A model generated the notes under the pieces. The model had not been told where the DNA came from. It saw only the letters and a program-made list of their open reading frames with translations, and ran no database searches. Positions 1 to 61,763 of a DNA stretch of 61,763 nucleotides are shown here, one piece after another. This stretch comes from Eubacterium coprostanoligenes. GTDB lineage: Bacteria > Bacillota > Clostridia > Oscillospirales > Acutalibacteraceae. Position 1 is the first letter of the stretch; each line of letters opens with the position of its first letter. The position numbers and the translations under genes are program-made. Location of the stretch: positions 1 through 61,763 of the forward strand of contig NZ_FUWW01000013.1 of assembly GCF_900167205.1 (NCBI RefSeq), given 5' to 3'.

Positions 1-30
1 AAATTATTTTTACAAGTATTAATATAATTC

Positions 31-59
31 TTGACATTACATTATATATGGAATAAAAT
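31..59 (+). promoter_or_regulatory. Sigma-A type promoter of the ilv-leu operon
   Basis: TTGACA at 31-36 and TAAAAT at 54-59 are separated by 17 bp, close to the housekeeping consensus. Transcription should begin near 66, leaving a leader of only about 40 nt before ilvB. That is too short for a T-box or peptide attenuator, unless another promoter lies left of the window. Confidence 0.7.
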
Positions 60-106
60 ATTAACTAATATTTTTAGATAAATATAGAGTATTAAGGGAG
101 GATATT

Positions 107-1771
107 ATGGAACTTAACGGCTCACAAATCGTACTTGAAGTTCTTAAGGAACAGGGCGTAGACACTATCTTCGGTTATCCGGGTGGTACTATCCTTAACA
201 TCTTTGATGAACTTTACAAGTACGGCGACACATTTAATCATATTTTAACTGCTCACGAGCAGGCTGCCGCACACGCTGCTGACGGCTATGCAAGAGCAAC
301 GGGCAAGGTTGGCGTTTGCTTTGCAACATCCGGACCGGGCTGTACAAACCTTGTAACAGGTATTGCAACGGCTTATATGGACAGCGTGCCTGTTGTTGCC
401 ATAACATGCAATTATGCTACATCGGGACTTGGCAGAGATTCTTTCCAAGAAGTTGATATTTGCGGTATCACTATGCCAATTACAAAGCATAATTTCCAGG
501 TTGAAAAAGTTGAGGATTTGGCGGATATTATTCGCCGTGCATTCAAAATTGCACAGACAGGTCGTAAAGGTCCTGTGTTGATTGATATTCCAAAGGATAT
601 TACTGCGGCTTCCTGCGAATACACAAAACAGGATAAAGTTATTCCTGAAAAGGCAAAAACTCCAAAGGAGTCTTGCTTTAACAGAGCGGTTGAACTTCTT
701 AACGGTGCAAAAAAGCCTATTATTTACTGCGGTGGCGGTTCTGTATCATCAAATTTAGGTCAGGAACTTGTTAAGTTTGCAGAAAAAATTGACTGTCCTG
801 TTGTTTCATCGCTTATGGGACTTGGCGCTTTTCCTTATAATCATCCGCTTCACCTCGGTTTGATTGGTATGCACGGACATTTTGAATGCAATAAGGCGGC
901 TCATGATTGCGATGTTCTTATTGTTTGCGGTGCAAGATTCAGCGACCGTGTTGCAGGCAACAGAGCAAAGTTTGCACCAAATGCAGAGATTTTGCATATT
1001 GATATTGACGCTGCCGAAATGGACAAGAATATTATGTCAAATTATCATCTCCGTGGTGACCTTGCTGATATTATTCCTATGCTTACAGAAGCTGTTGACA
1101 AGCAAAACCACAGCGAGTGGCGAGCTGAAATCAAGAGCTTTTCAAGACCGTTCAAGCAACTTCAAATCGGTGATTATGTAAATCCGCAGACTTTGATTGA
1201 AAAGATTGATGCAAAAACAGCGGATGATACAATTGTTGTAACAGATGTCGGTCAGCATCAACTTTGGGCTGCACAATTTTATAAATACAATTTGCCTCGT
1301 ACTCTTCTTTCTTCAGGTGGTTTGGGTACAATGGGTTATTCTATGGGCGCTGCAATCGGCGGTCAAGTTGGTTGTCCTGACAAGACTGTTGTTATGTTTG
1401 CGGGTGACGGCGGTTTCCATATGAATTTGTCAGAGCTTTGCACTATGAGATCATACAATATTCCTGTTAAGATGTTCATTATGAACAACACAGTTTTGGG
1501 TATGGTTCGTCAGTGGCAAAAACTTTTCTACGAAAATAGATTTTCTGATACAGACCCTAACAGAGCAACTGATTTTGTTAAAGTTGCAGAGGCATTTGGC
1601 GTCAAGGGACTTCGTATTAACACTAATGATGAAATTGACAGCGTTCTTGATGAGGTTTTCTCATATAACGGGCCTGTACTTGTTGATTGCAGAATCAGCA
1701 AGGATTCAAATGTACTTCCTATGATTCCTCCCGGAGGAGCTCATACGGATATTATTGAAGAATTTAATTAA
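107..1771 (+). CDS. ilvB: Acetolactate synthase, large (catalytic) subunit
   Basis: ThDP-dependent enzyme that joins two pyruvates to acetolactate, or pyruvate and 2-oxobutyrate to acetohydroxybutyrate, the first shared step of valine, leucine and isoleucine synthesis in the cytoplasm. The N-terminal ThDP domain has GYPGG (23-27) and the proton-relay Glu51 in HEQAAAH. A central FAD/domain-3 region follows. The C-terminal ThDP-Mg motif begins GDG at 433 and ends NN at 460-461. At 554 aa it has the usual length. GGGAGG lies 7 nt before the ATG. ilvN follows 15 bp downstream, so the two subunits are co-translated. No frame damage is seen. Confidence 0.96.
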   Translation: MELNGSQIVLEVLKEQGVDTIFGYPGGTILNIFDELYKYGDTFNHILTAHEQAAAHAADGYARATGKVGVCFATSGPGCTNLVTGIATAYMDSVPVVAITCNYATSGLGRDSFQEVDICGITMPITKHNFQVEKVEDLADIIRRAFKIAQTGRKGPVLIDIPKDITAASCEYTKQDKVIPEKAKTPKESCFNRAVELLNGAKKPIIYCGGGSVSSNLGQELVKFAEKIDCPVVSSLMGLGAFPYNHPLHLGLIGMHGHFECNKAAHDCDVLIVCGARFSDRVAGNRAKFAPNAEILHIDIDAAEMDKNIMSNYHLRGDLADIIPMLTEAVDKQNHSEWRAEIKSFSRPFKQLQIGDYVNPQTLIEKIDAKTADDTIVVTDVGQHQLWAAQFYKYNLPRTLLSSGGLGTMGYSMGAAIGGQVGCPDKTVVMFAGDGGFHMNLSELCTMRSYNIPVKMFIMNNTVLGMVRQWQKLFYENRFSDTDPNRATDFVKVAEAFGVKGLRINTNDEIDSVLDEVFSYNGPVLVDCRISKDSNVLPMIPPGGAHTDIIEEFN

Positions 1772-1785
1772 GGAGGACTTCGGCT

Positions 1786-2295
1786 GTGAAAGAAAAGTTG
1801 GTTTTATCGGTTCTTGTAGATAATGAAAGCGGTGTTCTTCAAAGAGTTGCAAGCCTTTTTTCAAGAAGAGCTTACAACATTTCTTCTCTTACCGTTAGTG
1901 AAACAGAGGACGAGAAGTTCTCTCGTATGACTATCGAAACTTACACAGAACCTGAAAATTTCAGACAAATTAAGCGTCAGCTTATGAAACTTGAAATTGT
2001 TGAAAAAGTATCGGAACTTACCGCTGAAAATTCGGTATCTTCAGAACTTCTTTTGGTAAAGGTTTACGCCAAGGGTATTGAACAAAAAAATGCTCTTTTG
2101 GAACTCAATGCAACCTATGGTTCAAGAGCTCGTGATATTTCACCTGAAACTATTACTCTTGAGTATACAGGTCAGGGCGAAACTATTGACAGATTCATTA
2201 AAGAACTTGAAGAAAAATTCGGTATTGTTGAGCTTGCTCGAACAGGTGTTACCTCACTTCAAAGAGGCGCAGGCTCATTTACCGAGGATATATAA
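1786..2295 (+). CDS. ilvN: Acetolactate synthase, small regulatory subunit
   Basis: Regulatory partner of IlvB that activates the catalytic subunit and gives feedback inhibition by branched-chain amino acids. The first 80 residues form an ACT domain (LSVLVDNESGVLQRVASLF, then YNISSLTV). The C-terminal half matches the ALS small-subunit C-terminal domain. The length of 169 aa is typical. The start is GTG, supported by AAGGAGG about 8 nt upstream. It is the second gene of an ilvB-ilvN-leuC-leuD operon with very short gaps. Confidence 0.95.
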   Translation: MKEKLVLSVLVDNESGVLQRVASLFSRRAYNISSLTVSETEDEKFSRMTIETYTEPENFRQIKRQLMKLEIVEKVSELTAENSVSSELLLVKVYAKGIEQKNALLELNATYGSRARDISPETITLEYTGQGETIDRFIKELEEKFGIVELARTGVTSLQRGAGSFTEDI

Positions 2296-2307
2296 GGAGG
2301 TAATGTT

Positions 2308-3567
2308 ATGGGAATGACAATGACTCAAAAGATTTTGGCTTCTCACGCAGGTCTTGACAGCGTTGTTGCAGGACAGCTTATTGAGGCAAATCTTGATATG
2401 GTTCTCGGCAATGATGTTACTTCTCCTGTTGCCATCAACGAAATGAATAAATTTGGCAAGAAGTCTGTTTTCGACAAGACAAGAATTTCTCTTGTTATGG
2501 ACCATTTCACACCAAACAAGGATATTCAATCTGCTGAAAACTGCAAGCAGGTACGCACATTTGCCAAAGAATTTGGGATTACACATTATTTTGATGTCGG
2601 AAATATGGGCATTGAACACGCACTTTTGCCGGAGCAGGGCATTGTAACCTGCGGTGATTGCATTATCGGTGCGGATTCACACACTTGTACATATGGTGCG
2701 CTCGGTGCATTTTCAACAGGCGTTGGTTCAACCGATATGGCTGCCGGTATGGTTACAGGCAAGGCTTGGTTCAAAGTTCCGTCTGCTATCAAGGTTGTAA
2801 TCACAGGCAAAAAGCACGGCTATATTTCAGGCAAGGATGTCATTCTTCATCTCATCGGTGAAATCGGTGTTGACGGTGCTCTTTATAAGTCTCTTGAATT
2901 TACAGGTGACGGAATTAAAGAACTCTCTATGGATGACAGACTTTGCATTTCAAATATGGCAATCGAATGTGGCGCGAAGAACGGAATTTTCCCTGTCGAT
3001 GACATCACTCTTGAATATGTCAAAGGTAGAAGCGAAAGAGAATATAAGGTTTTTGAGGCTGACGCAGATGCAGAATATGAAAGAACAATCACAATTGACC
3101 TTTCAACTCTCAAATCAACTGTTGCATTTCCTCATCTTCCTGAAAATACAAAAACATTTGACGAGATTGACAGAATTGATATCGACCAGGTTGTTATCGG
3201 TTCTTGCACAAACGGCAGAATGGAAGATATGCGTGTTGCCGCTGAAATTCTCAAGGGTAAAAAGGTTGCTGACGGAGTTCGTGTAATCGTTATTCCTGCA
3301 ACTCAAACAATTTACCTTAATTGTGTTAAGGAAGGTCTTGTAGAGGCGTTTATCGAAGCAGGTGCTATTGTTTCAACTCCGACTTGCGGACCTTGTCTTG
3401 GTGGTCATATGGGAATTTTGGCTGCCGGTGAAAGAGCAGTTTCAACTTCAAACAGAAATTTTGTTGGCAGAATGGGTCACACAAAGTCAGAAATTTATCT
3501 TGCTTCTCCTGCAGTTGCCGCTGCATCTGCAATTAAGGGATATATAGCTGACCCTGAAACATTATAA
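2308..3567 (+). CDS. leuC: 3-Isopropylmalate dehydratase, large subunit
   Basis: Aconitase-family enzyme that isomerises 2-isopropylmalate to 3-isopropylmalate in leucine synthesis, acting as a heterodimer with LeuD. The [4Fe-4S] ligands are visible as Cys300 (GSCTNGR) and Cys360/Cys363 (TCGPCLGG). At 419 aa it belongs to the shorter archaeal/clostridial LeuC type rather than the roughly 465-aa enterobacterial type, so homoaconitase-like side activity cannot be excluded. AAGGAGG lies 7 nt before the ATG. leuD follows after 15 bp. leuA and leuB are not in the window. Confidence 0.94.
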
Positions 3568-3582
3568 GGAGGTATAGATATT

Positions 3583-4062
3583 ATGAATGCTAAAGGCAGA
3601 GTACATAAATTTGGAGATAATGTTGACACCGATGTTATCATCCCTGCAAGATACCTCAATCGTTCTGATGAAGAATGGCTTGCTTCTCACTGTATGGAGG
3701 ATATTGATGCGGATTTTGCAAAAAATGTAAAAGCAGGCGATATTATGGTTGCCGAGGCTAATTTTGGCTGTGGTTCATCAAGAGAACACGCACCGATTGC
3801 AATCAAGGCTTCAGGCATTTCCTGTGTAATCGCATCAACTTTTGCAAGAATTTTTTATCGCAATGCAATCAATATCGGTCTTGCAATCCTTGAATGTGAT
3901 GAGGCTGCAAAGGATATTAAAGACGGTGACGAAGTCGAGGTCGATTTTGACAGCGGAGTAATATCAAATATCACAACAGGCAAAACTTATCAGGCACAGC
4001 CTTTCCCACCGTTTATTCAAAATATTATTAAAAACGGCGGATTAATGAATTCAATTAAGTAA
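3583..4062 (+). CDS. leuD: 3-Isopropylmalate dehydratase, small subunit
   Basis: Swivel-domain partner of LeuC that completes the active site. The family signature [10 protein letters not shown] is at about residues 65-74. The N-terminus reads [20 protein letters not shown], as in short (159 aa) LeuD proteins. AAGGAGG precedes the ATG. It lies directly after leuC and 10 bp before a small unknown gene, so the leuCD dimer is produced from one message. Confidence 0.95.
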
Positions 4063-4072
4063 GGATATTTTT

Positions 4073-4483
4073 ATGGATATTTTTGAAATAACTGATGATT
4101 CTGTTAATAAAGCGTGGGCAGGCTCGGATGGTTACTGTTTTTCAATGAAGGATTATACGCTTAAAAATGTTAGTGAACTGTCGGATAACGACATTCCTGA
4201 CAATGTTTCAAAATCTCAAATTATGGTTACTCTCGGCTATGTTCCGTATGTAACCGTCACTGATGTTGAGATTATGCGTGCCTTTATTGACACCATAAAC
4301 AATAAAAAACTCAAGGGCAATTTTGAAAAGGTTGAAGATAATGATTATGTTGAAACTTTTTGGAAATATTGCAACATTTATCCTGAAATCAGCAATGATT
4401 ACGGTGATTTTGAGCATAAGTATGTCAAAAACAAAATTGTTGATTGGTGCAAGGAAAACGGCATTAATTATGCAGTAAAATAA
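4073..4483 (+). CDS. Hypothetical protein, last gene of the ilv-leu operon
   Basis: A 136-aa soluble acidic protein that I do not recognise. There is no signal peptide, transmembrane segment or metal motif. It contains several aromatic residues and two Cys (residues about 22 and 102). It starts 10 bp after leuD with a modest AAGGA site and ends 6 bp before a strong terminator, so it is translated with leuCD. Nothing in the sequence proves a role in leucine synthesis. Confidence 0.75.
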   Translation: MDIFEITDDSVNKAWAGSDGYCFSMKDYTLKNVSELSDNDIPDNVSKSQIMVTLGYVPYVTVTDVEIMRAFIDTINNKKLKGNFEKVEDNDYVETFWKYCNIYPEISNDYGDFEHKYVKNKIVDWCKENGINYAVK

Positions 4484-4489
4484 GATTTT

Positions 4490-4518
4490 GAGGCTGGATT
4501 TTCTTCAGCCTCTTTTTT
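4490..4518 (+). terminator. Rho-independent terminator of ilv-leu operon
   Basis: GAGGCTG (4490-4496) pairs with CAGCCTC (4506-4512) across a 9-nt loop and is followed by TTTTTT. Confidence 0.9.
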
Positions 4519-4530
4519 ATGCTGTGCTAT

Positions 4531-4564
4531 ATTACAATTTTGTAATGGAACAACTCATTATAAT
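4531..4564 (+). promoter_or_regulatory. Promoter and palindromic operator of the two-component genes
   Basis: ATTACAATTTTGTAAT (4531-4546) is a perfect inverted repeat with 7-bp arms. It covers the expected -35 position of a TATAAT box at 4559-4564. No good -35 is present, so the promoter is probably activator-dependent. The half-site TGTAAT recurs before the ABC transporter genes. Confidence 0.5.
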
Positions 4565-4601
4565 ATGATAATATATTTATATGATAATTAGGAGATGCTG
4601 T

Positions 4602-5279
4602 ATGGATATATTTTTGTTAGAAGATGATGATGCAATTGCAATGGGTTTGTCCTATTCTCTCGAAAATGAGGGATATACCGTAACCGTTGCAAAAAGCGTT
4701 TCTCAAGCACTTGAAATTATAAATAAAAAGAATTTTTCAATGTATTTGCTCGATTTAACTTTGCCTGACGGAAGCGGATATTCCGTGTGCAAAAGAATTA
4801 AGGAAATCGGCGATTTTCCTGTTATATTTCTTACGGCATATGATGATGAGGTAAATGTTGTTATGGGGTTTGAACTCGGTGCCGATGATTACATCACAAA
4901 GCCGTTCAGACTTAAAGAACTTCTTGTTAGAATTAAGAGCGTATTCAGACGATACAACAATGACAGCGGTGACGGTAAAATCAAAGTTAAAGATTTGGTT
5001 GTTAATACAAATGAAGCAAAGGTTTATAAAAACGGCAACGAAATTGTCTTGACTGCAATGGAATACAGATTGCTTCTTATTCTGCTTAATAATAGAGGCT
5101 GTGTCCTTTCACGCACACAGCTTTTAGAAAACATTTGGAATGTTGCGGGTGACTTTGTTGAGGATAATACTTTGACCGTGTACATCAAACGCCTTCGTGA
5201 TAAAATTGAGGAGAATCCAACAGAACCTAAATATATAAAAACAATCAGGGGTCTTGGATATATTATTGAAAATGAATGA
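4602..5279 (+). CDS. OmpR/PhoB-family response regulator
   Basis: DNA-binding response regulator of 225 aa. The receiver domain has the acidic pocket EDDD (7-10), phospho-acceptor Asp51 in LLDLTLPDG, Thr78 and Lys100 (DYITKPF). A winged-helix output domain with the usual IRGLGY ending follows. I chose ATG 4602 because TAGGAG sits 8 nt before it; an in-frame ATG at 4581 lacks a site. The sensor kinase gene overlaps its 3' end by 8 bp, and an ABC exporter follows. This arrangement resembles BceRS-type modules that sense antimicrobial peptides, which is an inference from layout. Confidence 0.9.
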   Translation: MDIFLLEDDDAIAMGLSYSLENEGYTVTVAKSVSQALEIINKKNFSMYLLDLTLPDGSGYSVCKRIKEIGDFPVIFLTAYDDEVNVVMGFELGADDYITKPFRLKELLVRIKSVFRRYNNDSGDGKIKVKDLVVNTNEAKVYKNGNEIVLTAMEYRLLLILLNNRGCVLSRTQLLENIWNVAGDFVEDNTLTVYIKRLRDKIEENPTEPKYIKTIRGLGYIIENE

Positions 5280-6264
5280 TAGAGAAATAAGAATAGTATT
5301 GATTGTATCATCGGTTTTGACCGCTGTGCTTTCTTTCATATGTGCTTTTTTCAGCAAGATATGTGCTGTTTTGTGCTTGGCACTTGGCATAATTTTGATA
5401 ATTATTTTTACAGTTGTTACAAAACGCAGATACAAAAATCTAAATGACCTTAACGATTATCTTTCGCTTGTCTGCAAAGGTATATACGATATGAATATTG
5501 ATGACAATACCGAGGGCGAATTATCAATATTAAAAAATAATTTGTATAAGGTCATCACACTTTTGCAAAGTCAAAATGAATATCTGAAAAATGACAAATT
5601 ATATCTCGCAGATTCAATTGCAGATATTTCGCATCAACTTAAAACTCCGCTTACATCAATGATGATGATGTGTGAACTGCTCGAAAATGAAGAAAACCCC
5701 GATAAACGACAGGAGTTTGTTTCTGTTATCAACAATCAGCTTTCAAAAATGAAGTGGTTAATTACCAATATTCTCAAAATTTCAAAGCTTGATGCAGATG
5801 CAACCGAATTTAAAAGGGATGAAGTAAGTATATCAAAAGTGCTTGACGACAGCTTAAAACCGTTTGCTTTGACCGCAGAACTGAAGAATATTGCTATTCA
5901 AAACGGTGCAAATGATTTTGTCTTTAACGGTGATGAAAGCTGGACGGTTGAAGCAGTTTCAAATATTGTGAAAAACTGCCTCGAACACACAAATGACGGC
6001 GGAAAAATCATTATCGCAAGTGAATCAACCAACCTGTACAATAAGTTGACAATATCCGATAACGGTTGCGGAATTGCAGAGGAGGATTTGCCTCATATAT
6101 TTGAGCGATTCTATCACGGTAAGAATTCATCAAAGGACAGTGTCGGTATTGGCTTGGCACTTGCGAAAACCGTTTTTGAAAAAGAAAATGCCTCCGTCAC
6201 AGTTGAAAGTGAGCAGGGTAGAGGCAGTGTTTTTGAAATAAGGTTTTACAAATCTGTTGTTTAG
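5272..6264 (+). CDS. Sensor histidine kinase, intramembrane-sensing type
   Basis: A 330-aa kinase with two closely spaced transmembrane helices (about 8-28 and 33-52) and almost no extracytoplasmic loop, the pattern of intramembrane-sensing (BceS-like) kinases. The H-box SHQLKTPLTS carries His121. The ATPase domain has an N-box (NIVKNCLEH), DNGCGI and GIGLAL. ATG 5272 overlaps the regulator gene; a TTG at 5254 is also in frame but less likely. With no sensory domain, the adjacent ABC permease is a likely signal source, as known for Bce systems. Confidence 0.88.
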   Translation: MNDREIRIVLIVSSVLTAVLSFICAFFSKICAVLCLALGIILIIIFTVVTKRRYKNLNDLNDYLSLVCKGIYDMNIDDNTEGELSILKNNLYKVITLLQSQNEYLKNDKLYLADSIADISHQLKTPLTSMMMMCELLENEENPDKRQEFVSVINNQLSKMKWLITNILKISKLDADATEFKRDEVSISKVLDDSLKPFALTAELKNIAIQNGANDFVFNGDESWTVEAVSNIVKNCLEHTNDGGKIIIASESTNLYNKLTISDNGCGIAEEDLPHIFERFYHGKNSSKDSVGIGLALAKTVFEKENASVTVESEQGRGSVFEIRFYKSVV

Positions 6265-6272
6265 TGACATAA

Positions 6273-6317
6273 CTGTAATTTCTCTGTCACGGCATTGTAA
6301 TTCTCGTTTTATAGAAT
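6273..6317 (+). promoter_or_regulatory. Direct-repeat operator and promoter for ABC transporter
   Basis: TGTAATT occurs at 6274-6280 and 6296-6302, a 22-bp period (about two helical turns), upstream of a TAGAAT -10 box at 6312-6317 that has no recognisable -35. The repeats share TGTAAT with the palindrome before the regulator gene, so they are probable response-regulator sites. Confidence 0.5.
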
Positions 6318-6340
6318 AGGGCACGAAAGGAGAGATGACT

Positions 6341-7033
6341 ATGAAAATTCTCGAAGTAAAAAATCTATCAAAAATCTACGGCAAGGACGAAACAAAAGTC
6401 GTTGCACTTGATAATGTGTCTTTTTCTGTAAAACAAGGTGAATTTGTGGCAATTATCGGTCCGTCAGGTTCGGGTAAATCTACGCTTCTTCACATCCTCG
6501 GCGGAGTTGATGTTCCGACAAAGGGAAGTGTAATAATCAACGGAACCGATATTTCGACTCTTGACGAAACAAATCTTGCAATTTTTCGTCGCAGACAAAT
6601 CGGACTTATTTATCAATTCTACAACCTCATTCCGATTTTGACGGTTGAGGAAAACTTGACCCTCCCGCTGTTGTTAGACGGCAGAAAGCCAAATCAAAAA
6701 ATTATTGACTCTCTCGTAAAAACTCTCGGTCTTGAAAACAGATTGAAACATTTACCGAGCCAACTTTCGGGCGGTCAGCAACAGCGTGTTTCCATCGGCA
6801 GAGCATTGATGAACAATCCTGCTCTTATGCTTGCCGATGAGCCGACAGGTAATCTTGACAGCGAAAATACAAAGGAAATTATTTCACTACTCAAAAAATT
6901 TAATAAAGAGAACAACCAAACTCTCATTGTCATAACTCACGATGAACGAATTGCACTTGCAGGCGACAGAGTTATTGCTATTGAGGACGGCAGAATTACA
7001 AGAGATGAGGTGAAAACGGATGAATATCGTTAA
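6341..7033 (+). CDS. ABC transporter ATP-binding protein (MacB/LolD-like)
   Basis: ATPase subunit of an export-type ABC transporter, 230 aa. Walker A GPSGSGKST is at 40-48. The Q-loop YQF, signature LSGGQQQR, Walker B LMLADEPTGNLDS and H-loop THD all follow in order. I prefer ATG 6341, 8 nt after GGAG, to ATG 6335, which is too close. It overlaps the permease gene by 14 bp. The family exports lipoproteins, peptides or antimicrobial peptides; the substrate cannot be read from sequence. Confidence 0.92.
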   Translation: MKILEVKNLSKIYGKDETKVVALDNVSFSVKQGEFVAIIGPSGSGKSTLLHILGGVDVPTKGSVIINGTDISTLDETNLAIFRRRQIGLIYQFYNLIPILTVEENLTLPLLLDGRKPNQKIIDSLVKTLGLENRLKHLPSQLSGGQQQRVSIGRALMNNPALMLADEPTGNLDSENTKEIISLLKKFNKENNQTLIVITHDERIALAGDRVIAIEDGRITRDEVKTDEYR

Positions 7034-9581
7034 TAAACTCACTCTCCGTCACCTCAAAGAAAACAAGGGCAGAACCCTTGTCACAACATTTGGAATTATT
7101 GTTTCGGTTGCAATGATAACCGCTGTTTTTGTTGCAATGGCATCATTTTTGCAGTTGTTTGCAGATGTCTCTGTTGTGTCAGACGGCAATTATGCCGCAC
7201 AACTGTCTGATGTAAAACTATCAAGTCTTGATGAACTTTACAAGGATGAAAGAATTGAAACCGTTGGCCTGTGTGATGAAAATTATAAACAGTTCAAAAT
7301 TGACAACGGCAAGTCTGACAGGCTTGCAACAGGCTCAATCGGCGCTTGTGATGACGGATATTTTAAAATGTTCATTCAGGCTGATTATGACGGAACTTTG
7401 CCAAAAACAAGTGACGAAATTGCTGTGCAAAGTGATTTTATCGAAAAGAACGAACTTGATTGGCAGGTCGGCGATATTGTATCTATCCCGTGCGGTATAA
7501 GAACCATGAGGGATAAAGACGGTGAATTCGATGTCACGGGTGCATATTCAAAAGGCGAAAAGTTTGTACGGCAAGAGGATAAACAATACAGAATAACTGC
7601 GATCCTTCATCAAAACAATCCTACTTCCGAATTTGCATTTTTAACTTATTCGGATAATTTAAAGGCAAATCCGACTGTTGCTTTTCAACTTAAAACTCTT
7701 AACAGCAAGTCTTTAGATGTTGTGAATGATATTATAGATAAGGCAAATCCGGGTGCAAGCACAGTAAACAAAGAATTGCTTTATTCCAAACTTTCATTTT
7801 CAAGTGACAGCTTTGTAGCGGATATTTTGCCTCTTGTTGTTATTTTACTTATTATAATTATGGTCGCTTCCGTTGTCCTTATTTATAACGCTTTTGCAAT
7901 GTCGCTTTCCGAAAAGGTAAAGTATCTCGGTATGCTCTCGTCAGTAGGTGCAACCAAGCGACAAAAACGATTTTCCATTTATTATGAGGGATTTATTCTT
8001 GCACTGTTTGGTATTCCTCTTGGCATCGGCGCAGGTGTTGCCGGCATCGGTATAACACTCAAGGCACTCGGCAAAAAAATCATTGCTACTTCAATGATTA
8101 ACGGAGTAACCGAACAAAATGTTTCAATGAAAGTCGTATTCCCGATTTGGGCGGTTTTGATTGTTTTGGGTTTGAGCATCATTACAATTTTGATTTCTTG
8201 CTCGATTCCGGCTAAAAAGGCTTCAAAGATTTCTACAATTTCTGCCATCAGACAATCTGACGAAATAAAGGTTAAAGCAAAGACGCTCAAATGTCCGAAA
8301 TATATCAAAGTAATTTTTGGCTACGAAGGAGAACTTGCATATAAAAACCTCAAACGAAAAGGCAGAAAAGCAAGGGTAATTACCGTTTCAATCGCACTTT
8401 CTATTGTTTTGTTTTTGAGTTGCAATTATTTTTGTGCTCTTTTCGCAAACGAAACGGTAGCGCAGGACTCAATGCCATATCAAATCGGCGTTTATCTTGA
8501 TGAAACAAACCGTGAAAGTGCAATAAAAGAATTTGAAAATATTGACGGCATTGACGATATGTATAGTGTAACAAATCTTTATTATTTTGTTCAAAAAAGC
8601 AAGAACTATAAAAATAATTTCGAGATGTTTACAGATAATAAAAACCTTACCAATGCTTACAGTCGAGAGTTTTCAAATAGATTTGCGGTTCTAATAAATA
8701 TGCTTGATGACGATATGTTTAATGAACTCTGTGCTAAAAACGACATTGACAGCAAGGCATATTATAATTCAAACAATAAGTGCAAATTGCTGTTGATGAA
8801 CAATGTTTCTCACACTGCAAACGGCAAAAAGGTGTTCACCGATAATATTCTCGGCTCAAGTTTTAAAGAGGCATATTATCCGGAAGATAATCTTCAATTT
8901 GAAATTACGGACTTTGTTAAATACAGCAATGCCAAACCTTGCAATTTGAACAATATCGGAGTTATTTCGCTGTATATGCCGTATTCACAGTTTGTAAAAG
9001 TTTGCAAGAACATCAATGCAAACGACAATCAACTTTCAAAATATATTTTGGGAATAGAAACAACCGACCATCAGAAGGTTACAGAAAAGCTGAACACAAT
9101 ATCCGATGACGGAAAATATTCCGATTTTTCAGTTGTTGATTTTTCGGAACAAATGCAAACATTCAATACTATTGCTTTGGTAATTCAGGTGTTTGTTTAT
9201 GGCTTCGTTGCATTGATTTCGCTAATTACAATCTTTAATATTATCAACACGATTTCTTCGGGTATAGCTTCTCGTAAAAAGGAATTTGCAATGATGAAAT
9301 CTGTCGGAATAACACCAAAAGGTTTCAACAAAATGATTATGCTCGAAAGTGCTTTTTACGGAATAAAGGCTGTAATTTTCGGCTTGCCGATAAGTGCATT
9401 GATTTCTTTCGGTATGCACAAGGCTTTGAATAACAGCACAACAACATTTTCAATAGATTATCTGCTGTATTTGATTGTTGCACTTGTTGTGTTTGCAATC
9501 ATCGGTATGACAATGATTTATTCAGTCAAAAAAGTCCAGCAAAACAATATAATCGAAACCTTAAAAGATGATATAAACTAA
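7020..9581 (+). CDS. FtsX-like ABC transporter permease, two-module
   Basis: An 853-aa membrane protein built as two MacB_PCD/FtsX units. A helix at about 20-45 is followed by an extracytoplasmic domain to about 260 and three helices (about 265-400). A linker leads to a helix near 455, a second extracytoplasmic domain to about 700 and three final helices. This duplicated layout differs from BceB (about 650 aa with one large loop) and is closer to VexP/SalY-type permeases. It forms the exporter with the overlapping ATPase. A role in peptide-antibiotic resistance is inferred from the two-component neighbours. Confidence 0.88.
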   Translation: MNIVNKLTLRHLKENKGRTLVTTFGIIVSVAMITAVFVAMASFLQLFADVSVVSDGNYAAQLSDVKLSSLDELYKDERIETVGLCDENYKQFKIDNGKSDRLATGSIGACDDGYFKMFIQADYDGTLPKTSDEIAVQSDFIEKNELDWQVGDIVSIPCGIRTMRDKDGEFDVTGAYSKGEKFVRQEDKQYRITAILHQNNPTSEFAFLTYSDNLKANPTVAFQLKTLNSKSLDVVNDIIDKANPGASTVNKELLYSKLSFSSDSFVADILPLVVILLIIIMVASVVLIYNAFAMSLSEKVKYLGMLSSVGATKRQKRFSIYYEGFILALFGIPLGIGAGVAGIGITLKALGKKIIATSMINGVTEQNVSMKVVFPIWAVLIVLGLSIITILISCSIPAKKASKISTISAIRQSDEIKVKAKTLKCPKYIKVIFGYEGELAYKNLKRKGRKARVITVSIALSIVLFLSCNYFCALFANETVAQDSMPYQIGVYLDETNRESAIKEFENIDGIDDMYSVTNLYYFVQKSKNYKNNFEMFTDNKNLTNAYSREFSNRFAVLINMLDDDMFNELCAKNDIDSKAYYNSNNKCKLLLMNNVSHTANGKKVFTDNILGSSFKEAYYPEDNLQFEITDFVKYSNAKPCNLNNIGVISLYMPYSQFVKVCKNINANDNQLSKYILGIETTDHQKVTEKLNTISDDGKYSDFSVVDFSEQMQTFNTIALVIQVFVYGFVALISLITIFNIINTISSGIASRKKEFAMMKSVGITPKGFNKMIMLESAFYGIKAVIFGLPISALISFGMHKALNNSTTTFSIDYLLYLIVALVVFAIIGMTMIYSVKKVQQNNIIETLKDDIN

Positions 9582-9587
9582 AAAATA

Positions 9588-9619
9588 AGGCTGTTTCAAA
9601 ATGGAACAGCCTATATTTT
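9588..9619. terminator. Bidirectional terminator
   Basis: AGGCTGTT (9588-9595) pairs with AACAGCCT (9605-9612). It is followed by T-rich sequence on the plus strand and by TTATTTTTT on the minus strand, so it serves both convergent genes. Confidence 0.85.
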
Positions 9620-9620
9620 T

Positions 9621-12437
9621 TTATTTGGTTTTTACTGATTTGATCTTTGACCATTTGCCGTAAACCTTTTTACCGTCTACAATCTTGTAGGCTCTAACTC
9701 GAACAAAGTATTTTTTCTTTGCTTTAAGTTTTTTAACGGTTTTCTTGCTTGTATTTTGCTTTGCAACGGTAACGGTCTTTTTGTTTTTCTTAAACTTCTT
9801 GTCGGTAGCAACTTGGATTTGGTAACCCGAAACATTTGCAATCTTGTTCCAATAAATAACAAGTGCCTTTTTCTTTGCCAAAGCCTTATTTACCTTTACG
9901 GTTGCAGATTTTTCTGTTGTATCAGTCGGTGTTGTCGGTTGTGCCGGCTTTGTTTCAGGCTTTTGGTCCTCATCTTTTTTATCTGTATCTTCAGGAGTTG
10001 GGGCAGGAGTAAATCCTCCGCCACCGCCGATTGAACCGCCACTTGTTGAGCCACCCGGAGTAGGAGAAGATGGTACAGAACTGTCACTTCTTCGTGCAAT
10101 GATAATCGAATCACAATTATGTGCACTCTTTAATGTGTATCCGTTTTCTATATCAATTCTATTTTCAATTTTTGCACCTTTAACTATACCATTTATATCA
10201 TTGTTTTGCCAATCATTATTAATTTTTTGCATAATGTAACTTTCAATTTGCTCATCCGGTAAACTGTCGGGCAATACAATTACAGGCACAAATGGTTCTG
10301 AATACTTGCATTTAATTCCGCTTTCATTAATGTAATAATGTGATTCTGGACTATATACATTATACAAAATATCGTTTTTAAATATAGCTAAATTTGCACC
10401 GGATTCAAAATAATTATAATTTAAACTTCCTTCTGTACCACCGGCACCTGAACCAATCGTTAAATTTATTAAATTGTTAGATACCTCTTTTTTATAATAT
10501 TTTGAGGCTATTTTATCATTATAATTCCAAAAAGATTTCCAACTTTGATTTTTTTCAGCTTTTATAAATTCTTTGATATATTCATCATATTGTACTTCAT
10601 AATAATATGGTTTTGTAATATTCAAATTTTTAACAAAATCAGAAACATATTTTTCATCTGATTTATTATACTCTGAGTCATTCAAAAATTTTAATTGCGT
10701 TGAAAAAGTTGCTAAAGTATTATCATCATTATTATCTAAAACACCTAAATATATATCGTGTAGAAGTTCTATATTAGTTTTTATATTTTCACTTTCAGTT
10801 TCTTCATATTCATATGGAAAATAATCATAACCGATTTTTATTTTTCCAATATTTATATTATTTATATACAAATAACCATTTTTAACATTAATATTGTTTT
10901 TTATTGTATTGTCATTGTTATTTATTATGTTGGTTACTTTTTTAGTTAAGTATTCATCTGTAAGCTCAAGATATTCCGATTGCTTATAGTCAACCTCAAT
11001 AGTCTTTAACAATAATTCATTTAATATAGGATTGTACTTACCGATAATAAGTTCTTTATTATTCTCGATGTTTTTTATTTTAAAAAACTCAGTATTTGTA
11101 CCATTATAAGACACTTGATTAATTCTACATTCCTTAAATGCCGACTCACCTATTGAAATTAAACTTTTTGGTATTTCAATATTATTTATTTCTCCAAGGT
11201 TTTTAAAAGTATAATCTCCGATTGAAGTTATACCTTCTTCTATTTTTATGTTTTCAATATCATAAATGTATTCTTCCCATGGCCTTTCACGATATGAAGA
11301 ATCATCAGCGTCACTAAATGAGTCTATAGCTCCGGTACCTGATAATGTTAAAGTTTTTGATGTACTGTTATATTTCCAAATTATATTTTCGCCGTACTTG
11401 CCTACATAATTAAAGATTACATTTAAAGATGGTGAATCATTATAATAACCAATTTCTACATTTTCCCATTCATCTTCTGTTCCGTCATAATAAAAGGTTA
11501 AATTGTAGAAAAGTCTACTTTGATACCCTATATTAACTATGGATTTAGGTAATATAATTTCCTTGAGTTTATCACCATCAGCAATGCCAAACGCATGTGA
11601 ATTAATTATTTTTACTCCATTCGGAATATTATATTTATCATATTTTTTACTTGATGGGTAATTTAAAAGTGTGTTCTTAACTTTATCAAATAGCACTCCG
11701 TCAACAGAAGAAAAATTATTATTATTTTCATCAACAACATATTCGCTTATATAATGTGAAAATACGGCGCTATCATCAACATAAGTAACATTTTCTTCCT
11801 TTATAAAATAATTTATGCTTTCTACAGTTTCAGGAATAAATAATGTGCTGATTTTTGCATTATTGAATGCCCATCTCCATATTTTTTTTACACCATACGG
11901 AACAGAAAACTGTTCTTGCTTATAATTATCAGGATAAGCGAATAATTCAGTTTGATCTTTACTATATATTACTTTATCGTTTGACATATAATTTGGATTA
12001 GATTCATCAACATAATATGCTTCAATTGTAGAATTGAGATTGAAGTCATTACTTAAATCTGTGATTGTTTTAGGTATATAAAAATTTTTTATATACATTC
12101 CTCCAAATACATATGGATAATTATATATTAAAGGTATTTCAGTAATTCCGTCTTCAATAATCAAGTTATTTATTTTATATGGGAATTTACCACTAATCCA
12201 ATGTCCGGAAGCAGAGTCATATACAGTTTGCCTTCTGAATACATCCATAGATTCATCATATATAAGTGAACCTGTACCTGAAATAATAAGGTTATTTGTT
12301 TCTTCATCAAATTTCCAAGTAGCATTTTCCCCGCATTTACCTGTTGTTGGTGTAGCGGCATAAACATTAAATGTTAAACCGGAAGTAATACTTAAAAGAA
12401 TTACAAATGCCATAAATAGACTAATAACTTTTTTCAT
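9621..12437 (-). CDS. BspA-like leucine-rich-repeat surface protein with Fn3 domain
   Basis: A 938-aa secreted protein. The signal peptide covers about 1-28 (MKKVISLFMAFVILLSITSG). Two copies of a CGENxxWK...LxxSGTG module occur near residues 34 and 350, each leading into LRR_5/BspA-type repeats. A long AT-rich central region of unknown fold follows. A Gly/Pro/Thr-rich linker then leads to a C-terminal fibronectin-III-like domain rich in Lys. No LPXTG or dockerin is visible, so wall attachment is unclear. The start follows GGGGATT; an upstream in-frame start lacks a signal peptide. Base composition is noticeably more AT-rich than the neighbours. Adhesion or host/fibre binding is an inference from the family. 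Confidence 0.82.
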   Translation of the reverse strand: MKKVISLFMAFVILLSITSGLTFNVYAATPTTGKCGENATWKFDEETNNLIISGTGSLIYDESMDVFRRQTVYDSASGHWISGKFPYKINNLIIEDGITEIPLIYNYPYVFGGMYIKNFYIPKTITDLSNDFNLNSTIEAYYVDESNPNYMSNDKVIYSKDQTELFAYPDNYKQEQFSVPYGVKKIWRWAFNNAKISTLFIPETVESINYFIKEENVTYVDDSAVFSHYISEYVVDENNNNFSSVDGVLFDKVKNTLLNYPSSKKYDKYNIPNGVKIINSHAFGIADGDKLKEIILPKSIVNIGYQSRLFYNLTFYYDGTEDEWENVEIGYYNDSPSLNVIFNYVGKYGENIIWKYNSTSKTLTLSGTGAIDSFSDADDSSYRERPWEEYIYDIENIKIEEGITSIGDYTFKNLGEINNIEIPKSLISIGESAFKECRINQVSYNGTNTEFFKIKNIENNKELIIGKYNPILNELLLKTIEVDYKQSEYLELTDEYLTKKVTNIINNNDNTIKNNINVKNGYLYINNINIGKIKIGYDYFPYEYEETESENIKTNIELLHDIYLGVLDNNDDNTLATFSTQLKFLNDSEYNKSDEKYVSDFVKNLNITKPYYYEVQYDEYIKEFIKAEKNQSWKSFWNYNDKIASKYYKKEVSNNLINLTIGSGAGGTEGSLNYNYFESGANLAIFKNDILYNVYSPESHYYINESGIKCKYSEPFVPVIVLPDSLPDEQIESYIMQKINNDWQNNDINGIVKGAKIENRIDIENGYTLKSAHNCDSIIIARRSDSSVPSSPTPGGSTSGGSIGGGGGFTPAPTPEDTDKKDEDQKPETKPAQPTTPTDTTEKSATVKVNKALAKKKALVIYWNKIANVSGYQIQVATDKKFKKNKKTVTVAKQNTSKKTVKKLKAKKKYFVRVRAYKIVDGKKVYGKWSKIKSVKTK

Positions 12438-12518
12438 TGTTAAAATCCCCTTTATAATATTATTTGGCACTTTTAGTCTATCATATAATATGTTAAAAAG
12501 CAAGGTATATAAGCATAA

Positions 12519-12557
12519 GAAAAAGACGACTTGATTGTTCTTTAATTAAATCGTCTT
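12519..12557 (-). terminator. Terminator of the flavoprotein gene
   Basis: Read on the minus strand, AAGACGA and TCGTCTT pair across about 21 nt and are followed by TTTTC. It lies just downstream of the flavoprotein stop and before the surface-protein gene. The long loop lowers confidence. Confidence 0.6.
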
Positions 12558-12567
12558 AAAATAATTA

Positions 12568-13116
12568 TTATTTTTTGATTTGGTGCACAAATTTTTCAAG
12601 TTCAACAATGTTGAATGTGTAGTTGTTTGAATCCGTGCCGGGTATGTAGTATCGTGCTTTCAATTCTCCGCCGAGAGGGGAGAACAACTGCTTGACGCTG
12701 TTTGACATATAGTTTGCACATTCTCGTGCGTTCGTTCCGCTTGTGATTACAAGACCTACACTTTTTTGTTTGCCGATAGGCTCGCTGTCGCCACGCAGAT
12801 ATTTTGCACTGCAAAAGCGTTGAAATCTATCCATAAGAGCCTTTAGCGGAGCAGGGAAGAAGTTGTTGTACATCGGAGAAATAATTGCAACATAGTCAGC
12901 TTCTTTTAAATCCAAAAAGAAAAAGTCAAGGTCCTTGTTTGCACAGCCGTTGTGCATTTCGCAATATCCGCACGCTTTGCATGGCAAAGGGTCAAGTTTG
13001 TATACATTATATTCCTTTGTTTCACAATCGATAAAATAAGGCTTGATTTGTTTTAGAACCTCTGCACAAACTCCGTTTTCCCTTGGAGAGGCATTTATAA
13101 TTAATAATTTTTTCAT
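12568..13116 (-). CDS. Iron-sulfur flavoprotein / NADPH-dependent FMN reductase family
   Basis: A 182-aa flavodoxin-fold protein. The FMN phosphate loop is near INASPRENG (7-15). A cysteine cluster CKACGYCEMHNGC has the C-x2-C-x2-C-x5-C spacing known from iron-sulfur flavoproteins, suggesting a [4Fe-4S] cluster beside FMN. The start was placed at the ATG preceding KKLLIINASP, after GGTGATGA. Members of this family transfer electrons to quinones, oxygen species or unknown acceptors; the substrate here is unknown. It is divergent from copA across a 181-bp promoter region. Confidence 0.85.
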   Translation of the reverse strand: MKKLLIINASPRENGVCAEVLKQIKPYFIDCETKEYNVYKLDPLPCKACGYCEMHNGCANKDLDFFFLDLKEADYVAIISPMYNNFFPAPLKALMDRFQRFCSAKYLRGDSEPIGKQKSVGLVITSGTNARECANYMSNSVKQLFSPLGGELKARYYIPGTDSNNYTFNIVELEKFVHQIKK

Positions 13117-13168
13117 TTCATCACCAAATGGTATTATATATTTTTGCACATAATATGTAAAGTATAAA

Positions 13169-13197
13169 TTGACAAATTAATATTTTGTGTATATTAT
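13169..13197 (+). promoter_or_regulatory. Promoter of copA
   Basis: TTGACA at 13169-13174 and TATTAT at 13192-13197 are 17 bp apart. The predicted leader runs from about 13204 to 13297. Confidence 0.7.
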
Positions 13198-13209
13198 TTA
13201 TTTGGAAGG

Positions 13210-13267
13210 TGATTACTCGGTAATCATATTAACACAATAGGCTTTTGCGGCTGATTGCCTTTGTGTT
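13210..13267 (+). promoter_or_regulatory. Palindrome and stem-loop in the copA leader
   Basis: TGATTACTCGGTAATCA (13210-13226) is a perfect 7+7 inverted repeat just past the predicted start of transcription. A second hairpin pairs AACACAATAGGC (13231-13242) with GCCTTTGTGTT (13257-13267) across a 14-nt loop. It has no T-run, so it is not an ordinary terminator. Neither the CopY box (TACAnnTGTA) nor a GC-rich CsoR site is present. Function is unknown; an operator or RNA regulator of metal response are both possible. Confidence 0.45.
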
Positions 13268-13297
13268 ATTATTGCAAACTTCAGAAACGAGGTAAAA

Positions 13298-15799
13298 ATG
13301 ACTCAATATAATGTGACAGGTATGAGCTGTGCTGCTTGTTCCGCAAGAGTGGAAAAAGCGGTTAGCTCGGTTGACGGAGTTTCTTCTTGCTCTGTAAATT
13401 TATTAACAAATTCAATGGGCGTTGAGGGCACCGCTACATCAAAAGAAATTATTGATGCAGTGGAAAAAGCAGGATACGGAGCTTCGCTTAAAATAAAAAA
13501 TAAAAAAGTTAAAAGTAATTCCGATGATGAATTGAAAGATACTCAAACACCGAAATTAGTTAAGCGACTTGTAGCATCTTTGCTGTTCCTTGCACCATTG
13601 ATGTATATCTCTATGGGGCATATGATGTGGGGCTGGAAACTCCCGAGTTTTATGGAAAACAACCATATTGCCATGGGTCTTGCTCAAATGCTTTTTGCCA
13701 TCATCATTATGGTGATAAATCAAAATTTCTTTATCAGTGGTTTCAAGGGGCTTATCCACAAATCACCGAATATGGACACTCTTGTTGCTCTCGGAAGCGG
13801 TGCGTCGTTTGTATACAGCGCCTATGCACTTTTTGCAATGACGGTTGCACAAACAAAAGGCGATATGTCTGCGGTTATGTCATATATGGATGATTTTTAT
13901 TTTGAATCCGCAGCTATGATTCTTGCCTTGATTACAGTCGGCAAAACTCTTGAAGCATATTCAAAAGGCAGAACAACCGATGCTTTGAAAGGCTTGATGT
14001 CGCTTTCTCCGAAAACAGCAAATGTTATTCGTGACGGCAAAGAAATAACGGTTGATATTGACGATGTGGCTGTCGGCGATATTTTTGTTGTCAGACCTGG
14101 CGAAAGTGTTCCTGTTGACGGAATAGTTATTGACGGCGAAAGTGCTATTGACGAATCCGTGCTTACGGGTGAGAGCTTGCCTGTTGACAAAGCAGTTGAT
14201 GACAAGGTTACATCAGCCACAATTAATAAATCGGGATTTTTAAAATGCAAGGCTACGAGAGTCGGTGAAGATACAACATTGGCACAGATAATCAATCTTG
14301 TGTCCGATGCTTCGGCTACAAAAGCTCCTATTGCAAAACTTGCCGACAAAGTATCCGGAGTGTTTGTTCCGACTGTTATTGCCATTGCGATTATCACTTT
14401 TATCGTGTGGTTGATTGTGCCAAAGCCGTTTGGATATTCACTCAGCAGAGCAATCAGCGTTTTGGTTATCAGCTGTCCTTGTGCTCTTGGATTGGCAACC
14501 CCTGTTGCGATTATGGTCGGCAACGGCAAAGGCGCAAAGAACGGTATTTTGTTTAAAACCGCTGTTTCTCTTGAAGAAGCGGGCAAAACTCAAATAGTTG
14601 TTCTTGACAAAACTGGTACTATAACCGAGGGCAAACCAAAGGTTACTGATGTAATTCCTGTTGGCATTTCTGAAAATGACCTTTTGCAACTTGCTTATTC
14701 GCTTGAAATAAAAAGTGAGCATCCGCTTGCAAAAGCGATAGTGGAAAAATCCGAAACAGTACAAATTCCGCCATTTGATATTACAGATTTTGAATCTAAA
14801 ACAGGCAATGGTTTGTGCGGAACTTTGGAAAATTTCAAGATTTATGCAGGCAGTTCAAAGTATATTTCAACTGTTTGTGATATTTCATCAGTTAAAAGCG
14901 ATATTGAAAGATTGTCAAATGAGGGCAAAACTCCGTTGCTTTTTGCAAAAGATGAAAAACTGATTGGTGTTATTGCTGTTGCCGATACAATCAAACAAGA
15001 CAGTCCTGAAGCAATCAAGCAACTTAAAAATATGGGAATAAAGGTTGTTATGCTCACAGGCGACAACAAACGCACGGCTGATGCAATCGGCAAGCAAACA
15101 GGCGTTGATATGGTTATATCCGACGTTTTGCCTGACGGTAAAGAAGCTGTTGTGAAAAAACTTCAATCATTCGGCAAGGTAGCTATGGTTGGTGACGGTG
15201 TAAATGACGCTCCGGCTCTTACAAGGTCAGATGTCGGCATTGCCATCGGTGCAGGCGCAGATGTTGCAGTTGACAGCGCAGATGTTGTTTTGATGAACAG
15301 CAAGCTATCAGATGTTTGCTCCGCAATCAGGCTTAGCCGTCATACACTTACTAATATAAAAGAAAATTTGTTTTGGGCTTTCATTTATAATATTATAGGT
15401 ATTCCGTTGGCTGCCGGCGTGTGGATTCCAATCACAGGCTGGACACTCAATCCGATGTTCGGTGCGGCTGCGATGAGCCTTTCGAGCTTTTGCGTTGTTA
15501 TGAATGCGTTGAGGCTTAATTTTGTAAATGTAACAAGTTCAAAAAATGACAGAAAAATCAAAGAAGTAAATATAGATTATACGGAGGAATTTAAAATGAC
15601 AAAAACAATTAAAATTGACGGAATGATGTGCCCGCATTGCGAAGCTGCCGTAAAAAAAGCACTTGAAGCAATTGATGGCGTAACTTCAGCTGTTGCAAGT
15701 CATACAGAAAAACAGGCAACCGTTGAACTTTCCAAGGATGTTGATACAGCCGTTTTGGAACAAGCTGTTGTTGATGCGGGATACACAATTATTAAATAA
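13298..15799 (+). CDS. copA: Copper-translocating P-type ATPase with C-terminal HMA domain
   Basis: P1B-type ATPase that pumps Cu(I) out of the cytoplasm. An N-terminal HMA domain has MSCAAC (Cys11, Cys14). The membrane CPC motif is at 393-395. DKTGT carries phospho-Asp437. TGES, HP (SEHPLAKAI) and GDGVNDAP (about 632) are also present, and eight membrane helices are expected. Unusually, a second HMA domain (Cys778, Cys781 in MMCPHC) follows the last helix at residues 767-833. It is reached by a charged linker and preceded by an internal ribosome-binding site. CopA enzymes normally carry HMA domains at the N-terminus and have a separate CopZ. Confidence 0.93.
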   Translation: MTQYNVTGMSCAACSARVEKAVSSVDGVSSCSVNLLTNSMGVEGTATSKEIIDAVEKAGYGASLKIKNKKVKSNSDDELKDTQTPKLVKRLVASLLFLAPLMYISMGHMMWGWKLPSFMENNHIAMGLAQMLFAIIIMVINQNFFISGFKGLIHKSPNMDTLVALGSGASFVYSAYALFAMTVAQTKGDMSAVMSYMDDFYFESAAMILALITVGKTLEAYSKGRTTDALKGLMSLSPKTANVIRDGKEITVDIDDVAVGDIFVVRPGESVPVDGIVIDGESAIDESVLTGESLPVDKAVDDKVTSATINKSGFLKCKATRVGEDTTLAQIINLVSDASATKAPIAKLADKVSGVFVPTVIAIAIITFIVWLIVPKPFGYSLSRAISVLVISCPCALGLATPVAIMVGNGKGAKNGILFKTAVSLEEAGKTQIVVLDKTGTITEGKPKVTDVIPVGISENDLLQLAYSLEIKSEHPLAKAIVEKSETVQIPPFDITDFESKTGNGLCGTLENFKIYAGSSKYISTVCDISSVKSDIERLSNEGKTPLLFAKDEKLIGVIAVADTIKQDSPEAIKQLKNMGIKVVMLTGDNKRTADAIGKQTGVDMVISDVLPDGKEAVVKKLQSFGKVAMVGDGVNDAPALTRSDVGIAIGAGADVAVDSADVVLMNSKLSDVCSAIRLSRHTLTNIKENLFWAFIYNIIGIPLAAGVWIPITGWTLNPMFGAAAMSLSSFCVVMNALRLNFVNVTSSKNDRKIKEVNIDYTEEFKMTKTIKIDGMMCPHCEAAVKKALEAIDGVTSAVASHTEKQATVELSKDVDTAVLEQAVVDAGYTIIK
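15596..15799 (+). CDS. copZ: Possible in-frame copper chaperone CopZ from internal start
   Basis: An ATG at 15596, in frame with copA (codon 767), is preceded by GGAGG 8 nt upstream within ACGGAGGAATTTAAA, a better initiation site than copA's own. Translation from it would give a 67-aa HMA-only protein with metal motif MMCPHC, the exact size and fold of CopZ. So the locus may make both a CopA fusion and a free chaperone. An alternative is a recent copA-copZ fusion in which the old site persists without use. Confidence 0.5.
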   Translation: MTKTIKIDGMMCPHCEAAVKKALEAIDGVTSAVASHTEKQATVELSKDVDTAVLEQAVVDAGYTIIK

Positions 15800-15806
15800 A
15801 TAATTT

Positions 15807-15838
15807 AGGAATTCGTCAATTGATGAATTCCTTTATAT
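15807..15838. terminator. Bidirectional terminator between copA and the glycosyltransferase
   Basis: AGGAATTC (15807-15814) pairs with GAATTCCT (15825-15832). T-rich sequence follows on the plus strand and an A/T-rich tail lies on the other side. The hairpin includes the last codons of the minus-strand gene. Confidence 0.75.
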
Positions 15839-16892
15839 TTTGTATATTGTCCTTTAGTCTTTCGTTTTCTGGCTCAAGAAGATATGCAGACACGGCGTTT
15901 TTTAATGATAGGGAATAATTGTTCAAATTGAAATATGCAATTGTAAGCATGTCGTATGGAAAATATCCCCAGCAGTAACTCTCGCTGATATATGTCATCG
16001 GTCGTTCCTTGATTTTCAAAGCGTTTTCAATCAATTCTGCGACTTTGTTCCAATTTTTTAGTTCATATTCAAGTTGTGCGTATTCAATATAAGGTTCTCG
16101 TAAATATGGTGCTTCCTTAATTGCCGTTTCATACCATTGTTTCGCCTGCTCGTAATCGGCTTTATTGATATAACATTTTGCAATATAACGCATTGATGCA
16201 CAACGCTCGTCTTTCCATTTGGCACTTGGCAATGCAAGGTGCTTTTTCAATGTTTCAATGCTTTTGTCGTACATTTTATAAAACATATACTCTCGTCCGA
16301 GGTAGTGCATATTCCGGTCGTCATTCGGATTTTCTTTTACCGATAATTCAAGAAGTGGCAAATACTGACCTCTTGATTTCTTTTTATCGGGATAATGCAT
16401 TAGGGTTACATTGTCCAATGTTATATATTTTTGCTGTTGTTTGACTGTGTATTGCAAAACTTCGTGAACGGGATATAGCCATTTGAAATTATGCCTCGAA
16501 TGGATTTTTTCAATATAAAATGATGTTTTCGGTTTTCCGTTTTCATCAAAACTCCAAATATAGTTGTATCTTGCGTTTGTTGTGTCGTTTGTCCATTTTT
16601 CTTCCAACTCTTTTCTCCAACCTTTTGTGAACACTTCATCAAGGTCGGTGCAAACGCAAATATCAACATCTTCGCTTACAAATTCCAATGATTTGTTTCG
16701 TGCATCATCAAATCTCCAAGGTTCGATTTTAACAGAGTTTACAATAACACCTTTTTGTTTTAATAACTCAACGGTTTTGTCTGTTGAGCCAGTATCTGCA
16801 ACATATATTTCGTCGGCTTCGTTCATAGAATTTACCCAACGCTCAACAAATTTTTCTTCGTTTTTTGAGATGGCATAAACAGCTATTTTCAA
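15816..16892 (-). CDS. Family 2 glycosyltransferase with TPR-like C-terminus
   Basis: A 358-aa GT-A enzyme. The N-terminal fold begins KIAVYAISKNEEKF, with ADTGSTDKT and the metal/nucleotide site TDLDE (DxD type). The C-terminal half has tetratricopeptide-like helical repeats. I chose a TTG start at 16892, preceded by GAGGTGA and giving the family-typical (M)KIAVYAI. A GTG at 16925 lies inside a palindrome. The gene follows the collagen-like gene on the same strand 40 bp away, which suggests that it glycosylates that protein, as in exosporium loci of Bacillus; that link is inferred. Confidence 0.85.
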   Translation of the reverse strand: MKIAVYAISKNEEKFVERWVNSMNEADEIYVADTGSTDKTVELLKQKGVIVNSVKIEPWRFDDARNKSLEFVSEDVDICVCTDLDEVFTKGWRKELEEKWTNDTTNARYNYIWSFDENGKPKTSFYIEKIHSRHNFKWLYPVHEVLQYTVKQQQKYITLDNVTLMHYPDKKKSRGQYLPLLELSVKENPNDDRNMHYLGREYMFYKMYDKSIETLKKHLALPSAKWKDERCASMRYIAKCYINKADYEQAKQWYETAIKEAPYLREPYIEYAQLEYELKNWNKVAELIENALKIKERPMTYISESYCWGYFPYDMLTIAYFNLNNYSLSLKNAVSAYLLEPENERLKDNIQNIKEFIN

Positions 16893-16910
16893 AAAATCAC
16901 CTCTATGTAC

Positions 16911-16926
16911 GGTGGCATATGCCACC
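16911..16926 (-). promoter_or_regulatory. Perfect 16-bp palindrome between collagen-like gene and glycosyltransferase
   Basis: GGTGGCATATGCCACC lies 5 bp after the collagen-like stop codon and about 20 bp before the glycosyltransferase start. It could fold as a tight hairpin in the message (no T-tail), acting as an attenuator or processing site, or it could be a protein-binding site. Confidence 0.5.
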
Positions 16927-16931
16927 TTTAT

Positions 16932-17798
16932 TTACGCAAGTTTTATAATTGTAAAATCCGATACTGTAGCTTCTGTACCGCCTGCAGACGGTGTAACGGT
17001 AAAGGCTGTTGCGATAGGATTTACAATGCTTAAAACAGTGTTTGCCGCTGTTGTTGTAATGATTGTTTTGCCTTCAATTATTCCGTAGTCGGCTGCATTT
17101 CCGAATGTTGCATTCGGTTGAACAGCACCGTTAACCGCAATGCCTAATTGACCGGCTGTATTTGTATTTACCTTAAACATTATAAGATAAGTTCCTGTAT
17201 CTGCTAAATTAAATGTTGAATTAGTTAATCTTGTAATGCCTGTTGTTGAAGCTGACGTATTTGGAAATTCTACTGCTGTATTTTGTGCAATAGCGGTAGG
17301 ATTGTCGTTTGGAGCAAGTGCATAAAATGACGCATATTCGCTAATTCCGCCCGCAGGGCCTGTCGGACCTACTGCACCAGTTGCACCTGCAACACCCTGC
17401 GGACCTTGAGGACCTGTCGGACCTACTGCGCCCGTTGCACCTGCAACACCCTGCGGACCTTGAGGTCCTGTCGGACCTACCGCACCTGTTGCACCTACGG
17501 CACCCGGAACTCCTTGCGGACCGGTTGGACCTATTGCACCATCAGGACCCGGAATACCTTGTGGTCCTGTTGGACCGATCGGACCTTGCGTTCCTTGATA
17601 GCCCTGTACACCTTGCGGACCCATAGGACCCATTGGACCGGTTGGACCTGTCGGACCAACTACCGGATACGGAACAGGAATAGGCTCCGGCGGAGCAGGA
17701 GGGAACGGTGGTCTTGGCGGAGGTGGTGGAGGACACGGACAAGGCTTAATTGGAGCAGGGCATATACAGTGCTGCTCCCTTTGATTGTATATCATCAT
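16932..17798 (-). CDS. Collagen-like glycine-X-Y repeat protein (BclA-like)
   Basis: A 288-aa protein. The N-terminal segment has [14 protein letters not shown] followed by proline-rich sequence. It leads to 34 uninterrupted Gly-X-Y triplets rich in GPT, GPQ and GAT, then a C-terminal globular domain of about 130 aa resembling the BclA/TNF-like trimerisation domain. Two adjacent 54-bp units (six triplets each) are nearly identical, showing repeat expansion. There is no signal peptide, consistent with deposition on spores from the mother cell. The Thr in GPT/GAT triplets are candidate O-glycosylation sites for the neighbouring glycosyltransferase. Start ATG 17798 follows AAAGGTGA. A possible sigma-K promoter (AC, 17 bp, CATAAAATA at 17858-17866 on the minus strand) lies upstream. 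Confidence 0.87.
17353..17495 (-). repeat. 54-bp tandem repeat within the collagen-like gene
   Basis: About 2.5 near-identical copies of a 54-bp unit encode the triplets [19 protein letters not shown] third, diverged copy lies further upstream in the gene. The copy number is likely to vary between strains. Confidence 0.7.
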
Positions 17799-17928
17799 AT
17801 TTATCACCTTTTCATCAATTTATATATACCTGCCATAACAGCCAAAGGCATATATTTTATTTTATGAATTTCGTATATTTGTGGTTACTTTTTCGACAAA
17901 AATATTTTTTGAAAAAAGTCAAAAAAAC

Positions 17929-17990
17929 TATTGACTTTTTCTGACCTTTGTGATATAACACAATTAAAGGACAAAGAAAGTCAAAGTCAG
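17929..17990 (+). promoter_or_regulatory. ctsR promoter with two CtsR-box-like operators
   Basis: TTGACT (17931-17936) and TATAAC (17954-17959) are 17 bp apart. Over the -35, the complement of 17931-17949 reads AAAGGTCAGAAAAAGTCAA. Downstream of the -10, AAAGGACAAAGAAAGTCAAA lies at 17966-17985. Both resemble the tandem heptad GGTCAAA-NAN-GGTCAAA bound by CtsR, implying autoregulation. Confidence 0.75.
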
Positions 17991-18037
17991 AGTTTGATGA
18001 ATTGTTCAATATGATTTAGAAAGAAGATGATTAAGAA

Positions 18038-18487
18038 ATGAAGATGAGTGATGTAATAGCTGATATGATACTTGATATGTTTGACGATAATACATCAACT
18101 GTTCAAATTCAGCGTAATGATTTAGCAAACAGAATCGGTTGTGTGCCAAGTCAAATTAACTATGTGATTACATCAAGGTTTACCCCCGAAGCCGGCTATC
18201 AGATTGAGAGCAGGCGAGGTGGCGGAGGATATATCTTAATCACCCGTGCAACTTCTCCGCAAAACGCTTTAATGGGCTTCATTAATTCAATAGGAAACAG
18301 TATTGACGAGAGAAGTGCAAAGGCAAATTTAATAAATTGTAATTATCAAAAATTGATTAATGACAAGGCAACCAAAATGATGGTTTGCGCTGTTGCAGAC
18401 AGCAATTTTAAAGGTGTTCCAAAGGAATACGCAAATGTTATTCGTGCAAGACAGCTAAAGCAGATGCTTCTTGCATATATTGATTAA
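18038..18487 (+). CDS. ctsR: CtsR, heat-shock repressor of clp genes
   Basis: Dimeric winged-helix repressor that binds tandem heptads in clp promoters and is inactivated by heat and by the McsAB system. The 149-aa length is typical. MSDVIADMILDMF at the N-terminus, the helix-turn-helix with GCVPSQINYVI, and the wing SRRGGGGYI are classic CtsR features. The Arg-rich wing is the known target of arginine phosphorylation by McsB. ATG 18038 is used; ATG 18044 is an equally plausible start. It is the first gene of ctsR-mcsA-mcsB-clpC and has CtsR boxes upstream. Confidence 0.95.
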   Translation: MKMSDVIADMILDMFDDNTSTVQIQRNDLANRIGCVPSQINYVITSRFTPEAGYQIESRRGGGGYILITRATSPQNALMGFINSIGNSIDERSAKANLINCNYQKLINDKATKMMVCAVADSNFKGVPKEYANVIRARQLKQMLLAYID

Positions 18488-18503
18488 ATTGGAGGCGTTA
18501 TTT

Positions 18504-19031
18504 ATGAAATGTACACATTGTCATATGAATGAGGCTAATACTCATATTCAAAGAATTATTAACGGTCAAAAGGAAGAAATGTATCTTTGCGAGGATTGCG
18601 CAAGAGAACTCGGAGTTATGAATGATTTTAGCTTTGAACCATTTTCAGCCGATAGCTTTTTCGGCGACAGTTTCTTCGGCAATCTTTTGGGCGCAGGTGC
18701 AAGTGCATTTAATTCACTTGTTGGATTGAACAGCTGTGCAACTTGCGGTTCAACACTCAATGATATTGTAAATTCCGGTCATGTGGGTTGTTCGGATTGC
18801 TATGACAAGTTTGATGACAGACTTGCCCCAAGCGTTGAAAAAATCCACGGAAATGTAAAACATATCGGTAAAAATGTAACCTATACCGAGGCTACAAATA
18901 CCGAAAAGAAAACAGCTAACGACACCTTGGCACAACTCAAGGAAGAGCTTAAACAAGCCGTAAAGGAACAAAGATTTGAAGATGCGGCGACTCTTCGAGA
19001 TAAAATCAAGGAGCTTAACAAGGAGAATTGA
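18504..19031 (+). CDS. mcsA: McsA, zinc-finger UVR-motif activator
   Basis: A 175-aa adaptor that activates McsB and contributes to stress and metal response. Four CxxC pairs are visible: CTHC, CEDC, CATC and CSDC, the usual two zinc-finger modules. A C-terminal UVR motif (LKEELKQAVKEQRFEDAATL) follows. ATG 18504 has GGAGG 9 nt upstream. The stop overlaps the mcsB start. The intact zinc modules contrast with the degenerate partner McsB. Confidence 0.93.
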   Translation: MKCTHCHMNEANTHIQRIINGQKEEMYLCEDCARELGVMNDFSFEPFSADSFFGDSFFGNLLGAGASAFNSLVGLNSCATCGSTLNDIVNSGHVGCSDCYDKFDDRLAPSVEKIHGNVKHIGKNVTYTEATNTEKKTANDTLAQLKEELKQAVKEQRFEDAATLRDKIKELNKEN

Positions 19032-20029
19032 TGATGGAAAGCAGATATAAAAACACATCTGATAATGCGGATGTTGTGTTGTATTCAAAGGCTGTGCTTA
19101 TGCGAAATTTGGCACACACACCATTTCCAATGAGAATGAACAACGACGCCAAAAGAGCGGTAGTTAAAAAGGTTTTTGCCTGTATAAAAAATTCACCGCT
19201 TGCACAGGAATTTGATTTAATCAATACCTCCGATATTTCAAAAGCGAAGGCTTTGTCTTATGCGGAAAAGGATTTAATTTCCGACAGCTTTGCAAAAGAA
19301 AATTCCTCTTTTCTTCTTTCAAAAAATGAGGATGTCAGCATAATGATAAATGATGATGACCATATTAGAATTTCATCGTTTTCTGCCGGTCAAAATCCTC
19401 TTTATGCTTATAACAAAGCAAACGACATTGATGATATATTAATTGACGGACTTCCTATTGCATATTCGGACAAATATGGATTTTTGACATCATCTCCGTA
19501 CAATTTGGGTACAGGTCTTAATGTTTCAATCGTTCTTCATTTGCCGGCACTTGCTCAAAGGAATGTTATTCCAAAGCTGTCAACCACAGTTTCGAAACTC
19601 GGCTTCGTTCTGAGCGAAATGTATGATGGCGGAGCAGGAGATTTTTATATCCTTACAAATACGGTAACTCTCGGTATTACCGAGAAAAGTGCAATTGATA
19701 ATTTGAATTCGGTTTGTAATCAAATTGTACTTCAAGAACGAAAACTCAGAGATTCTCTCAAAGAAAACGCCGAATGTGAGGATAAAATTTATCGAACTTT
19801 GGGCATACTTAAACTTGCAAGAAAGCTGTCTGTTGATGAATTTTTAAACAGTATTTCTTTAGTCAGACTCGGTATATCGCTTGGATACTTTGATTATTCA
19901 TACAAACTTATCGGGGATATGATGTATAACCTATTTGATGCAACTCTTGTTGAGTCATCAAAATCAGATTTAACTCAGTCAATGTGCGAAACCTTAAGAG
20001 CACAAATAGTCAGAGAAAAATTGGTGTAG
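19031..20029 (+). CDS. mcsB: McsB-like guanido kinase homologue, probably catalytically inactive
   Basis: Member of the phosphagen-kinase family at the usual McsB position. The fold is recognisable: INDDDHIRIS, NLGTGLNVSIVLHLPAL, and the C-terminal KLARKLSVDEF...RLGISLG region. Residues that bind ATP phosphates are mostly missing. The family motif SRIRLARN reads SKAVLMRN. GTGLRAS reads GTGLNVS. TACPTN reads TSSPYN, losing the reactive Cys. The NEEDH Glu is Asp, and the RG-x-GEGSEA loop reads YDGGAGDF. Only the DHIR arginine remains. At 332 aa the reading frame is intact, so this is a pseudoenzyme or a scaffold rather than a pseudogene. Starts at 19031 and 19034 are both possible after AAGGAG. 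Confidence 0.85.
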   Translation: MMESRYKNTSDNADVVLYSKAVLMRNLAHTPFPMRMNNDAKRAVVKKVFACIKNSPLAQEFDLINTSDISKAKALSYAEKDLISDSFAKENSSFLLSKNEDVSIMINDDDHIRISSFSAGQNPLYAYNKANDIDDILIDGLPIAYSDKYGFLTSSPYNLGTGLNVSIVLHLPALAQRNVIPKLSTTVSKLGFVLSEMYDGGAGDFYILTNTVTLGITEKSAIDNLNSVCNQIVLQERKLRDSLKENAECEDKIYRTLGILKLARKLSVDEFLNSISLVRLGISLGYFDYSYKLIGDMMYNLFDATLVESSKSDLTQSMCETLRAQIVREKLV

Positions 20030-20072
20030 CGTTTCGCACTGTCATTAATTTACAGTGAAAGGCGATGATATT

Positions 20073-22496
20073 ATGTATCGTTTTAATTCATTTACTACGA
20101 AAGCTAATGAGGTGCTTAACCTCGCAATCAAAAGTGCACAGGCATATGGTCACAATTATATCGGCACAGAGCATATCCTTATAGGCCTGCTTTCAACCGA
20201 TTCAACCATTCCTGCACTCACCAACAATAATATTACTTATGAGGGTGTAGACCGCCTTATTCGTGAAGAAATAGGCGTTGGCAACCCAACATCTCTTACT
20301 CCGGATGATTTCACGCCGAGAGCAAAGAGAATAATTGAAATTTCTTTCCAAATTGCAAGAACAATGCGTAATTCCTATGTAAGTGTTGAGCATTTGCTCG
20401 CTGCACTTCTTAAAGAGGACGACAGCTATGCTGTAAAGTTCATCAATGAACTTGGCACAGATTCTCAAAGAGTTTTTGATGATTTGATTAGCGATTTGAG
20501 TTCAAACAGCTATGACTCAAACCCACAGTCATCATCAAAGAAAAAGGGCAAGAGCAAAACTCCTACTCTTGATGAATTCGGCAAGAATCTTACAGAGCTT
20601 GCAAAGCAGGGCAAGATTGACCCTGTAATCGGCAGAGAAAAGGAAATTGAAAGAGTTATTCAAATTCTTTCAAGACGAAACAAAAACAATCCTTGCCTTA
20701 TTGGTGAACCGGGTGTTGGTAAAACCGCAATCGCAGAGGGACTTGCACTTAAAATCGTTAACGGTGAAGTTCCTGAAATGCTTGCAAACAAAACTATTTA
20801 TTCACTTGATTTGACTTCAATGGTAGCCGGTACAAAGTACAGAGGCGATTTTGAGGAAAGAATTAAAAAGGCAATGGATGAAGTCAAGGACAACAAGGAT
20901 GTTATCCTCTTTATTGATGAAATTCACAACATTATGGGTGCAGGTGCTGCCGAAGGTGCAGTTGACGCTGCCAACATCCTCAAGCCGTCACTTGCTCGTG
21001 GCGAAATTCAAGTAATCGGTGCAACAACTATTTCAGAATACAGAAAGAATATTGAAAAAGATGCTGCACTTGAAAGAAGATTTCAGCCTGTAACAGTCGG
21101 TGAACCAACAGAAGAAGAAACTGTTGAAATTCTTAAAGGTCTTCGTGATAAGTATGAGGCACATCATAAGGTAAAAATTACCGATGACGCTATTAATTCG
21201 GCTGTAAAACTTTCATCAAGATATATTAACGACAGATTTTTGCCTGATAAGGCTATTGACCTTATTGATGAGGCTGCTTCGGTTGTAAGACTTAATGCTT
21301 ACACACTTCCTCAAAATCTTAAGGATATGGAAGAAGAAATTAAGCGTCTTAATGCCGAAAAGCAGGATGCAGTCAATAACCAAAAATTTGAAGAAGCTGC
21401 AAAGATCAGAGATAAGGCAAATGAACTCAATAAACTTCTTAATGACGAAAAATCAAAGTGGCGTAATTCTTCAAACCATGATGTAAAGGCAGTTTCAAGC
21501 GAAGAAATTGCACAAGTTGTTTCTCAGTGGACAGGCGTTCCTGTAAATCAACTTACAAAAGAAGAAAGCGAAAGATTGCTTAATATGGAGAAAATCCTGC
21601 ACGAAAGAATTGTCGGTCAAGATAAGGCTGTAAGTGCAATTTCAAAGGCAATCAGGAGAGGCAGAGTAGGACTTAAAAACCCTAACAGACCTATCGGTTC
21701 GTTCATATTCCTTGGCCCAACCGGTGTTGGTAAAACAGAACTCTGTAAATCCCTTGCAGAAGCAATGTTTGGCGATGAAAACGCAATTATCAAACTTGAT
21801 ATGTCCGAATATATGGAAAAGCACACTGTTTCAAAACTTATCGGTGCGCCTCCGGGATATGTTGGCTTTGATGAAGGCGGTCAGTTGACCGAGAAAATCA
21901 GAAGAAAGCCATACAGCGTTGTACTTTTTGATGAAATTGAAAAGGCTCATCCTGATGTGTTTAATATGCTTCTTCAAATTCTCGAAGACGGTGTATTGAC
22001 TGATTCACAGGGCAGAAAAGTTTCGTTCAAGAATGCAATCATCATTATGACTTCAAATGTCGGCGCTTCAAAGATCACTGATGAAAAACTTGCTCTTGGC
22101 TTTGTTCAAGAGGATGGCAAGAAACTTTCAATCGAAGATTTGGTAATGCCTGATTTGAAAAAGACCTTTAAGCCTGAATTCCTTAACCGTCTTGATGATA
22201 TTATCGTATTCAATCAGCTTGACCAAAACGACATTGAGGAAATTGCAAAGCGTATGCTTAAATCTTTGAAGAAGAGAACAGCAGACCTTGGCATTGAACT
22301 TGATTTTACAGACAATGCCATCACAGAGCTTGCAAAAGAGGGCTTTGATAAAACCTATGGTGCAAGACCGCTTCGTCGTGCTATTCAGTCAAAGATTGAG
22401 GATAGACTTTCCGAGCTTATTCTTGATAAGACAATCGGCGAGGGTTCAAAGTGCACTGTTGACTTTTCTGACGGCGATTTTCAGTTTAACTCCTAA
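20073..22496 (+). CDS. clpC: ClpC, AAA+ unfoldase of the ClpCP protease
   Basis: An 807-aa Hsp100 chaperone that unfolds proteins and feeds them to ClpP. The N-domain has two Clp repeats. The Glu residues that dock phospho-arginine in Bacillus ClpC appear kept (GTEHIL and SVEHLL). D1 Walker A is GEPGVGKT. A middle domain with a UVR-like coiled coil follows. D2 Walker A is GPTGVGKT, with APPGYVG and [11 protein letters not shown]. The ClpP-binding loop is LGF (in LALGFVQ). ATG 20073 was chosen over the GTG at 20055 because AAAGG lies 9 nt upstream. It is the last gene of the ctsR operon. Confidence 0.96.
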
Positions 22497-22506
22497 TATA
22501 TAAAAT

Positions 22507-22540
22507 TACGGCATAGAGAGCAATCTTTATGCCGTATTTT
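22507..22540 (+). terminator. Terminator of ctsR-clpC operon
   Basis: TACGGCATA (22507-22515) pairs with TATGCCGTA (22528-22536), followed by TTTT. Confidence 0.8.
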
Positions 22541-22551
22541 AAATAAAATCC

Positions 22552-22588
22552 TTGAAAACCTACTAAAATGGTGGTATTATTATAACAA
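22552..22588 (+). promoter_or_regulatory. Promoter and possible operator of the Rrf2 gene
   Basis: TTGAAA (22552-22557) and TATTAT (22575-22580) are 17 bp apart. Between them CCTACTAAAATGGTGG resembles, imperfectly, the CCTAT-N7-ATAGG palindromes in front of iscS, suggesting autoregulation. Confidence 0.5.
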
Positions 22589-22605
22589 GGATTGGAGATG
22601 ATGTT

Positions 22606-23043
22606 TTGAAAATTTCTACAAAAGGCAGATATGCACTGCGTATGATGATTGACTTAGCGCAAAATCAAGGCGATGGATATGTGTCTTTGAAGGATATAGC
22701 AAACAGACAGGAAATTTCCAAAAAATATTTGGAGCAAATTGTGGCAATTCTCAATAAACCTGATGTTCTTCGTACAAACAGAGGTTATCAGGGCGGATAC
22801 AGACTGGCAAAAAACGCAAATGAATATACAGTAGGAGATATTTTGCGTTTGACAGAGGGCGGTCTTGCTCCCGTGTCTTGTCTTGATAATTCGCCTATTT
22901 TGTGTGACAGAGCAGAGGATTGTATTACTCTTCCTATTTGGAAAGGGTTGTACAAGGTTATATCCGAATATCTTGACAGCATAACATTGCAGGATATTGT
23001 TGATAAAAATTCGGATGTTTCAAACTTTGATTATATAATTTAA
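22606..23043 (+). CDS. Rrf2-family regulator, probably Fe-S (IscR-like)
   Basis: A 145-aa winged-helix regulator beginning MKISTKGRYALRMMIDLA, with the family motif RGYQGGYRLAK. Three cysteines in SCLDNSPILCDRAEDC (C-x7-C-x5-C) match the cluster-binding pattern of IscR/RirA-type members, whereas the cysteine regulator CymR lacks them. The start is TTG at 22606 with GGAG 8 nt upstream. It heads an operon with DUF2804 and FRG genes. Likely targets in the window are itself and iscS at 46968, based on similar palindromes; this is inferred. Confidence 0.87.
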   Translation: MKISTKGRYALRMMIDLAQNQGDGYVSLKDIANRQEISKKYLEQIVAILNKPDVLRTNRGYQGGYRLAKNANEYTVGDILRLTEGGLAPVSCLDNSPILCDRAEDCITLPIWKGLYKVISEYLDSITLQDIVDKNSDVSNFDYII

Positions 23044-23053
23044 GGAGTCAGCC

Positions 23054-24079
23054 ATGAGAAATCACGAAGTAGTAAACAGCCACAATCTTCTTGATGAAAA
23101 CGGTCATCTTATCGAGCCGGGTTGGAGCAAAACATTGGTTCAAAAATATGACAGAAATATGATAAAAAAACGCAAGACAAGAATCAAAGAATGGGATTAT
23201 TATTATATAATGTCAAATTCTAACAAGTTTTGCCTTGCTCTCACAATATCCGATTTGAGTTATCTTGGTATGTACAGCGTCAGCTTTATTGACCTTGACA
23301 AAGCAGTTGAACACACTCAATCGGAGCTTACTCCGTTTCCTATGGGCAAAACAAATTTGCCGTCACATTCTGCAAGAGGCGATGTTTCGTTCAAAAATAA
23401 AAATCTTGATGTTTCATTCAAACACATTGGCGATTCAAGAGCAATAAAAATGAACTACAAATCATTTGATAACAAGCAGGGCGTTTCCTGTGATATTATT
23501 CTTACAGATGAACCTCGTGACAGTATGGTTATTGCAACACCTTGGGCAGAGGATAAAAAAGCGTTTTATTATAATCAAAAGATTAACTGTATGCGTGCAA
23601 GCGGAACAGTAACATACAAAGGCAAAACCTACACACTCAACCCTGAAACAGACTTTGCGGGTCTTGATTGGGGCAGAGGTGTTTGGACAAGAGATAATGT
23701 TTGGTATTGGGGCTCCGGTTCGGGACAAATAGACGGTGTACCGTTTGGTTTTAACATCGGCTATGGCTTTGGTGATACATCCGCCGCAAGCGAAAATGTT
23801 ATTTTCTATAATGGCATTGCAAACAAATTTGATGATGTTGTGTTCAATATCAGTGACAATTACACTGACCCTTGGACAATTAAATCGTCCGATGGCAGAT
23901 TTGATATGGATTTCACACCGATTATCGACAGAAGTGCGTTGATTGATGTTAAGGTTATCGTTACCGATCAGCATCAGGTTTTCGGCAAGATGAACGGCAC
24001 GGCAATTCTTGATGACGGTACAAAAATTGAACTAAAGGACTTTGTCTGCTTTGCAGAAAAGGTACATAACAAGTATTGA
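23054..24079 (+). CDS. DUF2804 domain protein
   Basis: A 341-aa soluble protein recognisable as DUF2804 by its start (a conserved ...LLDENGHLIEPGWSK opening), the central FAGLDWGRGVWTRDNVWYWG segment and a beta-rich lipocalin-like pattern. No signal peptide or membrane helix is present. Function is unknown for the family. It starts 10 bp after the Rrf2 gene with AAGGAG upstream, and its stop overlaps the FRG gene start (TGATG). It is therefore co-expressed with both. Confidence 0.8.
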   Translation: MRNHEVVNSHNLLDENGHLIEPGWSKTLVQKYDRNMIKKRKTRIKEWDYYYIMSNSNKFCLALTISDLSYLGMYSVSFIDLDKAVEHTQSELTPFPMGKTNLPSHSARGDVSFKNKNLDVSFKHIGDSRAIKMNYKSFDNKQGVSCDIILTDEPRDSMVIATPWAEDKKAFYYNQKINCMRASGTVTYKGKTYTLNPETDFAGLDWGRGVWTRDNVWYWGSGSGQIDGVPFGFNIGYGFGDTSAASENVIFYNGIANKFDDVVFNISDNYTDPWTIKSSDGRFDMDFTPIIDRSALIDVKVIVTDQHQVFGKMNGTAILDDGTKIELKDFVCFAEKVHNKY

Positions 24080-25068
24080 TGAAAAAGTTTAACAAATTGT
24101 ATGATTTGGCAGGCAAACTTGAAGACGAGCTCGATTTTGACTTTCGTGCACAATCTCAAAGAATAGATTCGTTTCAGGAGTTTTATGAAAATATTATTGT
24201 TCCGTATGCTCACGGTGACAGAATTTACTTCAGAGGCGAAAGGATAAGAAGTATTGACCGTCCGCTTTTGCCGTCTATTTTCAGACATAGAAATATTGTG
24301 CTTGATGATGACGAAAATTTTGCACAACTTGATGCTCAAAGATTGCTCTATTTTTATAATAAATATCCCGAATATACCGATGTGTTCAAAAAGACCATCG
24401 GTGGTTTATCAGAGGATAATTTATATCCGTTTTTGAGCTTTTCACAGCATTATTTTGGTTTGAGTCCGCTGATTGATTTAACGAAAAATCCTTTTGTTTC
24501 TTTGTCTTTTGCATTGAAAAACAGAACGGAATATGACGAAGATATTCTTTTTTATACCGTTGAAATCAAGGACGAAAACGACTATACCACTCATTCTCAT
24601 ATTGCAAATGAGTGGATGAAGAATTATAATGTTATTGTACTCCGAGAAGCACCTACAAACGCAACCGATGCACTAAAGGAATATAGCAAGGAAAGTTTGC
24701 TGAAACGCAAAGAATACGGCAAAGAAAATCTGCTTAAAAACAAGGATTTGATTGAAGAAATAAAGGGCAGGTCAATATTTGAAATCAGCGCCCCTACGGC
24801 AAAGCTGATTGATGTACCTACCAACGATTTGATGCGCTTTCAGCAAGGTGTGTTCCTTTTGCTTGATGATTTTACGATATTCGGCAACGGCTATCTTACA
24901 AAGAAAATCAGGGATGATTTCGCTATTAAAAAGTGGATAATCAACAAGGATATTTGTCCTGAATTGCTGGATTATCAAAAACAAAAAGCCCCGTATTATG
25001 ATTACGATACTATAACCGATTTGTCAAAGGCAGTCGGTAAAATAAAGAAAAATTATTTTAGGATGTGA
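24079..25068 (+). CDS. FRG-domain protein
   Basis: A 329-aa cytoplasmic protein. The FRG domain is recognised from IYFRGERIRSIDRPLLPSIF (about 55-75) and SFSQHYFGLSPLIDLTKNP (about 122-140), ending in ALKNR. The domain is common in accessory genes and prophages but has no established activity that I can cite. The start is ATG 24079, overlapping the DUF2804 stop. The C-terminal third is charged. Its place in an Rrf2-headed operon is unusual. Confidence 0.82.
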   Translation: MKKFNKLYDLAGKLEDELDFDFRAQSQRIDSFQEFYENIIVPYAHGDRIYFRGERIRSIDRPLLPSIFRHRNIVLDDDENFAQLDAQRLLYFYNKYPEYTDVFKKTIGGLSEDNLYPFLSFSQHYFGLSPLIDLTKNPFVSLSFALKNRTEYDEDILFYTVEIKDENDYTTHSHIANEWMKNYNVIVLREAPTNATDALKEYSKESLLKRKEYGKENLLKNKDLIEEIKGRSIFEISAPTAKLIDVPTNDLMRFQQGVFLLLDDFTIFGNGYLTKKIRDDFAIKKWIINKDICPELLDYQKQKAPYYDYDTITDLSKAVGKIKKNYFRM

Positions 25069-25072
25069 TTTT

Positions 25073-25708
25073 ATGACATTTTTCAGTCGACTTTCAGGCG
25101 GCAATCAAGAATTGATTAAACTTGCGATTTTAGTTTTATTATCTTCGTTTTTGTCAATCCTTGTTTGCGTTTTGACCTCTGTTGCAATCAGCGAGGACTC
25201 AAAGGCAAGAGGCATTAAAAACAGAATAACATTTGCTGTTCTTGGATTTTTCTTTCCGATTCCGACCGCAATTGTTTATTTGATTGTCAGAAAGAATGCA
25301 AAGAAAATTCAGCCTAAAATATGTAACTGTTGCGGAATTTCTCTTGATAATTCATTTGCTGTTTGTCCGCAATGCGGTTCAACACAATTCACGGATTATT
25401 TGATAGTTGACAACGAAAAGCACCATAAGGTTGCCAAAACTACTGCAATATCTGCTGCGGTTTTGTATGTCATTGTTTTAACTATCGGCTTGTATATGCA
25501 GTTTTCCGGAATGTTTTATACAACAAATTTTGCACGAGATAAAAATAATTATAATTATGATAATGGTTATCAATACGGTTTTAATAATGACGACCGAGAT
25601 GATGACGATGACGACGACAATGACGGAGCATTTGACCAGGATGATTTAGATGATTACTTCAATCAGTTTGGTGATGATCAAGACTATTCAGAGCCATTTG
25701 ACGATTAA
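25073..25708 (+). CDS. Zinc-ribbon membrane protein with acidic tail
   Basis: A 211-aa protein that I do not recognise as a named family. Helices are at about 13-38, 49-68 and 125-147. Between the second and third lies a zinc ribbon (CNCCGISL...CPQCGS). The C-terminal 45 residues are extremely acidic (runs of Asp) with Asn/Tyr. It starts 4 bp after the FRG gene and ends at a strong terminator, so it belongs to the same operon. The acidic tail may bind cations or a basic partner; this is a guess. Confidence 0.75.
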   Translation: MTFFSRLSGGNQELIKLAILVLLSSFLSILVCVLTSVAISEDSKARGIKNRITFAVLGFFFPIPTAIVYLIVRKNAKKIQPKICNCCGISLDNSFAVCPQCGSTQFTDYLIVDNEKHHKVAKTTAISAAVLYVIVLTIGLYMQFSGMFYTTNFARDKNNYNYDNGYQYGFNNDDRDDDDDDDNDGAFDQDDLDDYFNQFGDDQDYSEPFDD

Positions 25709-25711
25709 ACT

Positions 25712-25757
25712 AATAACAGAGGCTTTACTTATTTTTGTAAAGCCTCTGTTATTTTCA
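25712..25757. terminator. Long bidirectional terminator
   Basis: AATAACAGAGGCTTTAC (25712-25728) pairs perfectly over 17 bp with 25737-25753 across an 8-nt loop, with T-rich flanks on both strands. It includes the last codons of the minus-strand ydcF-like gene. Confidence 0.9.
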
Positions 25758-26481
25758 TATACCATATTCCGAAAACTTCTCTTGTAAAATATGCAACTCG
25801 CAGTATCGGTATGCTTTTTGCAGGGAGTGACGACGAAACAAAACCAACTTTTCGAGCATACATTTTTGCTCGAAGCATATGATATTCGCTTGTTGCAATT
25901 GCAATGCTTTTTGACAGATTTAATTTATCAATTATTTGTTTTGAAAACAGCATATTTTCATATGTTGATGTTGATTTTTCTTCTTTAATCAATCGTTCTT
26001 TTTCTATTCCGTATGAATTTAGAATTCGTTCCATACATTCAGCTTCGGATATATCTTCGTCAGCACCTTGACCGCCTGACAGGATTGCAATGGCATTTTT
26101 ATTTTTTGTCATATAATCTCTTGCTACAAGACATCTTTTTACAAGTGATTTTGACGGAATACTTCCTTTAACTCTGCAACCTAAAACTATAACTGTATTT
26201 TCGTTTTTGGCTGTGCTTCGTGAATTTTTAATGATTTTGAACAAGGTTGCAAAGAATAAAATGAAAAATAAAACGGCTGTTAATGAGATAATATTTATTA
26301 CAATTTTGCCGATTGGTGTTTGGTAGAACATTTTTATTTCATTTTGAAATATTGCAAGCAAAAGCAAAACTATGCCTAATAATATTCCAAAAATATTTCC
26401 GATGTTTATTTTTGATTTATAAAGCGGGGAAATATATATTAATATTATTAAAACCGCAAAAATAATCAATGCTGATTTCAT
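25729..26481 (-). CDS. YdcF/SanA-family (DUF218) membrane protein
   Basis: A 250-aa protein with three N-terminal helices (about 5-22, 30-48, 58-85) followed by a DUF218 domain. Family motifs are VLGCRVKGSIPS, SGGQGADEDISEAECM and EEKSTSTYENM. Members are linked to cell-envelope functions such as vancomycin sensitivity (SanA) and antibiotic tolerance, with the enzymatic activity unknown. ATG 26481 follows AAAGGAGA; an upstream in-frame start adds 13 residues with no site. Confidence 0.88.
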   Translation of the reverse strand: MKSALIIFAVLIILIYISPLYKSKINIGNIFGILLGIVLLLLAIFQNEIKMFYQTPIGKIVINIISLTAVLFFILFFATLFKIIKNSRSTAKNENTVIVLGCRVKGSIPSKSLVKRCLVARDYMTKNKNAIAILSGGQGADEDISEAECMERILNSYGIEKERLIKEEKSTSTYENMLFSKQIIDKLNLSKSIAIATSEYHMLRAKMYARKVGFVSSSLPAKSIPILRVAYFTREVFGIWYMKITEALQK

Positions 26482-26566
26482 ACTTTCTCCTTTGTTAAAT
26501 TTATACAAATATTTTAGCATATTGACGAAAAAATGTAAATAATTTTATAAAATTTATCCAAAAATA

Positions 26567-26595
26567 GTGACAAAATAATATTGGTGTGATATTAT
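26567..26595 (+). promoter_or_regulatory. Promoter of gdhA
   Basis: GTGACA (26567-26572) and TATTAT (26590-26595) are 17 bp apart; the leader is about 50 nt and ends in ACGGAGGAA. Confidence 0.55.
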
Positions 26596-26648
26596 ATAAA
26601 TGCTTTAATTAGTTAAAGTTATATAACAAACGAAATACGGAGGAATAA

Positions 26649-27986
<1,338 letters not shown>

Positions 27987-28003
27987 TTTTACTATAATTT
28001 TTT

Positions 28004-28031
28004 AGAGGACGATTTGATTCGTCCTCTTTTA
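28004..28031 (+). terminator. Terminator of gdhA
   Basis: AGAGGACGA (28004-28012) pairs with TCGTCCTCT (28019-28027), followed by TTTATT. Confidence 0.9.
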
Positions 28032-28056
28032 TTATATATAAATATTATAATTAATA

Positions 28057-28085
28057 TTGCAAATTATATGTAAATATGGTATAAT
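28057..28085 (+). promoter_or_regulatory. Promoter of the ruvC-to-clpE gene run
   Basis: TTGCAA (28057-28062) and TATAAT (28080-28085) are 17 bp apart. No further terminator is seen until after 40650. Confidence 0.7.
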
Positions 28086-28118
28086 TTTTAAAAATATTAT
28101 GTAAAAGAGCGTCTTGAA

Positions 28119-28637
28119 ATGGTTATATTAGGAATCGACCCGGGCTATGCAATTGTAGGATGGGGTGTAATTGAATATTATCACTCGCATTTTCGTGTAC
28201 TCGGTTACGGAGCTATAACAACTCCTGCCGACTCGCCGTTTCCTCAAAGACTTCAAACTATCTATAACGATATGTGCTATATTTTTGAAAAATATAAGCC
28301 TGAAGTTATGAGTATGGAAAAACTTTTTTACAATTCAAACCAAAAGACTGTTATTGATGTTGCACAGGCAAGGGGAGTTATCACTCTTGCGGCACAAATG
28401 AATATGAAAGATATTTACGAATATACTCCATTACAGGTTAAACAATCGGTAACAGGATACGGCAGAGCAGAAAAAAAGCAGGTTATGGAAATGACAAAAA
28501 GTATTCTAAATTTGCCTGCTATTCCAAAACCGGATGATACGGCTGATGCTTTGGCTATGGCAATTTGCCACGCTCATTGCAGTGGCTCTGCAATGAATAA
28601 AATCAACAATATGATTAATTTTGGAGATAAACAATGA
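28119..28637 (+). CDS. ruvC: RuvC Holliday-junction endonuclease
   Basis: Resolves recombination intermediates after RuvAB branch migration by symmetrical nicking. A 172-aa RNase H-fold protein with the acidic tetrad visible as Asp in GIDPGY, Glu in SMEKLF, and the two Asp in PDDTADALAMA. The Shine-Dalgarno is weak (AGAG). Its end overlaps ruvA by 4 bp (ATGA). First gene of ruvC-ruvA-ruvB. Confidence 0.95.
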   Translation: MVILGIDPGYAIVGWGVIEYYHSHFRVLGYGAITTPADSPFPQRLQTIYNDMCYIFEKYKPEVMSMEKLFYNSNQKTVIDVAQARGVITLAAQMNMKDIYEYTPLQVKQSVTGYGRAEKKQVMEMTKSILNLPAIPKPDDTADALAMAICHAHCSGSAMNKINNMINFGDKQ

Positions 28638-29239
28638 TTTACAGCTTAAAGGGTACACTTACATATCTTGAACCAACCTTTGCGGTTGTTGAGTGTGGCG
28701 GAGTCGGCTTCAAATGTTTTGTAAGTACAACTACCATCACTTCTTTGACCTCAATCGGAACAGAGGTAAGATTGCTGACATATATGAGCATCAGAGAAGA
28801 CGCTATGGATTTGTATGGCTTTTCAACTCAAAATGAACTCGATGCGTTCAAACTTCTTATTTCTGTAAGTGGTGTCGGACCAAAGGCTGCGATTTCAATT
28901 TTGTCTGCTTTGGCTCCTGACAGACTTGCCGTTGCCGTTTCGTGCGGAGATGTAAAGTCTATTCAGGTTGCACAGGGTGTCGGCAAGAAAACAGCCGAAC
29001 GCATTGTTCTTGAATTGAAAGACAAAATGAATATTATTGCCGGAGGAGAAACCGCAACTGTTGTTGAAAACATTCAATCACAAGTTGTCGGCAGTAATTC
29101 GTCAGAAGCTATTGAGGTTCTTGTTTCTCTTGGATTTAGTCAATCCGATGCGTCGCTCGTTGTCGGCAAACTTGATCCGAATATGTCTGTTGATGATATG
29201 ATTAGAAAAGGACTTCAAAGCCTTTCTGCTAACTTATAA
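28634..29239 (+). CDS. ruvA: RuvA, Holliday-junction binding subunit
   Basis: Tetramer that binds four-way junctions and loads RuvB. The 201-aa protein has an N-terminal OB fold (MIYSLKGTL...[10 protein letters not shown]). Helix-hairpin-helix motifs follow ([31 protein letters not shown]). The C-terminal RuvB-interacting domain ends [12 protein letters not shown]. Its start is coupled to the ruvC stop, and ruvB follows after 11 bp. Confidence 0.95.
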
Positions 29240-29250
29240 CAGGTGAAATT

Positions 29251-30303
29251 ATGATAGAAAACGAATTTGAATATGATTTTGAAAATCGTATGTCAGCACC
29301 GGAATACACTCCTGCTGACGAGGAAATAGAAAATTCCTTAAGACCAAAACAACTGACCGATTATGTCGGACAGGAAAAGGCAAAGGAAAATCTTTCGATT
29401 TATATTAAAGCCGCAAAACAGCGTGGCGAACCACTCGACCATGTTTTGTTCTATGGTCCGCCGGGACTTGGCAAAACCACTCTTGCAGGAATTGTTGCAA
29501 ACGAGATGGGCGTTAACATTCGTGTTACTTCAGGTCCTGCGATTGAAAAACAAGGTGATTTGGTTGCTATTCTTTCAAATCTTGAACAAGGCGATGTCCT
29601 TTTTATTGATGAAATTCACAGACTTAACAGAACGGTTGAGGAAATCCTCTATCCTGCGATGGAAGACGGCAAGATTGATATTATAATCGGCAAAGGACCG
29701 AGTGCAAGAAGCTATCAATTGAGCTTGCCAAAATTCACGCTTATCGGTGCGACAACAAGAGCAGGCCAGCTTTCCGCACCCCTTCGTGACAGATTTGGAG
29801 TTATTCTTCGACTTGAAATGTACACTCCCGAGGAGCTTTCACAAATTGTTAAGAGGTCGTCAAAAATTCTCAATATTCCTGTTGATGATGAAGGCGCATA
29901 TCAAATTGCAAGCCGTTCAAGAGGAACACCTCGTATTGCAAACCGATTGCTTAAACGAAGCAGAGATTTTGCCGAGGTTAAGTATGAAGGCGTTATTACT
30001 GCCGAAGCTGCAGCGTCAGCTCTTAACAGTATGGAGATTGACGAACTTGGTCTTGATTCAATCGACCGCAGACTTTTAACAACTATGATTAAGAATTATA
30101 ACGGCGGTCCTGTCGGACTTGAAACTATTTCTGCCGCAATCGGTGAAGAATCGGTTACTATTGAGGATGTTTATGAGCCGTATCTTATGCAAATAGGATT
30201 TTTGGCAAGAACTCCAAGAGGCAGAATTGTCACTCCTGCCGGTTATAAACATCTCGGTTTTGAAAATAATACAGATAATCCACAGCAGTCATTTGATTTA
30301 TAA
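29251..30303 (+). CDS. ruvB: RuvB, AAA+ branch-migration motor
   Basis: Hexameric helicase that drives Holliday-junction migration. 350 aa. Walker A is GPPGLGKTT, Walker [10 protein letters not shown], sensor 1 IGATTRAG, the arginine finger region APLRDRFG, and a C-terminal winged helix ends [23 protein letters not shown] precedes the ATG. It sits between ruvA and glmM in the long co-directional run. Confidence 0.96.
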
Positions 30304-30312
30304 GGAGAAGTT

Positions 30313-31665
30313 ATGGGTAGACTTTTTGGTACAGATGGTGTAAGAGGAATTGCAAATAAAGATTTAACAAATGAACTTGCAATGCAAATCGGCGCTGCGG
30401 CTGCTGAAGTGTTGCTTAAAGAATCAAAGAGCGCAAAGCCAACTGTTCTTATCGGTAAGGACACAAGAGCGTCGGGTGATATGCTTGAAGCAGCTCTTAC
30501 TGCCGGTCTTTGCAGTGTTGGATGCAATGTCCTTTCTGTTGGTGTTGTTCCAACTCCGGCAGTTGCTTATCTTGTAGGACTTTACGAATGTGAGGCAGGA
30601 ATTATGATTTCCGCTTCTCATAATCCTTGCGAATATAACGGCATTAAGATTTTTCAAAAATCAGGATATAAACTCGATGATGCACTTGAAGATGAAATTG
30701 AATCTATCATTCTTGATAATACCGAAAAAATCGAGTACAAAATCGGCGGTGAAGTCGGCAACGCAACGAAATGCAAATCCGCATTAAAAGACTATATTGA
30801 GCATGTTGTTGCAACAACAGATGTTAAATTTGACGGACTTAAAATTGCGCTTGATTGCGCAAATGGTTCTGCAAGTGCGTGTGCAAAAGAAATCTTCACT
30901 TCACTTGGTGCAAAGTGCTTTATGCTTTCTGACACTCCTGACGGAGTGAACATCAACGACAAATGCGGTTCAACTCATCCTGAAGAACTTATGAAGTTTG
31001 TCAAGGATGCAGGTCTTGATTTAGGCCTTGCATTTGACGGTGATGCTGACAGAATGCTTGCTGTTGACGAAAACGGAGAACTTGTTGACGGCGACAAAGT
31101 AATTGCTATTTGCTCATCAAAAATGAAACAAGAGGGAACACTCAAAAAAGATACCGCAGTTGTTACTGTTATGAGTAATATGGGTTTCTTCAAGTTCTGC
31201 GAGGAGCACGACATTAAGTGCGAAAAGACTGCTGTAGGCGACAGATATGTTCTTGAAAAGATGCTTAAAGAAGGCTATAATATCGGCGGCGAACAATCGG
31301 GTCATGTTATTTTTCTTGATTATGCTACAACCGGTGACGGCGAACTTTCGGGTGTTCAACTTCTTGAAGCTGTTGTAAAAAGCGGTAAAAAGTTGTCTGA
31401 ACTTGCTTCTGTTATGCAGGTTTATCCTCAAGTGCTTATCAATGTTAAAGTGTCGGCAGAGGGTAAGAAAAAATATAATAATGATGAATATATTATTGCT
31501 GCAACTCAAAAGGCTGAAATGGAACTTATGGGTGATGGTCGAGTGCTTGTAAGAGTAAGCGGTACAGAACCTTTGGTTAGAGTTATGCTTGAGGGCAAGG
31601 ATATAAATCATATACAAAAACTTGGTGAACAAATTGCTGAGGTAGTTAAGGAAAGACTTTCATAA
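30313..31665 (+). CDS. glmM: Phosphoglucosamine mutase
   Basis: Interconverts glucosamine-6-phosphate and glucosamine-1-phosphate for UDP-GlcNAc and peptidoglycan synthesis. 450 aa of the alpha-D-phosphohexomutase fold. The phosphoserine loop is ISASHNPCEYNGIK, the metal site DGDADRML, the substrate loop GEQSGH and the C-terminal phosphate loop RVSGTEPLVRVM. AAGGAGAAG precedes the ATG. The stop overlaps the next ATG by one base. Confidence 0.95.
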   Translation: MGRLFGTDGVRGIANKDLTNELAMQIGAAAAEVLLKESKSAKPTVLIGKDTRASGDMLEAALTAGLCSVGCNVLSVGVVPTPAVAYLVGLYECEAGIMISASHNPCEYNGIKIFQKSGYKLDDALEDEIESIILDNTEKIEYKIGGEVGNATKCKSALKDYIEHVVATTDVKFDGLKIALDCANGSASACAKEIFTSLGAKCFMLSDTPDGVNINDKCGSTHPEELMKFVKDAGLDLGLAFDGDADRMLAVDENGELVDGDKVIAICSSKMKQEGTLKKDTAVVTVMSNMGFFKFCEEHDIKCEKTAVGDRYVLEKMLKEGYNIGGEQSGHVIFLDYATTGDGELSGVQLLEAVVKSGKKLSELASVMQVYPQVLINVKVSAEGKKKYNNDEYIIAATQKAEMELMGDGRVLVRVSGTEPLVRVMLEGKDINHIQKLGEQIAEVVKERLS

Positions 31666-32531
31666 TGAGATATTCAAAAGATTGGAAAGATTACGAATTG
31701 ATTGATTGTTCTTGCGGTGAAAAACTTGAACGCTGGACAAGAGAGATTTTAATCAGACCCGACCCACAGGTTATTTGGAAAAGTGAAAAAAATCATAAAC
31801 TTTGGTTTCAGCCAAATGCAAGATATGTCAGATCAAAAACAGGTGGCGGTAAATGGCAGGTGTTTTCACATATGCCGTCTGCTTGGCAGGTTAGATATAA
31901 GGATTTGACTTTCAATATCAAAACAATGGGCTTTAAGCATACCGGTTTGTTCCCGGAACAGGCTGTCAATTGGGATTATGTAAGAGAGCTTATCAAAAAT
32001 TCCGATAAAGAACAGGTTAAAGTTTTAAATCTTTTTGCATACACAGGCGCTGCAACTGTTGCCTGCCTTAAAGAGGGCGCAAGCGTTGTGCATGTTGATG
32101 CCTCAAAGGGAATGACAAATTGGGCAAAGGAAAATGCCCAGGCTTCAGGCGTTGCCGATGGTGATGTCAGATGGATTGTTGACGATTGCATAAAGTTTGT
32201 TAAAAGAGAATACAGACGAGAGAATAAGTACGATATTATCATTCTTGATCCACCTTCATACGGCAGAGGTCCGAAGGGCGAAATTTGGCATCTTGAAGAA
32301 TGTTTGTACGACTTTATGCTTGAAGTTGAAAAAGTCCTTTCAGACGAGCCTATTGCAGTTATTCTTAATTCATACACAACAGGACTTTCAGCTTCTGTTA
32401 TGAAGTACATACTTGATGCTGTTATCACATCAAAACACGGCGGAAGCGTTGAAGCAGATGAAATCGGCTTGCCTGTTACGGCAAACGGCGGAATCCTTCC
32501 GTGCGGAACAACAGCTATTTGGAAGGCTTGA
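31665..32531 (+). CDS. Class I SAM-dependent methyltransferase (RlmK/RlmI-like)
   Basis: A 288-aa predicted RNA methyltransferase. The SAM-binding loop is NLFAYTGAATVA. A ribose-binding acidic residue lies in VVHVDASKGM, and the catalytic-type motif is LDPPSYGRGPKGE. It resembles the C-terminal catalytic domain of 23S rRNA large-subunit methyltransferases but lacks their N-terminal PUA domain, so the target is uncertain. The start overlaps the glmM stop (TAATG) and ecfA1 follows after 3 bp. Confidence 0.82.
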   Translation: MRYSKDWKDYELIDCSCGEKLERWTREILIRPDPQVIWKSEKNHKLWFQPNARYVRSKTGGGKWQVFSHMPSAWQVRYKDLTFNIKTMGFKHTGLFPEQAVNWDYVRELIKNSDKEQVKVLNLFAYTGAATVACLKEGASVVHVDASKGMTNWAKENAQASGVADGDVRWIVDDCIKFVKREYRRENKYDIIILDPPSYGRGPKGEIWHLEECLYDFMLEVEKVLSDEPIAVILNSYTTGLSASVMKYILDAVITSKHGGSVEADEIGLPVTANGGILPCGTTAIWKA

Positions 32532-32534
32532 TGT

Positions 32535-33386
32535 ATGGAACTTATTAAATTTGAAAATGTTTCGTTTTCGTATAAAACAACTGACGAAAATGATAATCCC
32601 GTAAGTATTCCTGTACTTAATGATTTTAACCTTTCAATTGAGCAGGGCTCGTTTGTTGCAATTCTCGGACATAACGGTTCCGGCAAATCAACGGTTGCAA
32701 AACTTACGAACGGTATTTTGTTTGCCGATGAGGGAACTGTCACTGTTAATGGCAAAGTTGCAAAAAATGATGATAGTATTTACGATATAAGACGAGATGC
32801 GGGTATGGTTTTTCAAAATCCCGACAATCAGATTGTTTCTTCTATTGTTGAAGAAGATGTTGCATTTGGCGTTGAAAATCTCGGTGTTCCGTCCGATGAA
32901 TGCAGAAAAAGAGTTGACGATGCGTTAAAAACAGTTGATATGTATGAATACAGACTTAAAACTCCGTCAAAACTTTCGGGCGGTCAAAAGCAAAGGGTTG
33001 CCGTTGCAGGAATCATTGCAATGAAACCGAAGTGTATCATTCTTGATGAACCAACCGCTATGCTTGACCCTGTCGGTCGTAAAGAAGTTATCAACACTGT
33101 TATGAAACTGAACAAAGAAGAGGGCATAACCATTGTTCTCATCACTCACTATATGGACGAAGCTGTAAAAGCTGACAGAGTTGTTGTTATGGACGATGGA
33201 GTTATCAAACTTGACGGCACACCGAGAGAAGTTTTTGCAGATGTTGACAAAATTAAAGCGTTGTCACTTGAAGTTCCGCAGTCAACAGAACTTGTCAATT
33301 GTCTTGGCTTGGACACAGAGCAAACCGTCCTTAATTCAGACGAGTGTGCAAAAGAATTATATAAATATTTAAAGAGAGAAAAATAA
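32535..33386 (+). CDS. ecfA1: ECF transporter ATPase EcfA1
   Basis: One of two ATPases powering group II energy-coupling-factor vitamin uptake. 283 aa. Walker A is GHNGSGKST, signature LSGGQKQRVAVAG, Walker B CIILDEPTAMLDP and the H-loop ITHYMDE. The residues VFQNPDNQI are typical of EcfA Q-loops. GGAAGG precedes the ATG. It is followed with a one-base overlap by ecfA2. No S-component is in the window, so substrate specificity is set elsewhere. Confidence 0.94.
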   Translation: MELIKFENVSFSYKTTDENDNPVSIPVLNDFNLSIEQGSFVAILGHNGSGKSTVAKLTNGILFADEGTVTVNGKVAKNDDSIYDIRRDAGMVFQNPDNQIVSSIVEEDVAFGVENLGVPSDECRKRVDDALKTVDMYEYRLKTPSKLSGGQKQRVAVAGIIAMKPKCIILDEPTAMLDPVGRKEVINTVMKLNKEEGITIVLITHYMDEAVKADRVVVMDDGVIKLDGTPREVFADVDKIKALSLEVPQSTELVNCLGLDTEQTVLNSDECAKELYKYLKREK

Positions 33387-34258
33387 TGGCGATTTTAGAG
33401 TGTGAAAATTTAAAATTCATATATGGCATAGGAACTCCTTTTGAGTTTTGTGCTGTTGACGGCGTTGATTTTTACGCTCAAGAAAACGAGATTATCGGTA
33501 TAATCGGTCATACAGGTTCGGGCAAGTCAACTTTTATTCAACACCTTAACGGTCTTTTGAAGCCGACAGAGGGCACTGTAATCGTTAACGGCAAGGATAT
33601 TTGGGCAAAAGAGAACAAGGACAATATTCGTCAGGTTCGTTTTGCTGTCGGTCTTTGCTTTCAATATCCCGAGCATCAAATATTTGAAGAAACAATTTTT
33701 AAAGAAATTGCTTTTGGACCAAAACAAATGGGGCTTGACGATGAAGAAATCAAGAGCCGTGTGTACGAAAGTATGGAGTATGTCGGTCTTGATAAAGCAA
33801 TGGAAAACAAATCACCGTTTGATTTATCCGGCGGTCAAAAGCGCCGAGTTGCTATCGCTTCAATCATTGCTATGAAGCCACAGGTGCTTATTTTGGACGA
33901 ACCTTGTGCTGGACTTGACCCCAAGGGCAGGGATGTCATTTTGAACCTTGTAAAAGATTATCAAAACAAATCCGGCAGTACTGTTTTGTTTGTGTCACAC
34001 TCTATGGAGGATGTTGCAAAAATTGCCGACAGAGTTTTGGTGTTTAACGACAGCAAGGTGGCTATGTTTGGCACTGTTGATGAGGTTTATTCAAGAGGCA
34101 AAGAACTAAAAACAATGGGACTTAATGTTCCTGAAGTAACCGAGGCATTCTTGAAACTTCACGATATGGGGATTGGTTGCAGAACAGATATTTATACTGT
34201 TGAGCAGGGAATAGAAGAGTTTAAAAGACTAAAAAGTAAAAAGGAGGATATGCAATGA
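33386..34258 (+). CDS. ecfA2: ECF transporter ATPase EcfA2
   Basis: Second ECF ATPase, 290 aa. Walker A is GHTGSGKST, Q-loop CFQYPEHQIFEET, signature LSGGQKRRVAIAS, Walker B VLILDEPCAGLDP. The FQYPEHQ form of the Q-loop distinguishes it from EcfA1. Translational overlaps on both sides (TAATG with ecfA1, ATGA with ecfT) fit a stoichiometric A1-A2-T module. Confidence 0.94.
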   Translation: MAILECENLKFIYGIGTPFEFCAVDGVDFYAQENEIIGIIGHTGSGKSTFIQHLNGLLKPTEGTVIVNGKDIWAKENKDNIRQVRFAVGLCFQYPEHQIFEETIFKEIAFGPKQMGLDDEEIKSRVYESMEYVGLDKAMENKSPFDLSGGQKRRVAIASIIAMKPQVLILDEPCAGLDPKGRDVILNLVKDYQNKSGSTVLFVSHSMEDVAKIADRVLVFNDSKVAMFGTVDEVYSRGKELKTMGLNVPEVTEAFLKLHDMGIGCRTDIYTVEQGIEEFKRLKSKKEDMQ

Positions 34259-35064
34259 TTGATGTAACTATCGGGCAGTATCTTCCGGGTGATTCTGTTA
34301 TTCACAAAGCAGATGCAAGAGTTAAAATTATTACTGCACTGCTGTTTATGATTTCTGTATTCTTGTGCAGAAACTATTACACAATGGGGTTGGTGCTTCT
34401 CCTTTCAATTGCAGTAACAACAATTTCAAAAATCAAACCAAAAATTATGCTTAAAGGCTTAAAACCGATTATTGTTATTGTTATTTTTACAACTGTGCTT
34501 AATCTTTTTTATGGTTCGGGTGAACCGCTTGTACAATTAGGATTTTTGAAAATCACAGCGCAAGGAATTAATAATTCAATATTTATGGCGCTTCGAATTA
34601 TTATTCTTGTTATATTCGGCTTGATTTTGACATACACAACAACTCCTACCGCTCTGACCGATGCAATGGAGTCGCTCATGAAACCGCTTAAATTATTTAA
34701 GGTCGATGTTCATTCAATTGCAATGACTATGACTATTGCACTTCGCTTTATTCCTACTCTTGTTGAGGAAGTGGACAAAATTATGTCTGCGCAAAAAAGC
34801 AGAGGTGCTGATATGGAAAGCGGAGGAATATTTAAAAGAGTAAAGGCTGTTGTTCCTGTTATGATTCCGCTTTTTGTTTCGTCTTTCAGAAGAGCAAATG
34901 AGCTTGAATATGCAATGGAATGCAGATGCTATCGAGGCGGAGCAGGCAGAACAAAAATGAAGATTATGAAAATGTCTGCAAAGGACTATGTATTGCTCAT
35001 TTTGTCAATCATATATTTTGTCGGCATTGTTCTTGCAAGAATTTTTATGAGTAAGGTTATATGA
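34255..35064 (+). CDS. ecfT: ECF transporter transmembrane subunit EcfT
   Basis: Membrane scaffold that couples the two ATPases to exchangeable vitamin-binding S-components. 269 aa, with hydrophobic segments near 25-80, 105-130 and 240-262. The cytoplasmic coupling helices carry the conserved Ala-Arg-Gly-type motifs, here SRGADM (about 181-186) and MECRCYRGG (about 221-229). AAGGAGG lies before the ATG. Overlaps truA by 4 bp, a gene order common in Firmicutes. Confidence 0.93.
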   Translation: MIDVTIGQYLPGDSVIHKADARVKIITALLFMISVFLCRNYYTMGLVLLLSIAVTTISKIKPKIMLKGLKPIIVIVIFTTVLNLFYGSGEPLVQLGFLKITAQGINNSIFMALRIIILVIFGLILTYTTTPTALTDAMESLMKPLKLFKVDVHSIAMTMTIALRFIPTLVEEVDKIMSAQKSRGADMESGGIFKRVKAVVPVMIPLFVSSFRRANELEYAMECRCYRGGAGRTKMKIMKMSAKDYVLLILSIIYFVGIVLARIFMSKVI

Positions 35065-35804
35065 GAAGATTACTTGTAACAATTAGATATGACGGCTCGG
35101 CTTATCACGGGTATCAAGTGCAAAGTAATGCCGTGACGGTTCAAGAGGTCTTTCAAAATGCCCTTGAAAAGGTGTTTAATAAAAGACTTGATGTCAAGGG
35201 GTGCAGTCGCACAGACAGCGGGGTGCACGCTAATATGTACTGCATATCCTTTGATACGGATATGAATATCCCGAACGAGAGTGTTGTTTTGGCTCTCAAC
35301 ACATATTTGCCTGATGACATCGCCGCATATGATTGCAAAGAAGTCAGCCTTGATTTTCATCCACGATATAGCTGCAAATCAAAGGAATATGTCTATAAAA
35401 TTTATAACGGAAAATATCGCAATCCGTTTTATGCAAAATACGCTTTGTGGTACAGATGGAGCCTTGACGCAGAATATTTGAATAAAGAAGCACAAGTTTT
35501 TGTTGGCAAGTATGATTATTCAGGATTTTGCAGTATCAAATCCGATGTCGAAGATTCTGTAAGAGAAATATATTCCTGCAAAGTTTGGCGTGAAGATGAT
35601 TTTGTCTACTTTAAAGTTTGCGGAGACGGATTTTTATATAATATGGTCAGAATTATGGTTGGAACATTGCTTTTTGTCAACGAAGGCAAAATTAAAAGCG
35701 GTGAGCTGAAAGATATAATTCTTTCAAAAGACAGACGCAGAGCCGGAAAAACAGCTCCGCCTCAAGGTCTTTACTTAAACAAGGTGAATTATTATGCCAA
35801 GTAA
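35061..35804 (+). CDS. truA: tRNA pseudouridine(38-40) synthase
   Basis: Modifies uridines 38-40 in the tRNA anticodon stem-loop. 247 aa. Catalytic Asp lies in KGCSRTDSGVHA (about residue 53). Substrate-binding segments RYSCKSKEYVYKI and GDGFLYNMVRIMVGTL are present. The start is coupled to the ecfT stop. The 3' end overlaps the next gene by 11 bp. Confidence 0.95.
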   Translation: MRRLLVTIRYDGSAYHGYQVQSNAVTVQEVFQNALEKVFNKRLDVKGCSRTDSGVHANMYCISFDTDMNIPNESVVLALNTYLPDDIAAYDCKEVSLDFHPRYSCKSKEYVYKIYNGKYRNPFYAKYALWYRWSLDAEYLNKEAQVFVGKYDYSGFCSIKSDVEDSVREIYSCKVWREDDFVYFKVCGDGFLYNMVRIMVGTLLFVNEGKIKSGELKDIILSKDRRRAGKTAPPQGLYLNKVNYYAK

Positions 35805-36972
35805 TGAAAGAGAAAATCAAAGAATAGAAAGAAAAAAGCTAAAAGACAAAAAAATCAAAAAAATCATTTGGATTGTTTTGGCTGTTATTGTTTTGCTTTT
35901 GATTGTGCTTAAGATCTGCGAAATTGACTTTGCCGATATAAAAAACAGAGTTAATTCAGATAGCATTTCAAGTTCTGTTGATAGTGATGCATATCCGTAT
36001 TCTGTTGATGTTCGCAAAGATTCGGAAATGCAGATGGTAAACGGAAAGTTTTATGCTTTGACAGACACAAGCGTTATTTCTATCGACCCTGTATCAGGCA
36101 ATACCGGATATACTTTTGATCACGGCTACGCTTCTCCTGTTCTTAAATCAAACGGCAATTATACCTGCCTTTTTGACAGGGGCGGAACAAGAGTCAGACT
36201 TGATTCAACAACAAAGAATTTATACGAAAAGACGCTTGATCGCAATCTTATTACTGCTGTGGTTTCAAAAAACGGAACAATTGTTTATTCCGCTTTTTGC
36301 GATGATGCAAAATCAAAAATCGTAGTTATAAATAAAAATGAAAGCAAAAAACTTGAATATGAGGTTAATGACGGCTATGTAACAACTCTTGCTGTCAACT
36401 CAAACGCTTCTAAATTTGCTTTTACAAGCGTTAATTCAAAAGATGCTTTCTTGTCATCAACCGTACATATTTTCAATATGTCAAATGAAGAAATGACCTT
36501 TGAAAAAGAATTTAAAAAGTCGGACATTCTTGATTTGCATTTTACAGATTCAAACAATTTATACATAGTCGGAAGCGATTTCTTGTCGATTGTAAAGTCG
36601 GGCAAAAATGTTGAATATATATTGAAACAAGGCAGTATTTCAACTGTGAATTATTGCTACACATCGTCAAATGAGCTTTTGATTAATTACAGCGACTTTT
36701 CAAATTCGTCAAAATCAAAACTTGATTATGTAAAATCAAACGGTAATATAAAAACAAGCATTCCGTTAAAATCTGCTTCAAAGGAAATAACATCTAATTC
36801 AAATGAAATAACCGTATTGTTTCATAACAAAATATGTGTTTATTCGCTTACAAGCGGTGAGCTAAAACATTCTGTGAACTGTGACACTTCGGTGAATAGT
36901 GCTTATTCATTGTCATCAAGAATTTATGTTCAGTACGGTCAATGTATTGATGTGATAAAGAAGGATAAATAA
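35794..36972 (+). CDS. DUF5711-like membrane-anchored protein
   Basis: A 392-aa protein. The basic N-terminus (about 1-25) is followed by one transmembrane helix (26-45), then about 340 extracytoplasmic residues with repeated beta-strand patterns, consistent with a beta-propeller of DUF5711 type. Function is unknown. Position between truA and cvpA is what I recall for this family in Clostridia. AAGGTGAA precedes the ATG, which overlaps truA. Confidence 0.7.
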   Translation: MPSNERENQRIERKKLKDKKIKKIIWIVLAVIVLLLIVLKICEIDFADIKNRVNSDSISSSVDSDAYPYSVDVRKDSEMQMVNGKFYALTDTSVISIDPVSGNTGYTFDHGYASPVLKSNGNYTCLFDRGGTRVRLDSTTKNLYEKTLDRNLITAVVSKNGTIVYSAFCDDAKSKIVVINKNESKKLEYEVNDGYVTTLAVNSNASKFAFTSVNSKDAFLSSTVHIFNMSNEEMTFEKEFKKSDILDLHFTDSNNLYIVGSDFLSIVKSGKNVEYILKQGSISTVNYCYTSSNELLINYSDFSNSSKSKLDYVKSNGNIKTSIPLKSASKEITSNSNEITVLFHNKICVYSLTSGELKHSVNCDTSVNSAYSLSSRIYVQYGQCIDVIKKDK

Positions 36973-36973
36973 A

Positions 36974-37699
36974 ATGACGATATTTAATTATACGGTTAAT
37001 TATGTTGATTTGATTATTGTCGGTATAGTCTTGTTTTTCGGCTTTGTAGGGCTGAATAAAGGAATATTTATTACACTTATAAATTTCATAAGATATGTAG
37101 TCGGATTGTCTGCTTGTATGATTTCTGCAGACAGACTGCCACAGCCGATTTACGACAATTATTTAAAAGAAAGGGTAGTTGATGTTGTTAATCAAAAAAT
37201 CGTAACCTCGTCCAATATAGACGAAATTATGAATAATTTTAACAGCGTTATCAACAGTCTGCCGAATATTATTAAAAATAACATAGATTTAACTTCGTTA
37301 AAACTTTCTTCAAATAATATTTCCCAAAATATAACAAATGAGGTGTTTGAACCTGTTATAATAGTATTTCTCAAAGTTATAATATTCATTGTTATTTTTG
37401 CTTTGTTCTTTGGAATAACAGGTGCTGTCATCAGCCACATCAGAAGAAAGAATAAGAATAAGAGAAAAGAAAATAAAAAGAAAAGCTTTGTTGTTTTTAT
37501 GGATAGATTGATAGGCTTTTTGTTTGGATTTCTTAAAGGTGCACTTGTTGTATTTGTTTTTGTAAGTGCTGTTACAAGCCTTTTGGGAGTACCTAATATT
37601 GCCGACAATCAATTTTTACAAACTGCTGCCAACAGTCAGCTTTATCAACTGTTACTCAACTATAATCCATTTAATGTGATTACGGAGGGAATAATATGA
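36974..37699 (+). CDS. CvpA-family membrane protein
   Basis: A 241-aa protein with four hydrophobic helices (about 12-30, 34-50, 125-150, 178-205). The first resembles the CvpA opening (VDLIIVGIVLFFGFVGLNKG). A highly basic stretch (RRKNKNKRKENKKK, about 157-170) follows the third helix. CvpA proteins are linked to colicin V export and envelope homeostasis in other bacteria; the molecular role is unknown. It starts one base after the previous stop and overlaps pgsA by 4 bp. Confidence 0.8.
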   Translation: MTIFNYTVNYVDLIIVGIVLFFGFVGLNKGIFITLINFIRYVVGLSACMISADRLPQPIYDNYLKERVVDVVNQKIVTSSNIDEIMNNFNSVINSLPNIIKNNIDLTSLKLSSNNISQNITNEVFEPVIIVFLKVIIFIVIFALFFGITGAVISHIRRKNKNKRKENKKKSFVVFMDRLIGFLFGFLKGALVVFVFVSAVTSLLGVPNIADNQFLQTAANSQLYQLLLNYNPFNVITEGII

Positions 37700-38322
37700 G
37701 CAAATTTAAAGAAAATGTAAATGATTTATTTGATAATTGGAATACTATTCCAAACTGGTTGAGCTTTTTGAGAATTGCTCTTATTCCTGTTTTTTCAATT
37801 CTTTTTATCAAAGAAATATACATACCCGCTTTTGTACTTATGATAATTGCAGCTTTAACCGACTTGATTGACGGCAAAATTGCAAGAAAGTACAATATGG
37901 TATCTAACCTTGGCAAAATTCTTGACCCAATTGCAGACAAACTCTCACAGGTTGCAATTGTTATCATTTTGATTTTTAAGTTTTGGTCATTTGACGGTCC
38001 GCTTAAATATTTGCTTTTCTTGTTTATTGCAAAAGAGCTTATTATGGTTATCGGCGGTGGACTGCTTCTTGCAAAAGGTTTGCGTCCTGTTGCGGCTGAA
38101 ATGTGGGGTAAGATTGCCACAACCGTATTTTATGTATTTATGATTGCCATTATCGCTATCGGTCCAAACGGTGCTTTGGTTGGTCATTGGTTCTTCAAGG
38201 CTTTGCCAACACCTGTTATCTATGGTATGGTGGTTATATCTGTTATTCTTGCATTTGTATCATTGTTCGGCTATGCTCCGGGCTTTATTAAGCAAATCAA
38301 GGAGAATAAATCAAACAAATAA
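37696..38322 (+). CDS. pgsA: CDP-diacylglycerol--glycerol-3-phosphate 3-phosphatidyltransferase
   Basis: Makes phosphatidylglycerol phosphate, the committed step to PG and cardiolipin. 208 aa. The CDP-alcohol phosphotransferase motif D-x2-DG-x2-AR-x8-G-x3-D-x3-D is complete within DLIDGKIARK...GKILDPIADK (about 55-79). Several membrane helices are seen. GGAGGGAATA lies before the ATG. The start overlaps the cvpA-like gene. Confidence 0.92.
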   Translation: MSKFKENVNDLFDNWNTIPNWLSFLRIALIPVFSILFIKEIYIPAFVLMIIAALTDLIDGKIARKYNMVSNLGKILDPIADKLSQVAIVIILIFKFWSFDGPLKYLLFLFIAKELIMVIGGGLLLAKGLRPVAAEMWGKIATTVFYVFMIAIIAIGPNGALVGHWFFKALPTPVIYGMVVISVILAFVSLFGYAPGFIKQIKENKSNK

Positions 38323-38343
38323 CTTTAGGAGATTATATATCGA

Positions 38344-40650
38344 ATGAAACAACCAATGTGTACACGATGCGGTGAAAGACCTGCTATTGTGTTTATTCAA
38401 AAAATGGAAGACGGCGTTATGAAGCCCGAGGGGCTTTGCTATAAGTGTGCCAAGGAGCTGAATGTCGATATGGGACCTATTCAGGGCCTTATGGAAAAAA
38501 TGGGCATCAGCGAAGACGAACTTGAGCAGGCAAGCGAGCAAATGGGTATGTTTATGGAAAATATGGACGATTTCGATTTCGGCGATATCGGAGCAATGTT
38601 CAATTCCGAAAATGCCGACGGTGCTCAAACAATGCCTTTTTCAGAAATGATGAACAATATTATGGGCGGTTCTGAATCATCAACCGAAGAACCAATGAAA
38701 AAAGGTAAAAGAAATCATAAAAGGTCACAGGACGAGTCGAGAAAGTTTTTAAACAGCTACTGCAACAATCTTACCGAAAAGGCTAAAAAAGGCGGAATAG
38801 ACAATATTATCGGCAGAGAAAGCGAAATTGAGCGTGCTGTTCAAATTCTTTGCAGAAGAACAAAGAATAACCCTTGCCTAATCGGCGAGCCGGGTGTTGG
38901 TAAAACTGCTATCGCAGAGGGTCTTGCAATCAAAATCGCCAAAGGTGAAGTTCCTGCAAGACTTATGGATAAAGAAATCTATCTCCTTGACCTTACAGCC
39001 CTTGTTGCCGGAACTCAATTCAGAGGTCAGTTTGAGGGCAGAATTAAGGGCCTTGTTGATGAGGTTAAGCATGAGGGAAATATTATCCTCTTTATTGACG
39101 AGGTTCATAACCTTGTCGGTACAGGTGACAGTGAGGGCACAATGAATGCCGCTAATATCTTGAAACCTGCACTCTCAAGAGGTGAAATTCAAGTTATCGG
39201 TGCAACTACCTTCAACGAATATAGAAAATATATTGAAAAAGATGCTGCTCTTGAAAGAAGATTTCAGCCTGTTAAAGTTGAAGAACCGTCAATTGATGAT
39301 GCTTACAGAATGCTTCTTGGTATCAAAAACTATTATGAAGATTATCATAAGGTAAAAATCAACGATTCTTTGGTTTACAAGGCTGTTACAATGAGTGAAA
39401 GATTTGTTACCGACCGTTATTTGCCTGATAAGGCGATTGACCTTTTGGATGAATCGTGCACTTGTGCAAATCTTCGCAATCCTGCAATCAGCAGATACCA
39501 AATGCTCCTTGAAAAGAAAAACAACCTTATGGATAATATTGATAAGTTGTCAGAGCCTGAAGAGGGCGAGCAAATTGATTATGAGCTTATTTCCAAGCTT
39601 AAATCACAACTTATTAACATTGATAACGAGATTCCCGAGGTTGAAGAAAAAGCAAAGGATAATCAAGTTCTTGAAGCTGATTTGGCGAAGGTTATTTCTC
39701 TCTGGACAGGTATCCCTGCATCAAAAGTTGAACAGGGTGACATTAACAAACTTGCCTCTTTGGATAATGAACTTAAATCTCATATCATCGGTCAAGATGA
39801 AGCAATTGAAAAGGTCGCAAATGCAGTTCGCAGAGGCAGAATTCAAATCAGCCCTAAAAAAAGACCGCAATCATTTATTTTTGTCGGCCCGACAGGCGTC
39901 GGCAAAACCGAGCTTGTAAAACAGCTCGCTAATGCACTTTTTGATTCACCTGATAACCTTATTCGTCTTGATATGAGTGAGTTTATGGAAAAATTCAGCG
40001 TGTCAAGAATTATCGGTTCACCTCCGGGATATGTTGGATATGATGACGCAGGTCAGCTTACTGAAAAAGTACGCAGAAAACCGTATAGTGTTATCCTTTT
40101 TGACGAGATTGAAAAAGCTCATAAAGATGTTCTTAATATCTTACTTCAAATTCTTGATGAGGGCAGAATTACAGATGCACAGGGCAGGGTAGTTAACTTT
40201 GAAAACACGGTAATTATTATGACCTCTAATGCAGGCTCAACTGACCAAAACACTATGGGATTTGGAAAATCAGCTGACGATATTAACCGTGAAGTTACTA
40301 TGAAAGCTCTTGAAAGATTTTTGCGTCCTGAATTTCTTGGCAGAGTTGATGAAATTGTAATTTTCAACAAACTTACTTTTGATAATTTCGAAAAGATTGC
40401 AAAAATTATGCTTGATGAACTTGTTCCGAGTTTAAAAGACAAGGGTATTGACTTGGTTTATGAAGACAGTGTTCCTGTTTATCTTGCAAAAAAGGCTTAT
40501 GGTTCAAAGAAAAACGCAAGAGGACTTCGTGATGCCGTCAGACGAGATATTGAGGAAAAACTTGCAAATACAATTGTTTTCAACAACGATATCGACATAA
40601 AAAAGATTACTTTAACAGGAACCGATGAGATTTCTGTAAAAATAAATTAA
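38344..40650 (+). CDS. ClpE-like AAA+ unfoldase with N-terminal zinc finger
   Basis: A 768-aa Hsp100 protein. Instead of the Clp N-domain it begins with a zinc finger (CTRCGERP...CYKCAKEL; four Cys), then an acidic Met-rich linker, as in ClpE. D1 Walker A is GEPGVGKT and D2 Walker A is [21 protein letters not shown] and [11 protein letters not shown] are present. A candidate ClpP-contact loop is MGF in NTMGFGK. It lies at the end of the ruvC-pgsA run with TAGGAG before the ATG, and I see no CtsR heptads upstream. Expression thus looks constitutive rather than heat-inducible; that is inferred. Confidence 0.88.
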
Positions 40651-40669
40651 GAAATTTATTAAAAAAGTA

Positions 40670-40706
40670 TTGACATTTCAGCGGTCATTAGATATAATAA
40701 TGACCG
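40670..40706 (+). promoter_or_regulatory. tRNA operon promoter with inverted repeat over the -10
   Basis: TTGACA (40670-40675) and TATAAT (40693-40698) are 17 bp apart, a near-perfect strong promoter. CGGTCATTA (40682-40690) and TAATGACCG (40698-40706) are perfect 9-bp inverted arms exactly flanking the -10 box. Such symmetry is characteristic of an operator and is not usual for tRNA promoters. Confidence 0.7.
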
Positions 40707-40715
40707 TTGTGACAC

Positions 40716-40789
40716 GCGGGTGTAGTTCAATGGTAGAATCCCAGCCTTCCAAGCTGGTCGCGTGGGTTCGATTCCCATCACCCGCTCCA
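40716..40789 (+). tRNA. tRNA-Gly (anticodon TCC)
   Basis: A 74-nt cloverleaf with encoded CCA. The acceptor GCGGGTG pairs with CACCCGC. The anticodon loop CTTCCAA is closed by CAGC/GCTG, and the T-arm GTGGGTTCGATTCCCA is standard. First gene of the five-tRNA cluster. Confidence 0.96.
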
Positions 40790-40799
40790 CATATTATAT

Positions 40800-40876
40800 G
40801 CGCTGTTAGCTCAGCTGGATAGAGCAACTGCCTTCTAAGCAGTAGGCCGGAGGTTCGAGTCCCCCACAGCGCGCCA
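40800..40876 (+). tRNA. tRNA-Arg (anticodon TCT)
   Basis: A 77-nt cloverleaf with encoded CCA. The acceptor GCGCTGT pairs with ACAGCGC, and the anticodon loop is CTTCTAA, reading AGA/AGG. Confidence 0.95.
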
Positions 40877-40898
40877 CTTTTTTGTCACAACAAGACAT

Positions 40899-40976
40899 GG
40901 TGGGATTGGCCTAGTTGGTTAGGGCGCCAGTTTGTGGCACTGGAGGTCATCAGTTCGACTCTGATATCCCACCCCA
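40899..40976 (+). tRNA. tRNA-His (anticodon GTG)
   Basis: The acceptor GTGGGAT pairs with ATCCCAC. An extra 5' G (position 40899, G-1) faces discriminator C, the histidine identity element. The anticodon loop is TTGTGGC and CCA is encoded. Confidence 0.95.
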
Positions 40977-40986
40977 TTTTTATTAA

Positions 40987-41061
40987 TGGGGAGTAGCCAA
41001 GCGGTAAGGCAACGGACTTTGACTCCGTCATGCGTGGGTTCAAATCCCGCCTCCCCAGCCA
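40987..41061 (+). tRNA. tRNA-Gln (anticodon TTG)
   Basis: A 75-nt cloverleaf. The acceptor TGGGGAG pairs with CTCCCCA, the discriminator is G and CCA is encoded. The anticodon loop CTTTGAC sits in stem ACGGA/TCCGT. Confidence 0.95.
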
Positions 41062-41067
41062 ATATAT

Positions 41068-41143
41068 GATCCATTAGCTCAGTAGGTAGAGCACTTGACT
41101 TTTAATCAAGGTGTCCGGGGTTCGAATCCCCGATGGGTCACCA
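41068..41143 (+). tRNA. tRNA-Lys (anticodon TTT), integration site
   Basis: A 76-nt cloverleaf with acceptor GATCCAT/ATGGGTC (one T-G pair), anticodon loop CTTTTAA and encoded CCA. Its 3' part from the anticodon stem to 3 nt past the CCA is repeated exactly at 43367-43415, so it is the attachment site of an integrated element. Confidence 0.96.
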
Positions 41144-41146
41144 AAG
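41098..41146 (+). repeat. attL: 49-bp direct repeat in tRNA-Lys
   Basis: Identical over 49 bp to 43367-43415. The repeat covers the anticodon loop through the 3' end of tRNA-Lys, the usual crossover region of tyrosine integrases that use tRNA genes. The tRNA remains complete. Confidence 0.9.
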
Positions 41147-41150
41147 AAAA

Positions 41151-41193
41151 AAGCCTTGAAACCCTTTATTTTAGCGGGTTTCAAGGTTTTTTC
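41151..41193 (+). terminator. Terminator after tRNA-Lys (element side)
   Basis: CCTTGAAACCC (41154-41164) pairs with GGGTTTCAAGG (41176-41186), followed by TTTTTTC. Confidence 0.9.
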
Positions 41194-41256
41194 TTTTAGT
41201 ATTTTCTATAATACAAATGTTTTAATTTTACTGTTTTTTATCAAATTTTACGGTAA

Positions 41257-41280
41257 TTTGTATACGGATTTGTATACGTA
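41257..41280 (+). repeat. Paired TTTGTATAC direct repeats, left end of element
   Basis: Two copies of TTTGTATAC 12 bp apart. The same 24-bp block occurs unchanged at 43292-43315. Position inside both att sites suggests arm-type integrase binding sites. Confidence 0.65.
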
Positions 41281-41402
41281 AACTTCTTATAAAATATTTG
41301 AAATGAAAAAAATACATTTAATAATTACATTTTTGTTGATATTTTGTTTTTGTTGTTGTATTATTTAATTGAAAGAACAAATAATTTAGTGAGGTGTTGT
41401 AT

Positions 41403-41657
41403 ATGCCTGTCTTGGCAAGATTTTACGGACTTGTTATAAAAATGTATTTTCAACAGAGTGAACACAATCCACCACATATACATTGTGTTTATGGCGAATA
41501 TATGGGAGCTATTGATATTCAAACATTACAAATGCTTGAGGGTGATTTGCCACCTAAAGCCCTTGCAATGGTTCAAGAATGGGTAGAAATGCATAAAGCT
41601 GAATTGCTTAATATGTGGAATACACAAGAATTTAAACAGCTTCCTCCACTTGAATAA
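41403..41657 (+). CDS. DUF4160 protein
   Basis: An 84-aa protein recognisable as DUF4160 by FYGLVIKMYF and the HNPPHIHCVYGEY segment, followed by a helical C-terminus (ALAMVQEWVEMHKAELLNMW). ATG 41403 follows GAGGTG at 8 nt; the TTG at 41394 has no site. The family is habitually adjacent to DUF2442, as here 16 bp downstream. Such pairs have been suggested to act as toxin-antitoxin-like or small regulatory modules, but no activity is established to my knowledge. Confidence 0.85.
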   Translation: MPVLARFYGLVIKMYFQQSEHNPPHIHCVYGEYMGAIDIQTLQMLEGDLPPKALAMVQEWVEMHKAELLNMWNTQEFKQLPPLE

Positions 41658-41672
41658 GAAAGAGGTGTTACT

Positions 41673-41921
41673 ATGTTTAACAAAGTAATTGCAGTTAAAC
41701 CGCTTGATAATTTTGTGTTATCTGTAACCTTTGAAAACGGTCAACACAAATATTACGATATAAAGCCTTTGTTTGATAAGTACAAGGAATTTACAGCCTT
41801 GCAAACAATAAACGGTTTATATGGGCTTGTAACGGTTGATATGGGCGGTTACGGTATTAGTTGGAATGATGAAATAGATATATCTTGTAATGAGCTTTAC
41901 AATAATGGTATGGTAGCTTAA
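41673..41921 (+). CDS. DUF2442 protein
   Basis: An 82-aa protein matching DUF2442 (VKPLDNFVLSVTFENGQHKYYDIKPLF at 8-34 and the ending GYGISWNDEIDISCNELY). It shares a transcript with DUF4160. AGAGGTG precedes the ATG. As cargo of an immobilised element, retention of both frames intact suggests selection, for example addiction, though that is inferred. Confidence 0.85.
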   Translation: MFNKVIAVKPLDNFVLSVTFENGQHKYYDIKPLFDKYKEFTALQTINGLYGLVTVDMGGYGISWNDEIDISCNELYNNGMVA

Positions 41922-42069
41922 ATAAATACAGCAGGGTTTTATATTCCTGCTGTTTTTTTTATTAATATTCTATTTGCTTTATTAGAGTGGGCGGGGGATA
42001 TATCAAACTTAATAGTGTTTGCGGTTACAGGTTTGAGCCGTTTACCTTTAAAAAAGGCTTTGTTTTTTA

Positions 42070-42429
42070 TTAAGAATAGTTCTTAGTTGAAAAAAATTCT
42101 CTAAACTCATCATCTGCTAAATTGCTTTTTTGTTCGTTGCCGTTTTTATCGTTTGTTTTTTCTCTCACACTCTCTTTTTCCCTCACCTGATTAAATTTGC
42201 TTAAATTTGTCTTTTCTAAATTAACCTTACTTATATTATCCTTGATTGTACTATCCTTACCTACACTATCCTTACCTATGGATACCGTCTGTATACCGTT
42301 GGTATCCGTTTGGTATCCATTTGGTTTACCGTTGGTATCCATAAGTACATATTTGTTTGTTTGGTCAATACTTAATTGATTAAATTCAGATTGATGAATA
42401 GTTTGTGTATATCGGTCATTCCTTGACAT
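42070..42429 (-). pseudogene. Remnant of a phage/ICE-type replication protein
   Basis: A 119-aa open frame on the minus strand rich in Lys, Asp, Asn and Gln, with repeats (GKDSVGKDS; DTNGKPNGYQTDTNGIQ) typical of the linker between DNA-binding and C-terminal parts of phage-like replication initiators. The final DDEFREFF segment also fits. There is no Shine-Dalgarno at the first Met, and the frame runs upstream without an N-terminal domain. I treat it as a truncated gene. The family assignment is tentative. Confidence 0.35.
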
Positions 42430-42530
42430 TGACTGCGAAATGCCGTATGATGTGGTTAGGTTAAAGTACGCATGGGAAGTATACTAAAACCCTTGGTCAC
42501 TGTGGAGCTGCAACTCCCCGGTGACCTTCT
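42425..42530. other. Unassigned segment with strong hairpin
   Basis: Lies between the replication remnant and the integrase fragment. GGTCACTGTGGAG (42495-42507) pairs with CTCCCCGGTGACC (42514-42526) with one mismatch and one G-U pair, followed by TTCTCTTTTG. It could be a terminator, the end of a lost mobile element or part of a structured RNA. The integrase reading frame enters directly at the hairpin, so this is the probable deletion or insertion junction. Confidence 0.4.
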
Positions 42531-43108
42531 CTTTTGTCTTGCTTTGCAATGGCTTGATATAGATTTAGTAAATAAAACTATTACCGTTAATAAATCGGTT
42601 GATGTGCAAAGTAATACAGCTATAAACAAAAAAAGGCGGTAAATCAAAAAGTGCGGTTCGTTTAGTACCTATTTCAGATGTGCTTGTTGAATATCTAAAA
42701 CAATATAAGCTTGATAACGGTATTAATAACCCTTTTGATTTAGTTTGCACAAATACAAAAGGCGGTCAGCTTTCTGCTACAAGTTGGCGTAAAATGTGGG
42801 AGAGCTATTTGTTAGATTTAAATATGGAGTATGGATACCCTAATACAGATGTTAGCAAGTACGACCCTAAAGGTTTACCAATGCGAATAGAACGTATTAC
42901 AAGCCATTATTTGCGCCATACATATGCAACTATGCTATTTTATCAAGGTGTCGATGTACAAGAAAGTAAACAGTATTTAGGTCATAGTACAATCAAGGTT
43001 ACATCTGATATTTATACAGACTTGAAAAACAGCAAAGCTTCATTGTCTGATGAATATAAAAAACATTTAGCAACAGAATATAAAATTAATTATGGAGTTG
43101 CTTTATAG
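42526..43108 (+). pseudogene. Tyrosine-recombinase integrase, 5'-truncated and frameshifted
   Basis: C-terminal catalytic part of a phage/ICE integrase. The first visible family segment is LALQWLDIDL, so the N-terminal arm and core-binding domains and the first catalytic Arg are gone. At a run of seven A (42628-42634) the frame shifts by one base; a run of six would restore it. Downstream 42680-43108 continues with the SHYLRHTYATML box (H-x-x-R), LGHSTIKVTSDIYTD and the nucleophilic Tyr. It lies at the right end reading toward attR, the usual orientation. Confidence 0.85.
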
Positions 43109-43121
43109 GAAGGGGGTAATA

Positions 43122-43247
43122 ATGATGAATAAATCGGATGAAATTTTTAATTTGTTTTTAACTCTTAATAAAGAAGAAAAAAGCCTTGTACTCAATTTTG
43201 TAAAACAATTAGTTTTCGAGGAACATAAGAGTGGTAACAATGAATAA
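43122..43247 (+). CDS. Small ORF after the integrase
   Basis: A 41-aa open frame rich in Lys, Glu and Leu (KEEKSLVLNFVKQLVFEE) preceded by AAGGGGG 7 nt before the ATG. It starts 13 bp after the integrase stop. Not recognised. It may be a small accessory protein of the element. Confidence 0.45.
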   Translation: MMNKSDEIFNLFLTLNKEEKSLVLNFVKQLVFEEHKSGNNE

Positions 43248-43291
43248 ATTACCAAAAAGCAAATACAGCAAATAAGTAAAAAAATAATGCG

Positions 43292-43315
43292 TTTGTATAC
43301 GGATTTGTATACGTA
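43292..43315 (+). repeat. Paired TTTGTATAC direct repeats, right end of element
   Basis: Exact copy of the 24-bp block at 41257-41280, located 51 bp before attR. Confidence 0.65.
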
Positions 43316-43366
43316 GATTTTCGCAAACGCAGTGTTTATGCACCTTTGGAGTACCTAAACACCTTT

Positions 43367-43415
43367 ACTTTTAATCAAGGTGTCCGGGGTTCGAATCCCC
43401 GATGGGTCACCAAAG
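43367..43415 (+). repeat. attR: 49-bp copy of tRNA-Lys 3' end
   Basis: Identical to 41098-41146. It contains the anticodon loop, T-arm, acceptor 3' strand and CCA but no 5' half, so it is an attachment-site remnant and not a tRNA gene. Confidence 0.9.
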
Positions 43416-43441
43416 CCTCGATTTTCGAGGCTTTTCTTTTT
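43416..43441 (+). terminator. Original terminator of the tRNA cluster
   Basis: CCTCGA and TCGAGG pair across TTT at 43416-43430, followed by CTTTTCTTTTT. It probably followed tRNA-Lys before integration. Confidence 0.75.
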
Positions 43442-43463
43442 ATATTTTGTTATTTTTGGTTTG

Positions 43464-43487
43464 TTTGTATACAGTATTGTATACAAA
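43464..43487. repeat. Inverted TTTGTATAC pair outside attR
   Basis: TTTGTATACA (43464-43473) and TGTATACAAA (43478-43487) are perfect inverted arms around GTAT. They share the motif of the element's end repeats but lie in the chromosome 49 bp beyond attR. The rest of 43416-43576 has no gene. Confidence 0.6.
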
Positions 43488-43576
43488 TTTTTAATTTTAC
43501 CGGCATTTCGATAATAAATTATCCGTTATTGATTAATGAGATTTTTTATGATAGTATGTAAAAAAGGGGAGTTTAT

Positions 43577-45310
43577 ATGAATATCAATAAGTGGTATAAA
43601 AGCAAAGACAAATTCTTATTTTGGCTTGTTGTGATAGGTATAGTATTAAGAATTATATTTTTTATATCTAATTTTATTATCGGCGATGTGCATATTGATG
43701 AGTCAATGCTCTTTGCTAATGCGTTGTCGATTGTAAACAATGGCACTGATTTGTTAGGCAACAAATTCCCCGTGTATTTTCCCACATGGTTTATAGGCGG
43801 ACAATCACCGCTTGGAACATATCTTTCAGCTTTTGCTGTGAAACTTTTTGGTAATAGCTTGTTCGTTTTGAGATTACCAGCACTTATAGTAGGCTGTATC
43901 GGTTTAGTATGCTCGGCAAAACTTAGCGGTTTGTTGTTTTTGAAGAAAGAATTTAAATATGCTTTTGTCGGATTATCTGCTGTATCTCCTTGGATGATTT
44001 TTAGCTCATGCTATGTTTTGGATTGTAATTATATGGGATATAATCTCATCTTTGGAATCTTGATGTTGGCAAAAGGACAAAAACAAAATAAGAGATTATA
44101 TTATGTTCTTTCTATGTTCTTCTTTTCGTTATGCTTTTACTCTTATATTGCATCTGTTCTGATTGTTCCTGTATTTTTAGCTATTACATACTTGATTTTA
44201 TTTGTTAAGAAAAGAATGAGCATCAGCGATAGTGTATTAAGTGTTGTATCGTTATTATTCTTTTCAATTCCGTTTATTATTTTTGGATTAGTCTTGACAG
44301 GAAAAATTGAGCCATTCTCTACTCAAATAATGTCATTTCCTGATATGAAGTTTTATTCAAGAGAAAACAGTTTGGCATTAAATTCAGGAACACTCTTTGA
44401 AGTTATAAAACAACTATTTAAAAACTTTTTTGAATCGTTATCAATTGTCGCATTTCCTGAAAGTGCTATAACATTAGACAATATAAGTGTTAATAATCTA
44501 TTCTTGTATGGAAATGTGGGTGCCGGACTTATTTCAATATTCGGAATTGCAGAGTTGTTTTTGTCAAAATTACATAAAAAAGATATAAAAGGCAGTACAA
44601 TCACAAAATCAATTATAATTGCTTCTTGCGGAGTGATAGTGGTTTTTTGTGCAATGACTAATATGCCGTTGTTTGCGTATGCTTACAGATATGGTGTGCT
44701 GACTCCGTTATTACTGTTTTTTGAAGCAATAGGATTGGCACTATTGATTAATAAAATAAAAGCTATTGATATTAAAAAATTCAAATTAATTTTGGTTGGA
44801 TATTTGACTGTTTCTTTAATGTTTTTTGGAATTGAATTCTACTACATTTATCCGAAAAATAGTGAATCTAACCATTTGTCATATGGTAATAGTTTGAATA
44901 ATTGTCTTGCCGAGTCCGACAGAACAAATCAAAATAATACAATAATTCTTTGTAATCCTCAATATGACCGAGGAACTTTAGTATATTTATATTACTATCA
45001 GTCTGACAAAAATCTTAATGATTTTGGTGATTGTATGCTCAACGCATATGTTAAATTTCATCAATTAGGAGCCGGATATTCAATTAACGATGCATTTAAA
45101 GATGAAATAATCAGTTATGGAAATTTGCATCTTGAAAATAAAACAAATAACAAAATAAGTGTTTCTGATACAATAACAATCTTAAATTTTGATGAAATTG
45201 AGTTAACGGAAAAATGTTATATTGTTCAGCACTCAGCATTAGGTCAATATAATTATGAGAATTACGAGGTTAAAGAAAACGGATTTTATGATATATTGAT
45301 TAAGAAATAG
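43577..45310 (+). CDS. GT-C family membrane glycosyltransferase (GT39/ArnT-like)
   Basis: A 577-aa polytopic protein. About ten to twelve hydrophobic helices span residues 15-430, followed by a soluble C-terminal domain of about 130 aa. The first extracytoplasmic loop has HIDESM, the acidic catalytic motif of lipid-phosphate-sugar glycosyltransferases, followed by a Trp/Pro-containing segment (FPTWFIGGQSPLGTY). It probably transfers a sugar from polyprenyl phosphate to a lipid or glycan outside the membrane; the acceptor is unknown. AAAGGGGAG precedes the ATG. It stands alone, more AT-rich than its neighbours, next to the element. Confidence 0.83.
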   Translation: MNINKWYKSKDKFLFWLVVIGIVLRIIFFISNFIIGDVHIDESMLFANALSIVNNGTDLLGNKFPVYFPTWFIGGQSPLGTYLSAFAVKLFGNSLFVLRLPALIVGCIGLVCSAKLSGLLFLKKEFKYAFVGLSAVSPWMIFSSCYVLDCNYMGYNLIFGILMLAKGQKQNKRLYYVLSMFFFSLCFYSYIASVLIVPVFLAITYLILFVKKRMSISDSVLSVVSLLFFSIPFIIFGLVLTGKIEPFSTQIMSFPDMKFYSRENSLALNSGTLFEVIKQLFKNFFESLSIVAFPESAITLDNISVNNLFLYGNVGAGLISIFGIAELFLSKLHKKDIKGSTITKSIIIASCGVIVVFCAMTNMPLFAYAYRYGVLTPLLLFFEAIGLALLINKIKAIDIKKFKLILVGYLTVSLMFFGIEFYYIYPKNSESNHLSYGNSLNNCLAESDRTNQNNTIILCNPQYDRGTLVYLYYYQSDKNLNDFGDCMLNAYVKFHQLGAGYSINDAFKDEIISYGNLHLENKTNNKISVSDTITILNFDEIELTEKCYIVQHSALGQYNYENYEVKENGFYDILIKK

Positions 45311-45357
45311 AAATTAGATTAAATCAAATATAAAAAAATTTAGTTGCTTCTTTTATA

Positions 45358-45386
45358 TTTACTATTTTTATGGTTTGTGATATTAT
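45358..45386 (+). promoter_or_regulatory. Promoter of thyA-folA
   Basis: TTTACT (45358-45363) and TATTAT (45381-45386) are 17 bp apart. Confidence 0.5.
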
Positions 45387-45411
45387 ATACAAAAATGTTT
45401 GAGGTGAATTT

Positions 45412-46314
45412 ATGGGACTTTGGGATAAGGAATATATTGCTCTGTGCAAAAAGATTTTAACAACGGGCACGGAAGTTGTTAACAGAACGGGTATTAATAC
45501 AATTAAAGTTCCGTCAAATCATTTTCAACTTGATATTGGCGAGGAATTCCCGATTTTGACAACAAAGCAGTTGTTCATCAGACAGGCTGTTCTTGAAATG
45601 CTTTGGATTTATCAAGCACAGTCAAATGATGTTCGTTGGCTGAAAGAACGAGATGTAAACATTTGGAACGAGTGGGAAATCGACGATAAAGGCTATTGGA
45701 ACGCTACCCAAATGCTTCCTGATGAAAGCGGAAAGCTTGTAAAGCAAGATGTTCACAAATTTTTCGGTGAGGAATATGCCCATACTATCGGCACTGCTTA
45801 TGGATATATAGTTAATAAATTCCAAATGACCCAAAATCTCATTGATAAGATAAAAAATCATCCTGAAGACAGACGAATGGTTATGACTTTGTGGCAGAAC
45901 GATTATCTTGATACCGCTGTTCTTCCAAGCTGTGTTTGGTCAAGCGAATGGGATGTTACAGACGGAAAACTTAACTGTTGGGTTCATCAACGAAGCTGTG
46001 ATGTTCCGCTTGGATTGCCGTTCAATGTAACACAGTATTCTGTGCTTAACTGTATGCTTGCACAGGTTTGTGGCTTAAAACCCGGAACTATTGATTGGTC
46101 AATCAAGGACGCACATATTTATGTTAATCAGGTTGATGGCATTAAAGAACAAATCAGAAGATTTGATGAACAGGGTGATTTGCCTGCACCTAAACTTTGG
46201 CTAAATCCTGATGTAAAAGACTTTTTCGAATTTGACAATTCGAGAGATTGCAAAGATGTAAAACTTTTGAATTATGAACATCTTGGCAAAATAAAATTCC
46301 CAATCGCACAATGA
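45412..46314 (+). CDS. thyA: Thymidylate synthase, phage phi3T/B. subtilis ThyA type
   Basis: Makes dTMP from dUMP with methylene-tetrahydrofolate. 300 aa. Nucleophile Cys174 lies in LPSCVWSSEW. The dUMP-binding segment is QRSCDVPLGLPFNVTQY, and DAHIYVNQVDG precedes the C-terminus. The residues after the Cys (CVWSSEW) resemble the phi3T/ThyA form (CVYETQW) rather than the common PPCH form. GAGGTGA lies before the ATG. folA follows after 9 bp, supplying reduced folate for the same reaction. Confidence 0.95.
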   Translation: MGLWDKEYIALCKKILTTGTEVVNRTGINTIKVPSNHFQLDIGEEFPILTTKQLFIRQAVLEMLWIYQAQSNDVRWLKERDVNIWNEWEIDDKGYWNATQMLPDESGKLVKQDVHKFFGEEYAHTIGTAYGYIVNKFQMTQNLIDKIKNHPEDRRMVMTLWQNDYLDTAVLPSCVWSSEWDVTDGKLNCWVHQRSCDVPLGLPFNVTQYSVLNCMLAQVCGLKPGTIDWSIKDAHIYVNQVDGIKEQIRRFDEQGDLPAPKLWLNPDVKDFFEFDNSRDCKDVKLLNYEHLGKIKFPIAQ

Positions 46315-46323
46315 GGAGAATAT

Positions 46324-46803
46324 ATGGCTATTTCTATGATTGCCGCAGTTGGCAAAAATCTTGAACTTGGCAAAGACAACGATTTGATTTGGCACTTTAA
46401 AGAAGATATGAAGTTCTTTAAGGAAACAACTATGGGTCATCCTGTAATTATGGGCAGAAAAACCTTTGAATCGTTGCCAAAAGCACTTCCGGGCAGAAAG
46501 AACATTGTTATATCTGCTAATCCTGAATATAAGGCTGACGGGGCAGAGGTGGTCACTTCTGTTGAAGAAGCAATTAAACTTGCCGAAACAGAGAATACAG
46601 ACGCATTTGTTATTGGCGGTGGCAGAATTTATAATGAATTTTTGCCGTATGCCGATAATTTGTATCTCACGGAAATCAATGCAGAATCTCCTGACGCAGA
46701 CACATATTTTCCTGATTTTAACAAAAGTGATTACATCAAGGAAATTATAAACTTCTACGATGTTGACGGCATAGAGTTTTATCATGTTATATACAAAAAA
46801 TAA
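46324..46803 (+). CDS. folA: Dihydrofolate reductase
   Basis: Regenerates tetrahydrofolate from the dihydrofolate released by ThyA, using NADPH. 159 aa, typical. The N-terminal strand is SMIAAVGKNLELGKDNDLIW. The catalytic acidic residue lies in HFKEDMKFFK. MGRKTFESLP and VIGGGRIYNEFLP bind cofactor. TGAGGAG precedes the ATG. It ends before a terminator, so thyA-folA is a two-gene operon. Confidence 0.95.
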   Translation: MAISMIAAVGKNLELGKDNDLIWHFKEDMKFFKETTMGHPVIMGRKTFESLPKALPGRKNIVISANPEYKADGAEVVTSVEEAIKLAETENTDAFVIGGGRIYNEFLPYADNLYLTEINAESPDADTYFPDFNKSDYIKEIINFYDVDGIEFYHVIYKK

Positions 46804-46807
46804 TTTT

Positions 46808-46832
46808 AGCCTCTTTTAAATGGAGGCTTTTT
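46808..46832 (+). terminator. Terminator of thyA-folA
   Basis: AGCCTC (46808-46813) pairs with GAGGCT (46823-46828), followed by TTTT. Confidence 0.8.
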
Positions 46833-46881
46833 GTATTATTGTGTAAAAATGGATAATAATACTTTAAAAATATTTCAATTT

Positions 46882-46944
46882 CCTATTGACAAAGTAGGAA
46901 ATAAGTTATATATTATAGAACGAAAAACCTATAAATTTAATAGG
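46882..46944 (+). promoter_or_regulatory. iscS promoter with two Rrf2-type palindromic operators
   Basis: TTGACA (46886-46891) and TATATT (46909-46914) are 17 bp apart. CCTATTGACAAAGTAGG (46882-46898) overlays the -35. CCTATAAATTTAATAGG (46928-46944) lies just past the transcription start. Both have the form CCTAT-N7-RTAGG, with centres 46 bp apart, consistent with repression by an Rrf2-family protein. Confidence 0.7.
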
Positions 46945-46967
46945 AATAAAAAGGCAGGTTAAAAATT

Positions 46968-48152
46968 ATGACAACTATTTATGTTGATAATGCTGCAACC
47001 ACACAGCTTTCCGACACTGCTTTAGAGGCTATGAAGCCAATGATGCAAGAGATTTACGGCAATCCGTCATCACTTCATCATATTGGTCAAATCGCCAAAG
47101 AGCACCTTGAGGATGCAAGAGCAAGGGTTGCAAAATGTATAAACGCTAATCCAAACGAGATTTATTTTACATCAGGCGGTAGTGAAGCCGATAATCAGGC
47201 TATTATCACAGCTGCATATAACGGTGCAAAAAAAGGTAAGAAGCATATTATTTCTTCAAAGTTTGAACATCACGCTGTTCTTCACACTTTGGACAAGCTC
47301 GCAAAAGAGGGCTTTGAAATTCAACTTTTGGATGTTTACAGCGACGGTATCGTTAAGGTTGAAGATGTAAAAAATGCTATTCGAGATGATACCGCACTTG
47401 TTACAATTATGACTGCTAACAACGAGGTTGGCACAATTCAACCAATCAAAGAAATCGGTGCCGTTTGTAAAGAAAAAGGAGTTTTGTTCCATACTGACGC
47501 TGTTCAGGGCTTCGGTCATATTCCGATTGATGTTGTTGATATGAACATTGATATGCTTTCTATTTCTGCGCACAAGTTCCACGGTCCAAAGGGCGTTGGA
47601 TTGTTGTATTGCAGAAAGGGTATTGTTCTTCAAAATGTAATCAACGGCGGTGCACAAGAAAGAGGCAAGAGAGCCGGCACAGAAAATATGGCATCTATCG
47701 TTGGTATGGCGGCCGCAATGGAAGAAGCAGTTAAAAACCTTGATAAAAATGCAAAATATGTAACCGCTCTTCGTGATAAGATTATTGACGGCTGTGCTGA
47801 CATCGAACGCCACACTTTGAACGGTGACAGATATAACAGACTTCCGGGTACAATCAATTTTTGCTTTGAAGGTATTGAGGGTGAAGGTTTGCTCCTTCTT
47901 CTTGATCAAGACGGCATTTGTGCTTCATCTGGTTCTGCCTGCACAAGCGGTTCACTTGACCCGTCACATGTTCTTTTGTCAATGGGTATTCCTGTTGCAA
48001 CTGCACATGGTTCACTTCGTATTTCTCTTTGTGAATACAACACAGAAGAAGAGGCAGATATTATTATAAATTCAATCCATAAGGTTGTAACATATTTAAG
48101 ATCAATTTCTCCTGTTTGGGAGAAAATTCAAAAAGGAGAGGTAGTAGACTAA
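46968..48152 (+). CDS. iscS: Cysteine desulfurase
   Basis: PLP enzyme that takes sulfur from cysteine as a persulfide for Fe-S cluster assembly and tRNA thiolation. 394 aa. PLP-binding Lys lies in SISAHKFHGPKGVG. Catalytic Cys sits in the loop SSGSACTSGSLDPSHVL. The start MTTIYVDNAATTQL is typical of NifS/IscS. AAAGGCAGG precedes the ATG. The stop overlaps the iscU start, and nadA and mnmA follow, both sulfur or Fe-S dependent. Confidence 0.95.
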   Translation: MTTIYVDNAATTQLSDTALEAMKPMMQEIYGNPSSLHHIGQIAKEHLEDARARVAKCINANPNEIYFTSGGSEADNQAIITAAYNGAKKGKKHIISSKFEHHAVLHTLDKLAKEGFEIQLLDVYSDGIVKVEDVKNAIRDDTALVTIMTANNEVGTIQPIKEIGAVCKEKGVLFHTDAVQGFGHIPIDVVDMNIDMLSISAHKFHGPKGVGLLYCRKGIVLQNVINGGAQERGKRAGTENMASIVGMAAAMEEAVKNLDKNAKYVTALRDKIIDGCADIERHTLNGDRYNRLPGTINFCFEGIEGEGLLLLLDQDGICASSGSACTSGSLDPSHVLLSMGIPVATAHGSLRISLCEYNTEEEADIIINSIHKVVTYLRSISPVWEKIQKGEVVD

Positions 48153-48574
48153 TGGCTTTATATTCAGAAAAAGTAATGGATCATTTTACAAATCCAAGAA
48201 ATGTTGGTAAAATTGAAGATGCTGACGGTGTCGGAGAAGTTGGAAATGCAAAATGCGGAGATATTATGAAAATATATCTCAAAATAGATGAAAATCACAT
48301 TATCACTGATGTTAAGTTCAACACTTTTGGTTGTGCATCTGCTATTGCATCAAGTTCTATGGCAACATGTCTCATCAAAGGCAAGCCTGTCAGCGAAGCA
48401 GTTGAGCTTTCAAACAAAGCAGTTGTTGAAGCATTGGATGGTTTGCCACCGGTAAAAATCCACTGTTCTGTTCTTGCCGAAGAAGCAATCAAGGCTGCTG
48501 TTAAGGATTATTATGATAAAAATGGTATCGAATATGATCCTGAAACATTTAAGGAAAAGGAAGCTCACGAATAA
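48152..48574 (+). CDS. iscU: Fe-S cluster scaffold IscU/NifU
   Basis: Scaffold on which IscS-derived sulfur and iron are built into clusters. 140 aa. The three ligand Cys are visible in NAKCGDIM, FGCASAIASSS and HCSVLAEEAI; the Asp after the first Cys is the conserved release residue. ATG 48152 overlaps the iscS stop (TAATG) and follows AGGAGAGG. The gene lies 30 bp before nadA. Confidence 0.95.
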   Translation: MALYSEKVMDHFTNPRNVGKIEDADGVGEVGNAKCGDIMKIYLKIDENHIITDVKFNTFGCASAIASSSMATCLIKGKPVSEAVELSNKAVVEALDGLPPVKIHCSVLAEEAIKAAVKDYYDKNGIEYDPETFKEKEAHE

Positions 48575-48604
48575 AACATTTATTGTGATGCTTGGGAGTA
48601 GGTT

Positions 48605-49519
48605 ATGGCTTTAAAAGACATACAAGAAGAAATTATTAGATTAAAAAAAGAAAACGATATTTGCCTTTTAGCGCATTGCTATCAATCACCTGATATTCTT
48701 GAAGTTGCTGATTTTGTCGGCGACAGCTTTGCTTTGTCGCTATCTGCATCAAAGGTTACAAACAAAACCGTGATTATGTGCGGTGTTAGATTTATGGCTG
48801 AAACCGTAAAAATTCTTTCACCTGACAAAAAGGTTATCCTTGCAAATGCTGACGCAGGCTGTCCTATGGCTGAAATGATGGATAAAGAACTTATCGAACA
48901 GGTTAAAGAGCAATATCCTGATTATACGGTTGTAGCTTATGTTAACACAACAAGTGAACTTAAAACCGTTTGTGATGTTTGCGTAACTTCGTCTTCTGCT
49001 CTTAAAATTTGCAGAAGTCTTGATTCAGACAAAATATTGTTTATTCCGGATAAAAACCTTGGTTCATATATAGCAGAGCAAATTCCTGAAAAAGAGTTTA
49101 AACTTCTTTCCGGGGGTTGTCCTACTCACGCAAGAATAGGCATGGCAGAGGTTAAAAAGGCAAAAGAAGCTCATCCTGACGCATTGTTCCTTGTTCATCC
49201 CGAATGTGTGCCGGAAGTTGTTGCTCAAGCAGATTATGTCGGTTCAACAACAGGCATTATGGACTTTGCAAAAAAAAGTGATGCAAAAGAGTTTATTATC
49301 GGAACAGAAAACAGCATTGTTTCTCATTTACAGCTTGCGTGCCCTGACAAGAAGTTTTATCCGCTTTCAAAGGACCTTGTGTGCCATAATATGAAATTAA
49401 CCACAATCGTTGATGTATTGAATTGTGTCAAAGGTATTGGCGGAGAAGAAATAGAACTTGACGAAGATGTAAGGCTCGGTGCAAAACGCTGTATTGACAA
49501 AATGATTGAGTTAGGCTGA
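48605..49519 (+). CDS. nadA: Quinolinate synthase
   Basis: [4Fe-4S] enzyme that condenses iminoaspartate and dihydroxyacetone phosphate to quinolinate for NAD synthesis. 304 aa. Cluster ligands are recognisable in MCGVRFMAET, HPECVPEV and CVKGIGGEEIEL near the C-terminus. LLAHCYQSPDI and ADAGCPMAEM are substrate segments. GGGAGTAGG precedes the ATG. nadB and nadC are absent from the window. Co-location with iscSU fits its cluster requirement. Confidence 0.94.
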   Translation: MALKDIQEEIIRLKKENDICLLAHCYQSPDILEVADFVGDSFALSLSASKVTNKTVIMCGVRFMAETVKILSPDKKVILANADAGCPMAEMMDKELIEQVKEQYPDYTVVAYVNTTSELKTVCDVCVTSSSALKICRSLDSDKILFIPDKNLGSYIAEQIPEKEFKLLSGGCPTHARIGMAEVKKAKEAHPDALFLVHPECVPEVVAQADYVGSTTGIMDFAKKSDAKEFIIGTENSIVSHLQLACPDKKFYPLSKDLVCHNMKLTTIVDVLNCVKGIGGEEIELDEDVRLGAKRCIDKMIELG

Positions 49520-49525
49520 TTTAAT

Positions 49526-50584
49526 ATGAAAAAAGCGATTGTTGCTATGAGTGGCGGTGTCGATTCAAGCGTTGCTGCACTTTTTATGAAAGAGCAGGGA
49601 TACGAGTGCATCGGTGCTACCATGAAACTTTACGACAACGAGGATATTGGCGTCGATAGGGAAAAGACATGCTGTTCTCTTGATGATATAGAAGACGCAA
49701 GGTCTGTTGCTTATAAACTCGGTATGCCTTATTATGTCTTTAATTTTAAAGATGAATTCGAAAAAAAAGTTATTGACAAATTCATTTCAACCTATGAAGC
49801 AGGCGGAACGCCAAATCCTTGCATTGATTGCAATAGGTATCTTAAGTTTGAAAAATTAATGAAGCGTATGGAAGAATTGCAATACGACTGTGTTGTAACA
49901 GGTCATTACGCTGATATTGAATATGTAAACGGCAGATATATGCTCAAAAAAGGCAAAGATTTGTCAAAAGATCAAAGTTATGTTTTGTATTCTTTGAGCC
50001 AGTATCAGCTTGAGCATACTGTTTTTCCTTTGGGCAAATATTCAAAAGAAAAAATCCGAGAAGTTGCAGAGAAAAACGGTTTTATCAATGCAAAAAAGCG
50101 AGACAGCCAAGATATTTGCTTTGTACCTGACGGGGATTATTCAAAATTCATTGAGCAATACAAGGGCAAAACATATCCATGCGGTGATTTTGTTGACAAG
50201 CAGGGAAATGTTCTCGGCAAGCACAACGGTCTCATTCGTTATACAATCGGTCAACGAAAAGGGCTGAATATTGCTCTTGGTCATCCGGTTTATGTTATCA
50301 GCAAAGATATTGAAAGTAATACCGTTGTTTTAGGCTCAAATGAAGATTTAAACAAAAAAAGCCTTACTGCAAGAGATTTTAATTGGATTGCTCAAAAGCC
50401 TGATGATAAAATATCTTGCTTTGCAAAAACTCGATATAATATGCGTGAAGTTCCATGTGTTGCATATTGTGACGGCGATAGGGTTGTTGTTGAATTTAAT
50501 GAACCTGTCAGAGCAATTACTCCGGGACAAGCAGTTGTTTTATATGACGGCGATTATGTTCTTGGTGGCGGAACAATAGAATAA
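49526..50584 (+). CDS. mnmA: tRNA-specific 2-thiouridylase
   Basis: Uses IscS-derived sulfur to make 2-thiouridine at U34 of tRNA-Lys, -Glu and -Gln. 352 aa. The ATP pyrophosphatase loop is AMSGGVDSSVAAL. Catalytic Cys pair: PNPCIDCNRYLKF and SQDICFVPDGDY. The C-terminal beta-barrel contains RYTIGQRKGLNIALG. It is the last gene of iscS-iscU-nadA-mnmA, 6 bp after nadA. Two of its expected substrates, tRNA-Gln(TTG) and tRNA-Lys(TTT), lie 9 kb upstream. Confidence 0.96.
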   Translation: MKKAIVAMSGGVDSSVAALFMKEQGYECIGATMKLYDNEDIGVDREKTCCSLDDIEDARSVAYKLGMPYYVFNFKDEFEKKVIDKFISTYEAGGTPNPCIDCNRYLKFEKLMKRMEELQYDCVVTGHYADIEYVNGRYMLKKGKDLSKDQSYVLYSLSQYQLEHTVFPLGKYSKEKIREVAEKNGFINAKKRDSQDICFVPDGDYSKFIEQYKGKTYPCGDFVDKQGNVLGKHNGLIRYTIGQRKGLNIALGHPVYVISKDIESNTVVLGSNEDLNKKSLTARDFNWIAQKPDDKISCFAKTRYNMREVPCVAYCDGDRVVVEFNEPVRAITPGQAVVLYDGDYVLGGGTIE

Positions 50585-50629
50585 TTTTGAGAATTAACGA
50601 AAATTTAATTAATTATTCATTTTGTTATA

Positions 50630-50657
50630 TTGAAATTCACAAAAAAATATGTATAAT
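50630..50657 (+). promoter_or_regulatory. Promoter of the intergenic RNA
   Basis: TTGAAA (50630-50635) and TATAAT (50652-50657) are 16 bp apart, with no open reading frame behind it until 50960. Confidence 0.65.
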
Positions 50658-50663
50658 ATAATC

Positions 50664-50811
50664 ATAAAGTGAATATTTATGAGGGTGGAAGACATATAAT
50701 GGTTTCTCCAACCACACGGCATTGACTGTTTCGGAGTCGGTAAAATGTTTCTCTTTTCATTGTTTCTCCTCTAACCGATGTCTTTAAAAAGGCTCCAATC
50801 CACCTCTTTTT
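50664..50811 (+). ncRNA. Putative structured small RNA, possibly 6S RNA
   Basis: About 148 nt with its own promoter and no coding potential. The closing stem pairs GAGGGTGGA (50681-50689) with TCCACCTC (50799-50806), with one bulged G. It continues with AAGACAT (50689-50695) pairing ATGTCTT (50778-50784) across an asymmetric loop. GGTT/AACC may extend it. A terminal hairpin ATTGACT/AGTCGGT (50721-50741) caps the rod. The 3' arm runs into TTTTT, so the RNA ends as an intrinsic terminator. A long rod with a central bubble near iscS-mnmA recalls 6S RNA, but I cannot match its sequence from memory. Confidence 0.6.
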
Positions 50812-50827
50812 GTAGTATTTTTGTTAT

Positions 50828-50863
50828 AAACATCCAATTTTTTATATTGGATGTTTATTTTTG
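50828..50863 (+). terminator. Second terminator downstream of the small RNA
   Basis: AAACATCCAAT (50828-50838) pairs perfectly with ATTGGATGTTT (50846-50856), followed by ATTTTTG. It insulates the lipoprotein operon. Confidence 0.85.
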
Positions 50864-50959
50864 TAACAAAAATGTTATTTTTTCTTAATTTGCTATTTAT
50901 TTTATTTAAATAATCTGTTATAATTTATTTAATTATTGTATCTGCAAGGGGGATTGAAT

Positions 50960-52264
50960 GTGAAATACATAAAAGTACTTATGTGCATTGTATTGATTGT
51001 TGCGTTGTTCTCCGGTTGCAGTTTTAGGCTTGCTTCATCTGTAAATGATTTAATTTCGGCAGTTGCACCGTTTGGGGATAATGCCGATGTTAAAAGTGCA
51101 CTTGACAGTTTTATGTCAAACGGTTATTCATTAAAGAACCCTTCGTCAGGCGAATACATCACATCATATAACTTTTATGATTTAGACGGTGACGAAAAAG
51201 AAGAAGCTGTTGCTTTCTATGAGCCAAACGATAATCTTGGCACTATCCGAATGGCTATTATCAAGGAATATTCAGGTAAGTGGGAAGTTGTTTCCGATAT
51301 AAAGGGTTATGGAGATGATGCATATCGTCTTGACTTTGCAGATGTTAACAACGACGGCAAAGATGAAATCATTGTTTGCTGGAACAATATTTCAAATTCA
51401 AACAGTCATTTATTTGTTGTATACGACCTTAAATTTGATGACAAAAAGTTTGAGGTTAAACAAATCAACAAAGACGAAATTTATCTCAACAACTATGTTA
51501 TCGTTGATTTTAAACAAACAGGTAATAATGAAATATTGATGTTTGAAATCAATTCGGGAACAAAGACAAGTGCAAAGGCAGAACTTTATTCTTTGAATGA
51601 CAACAACCTGAAATTAAAAGGTGAGACAAAACTTGATTCTCGAGTTATTTCTTATAGAAATATCAATGTTGAAAAAGCCGAGGGTGATATAAGAGTATAT
51701 GCCGATGCAATCGGTTCAAACGGTAACAGTATAAGAACAGAAGTCATCTATTGGTCAAATATGTACGACTCAATTGTCTCTCCGTTTTATAGTTATTCAA
51801 CAGGCAGAACATCAGGAACATCAAGAGGATGCCTTGTAAATTCTTGTGATATAAACGAGGATGAAAGAATTGAAATCCCAACAGATATTGCAATTAAGGG
51901 CTTGCCGAAAAATATCAAACCGCTGAATTGGAAAATTTATAATAAAACAATTCTTGTTCACACAAACTATTCGTTGTATGTCAAAGATGATAATTACAAT
52001 GTTATTATTCCGGACAAATATTTTAAAAACATATCTGCAACATATAACAAAAAGACTCGTGAAATGACCGTTATCAACAAAAAAACAAAATCTTCTGTGT
52101 TTTCAATTATGCCGGTTTTAAAAGCGGTATATGATGAAAATGCTTATCAAGGATACAGCATAATTCTTGACAAATCAGGATATTATTATCTTGCAAAAAC
52201 ATCAAATGATAAAGAAATTGATATTTCAATTGACGAATTGAAGCAATACATCAAAATTTGTTAG
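50960..52264 (+). CDS. Lipoprotein with FG-GAP-like repeats
   Basis: A 434-aa exported lipoprotein. The signal sequence ends in the lipobox LFSGC (Cys20). Residues about 65-180 contain Asp-rich calcium-loop repeats (DLDGDEKEEAV and DVNNDGKDEIIV), as in FG-GAP/VCBS propellers. The remainder is beta-rich. GTG 50960 is the start, 7 nt after AAGGGGG; a TTG at 50936 is in frame but unsupported. It lies 28 bp before a response-regulator/kinase pair and may act with the sensor at the membrane, an inference. Confidence 0.8.
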   Translation: MKYIKVLMCIVLIVALFSGCSFRLASSVNDLISAVAPFGDNADVKSALDSFMSNGYSLKNPSSGEYITSYNFYDLDGDEKEEAVAFYEPNDNLGTIRMAIIKEYSGKWEVVSDIKGYGDDAYRLDFADVNNDGKDEIIVCWNNISNSNSHLFVVYDLKFDDKKFEVKQINKDEIYLNNYVIVDFKQTGNNEILMFEINSGTKTSAKAELYSLNDNNLKLKGETKLDSRVISYRNINVEKAEGDIRVYADAIGSNGNSIRTEVIYWSNMYDSIVSPFYSYSTGRTSGTSRGCLVNSCDINEDERIEIPTDIAIKGLPKNIKPLNWKIYNKTILVHTNYSLYVKDDNYNVIIPDKYFKNISATYNKKTREMTVINKKTKSSVFSIMPVLKAVYDENAYQGYSIILDKSGYYYLAKTSNDKEIDISIDELKQYIKIC

Positions 52265-52292
52265 CATACTGTAAGAAAGGTACGGTGTAAAT

Positions 52293-53006
52293 ATGAAAAA
52301 AGTACTTGTAGCTGAAGACGAAGAATCCATCAGAGAATTTATTGTAATTAACCTTTCTCGTTCAGGCTATACTGTTGAACAAGCCGAAAACGGACTTGTT
52401 GCACTTCAAAAATTCAAGCAGGATGAAGAAGGCTTTGATGTGGCTATTCTTGATATTATGATGCCGGAACTTGACGGACTTGCTGTATGCAAAGAACTCC
52501 GCAAACTTTCATCAGATCTCGGAATCATAATGCTCAGCGCAAAAACACAGGAAATGGATAAGGTTACCGGACTTTTATTCGGTGCGGATGACTACGTTAC
52601 AAAGCCGTTTTCACCAAGTGAACTTATGGCTCGTGTTGATGCAGTTTATCGCCGAGTTGAAATGACAAGAGGCTTCAAAAAGGGTGATTCAAGCTCTGAC
52701 AGTATAATTCTTGATGAATTTGAACTTAATCTTCGTAACAGAACTCTTTTGAAGTCGGGCAATATGATTGAACTCACCCAGGTTGAATTCCAAATTATTG
52801 AGTATTTCTTCCGCAATCCAAATGCAGCTTTGTCAAGAAATGATATTTTAAAGCAAGTTTGGGGAGCAAATTATTTTGGCGATGAAAAGATTGTTGATGT
52901 AAACATTCGCAGACTTCGTATGAAAATTGAGGATAATCCTTCAAGTCCGACACGACTTGTCACCATTTGGGGTCTTGGCTACAAGTGGATAACAAGCGAA
53001 CAATAA
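52293..53006 (+). CDS. PhoB/OmpR-family response regulator
   Basis: A 237-aa regulator. The receiver has acidic EDEE near 8-11, phospho-acceptor Asp54 in ILDIMMPELDG and Lys104 in DYVTKPF. The winged-helix C-terminal domain ends TIWGLGYKW. AAGGTACGG precedes the ATG. The cognate kinase gene starts 25 bp downstream. Target genes are unknown. Confidence 0.93.
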   Translation: MKKVLVAEDEESIREFIVINLSRSGYTVEQAENGLVALQKFKQDEEGFDVAILDIMMPELDGLAVCKELRKLSSDLGIIMLSAKTQEMDKVTGLLFGADDYVTKPFSPSELMARVDAVYRRVEMTRGFKKGDSSSDSIILDEFELNLRNRTLLKSGNMIELTQVEFQIIEYFFRNPNAALSRNDILKQVWGANYFGDEKIVDVNIRRLRMKIEDNPSSPTRLVTIWGLGYKWITSEQ

Positions 53007-53031
53007 ACAGAAAGTAGAGATTTATAAACAA

Positions 53032-54510
53032 ATGAGCAATGATTTTAATGCTGATTACATTACAAAAATTAAAAGCAAAAAAATCGAAGGCATTACACGC
53101 AGATGGTTGATATTGATTATCGGTCTTGTTGTTTTGCTTTTTACCATTGCTTTCATTGTTTGCACTTCTCTTATAAAGGTATATTATTACAGTTCGGTTG
53201 AAAGTATAGTTAATTCCGCCGCTTCGGATTCTGCCGTTAATTATTTTGAAAATAATATAAACAACGGTGAATCGCTTGAATCTTCAGCCGCACTTTATAT
53301 TGACACTTATTCAAACAAAGATTCAACTACTGTTTGGATTGTTGACAATGAAGGGAATGTAATTATTTCATCAAACGGCTTTGCGGTTGAGAAGCAGAAA
53401 ATGTCCGATTATCAATCTGCAATGGAAAATGAAGATGGAAAAGCTAAATTTGTCGGCAAACTAACAAACGGTCAAAAAGTTATGGCTGTTTGCAGGGTTA
53501 TTAAAAGCTCTGACAACACAAAGGTTGGCGCAATTCGTGTTATGACCGCTGTTGACAATGTTGACCGTCAAATTACAAGTATTTCCGTGCTAATAGCATT
53601 TATTTTCTTGATTATTTTGGCTATAATCATTCTTTCAAATTTGTATTTTATCAGAACAATTATCACTCCGCTTAAAGAAGTTAATCAGGCAACTAAAAAA
53701 ATTGCCGAGGGAAATCTTGATGTCAGAATTGAGAAAAAATACAATGATGAAATCGGTGACCTTGCAGACAGCATTAATACAATGGCTTCTGAAATTGAAA
53801 CAGCCGATAAAATGAAAAATGACTTTATTTCTACTATTTCTCACGAATTGAGAACTCCTTTGACCTCAATTAAAGGCTGGGGAGAAACGCTTACTCTCGG
53901 CAACCAAGACAATGTTGATGAGCTTACCAAAAAAGGCTTGCAAGTTATCGTTAAAGAGGCAGGCAGACTTGAAGGCTTTGTTGAGGAACTTCTTGATTTC
54001 TCAAGACTTCAAAGCGGTAGAATGACGCTTCGACTTGCAAATGTAGATATTCTTGCCGAACTTGAAGAAACGCTGTTTACATTCATTGAGCGTGCTGTAC
54101 GAGAGGGTTATGAGGTTAAATACAGTATTCCTGAAGTACCTTGTATTGCAAATGCCGATGCAAACAGGCTCAAGCAAGTGTTTATGAATATTCTTGATAA
54201 TGCACTCAAATATTCTCGTCCCGGAAGCAAAATTCTTGTTAAGGCAGAATTTGAAAAAAGAGATGGCAAGGATTTTGTAAAAATTGCTATTGCCGACCAA
54301 GGTTGCGGTATTTCCGCAGAGGACTTGCCTCATGTTAAGGAAAAGTTCTACAAGGCAAATGTCAGCGTTAAAGGCTCGGGAATCGGTCTTGCGGTTACAA
54401 CCGAAATCGTAAATTTACATAATGGATTTTTAGATATTGACAGTGTTGAAAATAAGGGAACTTTGGTTACTATTCATCTTCCGTTATTAGAAGCACCAAG
54501 TCAAAATTAA
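53032..54510 (+). CDS. Sensor histidine kinase with HAMP domain
   Basis: A 492-aa kinase. TM1 is about 24-48, an extracytoplasmic sensor domain covers about 49-185 and TM2 about 187-210. A HAMP linker (IITPLKEVNQATKKIAEGN) follows. HisKA has His271 in SHELRTPLTS. The HATPase has an N-box NILDNALKYS, DQGCGIS and GSGIGLAV. A Walk/PhoR-like layout. It works with the preceding regulator. Confidence 0.93.
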   Translation: MSNDFNADYITKIKSKKIEGITRRWLILIIGLVVLLFTIAFIVCTSLIKVYYYSSVESIVNSAASDSAVNYFENNINNGESLESSAALYIDTYSNKDSTTVWIVDNEGNVIISSNGFAVEKQKMSDYQSAMENEDGKAKFVGKLTNGQKVMAVCRVIKSSDNTKVGAIRVMTAVDNVDRQITSISVLIAFIFLIILAIIILSNLYFIRTIITPLKEVNQATKKIAEGNLDVRIEKKYNDEIGDLADSINTMASEIETADKMKNDFISTISHELRTPLTSIKGWGETLTLGNQDNVDELTKKGLQVIVKEAGRLEGFVEELLDFSRLQSGRMTLRLANVDILAELEETLFTFIERAVREGYEVKYSIPEVPCIANADANRLKQVFMNILDNALKYSRPGSKILVKAEFEKRDGKDFVKIAIADQGCGISAEDLPHVKEKFYKANVSVKGSGIGLAVTTEIVNLHNGFLDIDSVENKGTLVTIHLPLLEAPSQN

Positions 54511-54530
54511 TTTGAAAGGCTATCGTTTTA

Positions 54531-55505
54531 ATGAGTAAAAAACAACATATTACTTCTGTCGGCGGTCAGGCTCTTATTGAGGGCGTTATGATGCAAGGAC
54601 CAAAAGGGATTGCAACTGCTGTCAGGAAAACTGATAATTCAATTCTTGTTGAATATCATGATTTTAAGCATTTAAAAGATAAGAATAAATTTTTCGGACT
54701 TCCGATTATTCGTGGCATTGTTGCTTTTATTGAATCAATGATTATGGGCTACAAACTTTTGATGTATTCGGCAGAAGCATCAGGTATGGAAGACCTTGAA
54801 GATGTCGAAATGAACAAGTTTGAAAAATGGATTACTGATAAACTCGGCGACAAATTTATGGATATAATTATGGGCATTGCCTCTGTTTTGGGCTTTGCAC
54901 TTGCGTTCTTGATTTTCTTTTTCTTGCCTGTGTTTATATTCAATAAAATTAATGAAGCAACACATATGGCTCTCACTCCTTGGCAGGGTACTATTGAAGG
55001 CTGTATGAAAATAGTTATCTTTGTTGTTTATATGCTTTTTGTTTCTCAAATGAAAGATATAAAAAGACTATTCAAATATCACGGCGCCGAACACAAAAGC
55101 ATTGCTTGCTATGAAGCAGGTGAGGAGCTTACTGTAGAAAATGTAAAAAAGTGTACTCGCTTTCATCCAAGATGCGGTACATCATTTATGTTTGTAATGC
55201 TTATTTTAAGTATTGTTGTTGTTACGCTTCTTTCACTTGTTGTTCCGGCTGAATTGAAGCAAAACACAATTGCGTGGATGTTTATCAAATTACCGCTCAT
55301 CCCACTTATTATGGGCATCGGCTATGAATTTATCAGATACGCGGGCAAGCACGACAATCTGTTTGTCAAAATAGTATCTGCACCGGGTTTATGGATGCAA
55401 AGAATTACTACAAAAGAGCCTGAAGACGATATAATTGAAGTTGGCATTGCTTCTATAAAAGCGGTTATTACAGACAATATTGAGGACGATGAAATTAAGC
55501 GATGA
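54531..55505 (+). CDS. DUF1385 membrane protein
   Basis: A 324-aa protein with the DUF1385 opening GGQALIEGVMMQGP and the conserved HGAEHKSIACYEAGE followed by TRFHPRCGTSF. Four or so helices lie at about 57-75, 118-145, 160-180 and 225-265. Conserved His and Cys suggest metal or redox chemistry, but function is unknown. It overlaps prmC by 4 bp, an order common in Clostridia. Confidence 0.88.
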   Translation: MSKKQHITSVGGQALIEGVMMQGPKGIATAVRKTDNSILVEYHDFKHLKDKNKFFGLPIIRGIVAFIESMIMGYKLLMYSAEASGMEDLEDVEMNKFEKWITDKLGDKFMDIIMGIASVLGFALAFLIFFFLPVFIFNKINEATHMALTPWQGTIEGCMKIVIFVVYMLFVSQMKDIKRLFKYHGAEHKSIACYEAGEELTVENVKKCTRFHPRCGTSFMFVMLILSIVVVTLLSLVVPAELKQNTIAWMFIKLPLIPLIMGIGYEFIRYAGKHDNLFVKIVSAPGLWMQRITTKEPEDDIIEVGIASIKAVITDNIEDDEIKR

Positions 55506-56317
55506 ATGTTAAGGAAGCGTATAGTTACAGCGTAAGTTTTTTAGGTGCAAACGGTGTAGATGAGGCTGATTTCAAGGCTTTGACAGTAGTTTGCCATGTT
55601 GCAGGAATAAAAAACAACGAATATCATGCTCATAGAGATGATTTTGTTATCACAAGACAGCTTGCGGATTGCTTGTGGAAATTAAAATCAGGAGAGCCAC
55701 TTCAATATGTTGTTGGTAAATGGGATTTTTACGAAAGTGAATTCTATGTTGGCGAGGGCGTTCTTATTCCGAGACCTGAAACCGAAGAACTTGTTGAACT
55801 AGCTGTTAAACAATTGAAAACTGTTGACGCTCCGGTTATTATTGATTTGTGTTCAGGCAGTGGGTGTATTGGTTTGAGTATTGCAAAAGCTGTTCCGTCA
55901 TCAAAAGTTTATTGCATTGAAAAAAGCAAAGACGCATTTGAATATTTGAAGAAAAATTCCGATGGCATATATAATGCAATTTTGATTAATGATGATATTT
56001 TTAACGATATAGATATTGAACAAGCCGATTTGATTATTTCAAATCCGCCGTATATCAAAACGGATGTTCTCCAAACATTGCAAGATGAAGTAAAAAAAGA
56101 ACCAGTGATGGCTCTTGACGGTGGAACTGACGGACTTGATTTTTACAGAGTTATCAATGATAAATGGAGTAAAAAGCTTAAACCAAACGGTGTTTTGATG
56201 CTTGAAATAGGCGAGGATCAAGGTAAAACTATTATTGATGTTCTTTCTGATTTTAACAGTGTTGAAGTATTAAAAGATATGTACGGTAACGACAGAATGG
56301 TTGTTGCAAAAATATAA
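55502..56317 (+). CDS. prmC: Release-factor glutamine methyltransferase
   Basis: Methylates the GGQ glutamine of peptide-chain release factors. 271 aa. An N-terminal helical domain is followed by YVVGKWDFYESEFYV, the substrate loop LIPRPETEELVE, SAM motif DLCSGSGCIGLS and catalytic NPPYIK. The prfA gene usually nearby is not in the window. Its ATG overlaps the DUF1385 stop. Confidence 0.94.
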   Translation: MNVKEAYSYSVSFLGANGVDEADFKALTVVCHVAGIKNNEYHAHRDDFVITRQLADCLWKLKSGEPLQYVVGKWDFYESEFYVGEGVLIPRPETEELVELAVKQLKTVDAPVIIDLCSGSGCIGLSIAKAVPSSKVYCIEKSKDAFEYLKKNSDGIYNAILINDDIFNDIDIEQADLIISNPPYIKTDVLQTLQDEVKKEPVMALDGGTDGLDFYRVINDKWSKKLKPNGVLMLEIGEDQGKTIIDVLSDFNSVEVLKDMYGNDRMVVAKI

Positions 56318-56336
56318 AACAAAGGTGATTAATTAA

Positions 56337-57008
56337 ATGATTTCAATTTTTAGATATATACAACAAGGCGAGTACTTGCTTGCGGTTATTGCTGTGCTTT
56401 CGAGATGTTTTGTTGTGTTTTGTTGCTTGCCGATACACGAGCTTGCACACGGTCTTATGGCACATTTACTTGGTGATGACACTGCAAAAAGAGAGGGCAG
56501 ACTTTCACTCAATCCTTTTGCACATCTCAATCCTATCGGTACAGTGATGATTTTTCTCTTTGGCATCGGTTATGCAAACCCTGTGCCGATTAATCCAAGA
56601 AACTTTAAAAATGAAAAAGGCGGTATGGCTCTGACAGCATTTGCTGGTCCACTTGCAAATATTCTTATGGGCTTTGTATCGGTTTGGGGATATTTTATTT
56701 TGGCAAAATTTGCAGGCAATTCGGCTGTTGGAAGTGCAATAGCATATTTCTTCCTTTATTCTGCTCAAATCAATGTTATGCTTGCAGTGTTTAATTTGTT
56801 CCCAATTCCACCGCTCGACGGCTCAAAGATTTTGGCAGCTGTTTTACCTGATAAAATTTATTATAAATATATGATGTATGAAAGATATATAATGATTGGC
56901 CTTATGATTCTTCTTTTCACAGGAATTTTGGATACTCCTATATCTTTTCTTACAAGTAAATTGTTGAACTTTATTTCTTTACTTCCAAGATTGGTGCTCC
57001 ATATTTAA
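56337..57008 (+). CDS. M50 site-2-protease-like membrane metallopeptidase
   Basis: A 223-aa polytopic protein. Zinc motif HELAHG (HExxH) is at about 38-43. GRLSLNPFAHLNPIG and FAGPLANILMGF are family segments, and the third ligand lies in FNLFPIPPLDGSKIL. Compact YwhC/SpoIVFB-like type without a PDZ domain. The substrate is unknown. AGGTGATTAATTAA precedes the ATG; scpA starts 10 bp later. Confidence 0.92.
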   Translation: MISIFRYIQQGEYLLAVIAVLSRCFVVFCCLPIHELAHGLMAHLLGDDTAKREGRLSLNPFAHLNPIGTVMIFLFGIGYANPVPINPRNFKNEKGGMALTAFAGPLANILMGFVSVWGYFILAKFAGNSAVGSAIAYFFLYSAQINVMLAVFNLFPIPPLDGSKILAAVLPDKIYYKYMMYERYIMIGLMILLFTGILDTPISFLTSKLLNFISLLPRLVLHI

Positions 57009-57018
57009 TTGAGGTATT

Positions 57019-57747
57019 ATGGATAATTTAACCTATAAAATTGAGGTGTTCGAAGGTCCTATGGACTTGCTTTTGCACCTTATCAGTAAGCATAAACTGA
57101 ATATTAATGACATTCCGATTGTTGAACTTGTCAATCAATACCTTGATTATGTCAGACAAATGGAAGAAGCGGATTTTGATGTTGCCGGTGATTTTTTGGA
57201 AATGGCAGCAAGATTGATTTATATCAAAACTGTTTCTTTGCTCCCTCGACATGAAGAAGCGGAAGTGCTCAAAAAGGAACTTACAGGCGAACTTATAGAA
57301 TATCGTGACTGTAAGTTGATGGCAGAAAAACTTTCCAATCGAACAGACGGCTTTGGCAGATTTGTTCGTCAGCCACAAGGCGGGTGGGTAAATTATGATT
57401 ATGAAAGATTTCACGAACCTGATGAACTTTTGGACGCTTATGTAAATGTTGCAGGCAAGGCACAAAGACGATTGCCCCCTCCGATTGATTCATTCAAAGT
57501 TATTGTTGCAAAGAAATTTGTAAATGTAGCATCAAAGGTTAGAACCGTTATGCGTAAACTTTGGAGCGGAAAAAAGGTCAGCTTTTTGAATTTGTTTGAC
57601 GGAGCAAAATCAAAATCGGATATTGTGGCAACATTTTTAGCTGTTTTGGAACTAACAAAAACAAAAAGAATAACGGTTGAAGGAGATATGCACAATCCGA
57701 CCGTTCAGATTGTAAATGAAGCAAAAGAGGTGGACAACCTTGAATAA
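57019..57747 (+). CDS. scpA: Segregation and condensation protein A
   Basis: Kleisin subunit of the SMC-ScpAB condensin that organises and segregates the chromosome. 242 aa. The N-terminal SMC-neck-binding segment starts YKIEVFEGPMDLLLHLISKH. The C-terminal winged helix contains KSDIVATFLAVLEL. It overlaps scpB by 8 bp. GAGGTATT precedes the ATG. Confidence 0.95.
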   Translation: MDNLTYKIEVFEGPMDLLLHLISKHKLNINDIPIVELVNQYLDYVRQMEEADFDVAGDFLEMAARLIYIKTVSLLPRHEEAEVLKKELTGELIEYRDCKLMAEKLSNRTDGFGRFVRQPQGGWVNYDYERFHEPDELLDAYVNVAGKAQRRLPPPIDSFKVIVAKKFVNVASKVRTVMRKLWSGKKVSFLNLFDGAKSKSDIVATFLAVLELTKTKRITVEGDMHNPTVQIVNEAKEVDNLE

Positions 57748-58372
57748 AACTGAAAACTTGGTTTCAACTCTTGAAGCTATGCTTTTTGCCGCAGGTGACC
57801 CTGTTGAACCTGCAAAACTCTCAGAAGTTCTTGATATAGATATTGAAACTATTGAAAAAATGCTTGATTATTTGGGCGCACAGTATGATGAGCGAGGCTC
57901 CGGCTTAATGCTTATCCGTGTTGACAACAAATATCAAATTTGTACAAGAGAAAAGTACAGTGAAGAAGTGCGAAAACTTATGGAAATCAAGAAAAACGCA
58001 CCGTTGAGTAACGCAGCGTTTGAAGTTCTTGCTGTTATTGCTTACAACAAAACCGTGACCCGTTCATTTATCGAACAGGTCAGAGGCGTTGATTGTTCAG
58101 GACCGATTTCTTCACTTGTTCAAAAAGGACTTATTGAAGAAAAGGGGAGAATGGACTTGCCCGGTAGACCGTTGATTTATGGCACGACCGATAGATTTTT
58201 AAGATGTTTTTCGCTCAATTCCCTCGAAGATTTGCCCGATTTACCAAAAACCGAAGAGGTTGAAAGCATTGCAAAGGATGACAGCCAAACTTCTTTATTT
58301 GACAATGAGAATAAATCTGATATACTAAAAGAAAAAGAAATATCAGAGCTTGCTCATATTGAGGAGGAGTAA
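57740..58372 (+). CDS. scpB: Segregation and condensation protein B
   Basis: Dimeric kite subunit that binds ScpA within condensin. 210 aa from a TTG start at 57740, which follows AGAGGTGG at 7 nt; an ATG at 57716 adds eight residues but lacks a site. Two winged helices are seen, with LSNAAFEVLAVIAYNKTVTR and LIYGTTDRFLRCFSL characteristic. The acidic C-terminal tail is less conserved. Confidence 0.94.
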   Translation: MNKTENLVSTLEAMLFAAGDPVEPAKLSEVLDIDIETIEKMLDYLGAQYDERGSGLMLIRVDNKYQICTREKYSEEVRKLMEIKKNAPLSNAAFEVLAVIAYNKTVTRSFIEQVRGVDCSGPISSLVQKGLIEEKGRMDLPGRPLIYGTTDRFLRCFSLNSLEDLPDLPKTEEVESIAKDDSQTSLFDNENKSDILKEKEISELAHIEEE

Positions 58373-59149
58373 ATGAAAGTTTTTCTGATAATTTTAGCTG
58401 TTTTGGTATTGCTGTTTGCATTCATTCTTTCTCTTTCGGCCGAATTGACCGTTGTTTATGATAATGGATGGCACACATCGGTTCAGGTGCTTTTTATAAA
58501 AAAAGATATTGAACTTTCAAAAATTCTTAATTTCATTTTATTTCCGGATAAAGCAGGTAAACAAGCTGCCGAGAAGAAAAAAGAAAAAAAGAAAGATAAT
58601 TCTAAAAAGTCAAAACCTGTTGAAGAAACTAAAGCAGAAACAACGGTTGAACCTGTTGTTGAGGTTGAAGCAGAAAAAAATGCCGAAACAGTTAAAGAAC
58701 CCGAAACAAAAACAGTTGAAGCTGATGCATCAAAACCAAAAGCAGAACCTAAAAAGAATCCTATTGCAAAAATTATTGATGAGGACGGCATTGTCGGAAT
58801 TATGCTTTTGGCATCAAATTTGGTAGAAACCTTAAATACTGCTGTAACAACTTTATTTAGGGGTTTGCATATTTACTCATTATATGTTAAAATAATAGTT
58901 GGTGGCGCTGATGCAGAAGAAATTGCTCGTGCATACGGCAGAATTTGCGGATTTTATTATCCGCTAAAAGGTATGATTTTGAATGGTATGAAGGTTGACC
59001 AATATGATGATTATATTCAACCTGATTTCATAGCACCGTTTAATGAATATGAATTTCAGCTTATTGCATCAATGAATGTTGCGCTGATTTTAAAAATTGG
59101 TATTAAAGCAGGAACAAAGTTCTTGGTTAACTTAATAAAAAACAAGTAA
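58373..59149 (+). CDS. DUF2953 (YtfI-like) membrane protein
   Basis: A 258-aa protein with an N-terminal helix (3-25). A Lys/Glu/Ala/Val low-complexity linker spans about 62-130, and a C-terminal DUF2953 segment (ADAEEIARAYGRICGFYYPL) follows. The linker is longer than usual and repetitive (variants of AEPKxE and VEAE). Pairing with gerW/ytfJ downstream matches ytfI-ytfJ of Bacillus, suggesting a role in sporulation. The start is one base after the scpB stop with GGAGG upstream. Confidence 0.85.
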   Translation: MKVFLIILAVLVLLFAFILSLSAELTVVYDNGWHTSVQVLFIKKDIELSKILNFILFPDKAGKQAAEKKKEKKKDNSKKSKPVEETKAETTVEPVVEVEAEKNAETVKEPETKTVEADASKPKAEPKKNPIAKIIDEDGIVGIMLLASNLVETLNTAVTTLFRGLHIYSLYVKIIVGGADAEEIARAYGRICGFYYPLKGMILNGMKVDQYDDYIQPDFIAPFNEYEFQLIASMNVALILKIGIKAGTKFLVNLIKNK

Positions 59150-59171
59150 TTAATTTTAAGGGGAATGTATT

Positions 59172-59567
59172 ATGAAAGAAACTCCGGTAAACAAAATAAT
59201 GGAATCAACACTTGAAAAGATGAGAGAAATGGTTGATGTTTCAACTATTATCGGCGAACCAATGGTAACGGGTAATACTACACTTATCCCTGTATCAAAG
59301 GTATCATACGGCTTTACATCAGGCGGAACAGACCTTCCTTCAAAGCAAAATAAGGAATTGTTCGGCGGTGCCGGCGGAGGCGGTATCTCTATCACTCCTG
59401 TTGCATTCATCGTTATTCAGGATTCAAAGGTTAGACTTATGCAAATCAACAACTACACATCATCTGCAGACAGAGCTATTGCGATGATTCCTGAACTTGT
59501 TGATAAACTTACAGAGCTTACGGAAGCAAAGAAGAGCGAGTCAAAGCCAGAAGAAAAAGCAGAATAA
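59172..59567 (+). CDS. gerW: GerW/YtfJ-family sporulation protein
   Basis: A 131-aa protein. The N-terminal helix (ESTLEKMREMV) is followed by the family core VSTIIGEPMVTGNTTLIPVS and a Gly-rich turn (FGGAGGGGISITPVAF). GerW is needed for proper germination in Bacillus; the mechanism is unknown. AAGGGGAATG precedes the ATG. It ends before a hairpin that is also the dacF start region. Confidence 0.92.
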   Translation: MKETPVNKIMESTLEKMREMVDVSTIIGEPMVTGNTTLIPVSKVSYGFTSGGTDLPSKQNKELFGGAGGGGISITPVAFIVIQDSKVRLMQINNYTSSADRAIAMIPELVDKLTELTEAKKSESKPEEKAE

Positions 59568-59582
59568 TTTTTAATTAAATTA

Positions 59583-59617
59583 AATCACCTGCATATATTT
59601 ATGTAGGTGATTGTTTT
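59583..59617 (+). terminator. Terminator-like hairpin overlapping dacF ribosome-binding site
   Basis: AATCACCTGCAT (59583-59594) pairs with ATGTAGGTGATT (59601-59612) across 6 nt, one G-T mismatch, followed by GTTTTG. The right arm contains AGGTGA (59605-59610), the only Shine-Dalgarno for dacF. Confidence 0.7.
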
Positions 59618-60668
59618 GTATAAAAGATTTATAAGTTTTTTGTGTATATTCGTATTGCTTGTGCCGTATTCTGTCTATGCCAAAAATGACAATATCACAG
59701 CGGAAAAAGCTATTGTAATTGATAAAACAACCTCAACTGTGTTGTATCAAAAATCAAGCGATTGTAAGTGCTCAATGGCTTCGACCACAAAGATAATGAC
59801 TTGTCTTATTGCGTGTGAAAGACTGAATCAAAATGAAGTTGTAGAAATCACAAACTCTATGCTCGAAAAAACAGAAGGCTCTTTGATTTATCTGAAAGCA
59901 GGGGATAAGATAACTGTATCAGATTTGATAAAGGGAGCAATGCTTGCTTCCGGCAACGATGCGGCTAACGCTCTTGCTGTCTATATTTCCGGCAGTTTGT
60001 TGCAGTTTGTCAAACTGATGAATTATTATGCTCAAAAATTCGGACTGTCAAACACGCATTTTGAAACCCCGTCGGGTTTAGACGGCAAAGAGCATTATTC
60101 AACCGCATATGATATGGCAATGCTGACCTCATACGCACTTGATAATGAAGTTTTTTCACAAATATGTAAACTTCAAAAAGCAGAAATAAAAATTAATAAC
60201 AAGCCACAAACAATCTATAACCATAATAAACTTTTATATCAAACAGAAAACTGTATCGGTGTCAAAACAGGATTTACAAAAAAGTCAGGCAGATGCCTTG
60301 TCAGTGCCTATGATTATAAAGGTAATACCATAATTATCGTGACGCTAAATGATTGTGACGATTGGAACGACCACAAAAAGCTCCTTGATTATGCAAAAGG
60401 CAAGTATCAAACGCTTTCAAAAACACAAGGAATTGAGATTGATTGTGTTGGTTCAAACAAGAAAAAAATCTTTTGTACAGCATCTTTTGATGTTTCGTAT
60501 CTTGACAAATTAAGTTTTAAGTTATATTATTATCCTATTTTGTATGCCCCGATATTGAAAAATACAAAAGTCGGCAAAATGGAAATATATTCAAATAACA
60601 AATTAATTAGGACTGTAGATATTATAGCTCCGGAAAGTGTAAAAGTATGGCAAACAACAACGAAGTAA
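59616..60668 (+). CDS. dacF: D-alanyl-D-alanine carboxypeptidase (DacF-like PBP5 family)
   Basis: Trims pentapeptides in peptidoglycan, in Bacillus during spore cortex formation. 350 aa. A signal peptide covers about 1-22. SxxK is in MASTTKIM, SGN in ASGNDAAN and KTG in GVKTGFTKKSG, all intact. The beta-rich C-terminal domain follows. TTG 59616 is preceded by AGGTGA; a GTG at 59607 sits inside that element and is less likely. Its end overlaps the pseudouridine synthase gene by 22 bp. Confidence 0.92.
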   Translation: MYKRFISFLCIFVLLVPYSVYAKNDNITAEKAIVIDKTTSTVLYQKSSDCKCSMASTTKIMTCLIACERLNQNEVVEITNSMLEKTEGSLIYLKAGDKITVSDLIKGAMLASGNDAANALAVYISGSLLQFVKLMNYYAQKFGLSNTHFETPSGLDGKEHYSTAYDMAMLTSYALDNEVFSQICKLQKAEIKINNKPQTIYNHNKLLYQTENCIGVKTGFTKKSGRCLVSAYDYKGNTIIIVTLNDCDDWNDHKKLLDYAKGKYQTLSKTQGIEIDCVGSNKKKIFCTASFDVSYLDKLSFKLYYYPILYAPILKNTKVGKMEIYSNNKLIRTVDIIAPESVKVWQTTTK

Positions 60669-61393
60669 GACTTCAAAAATTTATGGCAGAACAGGGAGTT
60701 GCTTCCCGTAGAAAAAGCGAGGATTTAATCCGTGCAGGCAAAGTTAAGGTGAACGGTCATGTTGCGGAAATCGGTATGAAAATCAATCCTCGTAAAGATT
60801 TGGTTACAGTTGGCAAGCAAAAACTTACTAAAGTTAAAAATCGCAAAATGGTATATGTTATGCTCAACAAGCCTCGTGGATATGTCACAACCGTATCTGA
60901 CGAACTCGGCAGAAAAACCGTTATGGATTTGCTTCCTGATTTTGGTTGCAGAATTTATCCTGTCGGCAGACTTGACAAAGACAGTGAGGGACTTTTGCTC
61001 TTGACAAATGACGGTTCGTTCACAAACTGTATGACTCATCCGTCACATGAATATGCAAAGGTATATCGTGTTACAGTAAGACCGGCGGTAAATGATGATA
61101 TTCTTTTCAATCTTCGCAACGGTATTGAAATTGACGGCAGAATGACAGCCCCTTGCGAGGTTACTGTTTTGACAGAAGAAGAAAACAGAGTTGTTCTTGA
61201 GTTTATTCTTCACGAGGGCAGAAATCGTCAAATCAGAAAAATGTGCGAAAGTCAAGGTTTGGAAGTAGCAAGACTTAAAAGAATTTCCATCGGTCCTGTT
61301 AAACTCGGTATGCTCAAACAGGGCGATTACAGAGAATTGACCGAACAAGATGTAAAAAAACTGCTTCGTTCTGCCGGACATAAAGAAAATTAA
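60647..61393 (+). CDS. rluB: RluB/RsuA-family pseudouridine synthase
   Basis: Isomerises a uridine in rRNA, probably 23S. 248 aa. An N-terminal S4 domain (RLQKFMAEQGVASRRKSEDLI) is followed by the synthase domain. Catalytic Asp lies in PVGRLDKDSEGLLLLTNDG, and HEGRNRQIRKM is conserved. GGAAAG precedes the ATG, which overlaps dacF. RluB versus RluE/RsuA cannot be settled by eye, but the length and motifs favour RluB. Confidence 0.92.
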   Translation: MANNNEVRLQKFMAEQGVASRRKSEDLIRAGKVKVNGHVAEIGMKINPRKDLVTVGKQKLTKVKNRKMVYVMLNKPRGYVTTVSDELGRKTVMDLLPDFGCRIYPVGRLDKDSEGLLLLTNDGSFTNCMTHPSHEYAKVYRVTVRPAVNDDILFNLRNGIEIDGRMTAPCEVTVLTEEENRVVLEFILHEGRNRQIRKMCESQGLEVARLKRISIGPVKLGMLKQGDYRELTEQDVKKLLRSAGHKEN

Positions 61394-61395
61394 TG

Positions 61396-61425
61396 AAAAA
61401 GACGGAGATTTTCTCTGTCTTTTTT
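61396..61425 (+). terminator. Terminator after rluB
   Basis: AAAAAGACGGAGA (61396-61408) pairs with TCTCTGTCTTTTT across TTT (one mismatch), with a T-run tail. Confidence 0.8.
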
Positions 61426-61537
61426 AAATTTGTCCAGCAATGGTTGATAACCCCCGGTTCTACCGGGGGAAACAGAAAGCTTTAGTAAAAATAAGAACGG
61501 CGAGCTAAAAGCAAGCCGAGGGTATTGGCGAAAAAAT

Positions 61538-61594
61538 AACCTCCAAGTATAATAGAAACGGTTTGGCAGCCGCGTTACTAAAATACAGGAGGTT
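61538..61594 (+). promoter_or_regulatory. tnpA: tnpA leader hairpin sequestering the Shine-Dalgarno
   Basis: AACCTCC (61538-61544) is exactly complementary to GGAGGTT (61588-61594), the tnpA ribosome-binding site. Inner pairs (GTAT/ATAC, AACG/CGTT) extend the stem. This should block TnpA translation, as known for IS200. Confidence 0.65.
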
Positions 61595-61600
61595 AAAAGC

Positions 61601-61763
61601 ATGATAAAAAAGAACGGAAACAATGAAATAAAAACATTGTCACACTCAACATACAGGTGTCATTATCACATAGTGTTTGCACCAAAATATCGCAGAAAAG
61701 AGATATACGGAAAATTAAGAAAAGATATTGGAGAAATAATCCGTAAATTGTGCGAACAGAAAG
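61601..61763 (+). CDS. tnpA: IS200-type transposase TnpA, N-terminal part
   Basis: The first 54 codons of a Y1 HUH transposase that moves single-stranded DNA. The segment STYRCHYHIVFAPKYRRKEI matches IS200 TnpA starts. The HUH and catalytic Tyr motifs lie beyond the window end. GGAGGTT lies 7 nt before the ATG but is predicted to be paired in the leader. Confidence 0.9.
   Translation, partial: MIKKNGNNEIKTLSHSTYRCHYHIVFAPKYRRKEIYGKLRKDIGEIIRKLCEQK

Follow-up and report, generated by a model that had tools for sequence, protein, structure and literature searches.

The McsB arginine kinase, known from Bacillus subtilis, Geobacillus stearothermophilus, and Staphylococcus aureus, belongs to the phosphagen kinase family and is encoded in an operon of the order ctsR-mcsA-mcsB-clpC; the annotation of a gene as mcsB is commonly read as implying phospho-arginine signalling. 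The animal arginine kinase acts on a small-molecule substrate and carries a full catalytic set, whereas the bacterial Ser/Thr pseudokinases have a fold unrelated to that of McsB. The five phosphate-binding arginines considered below form a set that we take from arginine-kinase structures, and the C167S mutant of Bacillus McsB is reportedly inactive. In the portions of the literature drawn on here, roles are described for Arg126, Arg229, Arg309, Glu225, Glu314, and Cys271 of animal arginine kinase (PMC11075012), the loop Y147-Y153 of S. aureus McsB contacts McsA (PMC12467219), and the R337A/D338A mutant of McsB loses its higher multimers (PMC8370763). Passages of a B. subtilis review describe McsA as both activating and restraining McsB, with oxidised McsA releasing McsB and the freed McsB, its kinase activity blocked, displacing CtsR from DNA; the same passages report that the adaptor function of McsB needs kinase activity (PMC5506225).

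Here, we analyse the mcsB gene of a 61,763-nucleotide stretch of Eubacterium coprostanoligenes DNA, the whole of which we call the window. Its product matches the described McsBs in fold, operon, McsA-binding loop, and C-terminal domain, but lacks seven of eight catalytic positions as well as the R337/D338 phospho-arginine receptor, and no YwlE-type partner was found for it. It has its catalytic domain in common with animal arginine kinase (Foldseek TMq 0.55–0.62 among the matches listed) and recalls the bacterial Ser/Thr pseudokinases, which are likewise kinase family members retained without catalytic residues (reviewed in PMC12599244, where the mentions of McsB found are reference-list entries). 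McsB and pseudokinases are thus each known, but we did not find a pseudokinase branch of McsB described, and a search of the open-access literature, a scope outside which most subscription journals fall, returned no report of McsB pseudokinases.

Residues, fold, and operon of the window McsB

A first-pass annotation, drawn from the sequence alone, had described this McsB as a pseudo-kinase in which four of five phosphate-gripping arginines were absent, SRIR read SKAV, GTGLRAS read GTGLNVS, the RG-loop was lost, and the reactive Cys and catalytic Glu were changed, all within an intact 332-codon frame. An alignment with the solved Geobacillus and Bacillus McsBs bears this out—the catalytic motifs align ungapped, with the exception of a three-residue deletion in the lid loop, and each of the changes is seen (Table 1). 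We scored eight catalytic positions (R29, R31, E121, R125, C167, R176, R207, and E212, the B. subtilis numbers being derived from the chain numbering of that alignment), among which the window protein retains R125 alone. Four of the five phosphate-binding arginines (R29K, R31V, R176N, and R207S), both Glu residues, and the reactive Cys are altered, giving the eight-position string KVDRSNSG, as compared with KVEKSKKN at the sister locus L139 (70% identity); the GLRAS motif has become GLNVS. Arginines do not appear to be supplied from shifted positions, given motifs that are ungapped outside the lid loop; the only ones within five residues of a lost position are R113 and R25, and canonical copies likewise conserve R25 at 90% or more. 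Sequencing or assembly error was ruled out, L139 having the same kind of losses and the Cys being absent from 36/36 genus copies, and a chance pattern is ruled out because 112 of the 219 McsB rows compared retain all eight positions.

The frame is open from its ATG at 19031, which shares bases with the stop codon of mcsA (TGATG at 19029-19033, preceded by AAGGAGAAT). An AlphaFold model (pLDDT 92.1, 34-row alignment) finds its closest PDB folds in 6fh1_A (TMq 0.91), 6fh3_A, and 6tv6_D (range 0.91–0.93), which together with the PF00217 domain places the protein in the McsB fold. The McsA-binding loop keeps its length and aromatic ends, and the C-terminal domain is preserved. Scores against the curated McsB equivalogs lie below their cut-offs (NF002194, 288 against 385; NF053707, 235 against 500). 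From its residues, we infer that the window McsB would be unable to tag proteins with phospho-arginine.

Table 1. Features of the ctsR-mcsA-mcsB-clpC locus and of its surroundings in the window
Feature	Coordinates	Strand	Evidence
Collagen-like protein	16932-17807	-	GPTGP repeats
CtsR-operator-like direct repeat GGACAAAgaaAGTCAAA	17969..17985	+	Top match in window, 1 mismatch to RGTCAAANNNRGTCAAA
ctsR, repressor	18038..18487	+	PF05848 E 1.3e-31; PF17727 E 2.5e-14; RRGGGG loop retained
mcsA, McsB activator	18504..19031	+	NF053706 126 bits, below 210 cut-off; 8wtb_B and 8gqd_E matches
mcsB, putative pseudokinase	19031..20029	+	332 aa; PF00217 137 bits; below-cut-off NCBIfam McsB equivalog matches
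SRIR to SKAV	19085..19096	+	R29 to K20, R31 to V22
NEEDHIR to NDDDHIR	19349..19369	+	E121 to D109; R125 retained as R113
SCPTNVGTGLR to SSPYNLGTGLN	19490..19522	+	C167 to S155, R176 to N164
RG lid loop VRGIYGEGSEAVG to LSEMYDGG---AG	19610..19639	+	R207 to S195; E212 region to G200, lost; 3 residues shorter
Phospho-arginine receptor R337/D338 to C319/E320	19985..19999	+	Alignment; R341 retained as R323
clpC	20073..22496	+	N-domain Glu residues retained
Genes 3' of clpC	22606-25068	+	Rrf2-type regulator, DUF2804 protein, FRG-domain protein
ClpE-like second Clp ATPase	38344-40650	+	768 aa; N-terminal CxxC like McsA first finger

The operon has the order ctsR, mcsA, mcsB, clpC, and encodes a cognate McsA with its eight Cys intact (residues 3, 6, 29, 32, 78, 81, 96, and 99 when numbered from the ATG at 18504). 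The operator-like repeat lies 52 bases 5' of the ctsR ATG, a position that by itself is suggestive; a scan of the window for CtsR operators with up to two mismatches gave six matches against 3.2 expected, a yield no better than chance (as many arose in 9 of 100 shuffles). The same setting extends across the window lineage, with ctsR and clpC adjoining mcsB in 51/51 loci examined and the eight McsA Cys invariant in 51/51 genus rows. The CtsR glycine loop and the N-domain Glu residues of ClpC, which we take to be E32 (50/51 genus rows, with one gap) and E106 (50/51), are retained in the genus just as in canonical genomes; the first-pass annotation was right about these Glu residues, yet their equal retention in canonical and eroded genomes says little, and we set it aside as evidence that phospho-arginine is read. 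Elsewhere in the window, the ClpE-like ATPase is 49% identical to ClpC over residues 136-787, and the collagen-like gene, divergent from ctsR, encodes a GPTGP-repeat protein of a kind seen among spore surface proteins.

McsB across the genus

The close relatives in the McsB comparison are 'Eubacterium sp.', 'Clostridium sp. CAG:678', Ruminococcaceae, and similar MAGs, several of them from rumen or gut. McsB occurs in 34 of 37 genus genomes, including that of the window, and in two further genus genomes; it was unmatched by profile search in the other three, which are 73–97% complete. Loci L139-L188 were assigned to the genus by McsB identity and residue states, one of them being titled 'Bacteroides sp.'. 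The survey of orthologues proposed in the first-pass annotation found losses of the same kind across the genus and no second copy in the window genome: C167 is replaced by S, N, or D in all 36 copies, and R337 is lost in all 34 that extend that far. The remaining positions vary, with K at R176 in 30 copies and at R29 in 28, E121 retained in 31, R31 in 27, and Arg at R125 in 21. Since most genus copies retain E121 and R31, the window species is an extreme of a genus-wide condition, and the Lys, Arg, and E121 retained in most copies leave a slight chance of weak residual catalysis outside it.

A column test that is independent of our choice of residues, and that covered columns present in the window protein, gave twelve columns that canonical McsB conserves at 95% or more (113 rows, with the Geobacillus row entered twice) and that the genus has lost. 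These are the serine and arginine of SSR, the Q after HIRI, the Cys, R176, the G, G, and E of the lid loop, the Q of FQISN, R337, D338, and, as the twelfth, a Leu near HLPAL for which we know of no catalytic role. The mcsB frame is untruncated in 34/36 genus copies; in two loci, L048 (G028) and L078 (G412), McsB stops after the kinase-like domain and runs directly into clpC, the operon being otherwise retained.

Among genus mcsB pairs with dS < 1 (n = 9), dN/dS ranges from 0.056 to 0.131 (median 0.077), as compared with 0.031 to 0.43 (median 0.096) for canonical pairs under the same limit (n = 7), a span that means the low ratio is not peculiar to the genus. For the window and L139, dN is 0.222 and dS 1.52. 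The ratio of mcsB to clpC dN is 2.5 in 1092 genus pairs versus 1.2 in 36 canonical pairs (the pairs not being independent)—measured against clpC, mcsB of the genus changes at about double the canonical pace, so its constraint has been partly relaxed. By these rates, mcsB of the genus is under purifying selection, weaker than that on the enzyme form. With catalytic motifs lost, the frame intact, and purifying selection acting, the gene has the marks of a pseudokinase, and the label in the first-pass annotation is well supported by sequence, for the genus as a whole and, as set out below, recurrently beyond it.

Eroded McsB, YwlE, CtsR, and ClpC in other lineages

Across 219 McsB rows (the window, Geobacillus, and 217 loci), all eight positions are retained in 112, six or fewer in 107, and seven in none, a proportion that is not a census, as the collections overlap, the genus contributes more than its share, and loci with low scores were deliberately included. 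Nor are the rows independent, because L139-L188 overlap other genus genomes; L001, a duplicate of the window, was dropped, and L084 is truncated, counted within the 107 but uninformative. Of 396 genomes drawn evenly from the order, 171 carry the domain, and the 107 McsBs read comprise 82 canonical, 24 eroded, and one truncated, with 64 unread. Among 29 class-level loci, fetched mostly for low score and excluding L375 at a contig edge, eight of eight positions are retained in three, seven in two, and none to two in 24. The stop-to-stop frames of these 24 span 319–386 aa, with mcsA and clpC as neighbours in all 24 and ctsR adjoining in 23.

On an rpoB tree of 30 genomes, the 'eroded' label changes seven times (bootstrap range 6–8), five of the changes being forced by well-supported branches. 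The changes fall in the window genus; G279; G243; G094/G134; G060-G122-G108-G285-G187-G215-G392; G127; and G337, and canonical congeners exist for G243 (G344 and G261) and G127 (G269). McsB erosion would accordingly be counted as having arisen about seven times independently.

The eraser appears to have gone with the kinase. In P-loops, position 5 separates YwlE (Thr, phospho-arginine) from the low-molecular-weight (LMW) tyrosine phosphatases (Ile, phosphotyrosine), according to the portion of PMC8001253 used here. No YwlE was found in the window genome, whose sole LMW phosphatase carries a P-loop of Tyr type, CHGNICRS, so that the cognate eraser of the arginine-kinase system is missing too. 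LMW phosphatases occur in 25/39 genus genomes, are of the CHGNIC Tyr type in 25/25 (one interrupted by a stop), and include none of YwlE type. Within the window family (52 genomes), a YwlE-like gene is present in 35/35 canonical genomes versus 1/17 eroded ones (Fisher p 1.6e-12, uncorrected for kinship), or in 31/35 versus 1/17 when Thr is strictly required; of those 31 calls, 28 were read as proteins and three by DNA motif only. The four canonical family genomes that differ (G261, G320, G402, and G422) carry Ser or Val in place of the P-loop Thr and are classed as YwlE-like by overall sequence. Outside the family, among genomes with McsB read, the YwlE DNA motif occurs in 42/47 canonical versus 2/7 eroded genomes, G044 having in addition to these 42 a variant, CTGNLCRS. 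An independent-pairs test that considers kinship finds agreement in 4.9 of 5 pairs (p ~0.06), five pairs being too few to reach 0.05. Judged by gene content, McsB erosion tracks YwlE loss. Exceptions run in both directions: no YwlE-like gene accompanies canonical McsB in G043, G114, G228, and G349 (4/47 classified, outside the family), and one does accompany eroded McsB in G094 (family) and in G051 and G219 (outside). A DNA-motif match in G060 proved spurious on reading, and in G227, G371, and G424, which bear McsBs of unread state, the LMW phosphatase was unmatched.

CtsR is present in 13/13 canonical versus 7/20 eroded genomes tested, and a full-length ClpC match is missing in eroded genomes only (8/20), these retaining ClpE- and ClpB-type AAA proteins. 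Neither CtsR nor a full-length ClpC match was found in G060, G122, G108, G285, G187, G215, G279, and G392 (six genera, 99–100% complete), in all of which mcsA and an eroded mcsB stay adjacent and the second zinc finger of McsA has its four Cys. The rpoB tree requires four changes for the absence of CtsR and two for that of ClpC. B. subtilis has both McsB (PF00217) and CtsR; in 14 control genomes that include it, PF00217 went unmatched and CtsR was matched in Lactococcus lactis alone, and CtsR absence is judged here against the 13/13 canonical relatives detected by the same search. In L073 (G122) and L077 (G060), the McsA frame beside the eroded mcsB is without the first zinc finger.

Possible roles for an eroded McsB

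At a probability of about 0.5, we favour a maintained pseudokinase in a normal ctsR-operon setting, with a role as McsA partner in the CtsR circuit. Purifying selection, the invariant McsA Cys, the persisting operon, and the retention of McsAB without CtsR or ClpC argue for maintenance, and the repetition of the same loss in relatives, usually with loss of the eraser, suggests that McsB probably works without chemistry. The window protein is probably a stoichiometric partner of McsA. In this scheme, reduced McsA would hold McsB; oxidation of the McsA zinc-finger thiols would free it; and the freed McsB would strip CtsR off DNA, derepressing the clpC operon. What would then remain of the B. subtilis scheme is its kinase-independent half, the phospho-arginine half having been dropped.

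The main rival, which we think unlikely, is also a pseudokinase, but one kept for a function that McsA and McsB perform as a pair without CtsR or ClpC, for instance that of a scaffold or chaperone responding to redox state or zinc. In its favour are the adjacent mcsA and eroded mcsB in the eight genomes lacking CtsR and ClpC matches, the four Cys kept there by McsA, and the two genus copies that end after the kinase-like domain and run into clpC, and those eight genomes do indicate that the CtsR circuit is not the sole reason for retention. On the other hand, the window lineage has ctsR and clpC beside mcsB at every one of its 51 loci, the pair has no known client, and the McsA frames read in G060 and G122 lack the first zinc finger.

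A role for McsB as a non-catalytic ClpC adaptor, as the first-pass annotation had offered, or as a ClpC inhibitor, seems to us decidedly doubtful. A tie to ClpC agrees with the adjacency of the two genes in the genus and with the binding of ClpC by B. subtilis McsB in unstressed cells, described in part of PMC5506225; against it, adaptor function reportedly depends on kinase activity and eroded McsB persists in eight genomes without a ClpC match. A kinase-independent role with McsA and CtsR is the better fit for the window lineage. Natural McsBs free of catalysis set kinase activity apart from adaptor function, two roles called difficult to dissect in the passages of the B. subtilis review (PMC5506225).

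It is improbable that mcsB is a slowly decaying relic, retained for the time being through the structure of the operon and coupled translation. The raised dN relative to clpC, the two truncated copies in 36, and the three genus genomes in 37 with McsB unmatched are consistent with decay, but dN/dS is low, 34/36 genus frames are untruncated, and other lineages keep frames of 319–386 aa with zero to two of eight residues beside mcsA and clpC (24/29 class-level loci). Very improbable is a weak or re-specified kinase that has Lys for Arg at two phosphate contacts and still carries out chemistry: however suggestive the genus copies with K at R29 (28/36) and R176 (30/36), E121 (31/36), and R31 (27/36), the Cys is lost in 36/36, the lid loop is shortened, no YwlE-type gene was found in the genus, and the window species retains R125 only. 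That another arginine kinase does the tagging, the other option raised in the first-pass annotation, is not borne out, as a profile search of the 99%-complete window genome returned a single gene of the PF00217/phosphagen-kinase family, the YwlE-type eraser was not found, and nothing in support came to light.

More tentatively, and beyond the window, the McsA-McsB pair may have an ancient kinase-independent core, on which phospho-arginine tagging is an optional layer. That layer (the catalytic site, the phospho-arginine pocket, and YwlE) would have been shed repeatedly in many Clostridia lineages with the pair kept, in some after the loss of CtsR and ClpC, and McsB pseudokinases would form a widespread class. 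With at least 24 eroded copies among the 171 genomes of the draw that carry the domain, and with erosion tracking YwlE loss, an mcsB gene cannot be taken to mean that the modification is made.

Slighter changes occur in a few other loci. In L203 and the related L216, where clpC was not found 3' of mcsB in the latter, Cys167 is Tyr and R176 is Lys, the remaining six positions being retained. In L355 and L356 (family f29, genus g172, with genomes of 0.8–0.9 Mb), McsB keeps seven of the eight positions and differs only by Ser for the reactive Cys, possibly the first step of erosion.
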